Assembly: GCA_030145305.1 (NCBI GenBank)
Contig: JAQYVX010000015.1
Location: 1 to 36,898, forward strand
Length of the DNA stretch: 36,898 nt
Direction: 5' to 3'
DNA from: Halarcobacter sp.
GTDB lineage: Bacteria > Campylobacterota > Campylobacteria > Campylobacterales > Arcobacteraceae
In this document: piece by piece, positions 1-36,898 of the stretch
Position numbering within the stretch: the first letter of the stretch is position 1
Layout: each line of letters starts with the position of its first letter
Program-made: the position numbers and the translations under genes
Notes under the pieces: generated by a model
What the model saw: the letters and a program-made list of their open reading frames with translations, nothing else
What the model was told of the DNA's origin: nothing
Databases searched by the model: none

Positions 1-1
1 A

Positions 2-256
2 GGGAATGCAGGAATAACAGTAAATAAAAATACAGTACCAGGTGAAACAAGAAGTCCCTTTGTAACTTCAGGGATAAGAATAGGAAGCCCAGCATTAACA
101 GCTAGAGGAATGAAAGAAAAAGAGTTTGAAATAATAGCAAACAAAATATGTGATGTATTAGATGATATTAATAACACTAAACTACAAGAAAGCATTAAAC
201 AAGAACTTACTTCTCTTGCTCGTGATTTTGTTATTTATGATAAATCGACGTATTAA
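2..256 (+). CDS. glyA: Serine hydroxymethyltransferase, C-terminal fragment
   Basis: The first 84 codons are the C-terminal end of GlyA, which interconverts serine and glycine with tetrahydrofolate in the cytosol using PLP. The visible stretch carries the conserved [20 protein letters not shown] segment of the small domain, followed by a helical tail ending in a TAA. The start and the PLP-binding lysine are outside the window, so intactness cannot be judged. The next gene begins 44 bases later with its own ribosome binding site. Confidence 0.93.
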
Positions 257-300
257 ATAGCTAAAGAAAAACAAAAAACTTGCTAACATAAGGATATTTT

Positions 301-1236
301 ATGGAAATTAAAGGCGAAGAATTTATAAAAAAAGTTCATCTTAAACAAGAAAAAGATGAGATTGAACAAAGATTAAACGAAATTAATGATGCAGAGTCAA
401 TTTATCAAGAACCTATTTCAAAACAAAGTCACACAAGACTTGATAAGGAAATTGAGATTCAAGAAGAGCAAGAATATAGTGATATTATGCTTTCATCAAA
501 TAATAGCAATGAGATGAATAAAAAGAAATATCTAATATTAGGACTTGTTTTAGTAATTTTATTTTTATTAACAATTATAGTTATTCGCCTTCTAACAAAT
601 GATTCTACACAAGAAGATTCTTTTTCTAAATCAAATGAGAATAGAAGTGAACAAGTATTAGCAAATGAAAATATAGAAGAACAATATCAAAAAATAATTA
701 ATGAAAAATTAAAAAATATTCAAGAAGAAAAAAAGCAAACAGCTGTAAATGAAGAGCAAATTGACAGTAAATTAAATCTTCAAAAAATTGAAGAAAAAGA
801 ACAAGTAATAAAGAGTGAAAAAGAAGAAACAAAACCAGATGTTTTTGATGTAAAAAAGAGTGAGAAAGTTTATACTCCTACTAAAAAAGTGGCAAAAGAA
901 GAACCAAAACCCGTAGTTAAAAAAGTTAAGCCAAAACCTGTAGTTAAAAAAGTTATTAAGAAAACTAAATCCAAAGTAGCTTCAAATACAGTAACAACAA
1001 AACCAAAAGGAACTTTTATACAAGTGGGAGCATTTTCTAAAATGCCAAATGATAAATATTTATCAAATATTAGTAAAAGTGGTTTTTCTTATACAATATA
1101 TAAAGTTAAAATAAATAACAAACTTTTTCATAAAGTCTTAATTGGACCATATAATTCAAAAGGACAAGCAAGATTAGCAACAGATAATATTAAGAAAAAA
1201 CTAAATGTTTCTGGAGCTTTCATTTTAACATTCTAA
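301..1236 (+). CDS. SPOR-domain bitopic membrane protein
   Basis: This 311-residue protein has a charged, Glu/Lys-rich cytoplasmic N-terminus (about 1-74), one membrane helix (about 76-98, beginning YLILGLVLVILF), a long Lys/Glu/Pro-rich linker with a repeated KPVVKK element (about 200-225), and a C-terminal SPOR domain (about 238-311, beginning GTFIQVGAFS). SPOR domains bind denuded glycan strands of peptidoglycan, so the protein probably sits in the inner membrane with SPOR in the periplasm, acting in septal or cell-wall maintenance. An AAGGA at 290-294 supports this start. It lies between glyA and trpE; a similar protein follows the glyA region in Campylobacter as I recall. The precise role is unknown; it resembles FtsN/DamX only in architecture. 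Confidence 0.85.
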   Translation: MEIKGEEFIKKVHLKQEKDEIEQRLNEINDAESIYQEPISKQSHTRLDKEIEIQEEQEYSDIMLSSNNSNEMNKKKYLILGLVLVILFLLTIIVIRLLTNDSTQEDSFSKSNENRSEQVLANENIEEQYQKIINEKLKNIQEEKKQTAVNEEQIDSKLNLQKIEEKEQVIKSEKEETKPDVFDVKKSEKVYTPTKKVAKEEPKPVVKKVKPKPVVKKVIKKTKSKVASNTVTTKPKGTFIQVGAFSKMPNDKYLSNISKSGFSYTIYKVKINNKLFHKVLIGPYNSKGQARLATDNIKKKLNVSGAFILTF

Positions 1237-1263
1237 AATATAAAATTAAGGGCAAAATATATA

Positions 1264-2673
1264 ATGCAATTTTATTCTAAAGAACTTTTTCTAGATCAAT
1301 TCACTCCTGTTTCGATCTATGAAAAAGTTAAAAATCTATATAAAGATGAAATCACTTTTTTATTTGAAAGTACAATTAATTCTAGTGATGGAAATTACTC
1401 ATTTATAATAATTGGTGCAAGAGAACGTATTTGGTACGAAAACAATACTTGTTATCATAAAAATGAAGCTGGATTTGTAAATGAAGTAGAATCCAATCCT
1501 TTAAAATTTTTACAAAAATATTATAAAAACTTCGATAAGAAACTTTATAAACAAAAAGCTCAAGAATTAGGAATTGGCCTAGTAGATGGCTTTATTGGGA
1601 ATATTGGTTATGATATAGGCAAAGAGTTTGAACCAAAACTAAAAGAACCAATGAATAATTTAATTGATCAATTAAATATCCCAGACTTAGATTTAATTAG
1701 ACCAAATATAATTTTAGGTTTTTCACACAAAACATCAAAGCTAGTAATGATTACCTCTCTTGATTCTAAAAAAGATGATTTAGATAAAATTGAGGCAGAA
1801 CTTTTTACTCCATATACATATTCTCCTCTTAAAAAAGCTGAGATTATTGATGAAGGAAAATTTAACTATACAAAAGAAAAATTCTTTGATATGGTTGCTG
1901 CTTCAAAAGAGATGGTTCGGTCAGGAGATGTTTTCCAAATTTTGATGTCAAATAGATTTATACAAAAAGCAAAAGTTGACCATTTGAGTTTTTATAGAGC
2001 TTTAAGAAGTAAAAATCCAAGTCCATACTTATACTTTTTAGAATATGAGAACTTTTCAATTGCAGGTTCTTCTCCCGAGGTTATGATAAAACTTGTTGAT
2101 GGTCATCTTCTTTTAAGACCAATTGCCGGAACTAGAAAAAGAGGAAGAACCTTAGATAAAGATATTGAGATGGAAATTGAACTAATAAATGATGCTAAAG
2201 AAAGAGCAGAACATCTTATGTTAGTTGATTTAGGAAGAAATGATGTGGGGCGTGTTGCAAAACCTGGAACGGTAAAAGTAACTGATTTAATGAGAATTGA
2301 AAGATACTCACATGTTATGCATATTGTCTCAGATGTGGAAGCAGTTATTGACGATAAATATGATATGTTTGATTTATTTGCAGCTACATTTACAGCAGGA
2401 ACCATGACAGGAGCTCCTAAAATTAGAGCTATGGAATTAATAGCAAAATTTGAAGGTATTAAAAGAAACTTCTATTCTGGGAGTATTGCTTATTTTGGTT
2501 TCGATGGAAATATGGATTCGGCAATTACTATTAGAACAACAATGCTAACAAAAGACTCAGTTATTTTTCAAGCAGGGGCAGGAATTGTTGCTGATTCAGT
2601 ACCTGAATTAGAGTATTTAGAAGTACATAACAAACTTGCAGCAAATATAGCAACATTAAAAGACTTATCATAA
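1264..2673 (+). CDS. trpE: Anthranilate synthase component I
   Basis: TrpE makes anthranilate from chorismate, with ammonia supplied by a TrpG partner, as the first committed step to tryptophan. The 469 residues have the normal family layout. The N-terminal part contains FLFES, matching the LLES element of the tryptophan feedback site. The chorismate-binding part has GSSPEVMIKL, RPIAGTRKRG, LVDLGRNDVGRV, FTAGTMTGAPK and the closing GAGIVADSVPELEYLE. It starts 27 bases after the SPOR gene and ends 22 bases before pdxJ. No trpG, trpD or other trp gene is next to it, so the tryptophan pathway is dispersed here. PabB is the main alternative, but the LLES-like site and the overall match favour TrpE. 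Confidence 0.93.
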   Translation: MQFYSKELFLDQFTPVSIYEKVKNLYKDEITFLFESTINSSDGNYSFIIIGARERIWYENNTCYHKNEAGFVNEVESNPLKFLQKYYKNFDKKLYKQKAQELGIGLVDGFIGNIGYDIGKEFEPKLKEPMNNLIDQLNIPDLDLIRPNIILGFSHKTSKLVMITSLDSKKDDLDKIEAELFTPYTYSPLKKAEIIDEGKFNYTKEKFFDMVAASKEMVRSGDVFQILMSNRFIQKAKVDHLSFYRALRSKNPSPYLYFLEYENFSIAGSSPEVMIKLVDGHLLLRPIAGTRKRGRTLDKDIEMEIELINDAKERAEHLMLVDLGRNDVGRVAKPGTVKVTDLMRIERYSHVMHIVSDVEAVIDDKYDMFDLFAATFTAGTMTGAPKIRAMELIAKFEGIKRNFYSGSIAYFGFDGNMDSAITIRTTMLTKDSVIFQAGAGIVADSVPELEYLEVHNKLAANIATLKDLS

Positions 2674-2695
2674 AAAAATTCACAAAGGAAAGTAT

Positions 2696-3472
2696 ATGTT
2701 ATTAGGCGTAAACATTGATCATATAGCAGTTTTAAGGGAAGCTAGAAAAATAAATGACCCAAATCCCTTAGATGCACTTGGAATTTGTAAACTAGCAGGC
2801 GCTGATCAAATTACAATACATTTAAGAGAAGATAGACGTCATATTCATGATGATGATGCAAAAAGAATTTGTGAGCAATCAACCCTTCCTGTTAACTTAG
2901 AATGTTCAATAAATGAAGAGATTATTGATATTGTATGTAAAATGAAACCCTCAAGAGCAACTCTTGTTCCTGAAAATAGAGATGAAGTAACAACAGAAGG
3001 TGGTTTAGATTTAAATTCAAATTTCCAAAGAATAGAAAATGCTGTAAAAAAACTTCATGAAAATGAAATTGAAGTTTCGCTTTTTATAGACCCAAATAAA
3101 GAAATGATTGAACTAGCTTCAAAACTAAATGTTGAATGGGTTGAACTTCATACAGGAACTTTTGCAAATGTTTATGCGATGCTTCATGGAAATCTAAAAA
3201 ATTCACATCATTCAATTAAAGACTTAGAATTAAAAAAAGATGAACTTAAAAAACTTTTACAAAAAAGTAAAAAAGAGATAAAAAAAGCAGCTTCTTTAGC
3301 ACAAAAATTAAAAATAAAAGTAGCAGCAGGACATGGATTAAATTATCAAAATGTTAATGAAATCTCATCACTTAAAACAATAGAAGAGTTAAATATCGGA
3401 CAAAGTATTATTGCTCGTTCTGTATTTACAGGATTACAAATAGCTATAAAAGATATGAAAGACTTATTATGA
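2696..3472 (+). CDS. pdxJ: Pyridoxine 5'-phosphate synthase
   Basis: PdxJ condenses 1-deoxyxylulose 5-phosphate with 3-amino-2-oxopropyl phosphate (the PdxA product) to pyridoxine 5'-phosphate in the cytosol. The 258-residue protein shows LGVNIDHIAVLREAR at the start, then ITIHLREDRRHI, NLECSINEEI, ATLVPE and a late AAGHGLNYQNV segment, all standard for this TIM-barrel family. A good AAAGGA ribosome binding site precedes the ATG. It overlaps pdxA by four bases (ATGA), so the two enzymes of consecutive pathway steps are translationally coupled. A Lys-rich helical insert around residues 175-205 (LKKDELKKLLQKSKKEIKKA) looks longer than in many homologues. Confidence 0.97.
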   Translation: MLLGVNIDHIAVLREARKINDPNPLDALGICKLAGADQITIHLREDRRHIHDDDAKRICEQSTLPVNLECSINEEIIDIVCKMKPSRATLVPENRDEVTTEGGLDLNSNFQRIENAVKKLHENEIEVSLFIDPNKEMIELASKLNVEWVELHTGTFANVYAMLHGNLKNSHHSIKDLELKKDELKKLLQKSKKEIKKAASLAQKLKIKVAAGHGLNYQNVNEISSLKTIEELNIGQSIIARSVFTGLQIAIKDMKDLL

Positions 3473-4413
3473 GTAAAAAAGATTTGCCAAAAATTGCTAT
3501 ATCTATTGGTGATTTAAATGGAGTAGGAATCGAAATTGCATTAAAATCTCATAAACAAATTTCTAAATATTGTAATCCAATTTATTGTATAAATAAAAAG
3601 ATGCTTGAAAAAGCTTCCAAACTTTTAAACTTAAAAATTCCAAAAGATTTTAAAACTCATAGCATAAAAGGTGATTTTAAAATAGAAGCAGGAAAAGTTT
3701 CTAAAAAAGCAGGAAGCTTTTCATATAAGTCTTTTACACAAGCAATAGACCTAGCAGCTAAAAAAGAAGTAAGTGCAATTGTAACACTTCCTATAAATAA
3801 AGAGTCTTGGAGTAAAGCAAATATTACTTATAAAGGTCATACTGAAGTTTTAAGAGACTATTTTAAGAAAAATGCCATTATGATGTTAGGTTGTGAAAAA
3901 ATGTTTGTGGCACTTTTTACTGAGCATATTGCTTTAAAAGATGTTGCAAAAAAAATCAAACAAAAAAAATTAACACAATTTTTAATTGATTTTTACAATA
4001 ATGTAAAAAAAGAGAATATTGCAGTTTTAGCTTTAAACCCTCATGCAAGTGATAATGGTGTTTTAGGAAATGAAGAAATTGGAATTTCAAAAGCTATTAA
4101 GAAGACTAATAAAATTTTAGGAAATGAAATTTTTAAAGGTCCGATGGTTCCTGATACTATTTTTTCTCCAATGTCTAGAAAAAAATATACGCATTTTGTT
4201 GCTATGTATCATGATCAAGGATTAGCGCCTTTAAAAGCACTTTATTTTGATCAAAGTATAAATGTAAGTTTAAATCTTCCAATTATCAGAACCTCTGTTG
4301 ATCATGGAACAGCTTTTGATATTGCCTATAAAAAAAATAGAGAATTAAATTGTAAAAGTTATATAAATGCAATAAAAGAAGCTATAAAATTAAACAAAAC
4401 TACAATAGAATAA
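3469..4413 (+). CDS. pdxA: 4-hydroxythreonine-4-phosphate dehydrogenase
   Basis: PdxA oxidises 4-phosphohydroxy-L-threonine with NAD to the unstable precursor that PdxJ uses. The 314 residues carry GDLNGVGIEIAL near the N-terminus, PINKES and YKGHTEVL (first metal-binding His), the NPHASDNG segment, and YHDQGLAPLK followed by VDHGTAFDIAY, which hold the remaining metal ligands. Length is normal. The start codon overlaps the pdxJ stop (ATGA) and the stop is one base before the next ATG, so all three genes read as one operon. Confidence 0.96.
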   Translation: MSKKDLPKIAISIGDLNGVGIEIALKSHKQISKYCNPIYCINKKMLEKASKLLNLKIPKDFKTHSIKGDFKIEAGKVSKKAGSFSYKSFTQAIDLAAKKEVSAIVTLPINKESWSKANITYKGHTEVLRDYFKKNAIMMLGCEKMFVALFTEHIALKDVAKKIKQKKLTQFLIDFYNNVKKENIAVLALNPHASDNGVLGNEEIGISKAIKKTNKILGNEIFKGPMVPDTIFSPMSRKKYTHFVAMYHDQGLAPLKALYFDQSINVSLNLPIIRTSVDHGTAFDIAYKKNRELNCKSYINAIKEAIKLNKTTIE

Positions 4414-4414
4414 A

Positions 4415-5482
4415 ATGACAAGCTTAGAATTTTGCCATGAAATAGAGTTTTCTAAAATAAACTTTATTGAACGTAAAACTAGAATAACTCATCCAAAAAC
4501 AATTATTTATGGTGCTCCAAAATCGGGGAAAAGTTTTCTAATTTTTGATTACTTAATGAATTTTAAATCTGAAGATTATTTATATATTGATTTTAAAGAT
4601 TGTAGAAATGATATAAATGAAATTAAAGAAAATCTAAAAGAGTATATTTTAAAGAACAAGATAAAAGTTATAGTCTTAGAAAATTTTTCTTTTGATTTTA
4701 AAATACCATATTGTGATAGTGTTATAATTTCATGTAAAGAAAAAAAAGAGTTAAAAGGATATAAAAATATTTTTCTAACTCCTTTAGATTTTGAAGAGTA
4801 TCTTTTACATGATCAAAGAAATCAAAATACTACTCATAGCTTTAATTCTTTTCTAAAATATGGGAACCTTCCACAATCTACTCAAATAAATGAATTTAAG
4901 GTTTTACAAAATTTACAAGAACTTTTGAAACTAATTAATGAAAATACAACTTCTCAAGAAATATTAAAAATTCTCATTTTAAATATTGATGAGAAAAAAT
5001 CTTTAAATCAATTATACTTAACTCTAAAAAACGAAATTAAAATATCTAAAGACAAATTTTATGAAGAGTGTAGTAGATTTCAGAAAGAAAAAATTATTTA
5101 TTTTATACCAAAATATAATCATATTAAATCTGTAAAGAAAATCTATACATATAATCAAGCTTTTGTAAGTGCAATCACACACAAAAAGAAATTCAAAAAT
5201 GAACTAACAAATATTATTTTTCTAGAACTAATAAATAGATATGAGGATATTTATTATTTAGATTATATTGATTTTTATATTCCTTCTTTAGATCTTGCTC
5301 TTGTATCCATTCCATTTTTTAATTCTTTTATGATGCAATCACAATTAAAAAGAATTAAAAAGCAACTAGAAGAGTACAAAATTAAAGAATTAATTATAAT
5401 TACAGTTTCAAATAATGAGCATTTTTTCTATGATAATTTTGAAATAAATGTATCTCCTTTTTATGAATGGTCTTTAAGCTAA
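4415..5482 (+). CDS. AAA_14/DUF4143-like ATPase of unknown role
   Basis: This 355-residue protein has a clear Walker A motif (GAPKSGKS, residues 33-40). The Walker B strand appears as VIVLENF, with Glu-Asn where DE is usual. Further on, TPLDFEEYL and FLKYGNLP resemble the PLSFEEFL and YLxYGGLP segments of prokaryotic AAA_14/DUF4143 ATPases, and a later FKNELTNIIFLELINR resembles the start of their nuclease-like C-terminal part. No membrane segment is visible. It begins one base after the pdxA stop with no convincing ribosome binding site, so translation is probably coupled. Proteins of this type are often accessory, yet here it sits between pdxA and pyrH. The function is unknown and the family assignment is by pattern only. 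Confidence 0.7.
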   Translation: MTSLEFCHEIEFSKINFIERKTRITHPKTIIYGAPKSGKSFLIFDYLMNFKSEDYLYIDFKDCRNDINEIKENLKEYILKNKIKVIVLENFSFDFKIPYCDSVIISCKEKKELKGYKNIFLTPLDFEEYLLHDQRNQNTTHSFNSFLKYGNLPQSTQINEFKVLQNLQELLKLINENTTSQEILKILILNIDEKKSLNQLYLTLKNEIKISKDKFYEECSRFQKEKIIYFIPKYNHIKSVKKIYTYNQAFVSAITHKKKFKNELTNIIFLELINRYEDIYYLDYIDFYIPSLDLALVSIPFFNSFMMQSQLKRIKKQLEEYKIKELIIITVSNNEHFFYDNFEINVSPFYEWSLS

Positions 5483-5510
5483 AATTCATTTAACTGATTC
5501 TTTAGAATTA

Positions 5511-6253
<743 letters not shown>

Positions 6254-6279
6254 AGTAAAGTAAAAAATAAGGAATTTCA

Positions 6280-6495
6280 ATGAGATTAGAAGAAAGAATG
6301 TCAAAAGCTTTAAAAAAAGTAGATAATGATAGATATATTTTAGCAATAGCTGTTGGTCAAAGAGCAGATGATTTAAGTAAAGGTGCTAAACCTTTATTAG
6401 AACAAAATACGCAACACATGAAATATACTGACATTGCAATTGATGAAATTGCAAACGGATTACTTGTAATCGAAGGTCTAGTAGACAGAGATTAG
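6280..6495 (+). CDS. rpoZ: RNA polymerase omega subunit
   Basis: Omega binds the beta-prime subunit, assists RNA polymerase assembly and, in proteobacteria, forms part of one ppGpp binding site. The 71-residue protein has the expected start (MRLEERMSKALKKV) and the short QRADDL and YTDIAIDEIANG helices. An AAGGA lies 7 bases before the ATG. It directly precedes spoT, as rpoZ does in many proteobacteria, which links polymerase to the alarmone pathway. The stop codon overlaps the first base of a perfect palindrome. Confidence 0.93.
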   Translation: MRLEERMSKALKKVDNDRYILAIAVGQRADDLSKGAKPLLEQNTQHMKYTDIAIDEIANGLLVIEGLVDRD

Positions 6496-6520
6496 TTATA
6501 AAAGCTTAAGCTTTTATAAC
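6495..6520. repeat. Perfect 26-bp palindrome between rpoZ and spoT
   Basis: GTTATAAAAGCTT is followed directly by its exact reverse complement. In RNA it can fold into an 11-bp stem with a UUAA loop. It fills most of the rpoZ-spoT gap and ends 14 bases before the spoT ATG. No run of T follows, so it is a poor intrinsic terminator. It may be a processing or stability hairpin, or an operator. Confidence 0.8.
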
Positions 6521-6534
6521 CTCCTAGGAACAAT

Positions 6535-8673
6535 ATGGATCCATTTATTCAAAAAATTCAAAGCGTCAATGACTTAGACGCAGCCATCAATTTTCTTAAA
6601 AGTGAAGCAATTATAACTCCAAAACTTGAAGAGATAATTGCTTTTACTATAGAAGCTCATAAAGGTCAATATAGAAAAAGTGGAGAACCATATGCAGTTC
6701 ACCCTATTCTTGTAGCTACTGTTGCCTCACGATTCTCAAAAGATGAGGATATAATTGCAACTGCACTTTTACATGATGTTGTTGAAGATACAAAATACTC
6801 TTTAGAGTTTGTAAGCAATAAGTGGGGCGAAGATATAGCTCACATGGTTGATGGCCTTACTAAAATTGATGAAATAAGAGAAACTGAACTCCCCCCTTCT
6901 GATTCTAGTACAAAATTAATTTCTTCTGCTATGACATTTAGAAAAATGTTAATTGCATCAATTGATGATGTAAGAGTATTAGTTGTAAAGCTTTGTGATA
7001 GACTTCATAATATGCTAACTTTATCTGCCCTACCTGAAAATAAACAGCAAAGAATTGCGGAAGAAACCTTAGTAGTTTATGTTCCTATCGCACATAGACT
7101 TGGAATTTCAACAGTTAAAAACCACTTAGAAGACTTGGCATTTTTTTACCTTTACCCTAGTGAATATGAAAAAATCGACAATTTTATAAAAGAGCATCAA
7201 CACTCTATGCAACTTACTTTTAATAAATTTATCTCATCAACTACTAAAGTTCTCGAAAAAAATGAAATTGATTTAAATAAAGTTCAAATATTCTCACGAA
7301 TTAAACACTACTATTCAATTTATTTAAAAATGCAAAGAAAAGGCGTAAGTATGGATGAAGTACTTGACCTTTTTGCTATTAGAATTTTAGTTGAGAAAGA
7401 TATTGATTGTTATAAAGTATTAGGATATTTACATTTAGAATACAAACCTTTAATTTCAAGATTTAAAGATTATGTCTCAAATCCTAAAGAAAATGGTTAT
7501 CAAACTATTCACACAACCGTATTTTCTAATTCGAAAATTTATGAAGTTCAAATTAGAACTTTTGAAATGAATAAAGTTGCAGAGTATGGAATTGCAGCAC
7601 ATTGGATGTATAAAACAGGTGTTAAACAACAACCAAATTTAAATTGGCTTAAATCATTAGAGTTTTCAAATGATAATGTTGAAGAATTCTATGCTAATAC
7701 AAAAGAAGACCTTTATTCTGAAGAAATAGTTGTATATTCTCCTCAAGGTGATACTTTTAACCTTCCTCGTTCTTCAACAGCTTATGATTTTGCATATGCT
7801 GTGCATACTGATGTTGGTAAAAATGCAATTGAATGTTATATAAACAAAGTAAAAAAGCCATTATTAACAGAACTGCATAGTTCTGATATTGTTGCAATTA
7901 AAACAGGTGATCAGGCAATGGCAAGATGCTCTTGGATTGATATGGTAAAAACTAGCCGAGCGAAGAAACAAATAAGAATGTTATGCTCGCAAAGAGTAAA
8001 AGAGATTGACGAATTAACAGGAAGAAATATTATTAATACAGTATTTACTAAAATTATTCCTGATGTAGCTGATAGATATAAAGTTGACTCTTTACATAAA
8101 ATACCTCTTATTATTGATTACTTTAAACACGTAAAACATCAAATTGAAAAAAATATCATCAAATATCAGGGTATTGTAGCTAGATTTAAAATATATACGA
8201 GTAAAATCAAAAAATTCAAATTTGATAATATGCTTGTATATTCAAATTTTAGTATTAGTTCTGTATCCTTTGACCACTGTTGTCACCCAAAATTTGGTGA
8301 TGAAATAGTGGCATTTAAAGAAGGCCACAAGGCAGTTATTCATCATAAAATGTGTGATAAAGCATATAAAAAAATTGTAAGTAATGAAGAAATGCTTTTT
8401 TGTAAATGGACAAAAGATACTTTGTATAAATATAAAATGGTAGTTAGTCTTCCAAATACAAAAGGTGAACTTGCGCGTCTTTTAATTTATATGAGTCAAT
8501 ATGAAGGATATATCTTATCAGTTGAATATGGAAGAGAAAATCATTCCTATAGACAATATTGTGATATTGAGTTTGAACTTAACAATTCAAATATTGAAGA
8601 AGTTAGAAAAATTATTGAGAAAAAAGCAAAAGTAATAGAATTTTTTTCAAAAAAAGATGCTTACAATAAATAA
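6535..8673 (+). CDS. spoT: Bifunctional (p)ppGpp synthetase/hydrolase
   Basis: This RelA/SpoT homologue makes (p)ppGpp from ATP and GTP or GDP and degrades it. The 712 residues hold an N-terminal HD hydrolase (about 30-190; AHKGQYRKSGEPYAVHP, and HDVVEDT with H80/D81), a synthetase domain (about 250-350; RIKHYYSIYLKM, DLFAIRI, NPKENGYQTIHT), a TGS domain (about 395-455; YSPQGDTFNLPRSSTAYDFA) and a C-terminal ACT-like region. The hydrolase residues look intact, and the synthetase carries RFKD (309-312), the RxKD form found in bifunctional enzymes rather than the ExDD form of RelA-only enzymes. It is therefore probably the main stringent-response enzyme. TAGGAA precedes the ATG. Its neighbours rpoZ and tyrS tie to transcription and translation. 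Confidence 0.95.
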   Translation: MDPFIQKIQSVNDLDAAINFLKSEAIITPKLEEIIAFTIEAHKGQYRKSGEPYAVHPILVATVASRFSKDEDIIATALLHDVVEDTKYSLEFVSNKWGEDIAHMVDGLTKIDEIRETELPPSDSSTKLISSAMTFRKMLIASIDDVRVLVVKLCDRLHNMLTLSALPENKQQRIAEETLVVYVPIAHRLGISTVKNHLEDLAFFYLYPSEYEKIDNFIKEHQHSMQLTFNKFISSTTKVLEKNEIDLNKVQIFSRIKHYYSIYLKMQRKGVSMDEVLDLFAIRILVEKDIDCYKVLGYLHLEYKPLISRFKDYVSNPKENGYQTIHTTVFSNSKIYEVQIRTFEMNKVAEYGIAAHWMYKTGVKQQPNLNWLKSLEFSNDNVEEFYANTKEDLYSEEIVVYSPQGDTFNLPRSSTAYDFAYAVHTDVGKNAIECYINKVKKPLLTELHSSDIVAIKTGDQAMARCSWIDMVKTSRAKKQIRMLCSQRVKEIDELTGRNIINTVFTKIIPDVADRYKVDSLHKIPLIIDYFKHVKHQIEKNIIKYQGIVARFKIYTSKIKKFKFDNMLVYSNFSISSVSFDHCCHPKFGDEIVAFKEGHKAVIHHKMCDKAYKKIVSNEEMLFCKWTKDTLYKYKMVVSLPNTKGELARLLIYMSQYEGYILSVEYGRENHSYRQYCDIEFELNNSNIEEVRKIIEKKAKVIEFFSKKDAYNK

Positions 8674-8703
8674 AAAATTTATAAAATATATAAAAGAGGA
8701 AAT

Positions 8704-9912
8704 ATGGAAGAAAAAATCAAAGATGCATTAGCTGAAATACAAAGAGGAACAGCTGAAATTATTGATCTTGAAGGTATTGAAAAATTAATAAGAAATTATT
8801 TTGAAAATGGTAAAAATTTTTATGTGAAAGCTGGATTTGATCCTACGGCTCCTGATTTACACTTAGGACACACTGTTTTAATTCAAAAACTTGCAACTTT
8901 TCAAAAATATGGTGGAATAGTACAATTTTTAATTGGAGATTTTACTGCAACTATTGGAGATCCTTCAGGGAAAAGTGAAACAAGAAAAGTCTTAACTGAA
9001 AAAAATGTTCTAGACAATGCAGTTTCATATAAAGAACAAGTATTTAAAATTTTAGATCCTGCAAAAACAGAAGTTATGTTTAACTCGAAATGGTTAAAAG
9101 ATTTAGGTACAGCTGGAATTATTAGTCTTGCTTCAAACTTAACAGTTGCTAGAATGTTAGAACGTGATGATTTTGCTAATAGATATGCAAGTAATACTCC
9201 TATTGCTGTAAGTGAATTTACATACCCTTTACTTCAAGGTTATGATTCAGTAGCAATGAATACAGATATTGAACTTGGGGGAACAGACCAAAAATTCAAT
9301 CTACTAATGGGTAGAACTATACAAAAAGCATATAATATAGGGAAACAACAAGCTGTATTAATGATGCCAATTTTAGAAGGACTAGATGGTGTTCAAAAAA
9401 TGTCAAAATCCTTAAATAATTATATTGGTGTAACAGATGAAGCTTTTGATATGTTTGGAAAGGTATTATCTATTTCTGATGAGCTTATGTGGAGATTTTA
9501 TGAACTTCTTTCAACTAAATCTATAAAAGAGATTGAAGAATTAAAAGAAGGTGTAGAAAATAAAACTTTACATCCAAAAGATGTTAAAGATTCACTTGCC
9601 ATTGAAATTGTAGATAGATACCATGGAAAAGGTGCTGGAGAAGAAGCAAAAGCTGAATTTAAAAAAGTATTTGCAAAAAAAGATATCCCTACAGATATTC
9701 CAGAATTTAAACTTGAAAGTGGAATTTGGATTTGTCAAGCATTAGTGGATTCATTGTTAGTTGCTTCAACATCGCAAGCAAGACGTGATATAAATTCAAA
9801 TGCTGTTAGTATAAATCAGCAAAAGATTACAGATGATAAACTAAATTTAGAACCTGGTGAATATATTTTACAAAAAGGTAAAAAGAATTTCGCTAAGATA
9901 ATAATAAAATAA
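8704..9912 (+). CDS. tyrS: Tyrosyl-tRNA synthetase
   Basis: TyrS charges tRNA-Tyr. The 402-residue class I enzyme shows the HIGH motif as HLGH within [29 protein letters not shown], the tyrosine-site segment [19 protein letters not shown], and KMSKS within [13 protein letters not shown]-terminal S4 RNA-binding domain (about 340-402; [20 protein letters not shown]) completes the bacterial TyrZ-like form. AGAGGA precedes the ATG. The gene lies 30 bases after spoT and 9 before the next gene, in the same operon. Confidence 0.97.
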
Positions 9913-9921
9913 AGGCCAGTT

Positions 9922-11004
9922 TTGAAAATAGGAAAATATGAAATAAAACATCCAATTATCCAAGGTGGAATGGGTGTTGGAATTAGTTGGGATCAATTAT
10001 CTGGAACCGTAAGTAAAGAAGGTGGCTTAGGTGTCATCTCTTCAGTTGGTACAGGTTATTACAAAAACAAAAGTGAAAATGTTAATGTAGTATTAAAAAA
10101 AGATAAACCAAAAGATGTAATGAATTTTTACTCAAGAGAATCTTTTTTTGAAATTGTTGAAAATGCAAGAAAAATTTGTGGAGATGCACCCTTAGCATGT
10201 AATATATTACAAGCGTGTAATGATTATGGAAGAATAGTAAAAGATGCTTGTGAAGCTGGGATAAATATTATAATTACAGGTGCTGGTTTACCTATTAATA
10301 TGCCAAAATTTACAAAAGATTTTCCAGATGTAGCTCTGGTTCCTATTGTATCTTCTGCTCGTGCATTAAAACTTATTTGTAAAAAATGGAAAAAATATGA
10401 CAAAATTCCAGATGCAATAATTGTTGAAGGTCCCTTAAGTGGAGGACATCAAGGTTTTAAATATGATGATTGTTTTAAAGAAGAATCACAATTAGAAAAT
10501 ATTGTAGGACCAGTTATTGAAGAAGCAAAAAATTGGGGAGAAGATATACCTATTATTGCAGCTGGTGGAATTTGGGATAAGAATGATATTGATAAATTTA
10601 TTGCTATGGGTTGTACTGGGGTACAAATGGCAACTAGATTTATTGGTACATATGAATGTGATGCGGATGCAAATTTTAAAAATGTATTATTAAATGCCAA
10701 AGAAGATGATATTAAATTAATGAAATCTCCTGTTGGACTTCCAGCACGTGGGGTTAGAACAAATTTACAATTCTCAATTGAAAATAATACAGCTCCAAAA
10801 GTTCAATGTATATCAAACTGTGTTGCTCCTTGTAATAGAGGAGTAGAAGCAAAAGCAGTAGGCTATTGTATTGCAGATAGATTAGGTGCTGCTTATGAAG
10901 GTGATGTAGATACAGGGCTTTTCTTCACTGGTTCAAATGGTTATAGGTTAAATAAAATCATTTCAGTTCATGAATTAATGGAAAAATTGACAAAAGGAGA
11001 ATAA
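9922..11004 (+). CDS. Nitronate monooxygenase/FabK-like FMN enzyme
   Basis: This 360-residue TIM-barrel flavoprotein belongs to the nitronate monooxygenase (2-nitropropane dioxygenase) family. It begins with KHPIIQGGMGVGIS, has the catalytic-type His in GPLSGGHQGFK (H176), then PIIAAGGIWDK and CTGVQMATRFIGT for phosphate and FMN binding. A Cys-rich segment near the end (CISNCVAPCNRG) is typical of the epsilonproteobacterial subgroup. The start is TTG at 9922, preceded by AAAGG at 9911-9915; no ATG fits the conserved N-terminus. It ends one base before the amidase. The physiological substrate is unknown; FabK-type enoyl-ACP reductase is the alternative, because the folds are the same. Confidence 0.85.
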   Translation: MKIGKYEIKHPIIQGGMGVGISWDQLSGTVSKEGGLGVISSVGTGYYKNKSENVNVVLKKDKPKDVMNFYSRESFFEIVENARKICGDAPLACNILQACNDYGRIVKDACEAGINIIITGAGLPINMPKFTKDFPDVALVPIVSSARALKLICKKWKKYDKIPDAIIVEGPLSGGHQGFKYDDCFKEESQLENIVGPVIEEAKNWGEDIPIIAAGGIWDKNDIDKFIAMGCTGVQMATRFIGTYECDADANFKNVLLNAKEDDIKLMKSPVGLPARGVRTNLQFSIENNTAPKVQCISNCVAPCNRGVEAKAVGYCIADRLGAAYEGDVDTGLFFTGSNGYRLNKIISVHELMEKLTKGE

Positions 11005-11005
11005 A

Positions 11006-12418
11006 ATTTTAAAAAAATTTATTCTTCTATTTTTTATATTCCTATCTCCTAATTTTCTTTCTGCCTCAGAAAATTTAAACCAAAGCTTTAATACTGCTAG
11101 AATGCAGTATTTAAAGGCTGTTTTAAACAATAATCAAGATGTAGAAATCAAAAACCTGAAGATCTTAATCTCTTCTGGAAAAAAACTTAAAAAAGATGTT
11201 TCAAGATATCAAAAAGAATTAAAAAAATATAATGGTTCAATAAATAATATTCATACTAATTCAAAAAAAATAAAACCAATAAAAATAAATACAATAAAAA
11301 ATACTAAAAAGATAAATAGACCTAGAATATCAAAATATGATGTTAACAAATCAAAATATACAATTGATTCAGTCTATTCAAAAGACAATCAAATATTTAT
11401 ACATTTTAAAACAAATATCACAAAAAACTATATAAAATTTTTTGAAAAGAAAACAAAAAGTGGAAACCAAGATATCTATGATATAAAAGGCAGCTTCAAA
11501 GATGCCCAGCCTACTAAACTTAGAATAAAAGGTGTAAAACAAATTGTTATAAAACAAGAGAAACAAAATACACTTAGAATACTTTTTGAAGATAGAATAA
11601 ATTTAAAAACTGTTTATAATGTAAATAAAAAACTACTTACTTTGACAGTTTTAAATATTGACAAAAAAAATATTTCAGCCACAAAAACAAAAAATTCAAA
11701 ATCTCCAAGAATAAGTCAAAAAATAAGAAAAATTGGAGAAAATAGAGTTGTTGTTTTAGATGCAGGACATGGAGGGAAAGATCCAGGAGCAATTGGTTCT
11801 AAAAAGAAGTATGAAAAAACTTCAGTATTAGCAGTAACAAGATATTTAAGTTCAATATTAAAACAAAGAGGTTATAAAGTATATCTTACTAGATCAAAAG
11901 ACAACTATATAAAAGTTCATAATAGAACAGTTTTGGCTAATAAGAAAAAAGCTGATATATTTTTATCTATTCATGCAAATGCCGCCCATAAAAGTAAAGT
12001 AAAACAAGCTAGAGGAATCGAGACTTTTTTCTTAAGTCCAGCTAGAAGTGAAAGAGCAAAAAGAGTTGCTGCAAAAGAAAATAAATCTGATGTTAGAAAA
12101 ATGAGTGGAGCAACAAAACAAGTATTTCTAGAATCTCTTAATAGACCAAGAATTACAGCTTCTCATAAACTTTCAATTGACATTCAAAAAAACATGCTCT
12201 ACAGTGTTAGAAAGCAACATAAAGATGTTGTAGATGGGGGAGTTAGAGAAGGACCATTTTGGGTATTGGTTGGAGCACAAATGCCTTCTGTTCTTATAGA
12301 AATTGGTTATATTACTCATCCTAAAGAAGGAAAAAGACTTTTTGAAAAAAACTATCAAAAGAACTTAGCCTTAGGAATTGCTAATGGGATTGATTCTTAT
12401 TTTGCAAAAAATCCTTAA
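11006..12418 (+). CDS. amiA: N-acetylmuramoyl-L-alanine amidase (probable ATT start)
   Basis: A periplasmic zinc amidase that cleaves the bond between MurNAc and the peptide stem during cell separation. The Amidase_3 domain is C-terminal: VVVLDAGHGGKDPGA (first Zn His), the KKYEKTSVLAV Glu, IFLSIHANAA (Zn His) and VLIEIGYITHP (catalytic Glu). The central part looks like an AMIN-type cell-wall targeting region. The first ATG (11102) has no ribosome binding site and would remove the signal peptide. Reading upstream in frame from 11006 gives LKKFILLFFIFLSPNFLSAS, a good signal peptide, and AAGGAGA (10994-11000) is correctly spaced for an ATT start at 11006. That gives 470 residues. An ATT start or a base error in the AT run are both possible. 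Confidence 0.87.
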   Translation: MLKKFILLFFIFLSPNFLSASENLNQSFNTARMQYLKAVLNNNQDVEIKNLKILISSGKKLKKDVSRYQKELKKYNGSINNIHTNSKKIKPIKINTIKNTKKINRPRISKYDVNKSKYTIDSVYSKDNQIFIHFKTNITKNYIKFFEKKTKSGNQDIYDIKGSFKDAQPTKLRIKGVKQIVIKQEKQNTLRILFEDRINLKTVYNVNKKLLTLTVLNIDKKNISATKTKNSKSPRISQKIRKIGENRVVVLDAGHGGKDPGAIGSKKKYEKTSVLAVTRYLSSILKQRGYKVYLTRSKDNYIKVHNRTVLANKKKADIFLSIHANAAHKSKVKQARGIETFFLSPARSERAKRVAAKENKSDVRKMSGATKQVFLESLNRPRITASHKLSIDIQKNMLYSVRKQHKDVVDGGVREGPFWVLVGAQMPSVLIEIGYITHPKEGKRLFEKNYQKNLALGIANGIDSYFAKNP

Positions 12419-12824
12419 TGTCACTTGCCAAAGTTTTTTGTTTCTTTTTTATATTTGGGAGTTCATTTATATCAAAAAATTTAACTTTTGAATTTTCCCA
12501 AGATAAATATCTCTCAATAAGTTTATCTTCAATAAAATATTCATCCAAAGTATTAATTTTCTTGGCATTAACAATCCAAATACCTATATCTTTTTCTTCA
12601 TTTTCTTGGAAAAAGTATTCTTCAAAAAGATAGGTTTCAATACTTATTCCACACTCTTCTTTAAACTCTCGTTTTGCACACTCTTTAGGGCTTTCATTTC
12701 CACTTATAACACCTTTTAGGCAACCCCACCTATCTAAACTTTTTACAGATTTACAAAGTAAAACTTTTGTCGATTTCTTTTCTACTTTATAAAGTAGAAT
12801 CCCATATGCTTTTTCTTTTCCCAT
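12381..12824 (-). CDS. Nudix hydrolase
   Basis: A 147-residue cytosolic hydrolase of nucleoside diphosphate-linked compounds. The Nudix box is complete and correctly spaced: GVISGNE, seven residues, then REFKEECGI (G-x5-E-x7-RExxEExGx). N-terminal KAYGILLYKV is the usual first strand. The substrate cannot be read from the sequence. The start overlaps the stop of the LptF/LptG-type gene by one base (TAATG), so it is the last gene of the rplY-pth-permease operon. Its 3' end overlaps the amidase gene tail to tail by 38 bases, and no terminator is visible between them. Confidence 0.88.
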   Translation of the reverse strand: MGKEKAYGILLYKVEKKSTKVLLCKSVKSLDRWGCLKGVISGNESPKECAKREFKEECGISIETYLFEEYFFQENEEKDIGIWIVNAKKINTLDEYFIEDKLIERYLSWENSKVKFFDINELPNIKKKQKTLASDIKDFLQNKNQSH

Positions 12825-13891
12825 TATATTTTATTCTTCTTTCTGTAAATAAAAATTGAAATTGAATACCAAAGAAACATTGGCAAAAGTAAAGAAATTT
12901 CAGGAGAGATCACTCCATTATTTGAAAATTTATGAAGCATAAAAAATATTCCCCAGATTACAAGTGTTCCAAAAATTGAAAAAGATGTAAAAGAACCTAT
13001 ATTAAAAAATCTTCTATTATAGGAAGTATACGTATATATCAACATAATTAAAGGTAAAACAAAAAATGGAACTACAAGTTCATAATAAATAGCTGCTCTT
13101 ATTTTATCTGTATTTACATCTTGTTTTGATAATAAATCCAAAGCAGAAATTGCATCAAGTATAGAAAAAGTTGATTTTTCATCATAAACATTATCAAGTA
13201 TTTTTGGCTTAAAACCTTCTAAGGTATTTAGAAACTTCTCATGCCTTACTTCTAATTTTGAGTCTTTGAAATTTAGTTTTGAAGGTTTTTTAATTATCTT
13301 CGCATCAACAATATACCATTTATCATTTTGAAAATAAGCTTTTTTTGCAATAATTGTTTCAACTACATCTTCATCTTTTATTTTATAAATATGAATATCT
13401 TCTGCTCGTTTTTCCAAAGGTAATAACTTTTTAAAATAGATAAAATTATCATCATATTTTAAAAAAATATCTGACTTTGTATTTGTAAAATAGTTTCCTT
13501 CTAAAATCTTTTTCTTTTGCTCGTAAGAATAAGCTAATGGAGTCATTTGAATAAAAACAAGGATGACTAATAATACTAAAGAGACTAAAATTATAGGGGA
13601 ATATATATTAAACTTTTTTGCACCTAAAGAGGTAAAAGCAACAAGTTCATTATTTCTTACAAAAACAACCAATGTTAAAATCCATCCAAAAACTAAGGAT
13701 AAAGGCAATGTAAGAGTTAGGGTAAAAAAACTATTATACATAAGATATAATAATTGCAAGTTCGCAGAATTAGGTAAGTTTTTAGAATTTTGTAAAAAAT
13801 CCATTCCCACGAAAAATAGTTGTAGTGAGATTAAAACAATAATAAAATGTAATAAATATTTTTCTAAAATATATTTGGTTAATATGCTCAT
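12824..13891 (-). CDS. LptF/LptG-family lipopolysaccharide export permease
   Basis: A 355-residue inner-membrane protein of the YjgP/YjgQ family. LptF and LptG form the membrane part of the LptB2FG transporter that extracts lipopolysaccharide from the inner membrane. Three hydrophobic helices near the N-terminus (about 12-32, 53-75, 97-118), a central soluble region of beta-rich character (about 125-265, the periplasmic jellyroll position) and three C-terminal helices (about 272-290, 300-320, 328-348) match the family. The ATG follows the pth stop directly (TAAATG), and the gene overlaps the Nudix gene by one base. I recall the same order after rplY-pth in Campylobacter. Whether it is the F or the G subunit I cannot decide. 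Confidence 0.85.
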   Translation of the reverse strand: MSILTKYILEKYLLHFIIVLISLQLFFVGMDFLQNSKNLPNSANLQLLYLMYNSFFTLTLTLPLSLVFGWILTLVVFVRNNELVAFTSLGAKKFNIYSPIILVSLVLLVILVFIQMTPLAYSYEQKKKILEGNYFTNTKSDIFLKYDDNFIYFKKLLPLEKRAEDIHIYKIKDEDVVETIIAKKAYFQNDKWYIVDAKIIKKPSKLNFKDSKLEVRHEKFLNTLEGFKPKILDNVYDEKSTFSILDAISALDLLSKQDVNTDKIRAAIYYELVVPFFVLPLIMLIYTYTSYNRRFFNIGSFTSFSIFGTLVIWGIFFMLHKFSNNGVISPEISLLLPMFLWYSISIFIYRKKNKI

Positions 13892-14461
13892 TTATTTCAA
13901 TGTAAATTTTGATTTTACTTCAACAATATCAGAAGTCGTTTTAATAGCTTCAATTGCTTTGATAGTATGTGAGATTATACCTTCTAATTTATTTAATTCT
14001 TCTTTTGAAAAATTAGATAACACATAATTTGCAACATCAGACTTAACAGTAGGTTTCCCTATGCCAATTCTAACTCTAATATACTCTTTTCCTAAATGTG
14101 AATCAATGGAACGTAGACCATTATGTCCTCCATGTCCTCCACCGATTTTAAACTTTACAGTTCCAAAAGGTAAATCTAAATCATCATGAATTACAATAAT
14201 ATTTTCCATATCAAGTTTATAGTATTCTTTGATAGCTTGTACTGCTTCACCTGAATTATTCATATATGTATTTGGTTTAACAAGTAGATTGTAACCTGAT
14301 TTTAAAACATTAGCTTTGAAGTTCGCTTTATTTATATTTGAAGTGTTTATATTTAAAGATGCAAGATTTTTAGTAATTTCATCAATTACTAAAAATCCTA
14401 CGTTATGTCTATTTAATTGGTATTTATCACCAATATTTCCAAGACCTACTATTAAGTGCAT
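13892..14461 (-). CDS. pth: Peptidyl-tRNA hydrolase
   Basis: Pth releases tRNA from peptidyl-tRNA that drops off the ribosome; it is essential and cytosolic. The 189 residues contain all the key residues in the usual places: GLGN (N9), RHNVGF (catalytic H19), NTYMNNSG (N68), IHDDLDLPFG (D93) and GGGHGGHNGLRSI. Length is normal. It starts 9 bases after rplY and abuts the permease gene, so it is part of one short operon. Confidence 0.96.
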   Translation of the reverse strand: MHLIVGLGNIGDKYQLNRHNVGFLVIDEITKNLASLNINTSNINKANFKANVLKSGYNLLVKPNTYMNNSGEAVQAIKEYYKLDMENIIVIHDDLDLPFGTVKFKIGGGHGGHNGLRSIDSHLGKEYIRVRIGIGKPTVKSDVANYVLSNFSKEELNKLEGIISHTIKAIEAIKTTSDIVEVKSKFTLK

Positions 14462-14470
14462 ACTAAAAAA

Positions 14471-15007
14471 TTACTTAGCTTTAATAACACCTAAAATAGG
14501 AACTCTTGGATCTAAATAACATACAACACCTTCTGGCATTGTTAAATCTCTAACTAATACAGAGTGTCCAACATCTAGTTTTGCAACTTGAATTGTAAAT
14601 GATTCTGGTAAATCTTCAATAGTACATTTAACAGGAATTCTTTTTTTATGGAAAACAAAAAGACCTTTGTTTTTAACACCTACAGGAGAACCTTCTGATA
14701 ATACTGGAACTTTATAAGCAGTTTTAACACCAGGTTGTGCAACCATTAAATCAACATGTAATAAATCTGAAGTTATAGGACATTTTTGATATTCTTGAAC
14801 TACTACTTTACAAGTATTCTCACCAACTTTTACATTAAATGCAATTGTTTCTTTATTTTTTAAATATTTAATGAAATCATTTCTTTTGAACGCTGCACTA
14901 ATATTTTCTAAACCTTTTCCATAGATGTTTGCAATTAAGAAACCATCTCTTCTTAAAGTTTTTGTTGCTTGTTTTGTCATACTATCTCTAACGATACCCT
15001 CTAACAT
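14471..15007 (-). CDS. rplY: 50S ribosomal protein L25 (CTC form)
   Basis: L25 binds 5S rRNA. At 178 residues this is the longer CTC/TL5 form, with an N-terminal 5S-binding domain (about 1-95; [36 protein letters not shown]) and a C-terminal beta domain ([32 protein letters not shown]). A TCCTT block at 15013-15017 is an AAGGA ribosome binding site on this strand. It leads the rplY-pth-permease-Nudix operon from its own promoter. Confidence 0.95.
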
Positions 15008-15037
15008 AACTATCCTTTTAATTTTAATTTGAGCGCG

Positions 15038-15043
15038 ATTATA
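15038..15043 (-). promoter_or_regulatory. Promoter -10 of the rplY operon
   Basis: On the minus strand the sequence reads TTATATATAATCGCGCTC, giving a perfect TATAAT followed by a short GC-rich block at the expected start site, about 30 bases before the rplY ATG. No clear -35 is seen, as is usual in this phylum. Confidence 0.7.
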
Positions 15044-15083
15044 TATAAAATTTGTTAAAAGTTAGTTTAATAAAGATGTAAGT

Positions 15084-15455
15084 TTACTTTTTCTTTATGT
15101 TTTTTATATAAAAATATAAAGATTTTAATTCATCGTCAGTTAAAAAGTATGTAGGCATGATTCTTGATTCAGTTTTATCTGATGTCATTTTGTCTAAAAA
15201 AACTTCAAAAGATACTTTGTTTATTGCAGGAGCTATAATTTCTTTTTCTACTAGTTTTTTTGTCTTTTTATCTTTTTTTTTATATTTTGCAATTATTACA
15301 CTTTTATCGCCATTTTTATGACATAAAACACATCCAACTCCTCGCGGATTTGCGTAAAGCATCGCACCATATTCAAATTTTGTAATAAATGAATTGTCTA
15401 TGATTTGAGAGAATAAATAAGTTGAGAAAAAACTTATAAAAAAAATAGCTTTCAA
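15084..15455 (-). CDS. Small periplasmic c-type cytochrome
   Basis: A secreted monohaem protein. One CxxCH haem motif (VGCVLCHKNG) lies near the mature N-terminus, and a candidate axial Met falls in SRIMPTYFLTDDELKSLY, the usual C-terminal cytochrome c pattern. Between them is a Lys-rich loop. I choose a TTG start at 15455, because AAAAAGG (minus strand, from 15468 down to 15462) is six bases upstream and translation then begins with a clean signal peptide (KAIFFISFFSTYLFSQ). The longer reading from ATG at 15479 adds eight polar residues and has no ribosome binding site. The mature protein is about 105 residues. The electron partner is unknown. Confidence 0.8.
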   Translation of the reverse strand: MKAIFFISFFSTYLFSQIIDNSFITKFEYGAMLYANPRGVGCVLCHKNGDKSVIIAKYKKKDKKTKKLVEKEIIAPAINKVSFEVFLDKMTSDKTESRIMPTYFLTDDELKSLYFYIKNIKKK

Positions 15456-15495
15456 TATATGCCTTTTTGTGTAATCCATTATTAAAAAGATTTTA

Positions 15496-15516
15496 GGTAT
15501 TATATCAAGCTAAAAT
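15496..15516. promoter_or_regulatory. Divergent promoter region, cytochrome gene/folD
   Basis: On the minus strand TTGATATAATACC (15508 to 15496) supplies an extended -10 (TGATATAAT) for the cytochrome gene. On the plus strand TATTAT (15498-15503) overlaps it, and GCTAAAAT ends at 15516, about 25 bases before folD. Which of these drives folD is not certain. Confidence 0.55.
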
Positions 15517-15541
15517 TAAATATATATGAGGCTATAAAGCA

Positions 15542-16402
15542 ATGACAATTCTTGATGGAAAAGCACTATCTAATAAAATTAAAGAAGAAGTAAAAGTAGA
15601 AGTTGAAGAACTTCAAAAAACAAAGCATATCACGCCAGGATTAGCAGTTATTTTAGTAGGAAATGACCCAGCTAGTTCAACATATGTAGGAATGAAAGCT
15701 AAGTCATGTAAAAATGCAGGTATTTATTCAGTAGTTCATGAAATGCCCGATACAATCACGCAAGATGAGATTTTGGATATTATTGACAGAATGAATGAAA
15801 ATCCAAGTTTAGATGGAATTTTAGTTCAATTACCACTTCCTCCTCAAGTTGATACAACAACTATTTTAGAAGCAATTGATCCTAGAAAAGATGTAGATGG
15901 TTTTCATCCTTATAATGTAGGAAGAATGGTATCTAATTTAGATGCATTTTTACCAGCAACTCCATTTGGTGTTATGAAACTACTTGAAGAATATAAAATT
16001 GATGTTTTAGGAAAAAATGTTTGTATTATTGGATCTTCTGATATTGTAGGTAAACCAATGGCTGCTTTGATGATAAATGCAAAAGCTACAGTTGAAATTT
16101 GTAACTCAAAAACAAAAGATTTAAAAGCACATACATTAAATGCAGATATTTTAATTGTAGCTGCTGGACGTGTTAATCTAATTACTCCTGATATGGTAAA
16201 AGATGGCGCTATTATTATTGATGTAGGAATTAATAGACTAGAAACTGGAAAACTTGTTGGAGATGTAAATTATGAAGAATGTAAAGATAAATGTTCATAT
16301 ATAACTCCGGTTCCAGGTGGTGTTGGACCAATGACTATTGCAATGTTATTGAAAAATACAGTTAAAGCTGCAAAACTAAGAGAGAAAAGAGAAAAAAAAT
16401 AG
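15542..16402 (+). CDS. folD: Methylenetetrahydrofolate dehydrogenase/cyclohydrolase
   Basis: FolD interconverts methylene-, methenyl- and formyl-tetrahydrofolate in one-carbon metabolism. The 286 residues show SSTYVGMKAKSC with the catalytic Lys, LVQLPLPPQVD, DGFHP, the Rossmann segment GSSDIVGKPMAALM and the closing PVPGGVGPMTIAML. In many bacteria the nucleotide-site segment reads GRSxxVGKP; here it is GSSDIVGKP. The stop is immediately followed by the lepB ATG. The product pairs functionally with glyA, which supplies methylene-THF. Confidence 0.97.
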   Translation: MTILDGKALSNKIKEEVKVEVEELQKTKHITPGLAVILVGNDPASSTYVGMKAKSCKNAGIYSVVHEMPDTITQDEILDIIDRMNENPSLDGILVQLPLPPQVDTTTILEAIDPRKDVDGFHPYNVGRMVSNLDAFLPATPFGVMKLLEEYKIDVLGKNVCIIGSSDIVGKPMAALMINAKATVEICNSKTKDLKAHTLNADILIVAAGRVNLITPDMVKDGAIIIDVGINRLETGKLVGDVNYEECKDKCSYITPVPGGVGPMTIAMLLKNTVKAAKLREKREKK

Positions 16403-17188
16403 ATGTTTGGAAAAATTTATCGATGGTCTAGTTCTTGGACTGGAACAATAGTAATTGTTCTTACAATTATATTTTTTGTAGCACAAGCTTTTGTAATACC
16501 AAGTGGAAGTATGAAAAATACACTTTTAATTGGAGACATGTTATTTGTAAAGAAATTCTCTTATGGTATTCCAACTCCTAGAATTCCTTGGCTTGAAGTA
16601 AAAATCTTACCAGATTTTAATGATAATGGACATTTAATAGAAGGTCCTAAGCCTGAACGTGGTGATATTGTAGTATTTAGATATCCAAAAAATGATGATA
16701 TTCATTATGTAAAAAGATGTGTTGCTGTTGGTGGTGATATTATTGCTTTAAAAGACAAACACTTATTACTTCATCCCAAAGAAGGAAATGAATACGTTAA
16801 AAGCAATTATCCAGAAGATAGAATTGTTGAAGCGGACGGGAAATATTTTGTAGTTGATCCATATAAAATTGATCACCCAGGTATTCATAACGATCCAAAT
16901 GTTACAAGAGATGGCTCTCAACCATATCAATTATTTGATATGTTACCAATTCAAATACCTGAGGGTGAATTTTTTATGATGGGTGACAATAGAGATCACT
17001 CAAATGATTCAAGATTTTGGGGAACAGTTCCATACAAATTTGTAGTTGGAAAACCTTGGTTCGTATACTTTTCATGGGATAAAAACAAAGTAATTAGATG
17101 GGATAGAGTATTTAGTACAGTTGAAACTATAGAAAATAATATGATAGGCAAAGACGTAGAAATAAAACATGAAGAAGGAATTTATTAA
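16403..17188 (+). CDS. lepB: Signal peptidase I
   Basis: LepB removes signal peptides from exported proteins at the outer face of the inner membrane. One membrane helix (about 11-31, TGTIVIVLTIIFFVAQAFVI) is followed by the catalytic Ser36 in PSGSMKNTLLIGD, the general-base Lys104 in HYVKRCVAVGGD, and MGDNRDHSNDSRFWG (box E). At 261 residues it is of ordinary length and has a single N-terminal anchor. It abuts folD and overlaps rpiB by one base (TAATG). Confidence 0.96.
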   Translation: MFGKIYRWSSSWTGTIVIVLTIIFFVAQAFVIPSGSMKNTLLIGDMLFVKKFSYGIPTPRIPWLEVKILPDFNDNGHLIEGPKPERGDIVVFRYPKNDDIHYVKRCVAVGGDIIALKDKHLLLHPKEGNEYVKSNYPEDRIVEADGKYFVVDPYKIDHPGIHNDPNVTRDGSQPYQLFDMLPIQIPEGEFFMMGDNRDHSNDSRFWGTVPYKFVVGKPWFVYFSWDKNKVIRWDRVFSTVETIENNMIGKDVEIKHEEGIY

Positions 17189-17634
17189 TGAAATATTATA
17201 TAGCAGCAGATCACGCAGGAATTGATATAAAAGCTTATGTAAAAGAATTATTTGAAGCAAGAGGTCATGAAGTTATTGATTTAGGACCTTATAATAAAGA
17301 TAGAGTAGATTATCCAGATTTTGCTGCAAAAGTTTGTCAAGAAGTTCTAGCGAATCCAGAAAGCAAAGGTATTTTAATTTGTGGTTCAGGAATTGGAATG
17401 AGTATGTCTGCAAATAAATTTGATGGGATTAGAGCTGCACTTTGTCATAATGAATATAGTGCAAAAATGGCTAGAGAACACAACGATGCTAATGTAATTT
17501 GCTTAGGAGAAAGAGTTTCAGGATATGGAATAGTTGAAGCTATAGTTGAAGCATGGGATAAAGCCTCTTTTGAAGGTGGAAGACATGAAGGAAGAGTAGA
17601 AAAGATTAATAATCTTGGAAGCTGCCGAGTATAA
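17188..17634 (+). CDS. rpiB: Ribose 5-phosphate isomerase B
   Basis: RpiB interconverts ribose 5-phosphate and ribulose 5-phosphate in the pentose phosphate pathway. The 148-residue protein has AADHAGIDIK at the N-terminus (D8, H9), the catalytic Cys65 in ILICGSGIGMSMSANK, and H98 in REHNDANVICLG. The start codon overlaps the lepB stop (TAATG). The stop is two bases before a short TTG-initiated ORF in the same operon. Confidence 0.95.
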   Translation: MKYYIAADHAGIDIKAYVKELFEARGHEVIDLGPYNKDRVDYPDFAAKVCQEVLANPESKGILICGSGIGMSMSANKFDGIRAALCHNEYSAKMAREHNDANVICLGERVSGYGIVEAIVEAWDKASFEGGRHEGRVEKINNLGSCRV

Positions 17635-17636
17635 TT

Positions 17637-17783
17637 TTGAGAGAACCATGGGTAGCTTATGTTGTTGTAGGCTTAGTTACTTTCTTTATGCTACTTGGAA
17701 AAAAAATGATATTTTTTTCAGATGATAAGAATAAAAATGAAAATGAAAAAAAAGAGACTAAGAAAGATGGGAAATCAAAATGA
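17637..17783 (+). CDS. 48-residue single-pass membrane protein
   Basis: A short ORF starting with TTG two bases after rpiB. It reads REPWVAYVVVGLVTFFMLL, a membrane helix (about 5-20), then a highly charged Lys/Asn/Glu-rich tail ending KDGKSK. Its stop overlaps the start of the next gene by four bases (ATGA at 17780-17783), which supports real translation and coupling to the HD-domain gene. The region would otherwise be an unusual 145-base hole inside a tight operon. The ribosome binding site is weak. No function can be assigned. Confidence 0.6.
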   Translation: MREPWVAYVVVGLVTFFMLLGKKMIFFSDDKNKNENEKKETKKDGKSK

Positions 17784-19006
17784 TTAATCCAAAGATTATA
17801 GATTCTATTTTTTCTTCAGCTTCAATTCAAAGATGGAATGACTACCCACGAATGGTTGAACTTGTAGAATTAGATAAACAAGCTCATAAATTTATTATTG
17901 CATATTTTATTGCAAAATTTGAAAAAGACGTAAACTATACTCACTTAATAGAAGCTGGCATTTATGAGTTTCTAAGACGTGTTGTTGTTACAGATATAAG
18001 ACCTGATGTATTTAGAAATGCTTTACAAAAAAAAGCAAAAGAAATAAATGCATGGGTAATTGCGAACTTAAAAACATCAATTGAAGGTATTGATAATGGA
18101 AACTTTTTACAAAAATTTGAAGACTATTTATCAAACCCTAATATGTATAAAAAAGAAAGATTTATTTTAAAAGCAGCTTCATATCTTTCTACTAGATGGG
18201 AGTTTTTAATTGTATATCAAACATCAGCTTTTTTATCAGATATTGATGATGTTAAAAAAAGTGTTGAAGAAGAAATTGAAGATTATTATGAATTAATTGG
18301 TGTTAGAAAAATTGCATTAAATAAAAAATTAGCAAAAATAGTTGATTTAAGTGGAAGATTAAGATTTCAAAAAAGATGGGCTCAAACACCAAGAGTTCCT
18401 GAAACATCAGTTTTAGGGCATATGCTAACAGTTGCTATTTTCTCTTACTTTTATTCACTTGAAGTAAATGCTTGTGATAAAAGATTACAAAATAACTTTT
18501 TTGTCTCACTTTTTCATGATTTACCAGAAGCCTTAACTAGAGATATTATAACACCCGTTAAATACTCAGTAGATGATTTATCTGAAATTATTGCAGAGTA
18601 TGAAATCAAAAAAATCAATGAAGAAATTCTGCCAAATGTGCCTGAATTTATGCATGATGAATTTCGTTATATTTTAGGTCTTAATAAAAATAAAAAAGAT
18701 GAATTTCAAAATAGAATTAATGAAGATGAAATAAAAGTTATAGATGATGTTTCAAAATATAATATGGACAAATATAATGCCATTGATGGAGCAGCATTAA
18801 AACAATGTGATAAACTCTCAGCTTTTGTAGAAGCATCCTTATCTATTTCACATGGAATAAAATCAAAAGAACTAGTAAATGGTAAAAAGCTGATAATGAA
18901 AGGTCTAAAAGAAATTCAAGGAATAAACTTCTTAGATATAGCAAAACAAATTGACGAAGAATTTTGTACAACAGGTCAAACTCAAGTTAGAATGGATTTT
19001 GATTAA
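17780..19006 (+). CDS. HD-domain hydrolase (YfbR-like)
   Basis: A 408-residue soluble protein with an HD phosphohydrolase core in its second half. Candidate metal residues are H214 (VLGHMLTVAIF), H246-D247 (LFHDLPEALTRDIITPVK) and D344 (QCDKLSAFVEA), matching the arrangement of the HD_3/YfbR 5'-deoxynucleotidase family. The first 200 residues are helical and unlike YfbR, so the protein is about twice the size of that enzyme. Start overlaps the 48-residue membrane ORF. It may act on nucleotides, but the substrate is an inference. Confidence 0.8.
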   Translation: MINPKIIDSIFSSASIQRWNDYPRMVELVELDKQAHKFIIAYFIAKFEKDVNYTHLIEAGIYEFLRRVVVTDIRPDVFRNALQKKAKEINAWVIANLKTSIEGIDNGNFLQKFEDYLSNPNMYKKERFILKAASYLSTRWEFLIVYQTSAFLSDIDDVKKSVEEEIEDYYELIGVRKIALNKKLAKIVDLSGRLRFQKRWAQTPRVPETSVLGHMLTVAIFSYFYSLEVNACDKRLQNNFFVSLFHDLPEALTRDIITPVKYSVDDLSEIIAEYEIKKINEEILPNVPEFMHDEFRYILGLNKNKKDEFQNRINEDEIKVIDDVSKYNMDKYNAIDGAALKQCDKLSAFVEASLSISHGIKSKELVNGKKLIMKGLKEIQGINFLDIAKQIDEEFCTTGQTQVRMDFD

Positions 19007-19015
19007 AGAATAAAT

Positions 19016-19046
19016 AAACTAAAAGAGAAAAACTCTCTTTTAGTTT
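19016..19046. terminator. Bidirectional terminator
   Basis: A 13-bp perfect stem (AAACTAAAAGAGA at 19016-19028 with its complement at 19034-19046) around a 5-base loop lies exactly between the converging HD-domain and TonB-receptor genes. A short T run follows on the plus strand (part of TTTT at 19044-19047); on the minus strand the stem also ends in T. Confidence 0.75.
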
Positions 19047-21019
19047 TAAAAACTATATTTTAAATTTACGTAGAAATATCTTCCTGGGTCATTCATTAGC
19101 TCAGTATCTCCAATCCCAATATATTTAATATCATTATAGGTATTTGTTGAAGCATAAGTTTTATCAAAAATATTATCAATACCTAATGTCACATCAAAAT
19201 TTTTGTTTATTTTATGATTGTACTTTGTATTAATAACAGCATATCCTGCTAAATCTTGTTCTCCATTATCTTCATCATAATTACTCCATGATTTTGATGC
19301 TATCAATTGTGTAGTTAATATGCTAGGTCCAAAATCATAACTTAATGCTAAATTTGCTTTTAATGGTGGAATTTCAGCTAAATCTTTATCTGTTTGACCA
19401 GATAGAGGATTGTCTTTTTTACCTTTTAAATAACTAATACCATAATCCAAAATCATGTTATTGCCAATTAAATAATAACCAGAAACTTCAGCACCATATA
19501 TTTTTGCGTCAATATTTTCAAAACTAACGCCATTTTTATTATAAATATAATCTTTTAATTTAGAATAAAAGATTTTTGATTTTATAGAAAAATCTCCAAA
19601 TCTTTTTTCAATTCCTAAATCAATTTCATAATTTTTTGTTGCTTTTAGATCATCATTTCCAGGAATTGTACCGTTAGCATTAGTAATATATAACTCTCTT
19701 GCATCAGGTACTCTTTCGGCTTTCCCAATTCCAGCAAAGATTTTTGTATCCTCATCTACATTATATACTGAAAATATATGCCCATTTAAAGCATTATAAT
19801 TATTGTCATTTCTTGTAGTATCATCAGTTTTTATTGATGTATTATCATATCTAGCTCCAACTTCAATATCAAGTTTTCCAAATGATTTTTCATACTGTGA
19901 AAAAATTGCCCTATTATCTGTATCTGTACTTGGAATAGAATTTCTAATATGCGATTTTATCTTATTATAATAATGCCCTTTCCAGTTTCTTGTTGAAGTA
20001 TCTACTCCTAATAACAATTCTCCATTTGCAATATCCATTGAGTTTTTGATTTTTGTACCCCAAATTGACGATTTCATATGGTTTGTCATTTGCATTGCAC
20101 CATTATCTCTTAAAGTTGTACTCATTGGATGGTCAACTTTTGAATAATAATATTCAGCATTTAACTCTTTTGAATATTTACCTAAATTTCTTTTTGTATA
20201 TCCAATTGTATAAATGTCAGAATCATCATAATCTGCATCCATTGGTGTATTTGGATAAAGTACATTATCACTTCTATTTGCTGTATAAGATAACTCAAAT
20301 TCAGAACTATCATCTAAATTTATAATTGTTTTTGTAAGTAAAGTTTTCTTTTCATATGCTTTAAAATTTCTATTCTTAAGAGAATACTCACTAGTTGTTT
20401 TCGTTGCCGTTCCATTAGCAACTTGTTGTTCATAAAAATTATTACCATTTCCATCTTTATATTGGTCAGATTCTTCTTTTGATGCAGATAATAATAATTT
20501 AATATATTCATTTCCACCACTTACAGTAAAAGAACCTTTTTTATATCCAAAACTTCCAATATTTAAATTAATATCACCACTAAATTCTTGACTTGGTTCT
20601 TTAGTTTTAACCTTTACTAATCCACTTAAAGTACCAAAGTTTTCAACATCATAAGGACCTTCAGTTACTTCTACTTTCTCAATATTATTTGCTAATACAT
20701 GAGAAGTAGTTGGATCCATTCTATTAGGACAGGCACCATAAATTTTACTATTATCAATTAGTACATTGATATTATCTTTTTTTGCACCTCTTAAAATAAT
20801 ATCATTTGCAATACCACTTCTTCTTACAATTGATATTGAAGGAACATGCTTAGTTAAAGCCTCTGCTAAGTCTGCTGATTTTATTTCTTCTTCACTAATA
20901 TTCTTTATAACTTTTGTATTAATTCTTTTTTCATTTACATCAATTGACGAAAGTTCTAAAACTTCACTTGCATTTAATAATGTCATGCATACCAACGAAA
21001 AAGACGTTATTTTTTTCAT
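19046..21019 (-). CDS. TonB-dependent outer-membrane receptor, copper-receptor-like
   Basis: A 657-residue outer-membrane transporter with a signal peptide (MKKITSFSLVCMTLLNAS), an N-terminal plug (about 40-140; DIILRGAKKDNINVLIDN, VEVTEGPYDVENFGTLSG) and a beta-barrel ending in YFYVNLKYSF with the terminal Phe needed for BAM assembly. The plug carries YGACPNRMDPTTSH, giving C97 and M101 (CxxxM), and the barrel has HPM at 297-299 (HxM). These match the CxxxM plus HxM copper-site arrangement described for OprC of Pseudomonas, whose relative NosA is tied to nitrous oxide reductase. The copper assignment is inference; other metals or siderophores are possible. An AAAAAAGGA site precedes the ATG. 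No TonB/ExbBD genes are nearby. Confidence 0.82.
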   Translation of the reverse strand: MKKITSFSLVCMTLLNASEVLELSSIDVNEKRINTKVIKNISEEEIKSADLAEALTKHVPSISIVRRSGIANDIILRGAKKDNINVLIDNSKIYGACPNRMDPTTSHVLANNIEKVEVTEGPYDVENFGTLSGLVKVKTKEPSQEFSGDINLNIGSFGYKKGSFTVSGGNEYIKLLLSASKEESDQYKDGNGNNFYEQQVANGTATKTTSEYSLKNRNFKAYEKKTLLTKTIINLDDSSEFELSYTANRSDNVLYPNTPMDADYDDSDIYTIGYTKRNLGKYSKELNAEYYYSKVDHPMSTTLRDNGAMQMTNHMKSSIWGTKIKNSMDIANGELLLGVDTSTRNWKGHYYNKIKSHIRNSIPSTDTDNRAIFSQYEKSFGKLDIEVGARYDNTSIKTDDTTRNDNNYNALNGHIFSVYNVDEDTKIFAGIGKAERVPDARELYITNANGTIPGNDDLKATKNYEIDLGIEKRFGDFSIKSKIFYSKLKDYIYNKNGVSFENIDAKIYGAEVSGYYLIGNNMILDYGISYLKGKKDNPLSGQTDKDLAEIPPLKANLALSYDFGPSILTTQLIASKSWSNYDEDNGEQDLAGYAVINTKYNHKINKNFDVTLGIDNIFDKTYASTNTYNDIKYIGIGDTELMNDPGRYFYVNLKYSF

Positions 21020-21121
21020 ATTTTTCCTTTTTTCAATATTTTGTAATTCTAAATAATTTTTGTTAATTAATTGTTAATATTTAGTTTATATTAAGAAAGA
21101 TATCTAAAATAATTTTTTGGC

Positions 21122-21127
21122 TATACT
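21122..21127 (+). promoter_or_regulatory. Promoter -10 for the 96-residue gene
   Basis: GGCTATACT followed by a purine-rich block sits 17 bases before the ATG at 21145, with AAAAAAGGA as ribosome binding site. It lies in the 125-base divergent gap next to the TonB receptor, which is AT-rich and contains no recognisable Fur box. Confidence 0.5.
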
Positions 21128-21144
21128 CTTAAAAAAGGAATTTA

Positions 21145-21435
21145 ATGGCGAAAGTTGTACTTGATGTTGAAGATAAAAACTTATCAATAGTATTAAATAT
21201 CTTAGAAAATTTAAAAACTGAACTTATAAGTAATATTTCACTTGAAAATAATAATCTAAGAAATAATACTAAAAGTACTCAAAGTAATAAAAGGTATATT
21301 TCTAAAGATAAATATAAAGAAAAATTATATCAAAGAAAAAGACCATTAGAAGATGAATTTCTTGCAAAAACGACTTCCACAGGAAGATATTTATCTCCTC
21401 AAGAATTTAAAAACAAATTAAAAAAGGGTAAATAA
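21145..21435 (+). CDS. Small conserved-looking protein, function unknown
   Basis: This 96-residue protein is not recognised. It begins with a strand-helix segment (KVVLDVEDKNLSIVLNILENLK), continues with an Asn/Ser-rich stretch, and ends in a basic region (KYKEKLYQRKRP, SPQEFKNKLKKGK). The layout recalls small antitoxin or nucleic-acid-binding proteins, but no family motif is present. A clear promoter-like -10 and a good ribosome binding site precede it. The next gene follows after one base, so the two are probably coexpressed. Confidence 0.65.
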   Translation: MAKVVLDVEDKNLSIVLNILENLKTELISNISLENNNLRNNTKSTQSNKRYISKDKYKEKLYQRKRPLEDEFLAKTTSTGRYLSPQEFKNKLKKGK

Positions 21436-21436
21436 T

Positions 21437-21847
21437 ATGCAAATAATGATATTCGTACTAATCTTAATTGCATTAGTAGCTTTTATAGTATTTAGAGTAA
21501 ATAATAAATTCGGGACAAAAGAAATTACAATCTTAATCTCCTTGATTATTATAAGTATTGGTGGAATATTATATTCATTACAAGAAAATGAAACAAAAGT
21601 TCCAGAAATATTTAAAGAGAGATATCAAGCAAATAAAAATGCAAAAATATTAAAATTTTCATTCGAAAGATTAAACAATAAAAACGTTTCTTCAAACACT
21701 GAATTTATTTATAATTTTGATTATATTATCAGTAAAGATGGTAATGAATATGTTTGTAGTTTAAAAAATGTCGTTATCAAAAAAATTGAAGATGAGTATA
21801 TTTTTAATAGCTTTGATAAATTAGATGAGAAGTGTTCTAAAAAATAA
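21437..21847 (+). CDS. Small inner-membrane protein, function unknown
   Basis: The 136-residue protein has two N-terminal membrane helices (about 2-20, MIFVLILIALVAFIVF, and about 28-46, EITILISLIIISIGGILY) followed by a soluble domain of about 90 residues with two Cys (VCSLKN and EKCSKK) that could pair in the periplasm. It starts one base after the 96-residue gene, with AAAGGG as ribosome binding site inside that gene's last codons. No family is recognised. The pairing of a soluble helical protein with a two-helix membrane protein suggests a joint role. Confidence 0.7.
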   Translation: MQIMIFVLILIALVAFIVFRVNNKFGTKEITILISLIIISIGGILYSLQENETKVPEIFKERYQANKNAKILKFSFERLNNKNVSSNTEFIYNFDYIISKDGNEYVCSLKNVVIKKIEDEYIFNSFDKLDEKCSKK

Positions 21848-21852
21848 AACTA

Positions 21853-21880
21853 AGAGATATGTTATAAAATGCATATCTCT
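21853..21880. terminator. Hairpin between convergent genes
   Basis: AGAGATATG (21853-21861) and its exact complement CATATCTCT (21872-21880) flank a 10-base loop, 6 bases after the membrane-protein stop and 6 before the stop of the opposing gene. The position suggests a shared terminator, though no strong T run follows on either strand. Confidence 0.5.
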
Positions 21881-21886
21881 AAATTC

Positions 21887-22168
21887 TTAAGCTCCTCCAC
21901 CAACGCCTGATTTTAATTCACCATGAATATCATTACGAGGAATACTTTCACTAATAAGTTCAGCTTTATATAAAGCTTCTATTACTTCATCTAAATTTTC
22001 ATATGGTATCTCAATAATACCAGTTTTTTCACCACTTTCTATTCTATCTATTCTAACAACAGGATTACTAAATTCGCCATATGGTTTTTCAATATGTGCA
22101 ATATTAATTTCATCTTTTCTAGAATAATTTGCTAAAACTACTTTTTTTACTTTTAAACTCTCAGTCAT
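21887..22168 (-). CDS. 93-residue protein, function unknown
   Basis: A small soluble protein with a beta-rich centre (VVRIDRIESGEKTGIIEIPY) and a helix (ENLDEVIEALYKAEL), ending in GVGGGA. The strand-strand-helix pattern weakly recalls PUR-alpha or PC4-type single-stranded nucleic acid binders, but I do not claim membership. TAAGGAGT is a strong ribosome binding site and GCTAAAAT (minus strand, 22204 to 22197) a plausible promoter, so the gene is transcribed alone. The Gly-rich tail is unusual for its size. Confidence 0.7.
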   Translation of the reverse strand: MTESLKVKKVVLANYSRKDEINIAHIEKPYGEFSNPVVRIDRIESGEKTGIIEIPYENLDEVIEALYKAELISESIPRNDIHGELKSGVGGGA

Positions 22169-22196
22169 AATTTACTCCTTAAAAGTATTTTAATCA

Positions 22197-22204
22197 ATTT
22201 TAGC
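22197..22204 (-). promoter_or_regulatory. Promoter -10 of the 93-residue gene
   Basis: Minus-strand GCTAAAAT, about 30 bases before the ATG at 22168, in the gap after nth. It resembles the GCTA-type -10 before pyrH and folD. Confidence 0.45.
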
Positions 22205-22247
22205 AGAAAAGACTAAGATTGTAAAACTTCTTAAGTTTAAATTAATT

Positions 22248-22904
22248 TTACGCAGGTTTAAAACTTTTTTTAGTTTTACATACATGAGGGAATAAACAAT
22301 TATCACAATCTGGACTTAAAGCCTTGCAAGTATATCTTCCAAATAAAACCATCGCTTGGTGGAAAATATGCAAATCATGACCTTTTAGCTTTTTCACTAA
22401 TTCAGCTTCTGTTTTCTCAACTGTTTTTTCATATGAAAGCCCCAGTCTATGAGAAACCCTAAATACATGAGTATCAACTGCCATTAAATTTGCACCTTCA
22501 AATTCAATCATAAATACATTTGCTGTTTTATTTCCAACACCAGCAAGCTTCATAAGTTCCTTTTGAATATGAGGAATATTTCCATCATAATTTGTAATCA
22601 CACTTTGTGCCATTTTTATAATATTTTTTGATTTATTATTAAAAAATGAACAAGATTTTAATAAATCTTTTACCTCATCCAAAGAAGCATCTGCTAGTTC
22701 AAAAACTGAAGGATATTTAAGAAAAAGTGCGGGAGTAATAATATTTACTCTTTTATCCGTACATTGTGCACTTAAAATAATGGCTATAAGTAATTCATAA
22801 TCATTTTTATAATTTAATTCAGTTACAGCATCAGAATACTTCTCTTGAAAAGCTTCTTTTATAATTTCTATATCTTCTTTGCTTGCTTTTTTTAATCTAG
22901 GCAA
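22248..22904 (-). CDS. nth: Endonuclease III
   Basis: Nth is a base-excision repair glycosylase and AP lyase for oxidised pyrimidines. The 218 residues show the helix-hairpin-helix LAGVGNKTANVF with the catalytic Lys, the catalytic Asp in AVDTHVFRVSHRLGL, and a complete 4Fe-4S loop at the C-terminus (C-x6-C-x2-C-x5-C in CKALSPDCDNCLFPHVC). Its start is 25 bases after the uvrB stop on the same strand, so two DNA-repair genes are probably cotranscribed. Confidence 0.96.
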   Translation of the reverse strand: MPRLKKASKEDIEIIKEAFQEKYSDAVTELNYKNDYELLIAIILSAQCTDKRVNIITPALFLKYPSVFELADASLDEVKDLLKSCSFFNNKSKNIIKMAQSVITNYDGNIPHIQKELMKLAGVGNKTANVFMIEFEGANLMAVDTHVFRVSHRLGLSYEKTVEKTEAELVKKLKGHDLHIFHQAMVLFGRYTCKALSPDCDNCLFPHVCKTKKSFKPA

Positions 22905-22929
22905 ATTCTATTTCCTTTTCATTTTATTT

Positions 22930-24903
22930 TTATAATTTCTTTAATTTTTCAATCTCATCACGAAGTCTAATTGCTTCTTCAAAATGTAAATCTTTTGCTG
23001 CTTTTTTCATTTGTTGATTTAATTCTATTAACATTTTTTTACGTTCACTTGCTGGCATTTTTTCTATTTTATTTTTTTTCCAAGCCAAATCATCGTACTC
23101 TTCAAGTTTTAAACTTTCATCCAAAGTTCTTTTTGTAGACGTAGGAGTAATTCCATGTTCTTTATTATGAGTTTCTTGAATTGCTCTTCTTTTATTTGTT
23201 AAATCAATAGCATATTGCATGGAATCAGTGATTCGTTTTGCATATAAGATTACTCTTCCATTTTCATTTCTAGCAGCTCTTCCCATTGTTTGGACAAGGG
23301 AAGTCTTACTTCTTAAAAAACCTTCTTTATCTGCATCTAATATAGCTACAAGTGAGGTTTCTGGAATATCTAAACCTTCTCTTAAAAGATTGATTCCAAC
23401 AAGAACATCAAATACGCCAAGCCTAAGTTCCCTTATTATATGGTTTCTTTGAATTGCATCAATATCACTATGCATATATTTTACTTTCATTCCTAAATCT
23501 GCATAATAAGAAGTAAGTTCTTCAGCCATTTTTTTAGTAAGCACTGTAACTAATACTCTTTCTTTTTTTGCTACAGTCTTTTTTATTTCATCGTGTAATT
23601 TTTCAACTTGAAATTCTGAATTTACTATTTCAATAGTAGGATCAAGAAGTCCTGTTGGCCGTATAACTTGCCTTGCTACAACTGCACTTTTTTCTATTTC
23701 CAAAGGAGCAGGTGTTGCACTTACAAAAAGATAATGTGGAGATTTTGTTATAAATTCGTCAAACATTAAAGGTCTATTATCCAAAGCACTTGGAAGTCTA
23801 AATCCATAATCAACTAAAACCTCTTTTCTAGATCTATCAGCTGCGTGCATTCCTCTAAACTGAGGTAAAGACACATGTGACTCATCAACAATAAGTAAAA
23901 AATCTTTTCCTATTTGTTCAAAATAATTCATCATAGAATAAGGAGTCTCTCCAGGTTTTAATCCAGTTAAATGTCGTGCATAGTTTTCAATTCCTTTACA
24001 CATTCCTGTTCCTTCTATCATCTCCAAATCAAACTCAACTCTTTGTTTTAATCTTTGATATTCAACTCTTCTATCTTCTTTTTCATAATATTTTAATCTA
24101 TCATCAAGCTCTTCTTCTATTTGTTTAACAGCTCGCCCTAAATTTTCACTTGTAACAACAAAAGGATTAACAGAATAAATAATAACTTCATCTACTTCTT
24201 TATGTTTTTCATTTGTTAGATATTCATGTTTTGTAATCGATTCAACTTCATCACCAAAAAATTCAACTCTAATAAATTCTTCCTCATAATACGCAGGAAA
24301 AATATCTATTACATCTCCATTTACTCTAAAATCAGCTCTATCAAAAAAGTTATCATTTCTTTTATAACCCATTTCTACAAGTTTCAATAAAAGTTCTCTT
24401 TGAGAATATTCAAAGCCAACTTCTATTCTTTGAACCATTGCTTTATATTCAGAAGGATTTCCTAAACCATAATTAGCAGATACAGAAGCAATTACAATAA
24501 CATCATCAAAAGATAGGAGTGATGCTGTTGTACTTAATCTTAATCTTTCAAGCTCGCTATTTATTGAAGAATCTTTTTCTATAAATAAATCAGTTCTAGG
24601 GATATAAGCTTCAGGTTGATAATAATCATAATATGAAATAAAATATTCAACATGATTGTTTGGGAAAAACTGCCTAAACTCAGAATACAATTGCGCTGCA
24701 AGAGTTTTATTATGAGTCATAATAAGAGTTGGCATTTGAGTTTTTTCAATAACTTTTGCCATAGTGTAAGTCTTACCAGAGCCTGTAACACCTTCTAATG
24801 TTGTATATTTATTCCCATTTAATATGGAATCACTAATTGCTTTAATTGCAGTTGGTTGGTCTCCTGCTGGAGAATATTCACTTTTTATTTTAAATTTTGC
24901 CAT
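22930..24903 (-). CDS. uvrB: Excinuclease ABC subunit B
   Basis: UvrB is the damage-verifying helicase-like subunit of nucleotide excision repair. The 657 residues show Walker A ([13 protein letters not shown]), the beta-hairpin ([12 protein letters not shown]), VDESH for Walker B, helicase motifs [20 protein letters not shown] and [12 protein letters not shown], and a C-terminal UVR domain ([20 protein letters not shown]) that contacts UvrC. Length is normal. The ATG agrees with the family N-terminus, yet no ribosome binding site precedes it, and the promoter -10 is only seven bases upstream, so the mRNA may be leaderless. Confidence 0.97.
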
Positions 24904-24910
24904 GAAAAAG

Positions 24911-24916
24911 ATTATA
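24911..24916 (-). promoter_or_regulatory. Extended -10 promoter of uvrB
   Basis: On the minus strand CTGATATAATCTTTTTCATG places a perfect TATAAT with a TGn extension seven bases from the uvrB ATG, so transcription would begin at or next to the start codon. No LexA-type box was noticed in the rest of this 162-base gap. Confidence 0.65.
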
Positions 24917-25065
24917 TCAGATTAATATAAATGCTTTAATAAATATTTTAGTTAATTTTTTGAGTATTTTATGAACATAAATAACTGTATACTAAATTAT
25001 ATTATCTATTAAAATCTTATAAAAGTTTAATTACAATATTATGTTTAAAATATTAGGGAAAATCA

Positions 25066-27402
25066 ATGCATGCCAATATAAATTTTATGATTAGCTCAAA
25101 AAAATTAAATGAAAGCATAAATGAAAAAAGAATAATTATTATTGATGTAAGAAGTATTGAGGAATATTCTAAAGGACATATCATCAATGCAATTAATATT
25201 CCTGAAATATTTACATACTTACCAGAAGGTCTTACAACCCCTACAGAAAAAGAAGATTTTATTAATTTTTATAAAGATATTTTTTCAAAAGCAGGTGTAG
25301 GTTCAAATGATACAGTAGTATTTTATGAAAATAGATTCACATTAATGTCTCCAAGAGGATTAATTATTTTAAAATATTTGGGACATAATGAAGAAAATAT
25401 AAAAGTCTTAGATGGAGGGTACTATACTTGGTGCAAAAATAATTTTGAAACGACTACTACCTTTATACAAAATAATCCAAAGGACTTTATAGTCAATATT
25501 AATGAAGATTTTTTTGTTGATTACAATGAAATGAAAGTTATTATTAAAGATAGTTCTATAGTTACACTTGACGTAAGAGACAAAGATGAATGGATAGGTA
25601 TTAGTTCTTCGCCTTATGGAATTAATTATGCACCAAAAAAAGGAAGAATTCCTAATGCTATATGGATAGAGTGGTATGAGTTTATAACTAATGATATGCT
25701 AAGTGTAAGGTCATTAGAAAATATACAATTAGCACTTGATAAAAAGGCAATAAAAGAAGATGATGATATTGTATTATATTGTTTTAAAGGGGCTAGAATT
25801 GCAAATACTTACATCGCACTTAGAAAATTAGGCTATAAAAATATAAGAATATATTTTGCAGGATGGAATGAATGGTGTAGAAAAGAAGATGCTCCTATAA
25901 TAAATGAAGTAGAACATAGTGATAATTTAATTTTACAAGAAAATATAATATTAAAAAATAAATTAGATGAATTAAATTTAAAACAAGCAAATTTAATAGA
26001 CTTTTCAAAATATAACAATCAAGCAATATTTGCTTTTAATAGAGAAGGAGAAATTTGTTCAGCTAATCAAGCAAAGAAAGAACACTTACCACATATTACA
26101 AAAATCAAAGATATATTACCTTCATTTAAAAGAAAAGATATATACAATATGATTGATAATAATCAAGAAAAAGCCCTGACTATTACAGCTATGGATAGAT
26201 ATTATTCTTTACAATTAAGAGGATCAAGAGATTCAAATAAAATACTAGTTTATAGTTTCGATACTACTGAAATAAATCATTTAAATAATTCTTTAGATAT
26301 AAAAATACAAGAAATAGAACGAAGTGAAAAAATATTTAGAACATTGTTTGAAGTTGCTCCTATTTTTATAGATTCATTTGATAAAAATGGTAAATGTGTT
26401 CTATGGAATAAAGAGTGTGAAAAAGTATTTGGTTGGACAATTGAAGAGATTAATAAATCAACTAATTCTTTAGAGCTATTTTATCCAGAAGTTGAAATGC
26501 AAAAAAAAGCTATAGATACAATAACAAATGAAGCAGAAAAAATATTTAGAGTTTGGCATCCTTTAAATAAAAAAGGTGAAAAATTAACCACTATGTGGGC
26601 ACATATTTATCTTTCAAATGGGGAAACAATTAATGTAGGCTATGATTTAACAAAAAATAAACAAAATGAGAAATTATTATTTGAACAATCTAAAATGGCA
26701 TCCTTAGGTGAAATGATAGGAAATATAGCACATCAGTGGAGACAACCTTTATCTGTTATATCAACTGCTGCAACAGGCATGAAAATGCAAAAAGAGTATA
26801 ACAATTTAGAAGATATTGATATTGATAATATTTGTGATTTAATAAATAAAAATGCACAATATTTATCAAAAACAATAGATGATTTTAGGAATTTTATAAA
26901 AGGGAATAGAGAAAAAACTATTTTTAATTTAAAAGATAACATACATAGTTTTCTTCAATTAGTTGAAGGAAGTATAAAAGACAATAATATTAAAGTATTA
27001 TTAACTTTAGACGAAAAGATAACAATAGATGGCTATGAAAATGAATTAGCTCAATGCTTTATTAATATATTTAAAAATGCAAAAGATGCTTTAATAAATA
27101 TAAAAAATGAAGATGAAAAAATGATATTTATATCTACAATAGATAAAAAAGATAAAGCAATTATAAAAATAAGAGATAATGCTTTAGGAATAAAAGAAAA
27201 GATTTTACCAAAAATATTTGAACCATATTTTACAACAAAACACCAAAGTCAAGGAACAGGATTAGGTCTTCATATGACATATAATCTAATAGTTGATGGA
27301 ATGAACGGGACAATTCATGCTAATAATGTAAATTATGAATATGAATATAAAAATTATTCTGGGGTAGAATTTACAATAATAATACCTAAATCTTATTCTT
27401 AA
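25066..27402 (+). CDS. Tandem rhodanese-PAS-histidine kinase fusion
   Basis: A 778-residue protein with no membrane segment. Residues about 10-130 are a rhodanese fold without catalytic Cys (VVFYENRF at the loop). Residues about 146-275 are a second rhodanese with an intact active-site loop (YCFKGARI, C239), the arrangement of thiosulfate or mercaptopyruvate sulfurtransferases. A short coiled coil (about 285-312) leads to a divergent PAS-like region (about 313-400) and a clearer PAS domain (about 419-530, APIFIDSFDKNGKCVLWNKE). The kinase has IAHQWRQPL (phospho-acceptor H556), the N-box FKNAKDA (N671), RDNALGI (D704), EPYFTTK and GTGLGLHM. AGGGAA (25055-25060) supports the start. No response regulator adjoins. 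It probably senses sulfane sulfur or a sulfur donor in the cytosol; this is inference. Confidence 0.87.
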   Translation: MHANINFMISSKKLNESINEKRIIIIDVRSIEEYSKGHIINAINIPEIFTYLPEGLTTPTEKEDFINFYKDIFSKAGVGSNDTVVFYENRFTLMSPRGLIILKYLGHNEENIKVLDGGYYTWCKNNFETTTTFIQNNPKDFIVNINEDFFVDYNEMKVIIKDSSIVTLDVRDKDEWIGISSSPYGINYAPKKGRIPNAIWIEWYEFITNDMLSVRSLENIQLALDKKAIKEDDDIVLYCFKGARIANTYIALRKLGYKNIRIYFAGWNEWCRKEDAPIINEVEHSDNLILQENIILKNKLDELNLKQANLIDFSKYNNQAIFAFNREGEICSANQAKKEHLPHITKIKDILPSFKRKDIYNMIDNNQEKALTITAMDRYYSLQLRGSRDSNKILVYSFDTTEINHLNNSLDIKIQEIERSEKIFRTLFEVAPIFIDSFDKNGKCVLWNKECEKVFGWTIEEINKSTNSLELFYPEVEMQKKAIDTITNEAEKIFRVWHPLNKKGEKLTTMWAHIYLSNGETINVGYDLTKNKQNEKLLFEQSKMASLGEMIGNIAHQWRQPLSVISTAATGMKMQKEYNNLEDIDIDNICDLINKNAQYLSKTIDDFRNFIKGNREKTIFNLKDNIHSFLQLVEGSIKDNNIKVLLTLDEKITIDGYENELAQCFINIFKNAKDALINIKNEDEKMIFISTIDKKDKAIIKIRDNALGIKEKILPKIFEPYFTTKHQSQGTGLGLHMTYNLIVDGMNGTIHANNVNYEYEYKNYSGVEFTIIIPKSYS

Positions 27403-27412
27403 TTTTCTTCTA

Positions 27413-27970
27413 TTACCTACTATATTTCTTATAATTTGCTAAAAAGTAAAAGATTATAGAAGCATCTTTATTTGACCAAATATAGTTTTTTGACAATTCA
27501 TCTTTACTTTTATTTGATTCAACATAGTTTTTATATTTTTTTATAATTGAAGTCATTAAACTTTTTATATCATTTTCATTTGCATTTAATAAAATTGAAT
27601 GAAAATACTCTTCTTGATCTGTTATAAAAAATTCTTCATCTCTTTTATACATTGAAAGAAGAATAGATATTTGCCAAGAGTGCCACTCTTTTTTATCAAG
27701 TTCAGCAATGCTTTTATTTTTATAATCTAGATATTTAAATGGATTAAATATTTTTTTAACTATTTGAAGAAGTTCTATTTTACTAATATTATCAACTTTT
27801 GGAGGTAAAGAAAGACCATAAGCATTAGGCATAGGGATATGCATCTCTTCTGGTAAAATTACTTCTTCTTTTTTAACTATTTTTTCTTTATTTAAACTAA
27901 TCACTAACATACTTAGCAATAAAATAACAAGAATTAATATTATTAAAATAACAATATTTAATGTACTCAT
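27413..27970 (-). CDS. Single-pass membrane protein, function unknown
   Basis: A 185-residue protein with an N-terminal membrane helix (about 4-27, IVILIILILVILLLSMLVISL) and a soluble, mainly helical domain that includes PYGL-like APMPNAYGLSLPP-type Pro-rich linker residues near 48-60 and WHSWQISILLSMY around 115-125. It is not a family I recognise. Its start overlaps the stop of the phosphoesterase gene by four bases (ATGA), so it is the last gene of the greA-argC operon. It converges on the kinase gene with only ten bases between stops and no visible terminator. Confidence 0.75.
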   Translation of the reverse strand: MSTLNIVILIILILVILLLSMLVISLNKEKIVKKEEVILPEEMHIPMPNAYGLSLPPKVDNISKIELLQIVKKIFNPFKYLDYKNKSIAELDKKEWHSWQISILLSMYKRDEEFFITDQEEYFHSILLNANENDIKSLMTSIIKKYKNYVESNKSKDELSKNYIWSNKDASIIFYFLANYKKYSR

Positions 27971-28662
27971 AAGCTTTCTCCCCTAAACTCTTGTTCTAAA
28001 ATAATATATTTTTTCTCACAACATAAAGATGGAATATTTATATATAATTGATTCTTTTGTTTTAAATTTTTCCCTTGGTGAAAATGTCCTTCTATAATTA
28101 TATCAGTTTTATAATTATTAGTTCTTTTTATTGCGAACTCTTTAAAGTTTTTCATTTGAGAACAAATATTCTTTCCTAATAAGCCAAAATATATTTTTTT
28201 GGAAATATAATTATTAAAATCAAGCAAGTTTAAAAAAACTAATAAAGAATGATTTCTAATAATTTTACAATATAAATTATAATGCCAAGGAGTAAAAATA
28301 TCACCATGGGCTAAGCTTATACTTTTTTCTTTATACTTAGCAATTATTGGTTGATTTTCTCTTTGATAAACTTTTACTAAAGGAAAAAGATTTTGCATAT
28401 TATAGTCATGATTTCCCTCTAAGTATATAACTTCCATACTCTTTGATAACTCATTTATAATATCAATTAATTTTTGATTTCTTTTTATAAAATATTTGCT
28501 TTCTCCTGAGATAAAATCGAACATATCCCCCATCAAAAAAAGCTGAGTTGTGGTGATCTCTTTATTTTTTAACTTCTTTAAAAAGATTAAAAACTCAGGA
28601 TTTTTTTCATTATAATGAGAATCCGCTACAAAAATAGCTCTGTTTTGGATATTAAGGTACAT
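27967..28662 (-). CDS. Metallophosphoesterase, LpxH-like
   Basis: A 231-residue calcineurin-type phosphoesterase with all metal motifs: FVADSHYN (DxH), MGDMFDF (GDxxD), LEGNHDYN (GNHD), LAHGDIF and EGHFHQG (GHxH). The order and size fit the LpxH/UDP-2,3-diacylglucosamine diphosphatase group, which acts at the inner face of the inner membrane in lipid A synthesis. LpxH itself usually has GNRD where this protein has GNHD, so another substrate is possible. It overlaps argC by 11 bases and the downstream membrane-protein gene by four. Confidence 0.8.
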   Translation of the reverse strand: MYLNIQNRAIFVADSHYNEKNPEFLIFLKKLKNKEITTTQLFLMGDMFDFISGESKYFIKRNQKLIDIINELSKSMEVIYLEGNHDYNMQNLFPLVKVYQRENQPIIAKYKEKSISLAHGDIFTPWHYNLYCKIIRNHSLLVFLNLLDFNNYISKKIYFGLLGKNICSQMKNFKEFAIKRTNNYKTDIIIEGHFHQGKNLKQKNQLYINIPSLCCEKKYIILEQEFRGESL

Positions 28663-29656
28663 AGGCTATTTTTGGTATTCCTTCGCTTTCTTCAAAACCA
28701 CACATTAAGTTTGCATTTACAACAGCTTGAGAGGAAGCTCCTCTTAGAAGATTATCAATCGAAGAGTTTATAAATAAGGCTTTACCATTTCTTGCAACAT
28801 AAATATCACAAAAGTTTGTTCCTGCTACTGATTTTAAATCAACAGGGGCTTTTCTGATTCTTACAAATTCTGAATCTACATATGCTTTATCTAAAATTTC
28901 ATCAACATTTATTTCATCTTTTAATGTGGCATATACTGATATTAACATTCCTCTAGTTACAGGTAATAAATGAGGAACAAAGTTTATTTGAAACTTTTTA
29001 TCTTTTATAATTTTTATTTTTTCTTCAATTTCAGGCATATGTCTATGTTTAAAAGGATTATAAGCATGAGTATTTTCATTTAAATTTACAAAATGAGCTA
29101 CTTCACTAAGTTTTTTACCAGCTCCACTAACTCCTGATTTTGCATCTATAAATATTTGCGTTTCTTCTTGAATATAATCTATAAAAGGTAAAAGAGCTAA
29201 AAGTGATGCAGTTGGATAACACCCTGGATTTGCAACAAGATTAGATTTTTTAATCTCATTTTCAAAATATTCAGGTAAACCATATACTGAATCTTTTATA
29301 TGTCTTTTATCTTCATGAGCACAATAATGTTCTTCATAAGTATCTAGTTCAAGTCTATAATCAGCAGATAAATCAACAACTTTTACACCAAGGTCTAATA
29401 ACTCTTTTGCAAAAGACATTGATGTTTTGTGAGGAAGTGCTAAAAATGCTAAATCTGCAACTTTTTTTACTTCTTTTGCATCAGCTTTTGAAACTTCCAT
29501 ATTTATAACATTTTTTAAACAAGGATGTAATTCTTGAACATTTTGCTCCCCACTTGAATTTGCTATATATTTAATATCAAATTTTGGATGATTTATAAGT
29601 ATTTTTATTAATTCTAAACCTGTATAACCACTAGCTCCAATTATTGCTACATTCAT
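28652..29656 (-). CDS. argC: N-acetyl-gamma-glutamyl-phosphate reductase
   Basis: ArgC reduces N-acetylglutamyl phosphate to the semialdehyde with NADPH, the third step of arginine synthesis. The 334-residue protein has IGASGYTGLELIKIL at the nucleotide site, VDLSADYRL, the catalytic Cys146 in NPGCYPTA, and HRHMPEI and FVPHLLPVTRGM in the C-terminal domain. It overlaps the greA stop by one base, with AAGGAG inside the end of greA as ribosome binding site. Another arginine gene, argH, lies 2 kb away in a separate unit. Confidence 0.96.
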   Translation of the reverse strand: MNVAIIGASGYTGLELIKILINHPKFDIKYIANSSGEQNVQELHPCLKNVINMEVSKADAKEVKKVADLAFLALPHKTSMSFAKELLDLGVKVVDLSADYRLELDTYEEHYCAHEDKRHIKDSVYGLPEYFENEIKKSNLVANPGCYPTASLLALLPFIDYIQEETQIFIDAKSGVSGAGKKLSEVAHFVNLNENTHAYNPFKHRHMPEIEEKIKIIKDKKFQINFVPHLLPVTRGMLISVYATLKDEINVDEILDKAYVDSEFVRIRKAPVDLKSVAGTNFCDIYVARNGKALFINSSIDNLLRGASSQAVVNANLMCGFEESEGIPKIAYVP

Positions 29657-30141
29657 TATAATTTTAGCTCCTTATACCCTACTGATAATATTTCAAAAGT
29701 TTTTTGCCCACCAGGAAGTGTTGCAATAATTTCATCACCCTCTTCTTTTCCTAAAAGTTGCTTAGCTAAAGGAGAATTAAAAGAAATAAGACCTTTTTCT
29801 GCATTTGATTCAACTCCACCAACAATTGAATACATAAACTCTTCATCCGTATCACAATTAACTAGTCCAACTGTTGAACCAAAACTAACTTTATCATGAG
29901 GCAATGTTTCAGGATCTATAATAACAGCTTTACTAATTACAGCCCCTAACTCTGCTACATGAGCATCTATTAATGCTAACTTTTCTTTTGCAGCATGATA
30001 TTCTGCATTTTCTTTTAAGTCACCTAATTGTCTAGCTTCTTCTAAAGCAATTACTGTTTCAGGTCTTTCTGTTTTTTTTAAAAAATTTAATTCGCCTGTA
30101 ATTTTTTCATATCCTACTCGTGTCATTGGCTCTTTATCCAT
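29656..30141 (-). CDS. greA: Transcription elongation factor GreA
   Basis: GreA enters the secondary channel of stalled RNA polymerase and stimulates cleavage of backtracked RNA. The protein shows the N-terminal coiled coil (YEKITGELNFLKKTERPE, LGDLKENAEYHAAKEK with the acidic tip) and the C-terminal globular domain (STVGLVNCDTDEEF, SPLAKQLLGKEEGDEI). I start it at 30141, giving 161 residues, because a strong AGGGAGG lies six bases upstream and the length then matches the family. The longer reading from ATG at 30180 adds 13 residues, lacks a ribosome binding site, and begins almost at the predicted transcription start. Confidence 0.93.
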   Translation of the reverse strand: MDKEPMTRVGYEKITGELNFLKKTERPETVIALEEARQLGDLKENAEYHAAKEKLALIDAHVAELGAVISKAVIIDPETLPHDKVSFGSTVGLVNCDTDEEFMYSIVGGVESNAEKGLISFNSPLAKQLLGKEEGDEIIATLPGGQKTFEILSVGYKELKL

Positions 30142-30147
30142 AGAAAG

Positions 30148-30154
30148 CCTCCCT
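30148..30154 (-). promoter_or_regulatory. Ribosome binding site deciding the greA start
   Basis: Minus-strand AGGGAGG, six bases before ATG at 30141. It lies inside the extended reading from 30180 and favours the shorter protein. Confidence 0.75.
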
Positions 30155-30185
30155 AATATATTAATTTTATTTTTATTCATTTAAT

Positions 30186-30198
30186 TTGATATAATACC
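30186..30198. promoter_or_regulatory. Overlapping divergent promoters, greA and tcdA-like gene
   Basis: The plus strand reads TTGATATAATACC, an extended -10 (TGATATAAT, hexamer 30190-30195) 27 bases before the ATG at 30222. The minus strand over the same bases offers TATTAT (30196 to 30191) for greA. The same 13-mer occurs, inverted, at 15496-15508 between the cytochrome gene and folD. Confidence 0.6.
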
Positions 30199-30221
30199 GA
30201 AATTTTAATAAAAGAGTATAA

Positions 30222-30872
30222 ATGCAAAAATATGACAGAATTATAAAACTATTTGGGGATGAAAACTTTCAAAAATTTAGAAATACTAAATTGATTATAC
30301 TAGGAGTTGGGGGAGTTGGCGGCTTTGCTCTTGATTCACTTTATAATACAGGAATTACAAATATTACAATTGTTGATTTTGATACTTATGAAGAATCAAA
30401 TATGAATAGACAATTAGGAAGTCATGGAAATATAGATAGAATAAAAGTTGAAGTTTTAAAAGAAAGATATCCTGAAGTAGAAATTATAAATATAAAAATT
30501 ACACCCCAATGGATTGACGAATTTGATTTTTCTTCGTACGATTATATTTTAGATGCAATTGATGATATTAAGCCAAAAGTACATTTAATTAATAAATATT
30601 ATTCAAAAGTAATCTCAACAAGTGGAGGTGCAAAAAGAATTGATCCTTCAAAAATCGAATATATATCAATATGGGAAACTTACAATGATCCTTTTATTAG
30701 AAAAATAAGATATGAACTTAAAAAATTAGGTTTCAAGAAAAAGTTTAAGGTTGTTTTTTCAAGTGAAGAGCCTAAGTGCCTTGAAAAAGGTAGTTTCGAA
30801 GCAGTTACTGGATCATTTGGATTCATGCTTGCATCTGTAACTATTCAAAAAATACTTAATAAGAAAACATAA
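30222..30872 (+). CDS. tcdA: TcdA-like tRNA t6A dehydratase (ThiF/E1 family)
   Basis: A 216-residue E1-like adenylating enzyme. The Rossmann ATP site is ILGVGGVGGFALDSL, followed by TIVDFDTYEESNMNRQLGSH with the MNRQ Arg typical of E1 enzymes, DYILDAIDDIKPK, and STSGGAKRIDPSKI. These segments resemble TcdA (CsdL), which cyclises t6A in tRNA to ct6A. VVFSSEEPKCLEKGSF near the C-terminus corresponds to the VxxSxE segment of TcdA. It is shorter than the E. coli protein (about 268). HesA- or MoeB-type roles are the alternative. The gene is divergent from greA. Confidence 0.8.
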   Translation: MQKYDRIIKLFGDENFQKFRNTKLIILGVGGVGGFALDSLYNTGITNITIVDFDTYEESNMNRQLGSHGNIDRIKVEVLKERYPEVEIINIKITPQWIDEFDFSSYDYILDAIDDIKPKVHLINKYYSKVISTSGGAKRIDPSKIEYISIWETYNDPFIRKIRYELKKLGFKKKFKVVFSSEEPKCLEKGSFEAVTGSFGFMLASVTIQKILNKKT

Positions 30873-30909
30873 AATAATTTTTTAAAGTTAAGTATAAGAA
30901 AAAAAGCAA

Positions 30910-30915
30910 TATAAT
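30910..30915 (+). promoter_or_regulatory. Promoter -10 of cheV
   Basis: GCAATATAATTT gives a perfect TATAAT 28 bases before the cheV ATG, with AAAAAGGG as ribosome binding site. Confidence 0.6.
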
Positions 30916-30943
30916 TTAAACAATTAAGTAAAAAAGGGCATTC

Positions 30944-31846
30944 ATGAGTGGTATTAATAGTGTTGAGCAAATGACACAAGGTCATTTAAGAAACGTGCAA
31001 CAATTAGCTGTATTTTATACTGGTCATAATAATATTTATGCAATCAATATTGCAAAAGTTAAAGCATTTATTATAACTGAAGAAGTAACAATTAATGATA
31101 CACCTACAAATACACCAGTAATTGCTGGAATTGCGACAATTAGAGGGGAACCTATCACATTAATTAATCTTGATGCATGGTTAGGACTTCCTACTATGAA
31201 GACATCAGAATATAAATTAATAATTTACTGTGAATTTAATCATAAAAAAGTAGGTTTTTTAATAAAAGATATGTTGGATATTGTTGAAAAAACAACTGAC
31301 GAATTAAGACATTCAGAAGAAACAAATTCAAAAATAACTTACACAACTTATGTAAAAGTTCATAATAAAGATGAATTATGTACAGTTTTTAACGCAGAAC
31401 AACTTTTAAAAGATTTAGGCTGGGTTGAAGATGGGGAAGATATTTTAAATAAATATATTGAAGAACCATTTAAGACAAATAAAATAGTACTTGCGGCTGA
31501 AGATTCAGGAGTTGCTAGAGAAATTTTAAGTAAGTTCTTTCACAAAGCAGAAATTAATTTTGAAATGTTTAATAATGGAGCTCTACTTTTACAAAGAGTA
31601 GAAGAATTAGGTGGTGATAATATTGCTCTTATTATTACAGATATTGAAATGCCTGAAACAGATGGATTCCAAGTTGCTTCTTATATTAAAACTAGTAGTA
31701 ATTTAGCTCATATTCCTGTTATTATTAATTCATCTATGACAACAGATGCTGTAAAAAATAAAATGAATAGAATAGGTATTGATGGATTTATAGGTAAAAC
31801 TGATATTAAAGCACTTTATACTACAGTAAAACAATTTTTATCATAA
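30944..31846 (+). CDS. cheV: Chemotaxis coupling protein CheV
   Basis: CheV joins a CheW-like coupling domain to a phosphorylatable receiver and links chemoreceptors to CheA. Residues about 15-165 form the CheW domain (LAVFYTGHNNIYAINI, GIATIRGEPITLINLDAWLG). Residues about 180-300 form the receiver: acidic pair in AAEDSGVAR, phospho-acceptor D233 in IITDIEMPETDGF, Ser/Thr switch in INSSMT, and Lys in GKTDI. Length is typical. No other che gene is adjacent; stand-alone cheV genes are common in Campylobacterota. Confidence 0.94.
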   Translation: MSGINSVEQMTQGHLRNVQQLAVFYTGHNNIYAINIAKVKAFIITEEVTINDTPTNTPVIAGIATIRGEPITLINLDAWLGLPTMKTSEYKLIIYCEFNHKKVGFLIKDMLDIVEKTTDELRHSEETNSKITYTTYVKVHNKDELCTVFNAEQLLKDLGWVEDGEDILNKYIEEPFKTNKIVLAAEDSGVAREILSKFFHKAEINFEMFNNGALLLQRVEELGGDNIALIITDIEMPETDGFQVASYIKTSSNLAHIPVIINSSMTTDAVKNKMNRIGIDGFIGKTDIKALYTTVKQFLS

Positions 31847-31854
31847 AAATATCA

Positions 31855-31894
31855 CTTCAAGTTCCTTAAATTTTAATTTAAGGAACAACTGAAG
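31855..31894. terminator. Terminator hairpin between cheV and argH
   Basis: GTTCCTTAAA (31861-31870) pairs with TTTAAGGAAC (31877-31886) around a 6-base loop, and flanking CTTCA/TGAAG extend the stem with a small bulge. A run of six T follows on the plus strand (31902-31907) and five T lie on the other side of the hairpin in the minus direction after reverse reading is considered weakly. Convergent gene ends make a shared terminator likely. Confidence 0.65.
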
Positions 31895-31905
31895 GTTAAG
31901 ATTTT

Positions 31906-33291
31906 TTAATTATTTATTAACCACTCTTCAAAATCTTTTATTTGTTCAACTGTTTGTATAGTTGATGTTCCTCCATATGAAATTCTTGCATTCATTGAAT
32001 TTCTTAAATCAAGATACATAATAATCTCTTCATTTATATCTTTAATTTCTTCATTTGATTCTCTAATTTCACTAAGATTTAGTTCCGAAATATCTTTATT
32101 AAGCGAATTAGCTTTAGCCACTACATCTTTTGTAATATAATAAGCTGTTCTAAATGGCATATTTTGCTTTTGAACTAAATAATCTGCTAAATCTGTAGCA
32201 CTTAAGTGTCCTATTTTACAAGCATTTTCCATTTTTTCTGTGTTTACTATCATTGTTTTAATAACTTGAGTTAATATTTTTAATGAAATTTCTATAGTTT
32301 TAACTGAATCAAAAACACCCTCTTTATCTTCTTGTGTGTCTTTATTATAAGCTAAAGGTAAACCTTTCATAACTGTAAAAAGTGAAATTAAATTCCCGTA
32401 AACACGACCTGTTTTCCCACGTAAAAGTTCAGGTACATCAGGGTTTTTCTTTTGTGGCATAATTGAAGAAGTTGTAGCATATTCATCGCTCATTCTAATA
32501 AATTGGAACTCATAAGATGACCAAGTTACTAACTCTTCTGAAATTCTAGAGATATGCATCATTGATGTTGATATATTAAATAAAATTTCTAATGCAAAAT
32601 CTCTATCTGAAACTGAATCCATAGCATGAGCACTTGGAGCTTTGAAACCTAGTTTTGCACTTGTACTATCTCTATTTATATTATGCGGTGTTCCAGCTAG
32701 TGCTGCACTTCCTAGAGGGGAATAATTGTTTCTTTCATATGAACTTTCAAATCTTTCAAAATCCCTTTTAAACATATTTGCATAAGCTAATAAATGATAA
32801 GCAAAGTTAAGTGGTTGTGCATGCTGTAAATGAGTCATTCCTGGGATTAATGTAGTTGTATGCTTATCTGAAACAGATACGAAGGCTTCTATTAATTCTT
32901 TTAATAAACCTTTAATACTTAATGATTTTTCTTGCACATAAAGTCTAAAATCAGTTGCAACTTGGTCATTTCTACTTCTTGCAGTATGTAGTCTTTTTCC
33001 AGGTTCACCAACAATTTCTGTAAGCCTATTTTCAACAGCCATATGAATATCTTCATATGCCAATGAGAACTCAAATTTCCCTGATTCTATTTCTTCTTTT
33101 ACTTGTAATAATCCAGACTCAATAGACTCTTGTTCTTCTTTTGTTAGGATTCCTTGTTCTTGCAACATTTGTGAGTGTGCAATAGAACCTCTTATATCTT
33201 GAGAATAAAGCTCTTTATCAAACATAATTGAAGCATTAAATTCATCTAAAATTTTTGCATTTGTGTTTTTTAGTATTTGGTCATTTGCCAT
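31906..33291 (-). CDS. argH: Argininosuccinate lyase
   Basis: ArgH splits argininosuccinate into arginine and fumarate. The 461 residues carry the fumarase/aspartase signature [12 protein letters not shown] (about 274-285) with the catalytic Ser loop, [15 protein letters not shown], and [14 protein letters not shown]. Length is normal. AAGGA (33304 to 33300) precedes the ATG. It lies downstream of the hemerythrin/membrane-protein pair on the same strand but has its own TATAAT inside an inverted repeat. Confidence 0.97.
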
Positions 33292-33305
33292 CTATAATAT
33301 CCTTT

Positions 33306-33343
33306 TTATAATACGCCACTTGGTTAAATTTGGCGTATTATAA
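33306..33343. repeat. 13-bp perfect inverted repeat over the argH promoter
   Basis: TTATAATACGCCA (33306-33318) and its exact complement (33331-33343) flank a 12-base spacer. Each arm contains TATAAT reading toward the spacer; the right arm supplies a minus-strand -10 (33342 to 33337) about 45 bases from the argH ATG. No T run follows on the minus strand, so an operator or leader hairpin is as likely as a terminator for the upstream gene. Confidence 0.7.
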
Positions 33344-33354
33344 CTAAAAAATGA

Positions 33355-34635
33355 TTATGAAGGCATTTTAAAACTTGACATATCCATTGGGTCAGTTTTT
33401 GCAATTTCTCTATATTTATTAACTGCAATTACAATATTTATAAAAAATAAAATATTTGAAACTATAAATAAACCTGCACCTAAATATAAAAATATAGGAC
33501 TCAAAAAAGAAGCAAGAATGAAAAATAATAAAGAAGAAGCATAAATATAAAATTGTAATCTAATACTACTTTCAATAATTAATTCTCTCATAGTAGGAAC
33601 AGTAAAATGGCCTTTTGAAGTTAAATGAAACCAACATAAAAAAGGAATGATTTTATAAACCATACCTTGTAAAAGTGAATATAAGAAACCTAAGGCAAAA
33701 ATAATACTTAATAAATATGAAATATCATTTTTTACAAAAGTCCAAATAAAAAGTGAAATAAGTAAAGAGTATAAAGATAATTTCCAATATAAAAGAGTTA
33801 CGTCAAAAATTGGTCTTTTTCTATTATTTAAACTATGTATTCCAAAGTAAGCAAATAATCCAATTATAAATAAGAAAAAAAATTTTAAGATTGTTATATC
33901 TATATCTAAAAACTCAAAAACCATATAAACAAAAAGTGAAAAAGCTAAAAGATAAGGTATTTTATTTTGTATAAATTTTGGAAAATCTTTTGCCACATAA
34001 AACATAGGAATAACTTGAAAAGAAACACCAATAATAAGTAAAGTAGCAAAACCAAACATTCCAAAAATAATATGTATTGCTACAAAAGAGTAATGATTTT
34101 GACCTATATTTTGGCCAATATGAGCACCTGCTAAGTGAAGCCCTAAAAGAATAGTTATAAGTCCTAGGATTGTGAAAATCCTCATAGCAACTACTGTTGA
34201 AGTTAAAAACTGTACTTTAAAGAGAAGTTTAATAGCTACAAAAAAGAAAGTCAAAAAGGCAATTGCTAGTAATATTGTTGCAAGAATTAATAAGAATTTT
34301 ATCTTATATATAAAATATAATGCAAAAAGTATAGTACCTAAACTCAAGCTCGCATGAACAATATTTGCAAATAAAATAGGTTTTTTTATAACAGCTCCTG
34401 CAAGTACTGGCATCATTTGTTGCATTGCACCTACTATTATCATTGATAAAATACCAAGAGTAAACAAATGTACAATCGCAATTGTTATATCAGAGTATCT
34501 ATTCATTATTAAATTAGCATCATTTAAGATAATCAAAGCACCAATTATTATTGCAAAAATTGGTGCTGTAAGGAAAAATCTAAAAGGAACAGATATAGGG
34601 GGAGCTTGATCTAGGGATAGACCTTGGTTAAACAT
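33355..34635 (-). CDS. Polytopic membrane protein, NnrS/haem-copper-oxidase-like
   Basis: A 426-residue, very hydrophobic protein with about 12 membrane helices. The N-terminus (PPISVPFRFFLTAPIFAII) and His residues inside or beside helices (IVHLFTLGILSMII followed by QQMMPVLAG; VHASLSLGTI; LHLAGAHIGQN; IHIIFGMFGF; CWFHL) recall the NnrS and haem-copper oxidase subunit I-like families, in which such His bind haem or metal. It follows the hemerythrin gene after one base, so the two form a unit. A role in nitric oxide or oxygen response is inferred from this partner and from the FNR-type box upstream. The exact family is uncertain. Confidence 0.75.
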   Translation of the reverse strand: MFNQGLSLDQAPPISVPFRFFLTAPIFAIIIGALIILNDANLIMNRYSDITIAIVHLFTLGILSMIIVGAMQQMMPVLAGAVIKKPILFANIVHASLSLGTILFALYFIYKIKFLLILATILLAIAFLTFFFVAIKLLFKVQFLTSTVVAMRIFTILGLITILLGLHLAGAHIGQNIGQNHYSFVAIHIIFGMFGFATLLIIGVSFQVIPMFYVAKDFPKFIQNKIPYLLAFSLFVYMVFEFLDIDITILKFFFLFIIGLFAYFGIHSLNNRKRPIFDVTLLYWKLSLYSLLISLFIWTFVKNDISYLLSIIFALGFLYSLLQGMVYKIIPFLCWFHLTSKGHFTVPTMRELIIESSIRLQFYIYASSLLFFILASFLSPIFLYLGAGLFIVSNILFFINIVIAVNKYREIAKTDPMDMSSFKMPS

Positions 34636-34636
34636 C

Positions 34637-35083
34637 TTATACTCTTTCTAATTCTTTCATTTGTAAAACTACATTTGAAGAATCTTGACTTAAATGTTGG
34701 TCAGCCATTCTATAAAGCATTTGTTCTTCTTTCATATTATGTTGTTGCATAAGCATCATAAGTGTTTCACTTAAACCAAAAAAATGATCTTTATTTTTAT
34801 TCTCTACATCATTTTTCATTTGATCTAATACTTGTAGCATTTGAGCATGTTCCATTCTCATCATTTGAGTGGGACCACCTTGCATACCTGTTTTTGCTTC
34901 AAAACTTGGGAACATAACTTTTTCTTCCATATCAAAATGATGTTGCATATCACTATAAAAAGAGGCAAATACTTTTTCTACTTCATTCCAATCTCCACTT
35001 GCCACTGTGTTCTCTAATTTAGCAAATTCTTCATCACATGCTCTATGATCTTTTGTTAAAAATGTAGTAATTGTCTCACTCAT
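34637..35083 (-). CDS. Hemerythrin-domain protein
   Basis: A 148-residue four-helix protein with the full set of di-iron ligands in hemerythrin order: H13 (KDHRACDEEF), H49 and E53 (HHFDMEEKVMFP), H79 (MEHAQM), and H115 and E119 (QQHNMKEEQMLY). Such proteins bind oxygen or nitric oxide, or repair iron centres (YtfE/NorA type). It is cytosolic, with no signal peptide. Met is unusually frequent. AAGGA precedes the ATG. It is the first gene of a two-gene unit with the NnrS-like membrane protein, and an FNR-type box lies upstream. Confidence 0.92.
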   Translation of the reverse strand: MSETITTFLTKDHRACDEEFAKLENTVASGDWNEVEKVFASFYSDMQHHFDMEEKVMFPSFEAKTGMQGGPTQMMRMEHAQMLQVLDQMKNDVENKNKDHFFGLSETLMMLMQQHNMKEEQMLYRMADQHLSQDSSNVVLQMKELERV

Positions 35084-35109
35084 TGTTTTTCCTTAATATT
35101 TTTTGTGAA

Positions 35110-35115
35110 ATTATA
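35110..35115 (-). promoter_or_regulatory. Promoter -10 of the hemerythrin unit
   Basis: Minus-strand TATGTATAATTTCAC gives a perfect TATAAT; the start site is expected near 35103, about 20 bases before the ATG. Confidence 0.7.
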
Positions 35116-35136
35116 CATAAATACTCTTTCTTTAGA

Positions 35137-35152
35137 ATTGATTGTTATCAAT
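35137..35152. promoter_or_regulatory. FNR/CRP-family operator
   Basis: ATTGATTGTTATCAAT contains a perfect TTGAT-N4-ATCAA (35138-35151), the FNR consensus. Its centre (35144.5) is about 41 bases upstream of the predicted hemerythrin start site, the class II activation position. Relative to the opposite promoter (-10 at 35169-35174) its centre is near -36, where binding would rather interfere. Confidence 0.7.
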
Positions 35153-35168
35153 ATTTTAAATGCTTTGG

Positions 35169-35174
35169 TATAAT
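35169..35174 (+). promoter_or_regulatory. Promoter -10 of the methyltransferase gene
   Basis: TTTGGTATAAT gives a perfect TATAAT 34 bases before the ATG at 35209, with TTAAGGA as ribosome binding site. Confidence 0.65.
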
Positions 35175-35208
35175 AAAAAATTAAAAAAGCTTAAGGACAA
35201 AATCAAAT

Positions 35209-36408
35209 ATGTACGAAGAACTAGATGTAATAATAAAAAATAGATTTATTGATGAATTTAAAGATGGATATCCATTAATTTCAAAAGAGTCATTAAATTC
35301 TTGGGAAAAAGTTTCAAAAGAAGGAACTATTCTTAATCTTTTAGATGAAAAAAGAAGATTTATTGCAAAAGCTTATCACGGAGTACAAAACAAAGGTATG
35401 GGTTGGGTCTTAACAAAAGAAAAAAAACAAAAAATAAATTTAGAATTTTTTAAAGATAAAATAAATAAAGCTATAAAATACAGAGAAGATTTTTACAATA
35501 ATAAAGAAACAACAGCTTTTAGAGTTTTAAATGGAGAAGGAGATAATTTAGGGGGTCTTACAATTGATTATTTTGATGGCTTTTATTTACTAACTTGGTA
35601 TAGCTTAGGAATTTATCAATTTAAAGATGAAATTATTGAAGCCCTTAAATCTGAAGTTTCATATAAAGGTATTTATCAAAAAAGAAGATTTGATACAAAA
35701 GGTCAATATTTAGAAAGCGATAATGATTTTGTTTTTGGAGAAAAAGCACCAGAACCACTGATAATTAAAGAAAATAATGAAAACTTTGCAATCTATTTAG
35801 ATGATGGCCCTATGGTTGGAGTATTTTTAGACCAAAGAGAAGTTAGAAAAACAATAAGAGATAAATATGCAAAAGATAAAACGGTATTAAATACTTTTTC
35901 TTATACAGGTGCATTTTCAGTATTTGCAGCCCGTGGAGGTGCAAAAAAAACAACAAGTGTTGATTTAGCAAATAGAAGCCGTGCAAAAACACAAGAACAA
36001 TTTGAAATCAATAATATAGATATAGAAAAACAAGAGATCATAGTTCAAGATGTTTTTGATTATTTTAATTTTGCAGTTAAAAAAGATTTTTTATTTGATA
36101 TGGTGGTAGTTGATCCTCCTAGTTTTGCAAGATCTAAAAAAAGAACTTTTTCTGTGGCAAAAGATTATGTAAAACTTTTAAAAGAGATTATACAAATCAC
36201 AAATAAAGATGGAATCATAGTTGCCTCAACAAATTGTGCAAACTTTGGAATGGTGACATTTAGAGATTTTATTGCAAAAGCATTTAAAGAATCACATAAA
36301 AAATATAAAATTGAAGAATCATTTTCTCTCCCAAAAGATTTTAAAGTTATTGACGAATTTCGAGAAAGCTCTTATTTAAAAGTGGTATTTATTAGAAAAT
36401 TATCATAA
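35209..36408 (+). CDS. RlmI-like 23S rRNA methyltransferase
   Basis: A 399-residue SAM-dependent RNA methyltransferase. The N-terminal third is PUA-like (LNLLDEKRRFIAKAYHG); the middle carries FRVLNGEGDNLGGLTIDYFDG and GVFLDQREVRKTIRD; the Rossmann domain has VLNTFSYTGAFSVFAARGGA (SAM site), TSVDLANRS and VVVDPPSFARSKK, then the SFSLPKDFKV end. This matches the RlmI/RlmK-C group that makes m5C or m7G in 23S rRNA. The target base cannot be decided from sequence. It is transcribed alone, divergent from the hemerythrin gene. Confidence 0.88.
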   Translation: MYEELDVIIKNRFIDEFKDGYPLISKESLNSWEKVSKEGTILNLLDEKRRFIAKAYHGVQNKGMGWVLTKEKKQKINLEFFKDKINKAIKYREDFYNNKETTAFRVLNGEGDNLGGLTIDYFDGFYLLTWYSLGIYQFKDEIIEALKSEVSYKGIYQKRRFDTKGQYLESDNDFVFGEKAPEPLIIKENNENFAIYLDDGPMVGVFLDQREVRKTIRDKYAKDKTVLNTFSYTGAFSVFAARGGAKKTTSVDLANRSRAKTQEQFEINNIDIEKQEIIVQDVFDYFNFAVKKDFLFDMVVVDPPSFARSKKRTFSVAKDYVKLLKEIIQITNKDGIIVASTNCANFGMVTFRDFIAKAFKESHKKYKIEESFSLPKDFKVIDEFRESSYLKVVFIRKLS

Positions 36409-36636
36409 ATAAAATATTAAAAAGGGGAGAGAACATTCTTCTTTAATTATAAAACTTTAAACTAGCATAGAAACTCATATTTGAAGACAAGTTCAAAAAC
36501 TTAAAAAATAAATACTCTTCCAAAATATCAAATAAATTCTAAAAAAAACAAAGACAACATAATAAATTAATTTATTTATTATAAAAAACTAGATAATCTA
36601 TGAAATTATATTTTAGACAACACTAAAGGCTAACGA
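36409..36636. other. AT-rich intergenic stretch
   Basis: This 228-base gap is the largest in the window and is looser than the rest. It holds AAAAGGGGAGAG just after the methyltransferase, a weak inverted repeat (ATAATAAAT at 36559-36567 with its complement at 36574-36582), and a possible -10 (TATATT at 36607-36612) before the last gene. No tRNA or convincing ORF was seen. Confidence 0.5.
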
Positions 36637-36898
36637 TTGTCAAAAGAACTAAAGAAAAAGCTAGATAAGAATAATATAGAAGAAGATATAGAAGAGATGT
36701 CAAATGCCCTAAACTTAAAAGAGTTAAGACGTGAGATAAAACAAGAGATATCATGTAGATTAAAACTTCTAAATTATAAACCAAATGAAATACTAGGTCT
36801 TGGAATATTAGATGGTTCTTTTAGTGTATATAAATTAAGTGGAATCAGTGCAGTTAATACTCCTTATAACTTTATTGTAACTTTTATAAGTGATGATT
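36637..36898 (+). CDS. VgrG-like type VI secretion spike protein, N-terminal fragment
   Basis: An open frame runs from TTG at 36637 to the window edge (87 codons). AAAGG at 36625-36629 is seven bases upstream of the TTG. The first 45 residues are charged and helical (SKELKKKLDKNNIEEDIEEM). Then comes SFSVYKLSGISAVNTPYNF and IVTFISDD, which resembles the VgrG/gp27-like start (a strand, then SGxEAxSxPYxFxxxxxSDD). VgrG (TssI) caps the Hcp tube of type VI secretion systems. The extra N-terminal segment is not typical. The call rests on a short match and the remainder is off the edge; an ATG at 36697 is an alternative start. Confidence 0.62.
   Translation, partial: MSKELKKKLDKNNIEEDIEEMSNALNLKELRREIKQEISCRLKLLNYKPNEILGLGILDGSFSVYKLSGISAVNTPYNFIVTFISDD

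Follow-up and report, generated by a model that had tools for sequence, protein, structure and literature searches.

Bacterial measurement of sulfane sulfur is known mainly from regulators that carry reactive cysteines. CstR and YrkD are thiol-based sulfane-sulfur sensors that act as transcription regulators, and in CstR a cysteine pair converts loading into a conformational change (PMC9918477, excerpts). Sensor kinases that respond to sulfur species have also been described. NreBC of B. licheniformis is a PAS sensor kinase system responding to sulfide, in which the PAS domain is reported to sense H2S, possibly by means of heme (PMC9918477, excerpts), and TtrS and ThsS are sensor kinases for tetrathionate and thiosulfate, respectively, with a PhnD-like periplasmic domain (PMC5408782, excerpts).

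The protein described here is encoded in the window, the whole 36,898-nucleotide stretch of Halarcobacter sp. DNA that was analysed, and it resembles each of these systems in part. Its proposed input, a per- or polysulfide on a cysteine pair, is like that of CstR, YrkD and SqrR, but these are transcription regulators for which the excerpted text describes no joining of a sulfurtransferase to a kinase or cyclase. It would be, like NreBC, a PAS kinase reporting a sulfur species, although the NreBC sensor as excerpted has no rhodanese, and it is a sensor kinase like TtrS and ThsS, whose input in the excerpts is PhnD-like rather than a rhodanese and whose ligands are sulfur anions. A further point of comparison is the YfiBNR type of system, in which the periplasmic protein YfiR is paired with YfiN. 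The gene pairs described below resemble it in the small, apparently exported protein encoded just upstream and in receptor N-termini that match YfiN-type models, under the curated cut-off where scores were printed, but a tandem rhodanese stands there in place of YfiR, and the window protein differs from YfiBNR in having no membrane receptor.

Among the matches listed from the open PMC literature, which mostly excludes subscription papers, no title or abstract opening described a sensor that couples a rhodanese to a kinase or cyclase, or such a gene pair, and the word "rhodanese" occurs zero times in the main text, as excerpted, of the Arcobacter butzleri genome paper (PMC2147049). The window protein appears to be a kinase with a new kind of input. 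Our preferred reading, held with moderate confidence, is that it is a soluble sensor kinase which has captured a two-domain sulfurtransferase as its input, with sulfane-sulfur loading of C239 as the signal.

Architecture and surroundings of the window gene

The gene is an open reading frame with an ATG start at 25066..27402 on the + strand, and encodes 778 amino acids. Pfam placed Rhodanese in two stretches of the protein (PF00581, E = 4.3e-34), PAS at residues 424-484 (E = 5e-5; 23.7 bits against a cut-off of 22.6), and HisKA (547-611, E = 1e-6) and HATPase_c (658-775, E = 1.5e-14), both above cut-off, E-values which put the domain assignment far beyond chance. The features are as follows:

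25066..27402, + strand: whole gene, tandem rhodanese, helical linker, PAS-like, PAS, HisKA and HATPase_c, 778 aa
25087..25440, + strand: rhodanese domain 1, residues ~8-125, without catalytic Cys (Pfam, alignment)
25516..25914, + strand: rhodanese domain 2, residues ~151-283, the best conserved part of the module (Pfam, alignment)
25780..25797, + strand: catalytic loop C239-F-K-G-A-R244, invariant in 5/5 fusions (alignment)
25876..25878, + strand: C271, second invariant Cys, Ser in 4/4 aligned stand-alone relatives (alignment)
25915..26013, + strand: helical linker, residues ~284-316, conserved together with the module (models, alignment)
26014..26274, + strand: PAS-like domain, residues ~317-403, end of the shared block (models, alignment; no Pfam match)
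26335..26517, + strand: second PAS, residues 424-484, missing in the shorter fused kinase of genome G434 (Pfam)
26704..26898, + strand: HisKA domain with H556 (Pfam)
27037..27390, + strand: HATPase_c domain with N671 and D704 (Pfam)

Residues 8-282 align with 8k55, a solved two-domain sulfurtransferase, and the CFKGAR motif falls on its YCRIGER loop. An earlier note on this DNA had called the first rhodanese inactive and had placed C239 in the CFKGAR motif of the second. The alignment agrees on both points; the domain 1 loop, YENRFTLMSPRG, has no cysteine and "inactive" is therefore correct by sequence, and the position of C239 was confirmed. The protein shows the tandem-rhodanese pattern, with the catalytic cysteine in the C-terminal domain and none in the N-terminal domain, and a further cysteine, C271, was located downstream of the loop. 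The complete HisKA/HATPase core recognised in the same note was also recovered, with its histidine-kinase hallmarks in the phospho-accepting H556, the N box N671 and the G1 aspartate D704. An alanine in the G1 box, noted earlier as a small deviation, is present but not unusual in this kinase group, where DNAGGI (the fused relative in L090) and DNAKGI (a kinase in L039) also occur.

Two structure models of the protein were poor (mean pLDDT 53 and 54), and were used for fold assignment and the helical linker alone. The low-confidence model resembles tandem sulfurtransferases over ~280 residues (target-normalised TM 0.62-0.73 among the matches listed). Where the earlier note had seen a coiled coil after the rhodaneses, both models predict a helical linker, at 288-306 or 288-308. 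The PAS-like domains it had proposed differ in standing: the second was matched by Pfam, whereas the first (residues ~317-403) had no Pfam match and was recognised from PAS-like secondary structure, with a block pLDDT of 67-89 inside models of poor overall confidence. This first domain also has weak homology with part of proteins of ~360-390 aa, of which the copy in the genome of the window carries an HD domain.

Nine ORFs around the gene were scanned with Pfam. They encode UvrB, an HhH-GPD DNA glycosylase, a metallophosphoesterase, a semialdehyde dehydrogenase, a GreA-type factor, a ThiF-family protein, a CheW-receiver protein and two proteins without a clear family. As stated earlier, no response regulator adjoins the gene among these nine neighbours, the nearest receiver domain being that of the CheW-receiver protein (30944-31846). 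Genes of known sulfur oxidation or reduction were likewise not found among the nine. The ThiF-family gene lies 2.8 kb downstream, and some members of this family function in sulfur-carrier pathways. The genome (3.03 Mb, 77 contigs) has ~50 other places that match the kinase part. Genome G434 has, divergent from uvrB, a multi-PAS kinase with 49% identity to residues 415-774 of the window protein, which raised the possibility that the window gene arose by recombination at the uvrB locus.

The conserved block and its two kinds of output

The first ~403 residues recur as one block in five of 104 family genomes, each with an E-value of 3.5e-203 or better. The bearers belong to three genera, and comprise the window's genome, G434, and three genomes of one other genus (G446, G351 and G449); among the block-bearing loci, L038 is Poseidonibacter lekithochrous A1R12 and L039 an uncultured Campylobacterales bacterium. 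Identity of the block to that of the window protein is 59-62% in the four relatives. What follows it differs, being a histidine kinase in two genomes and PAS-GGDEF-EAL in the other three. The G434 protein (651 aa; L090:8905-10860) joins the module to a kinase without the extra PAS, and the proteins of L038, L039 and L089 (979 aa) join it to PAS, GGDEF and EAL. In a tree, the kinase cores of the two fused kinases were not resolved as sisters, so that the kinase version may have arisen once or more than once.

Conservation is uneven along the block. Identity to the window protein in the four relatives is 57-64% for rhodanese 1, 72-76% for rhodanese 2, 55-67% for the linker and 52-59% for the PAS-like domain, and beyond residue 403 it drops to 11-26% over the next 27 residues. 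Rhodanese 2 is the most constrained part of the module, with 82 of 133 positions invariant in all five proteins (rhodanese 1, 58/118; linker, 16/33; PAS-like domain, 25/87). The CFKGAR loop is invariant in all five, and C239 and C271 are the sole cysteines of the block of which this is true.

As one block occurs on two unrelated kinds of output, it looks like a sensory input. The proposal of the earlier note that the rhodanese pair senses for the kinase is extended by three GGDEF-EAL proteins. This output swap strengthens the sensor idea for the window protein and is the strongest indication that the block serves as a sensory input; such a role for the rhodanese pair is well supported by the sequence comparison.

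The block is rare, being present in two of 398 genomes drawn from the order and two of 397 drawn from the phylum (G000 and G351 in both cases). A search of 15 other congeneric genomes returned no fusion, the best matches being stand-alone proteins with 27-34% identity over most of the rhodanese pair. The suggested sulfur-oxidising lifestyle fits, in that SoxB is present in all five bearers, but this co-occurrence is uninformative because 81 of 104 family genomes match SoxB.

Stand-alone relatives were found in a search of plasmid records (best 30 of 135 matching records), where the matches listed include stand-alone sulfurtransferases of Alphaproteobacteria, Betaproteobacteria and Nostoc. Four were taken for comparison, from Pseudosulfitobacter (L157), Rhodobacteraceae SC52 (L160), Paraburkholderia (L158) and Nostoc (L159), and are 35-38% identical. 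Like the fusions they have two rhodanese domains, a CFKGA/SR loop and SSSPY and WIEWY/WLEWH segments; unlike them they have no linker, PAS or output, and they carry a Cys in domain 1 (QSCR) and another in DFCPRKGR, both of which are missing from the sensors. All four have Ser at position 271 where the sensors have Cys, and among the groups compared C271 is confined to the sensor lineage. No obvious signal peptide was seen on a simple hydrophobicity scale and the four are therefore taken for cytosolic. On two of the four plasmids the gene is clustered with an ABC transporter, OsmC and an acyl-CoA dehydrogenase-like gene (Pfam for L157). When the Pseudosulfitobacter enzyme was searched against 398 order genomes, nothing better than 2.6e-29 was returned except in G000 and G351, hence no close free homologue was seen in these genomes.

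In a tree of 59 rows, the five fusions and the four stand-alone enzymes form one clade (support 100/97), and the Campylobacterales rhodaneses from the gene pairs group separately (93/95). An origin of the module from these exported-type rhodaneses had been suspected, and was unsupported once the plasmid proteins were added. In a first tree, which omitted L118 and L128 (short or incomplete starts) and added L091, the fusions stood beside another long branch (the L136 group) with a long-branch warning; the second further omitted L136, L151, L104, L107, L100, L147, L143, L150 and L123, and added four rows. The four stand-alone rows drew a warning for deviating amino-acid composition and are joined by long branches, so the grouping with the fusions is not beyond doubt, but the shared loop and flanking segments speak in its favour. 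The module of the window protein thus appears to be a captured two-domain sulfurtransferase, whose nearest free relatives found lie in other phyla.

Proposed persulfide sensing and its alternatives

In a free sulfurtransferase, the catalytic cysteine takes sulfur from a donor and carries it in persulfide form before passing it to an acceptor. In the window protein, a cytosolic sulfane-sulfur donor (thiosulfate, polysulfide or a low-molecular-weight persulfide) would load C239 in the same way, and the first half-reaction of the free enzyme would become the sensing step. If this half-reaction is kept, the fraction of C239 that is loaded would report how much sulfane sulfur is supplied. Either state of C239, loaded or discharged, would then alter the contact of the rhodanese pair with the helical linker, possibly with C271 as a partner, by a bond or by sulfur transfer, that turns loading into a conformational change. 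The PAS-like domain would relay this change to kinase activity at H556 or, in the Poseidonibacter versions, to c-di-GMP turnover instead. A persulfide on C239 is plausible as the sensed state because the loop and catalytic cysteine are kept and because the second invariant cysteine, C271, is found in the sensor lineage only among the groups compared. That relatives join the same module to another kind of signalling output suggests that these bacteria use a sulfur-transfer enzyme as a sulfur gauge. If true, a sulfurtransferase input to kinases and c-di-GMP enzymes would add a principle to bacterial sensing, that of a catalytic intermediate read as a signal. The reading is directly testable, since one module occurs with two outputs and the nearest free enzymes provide a comparison.

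Rhodanese folds also occur in non-catalytic roles, and the module could instead bind an anion (thiosulfate, thiocyanate or arsenate) or a partner protein without turnover, with occupancy as the signal. The loops of the gene pairs described below differ and are often acidic, as altered specificity would predict. However, the full loop and the SSSPY and WIEWY/WLEWH segments are strongly conserved in the fusions and common to the stand-alone sulfurtransferases, and we consider simple binding or docking unlikely.

A plain redox switch would have no need of the complete CFKGAR loop that is invariant in the five fusions. For this reason it is also unlikely that oxidant stress joins C239 and C271 in a disulfide and that oxidation, not sulfane sulfur, is the signal. 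The presence of two invariant cysteines, one of them particular to the sensor lineage among the groups compared, is consistent with such a thiol-redox sensor, as is a gene for an MsrA-thioredoxin-MsrB fusion (methionine sulfoxide repair) that follows the fused gene in G434, but this neighbour occurs at one locus only.

The retained catalytic residues, and the annotation of several free homologues as sulfurtransferases, would equally fit a bifunctional protein in which an active enzyme is tethered to the kinase for localisation or co-regulation and does not control it. Tethering alone does not predict that the module, together with its linker and PAS-like domain, should occur as a block on two signalling outputs, and we regard this as improbable. 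A functionless chance fusion through an assembly join or a lost stop codon in one strain, which the earlier note had named as a possible refutation and which would fit the absence from the 15 other congeneric genomes searched, can be rejected as having a negligible probability, since the block is conserved in five genomes of three genera at ~60% identity, in continuous frames and with an identical end.

Rhodanese-receptor gene pairs in Campylobacterales

Campylobacterales also have a second, apparently exported lineage of tandem rhodaneses, whose genes lie immediately before those of membrane kinases or c-di-GMP proteins that appear to be YfiN-like. Sixty loci were chosen by score from the genus and order searches, two of them added from the family, and the set omitted the locus of the window's own genome and weak or partial matches (L033-L037). 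A kinase or GGDEF/EAL gene is next on the same strand at 37 of the 60 loci, that is at 35 of the 40 higher-scoring loci and two of the next 20, and at an additional locus of the 40 (L128/L154) the next gene encodes a receptor of this type that is truncated where the contig stops. As a control, the remaining neighbours on the same strand and no more than 150 nt away in the first 60 loci included such a gene once in 131 cases, the sole positive being one of the receptors already counted, which has an overlapping ORF before it, and none of 230 other ORFs was a kinase or GGDEF/EAL gene. Twelve further family loci gave a similar picture, with a signalling gene downstream at 11, ten of them a kinase or GGDEF/EAL gene and one (L173) a same-type receptor whose output is an HD domain; the remaining locus (L179, 25% identity) has no signalling gene downstream.

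Gaps between the genes of the 37 pairs range from -68 to 149 nt (median 6), and the pairs are distributed over eight families of the order, as labelled. By BLAST, the downstream genes are 16 kinases and 21 GGDEF and/or EAL proteins. Pfam scans of 37 receptors, namely 35 of the 37 together with the L091 and L093 receptors (L123 and L125 were omitted as truncated at a contig or fetch end), gave HisKA and HATPase_c in 16 and GGDEF and EAL in 21. The output type switches within the pairs, with at least three changes for the GGDEF label and at least two for the kinase label required by starred branches of the first tree. Many gene-pair rows are close relatives, and hence are not independent events.

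The rhodanese N-termini of the pairs are strongly hydrophobic in 35 of 37 cases (simple scale, at least 2.0) and look like signal peptides, so that these proteins are apparently exported; the five fusions score 0.62-2.04 on the same scale, where one (L090) would pass as well. Their catalytic loops vary, and are often acidic (CDGGAE, CQDGAD) or of a CxIG[RK] type.

The NCBIfam model HK_near_YfiR_like matched the receptor N-termini of all members scanned, 12 of 12 at E up to 0.001 and eight of eight at E up to 0.01, with scores under the curated cut-off where printed, and the DgcN/YfiN model matched 11 of those 12. The YfiN-type matches extend over approximately the full model length but score 21.5 to 69.2 bits against a curated 194 where printed, and other membrane-kinase models also weakly match some receptors, e.g. 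eight of 12. CHASE8 was considered as the receptor domain and set aside, as its matches were weak (one of 37, E = 0.0014, and the cut L154, E = 7e-5) and the YfiR-associated NCBIfam model fits more receptors. A PDB sequence search with the receptor N-termini gave weak matches over E 0.4, or nothing. In the place of YfiR as the periplasmic partner, the upstream gene encodes a tandem rhodanese, and no YfiR model was among the NCBIfam families listed for two scanned pair-rhodaneses.

The gene pairs with exported rhodaneses would represent an independent parallel to the fusion, and together the two may indicate a class of sulfur sensing built on rhodaneses. More tentatively than for the window protein itself, we propose that Campylobacterales turned tandem sulfurtransferases into sulfur sensors on at least two occasions, in a cytosolic fusion and as a periplasmic rhodanese in YfiR's place beside a membrane receptor with kinase, GGDEF-EAL or HD output, with a persulfide as the signal in both and the loop tuning the sulfur species that is read. 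If true, the gene pairs in eight families would provide a candidate stimulus for many receptors of Campylobacterales.

In the 59-row tree, the rhodaneses that have no signalling gene beside them (17 rows) are placed outside the gene-pair group. Read by eye, the rhodaneses of L136 and L149 adjoin molybdopterin oxidoreductase-like genes, and that of L135 adjoins a YeeE/YedE-like gene.

Rhodanese-receptor gene pairs in Campylobacterales

A conserved two-gene arrangement, separate from the fusion, was found in Campylobacterales, in which an apparently exported tandem rhodanese is directly followed by the gene for a YfiN-like membrane protein with a kinase, GGDEF/EAL or HD-domain output, the last seen in L173. 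The fetched loci with this arrangement were as follows.

First set of gene pairs (n = 37 loci): L094-L114, L116-L126, L131-L133, L139, L140
Further set of gene pairs (n = 11 loci): L168-L178

In at least three genomes of one genus (L101, L104, L110), the rhodanese and GGDEF-EAL genes are also immediately preceded by a gene that, judged by eye, codes for a receiver-domain protein.

The window's own genome carries a rhodanese of the gene-pair type on contig C65 (L093:5897-6765), interrupted by a single in-frame TAA between its two domains, which reflects either decay or sequencing error, and the reading frame of the GGDEF-EAL gene downstream is open. Elsewhere in this genome, an HD-domain protein (L092:5525-6628) contains a domain related to the PAS-like domain of the fused module, and also weakly matches a YgaP-like transmembrane model. 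A rhodanese domain is likewise present in YgaP, which is a membrane-bound sulfurtransferase (PMC4730233).

Neighbours of the fused genes

The window fusion and uvrB are divergent (window 22930-25066). At the G434 locus (L090:1-4864), the gene divergent from uvrB is instead a 1127-aa multi-PAS kinase, to which window residues 415-774 are 49% identical, and the fused gene lies 4 kb beyond it. An MsrA-thioredoxin-MsrB fusion gene (L090:10941-12134) comes after the fused kinase.

Next to two of the rhodanese-GGDEF-EAL fusions, the gene for a PhnD-like binding protein (PF12974) precedes that for a sensor kinase, in which PAS and dCache_3 domains were detected at L039.

L039:2540-5931, PhnD-like binding protein and sensor kinase genes
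L089:3946-7316, PhnD-like binding protein and sensor kinase genes

As a PhnD-like domain is the sulfur-anion sensing part of TtrS and ThsS (PMC5408782), these genes and their rhodanese-GGDEF-EAL neighbour may form a sulfur-signalling island.

Plasmid-borne stand-alone sulfurtransferases

In two Rhodobacterales loci (L157, L160), a plasmid-borne cluster comprises genes for a CFKGAR sulfurtransferase, an ABC transporter, OsmC and acyl-CoA dehydrogenase-like proteins, and looks like an organosulfur pathway.
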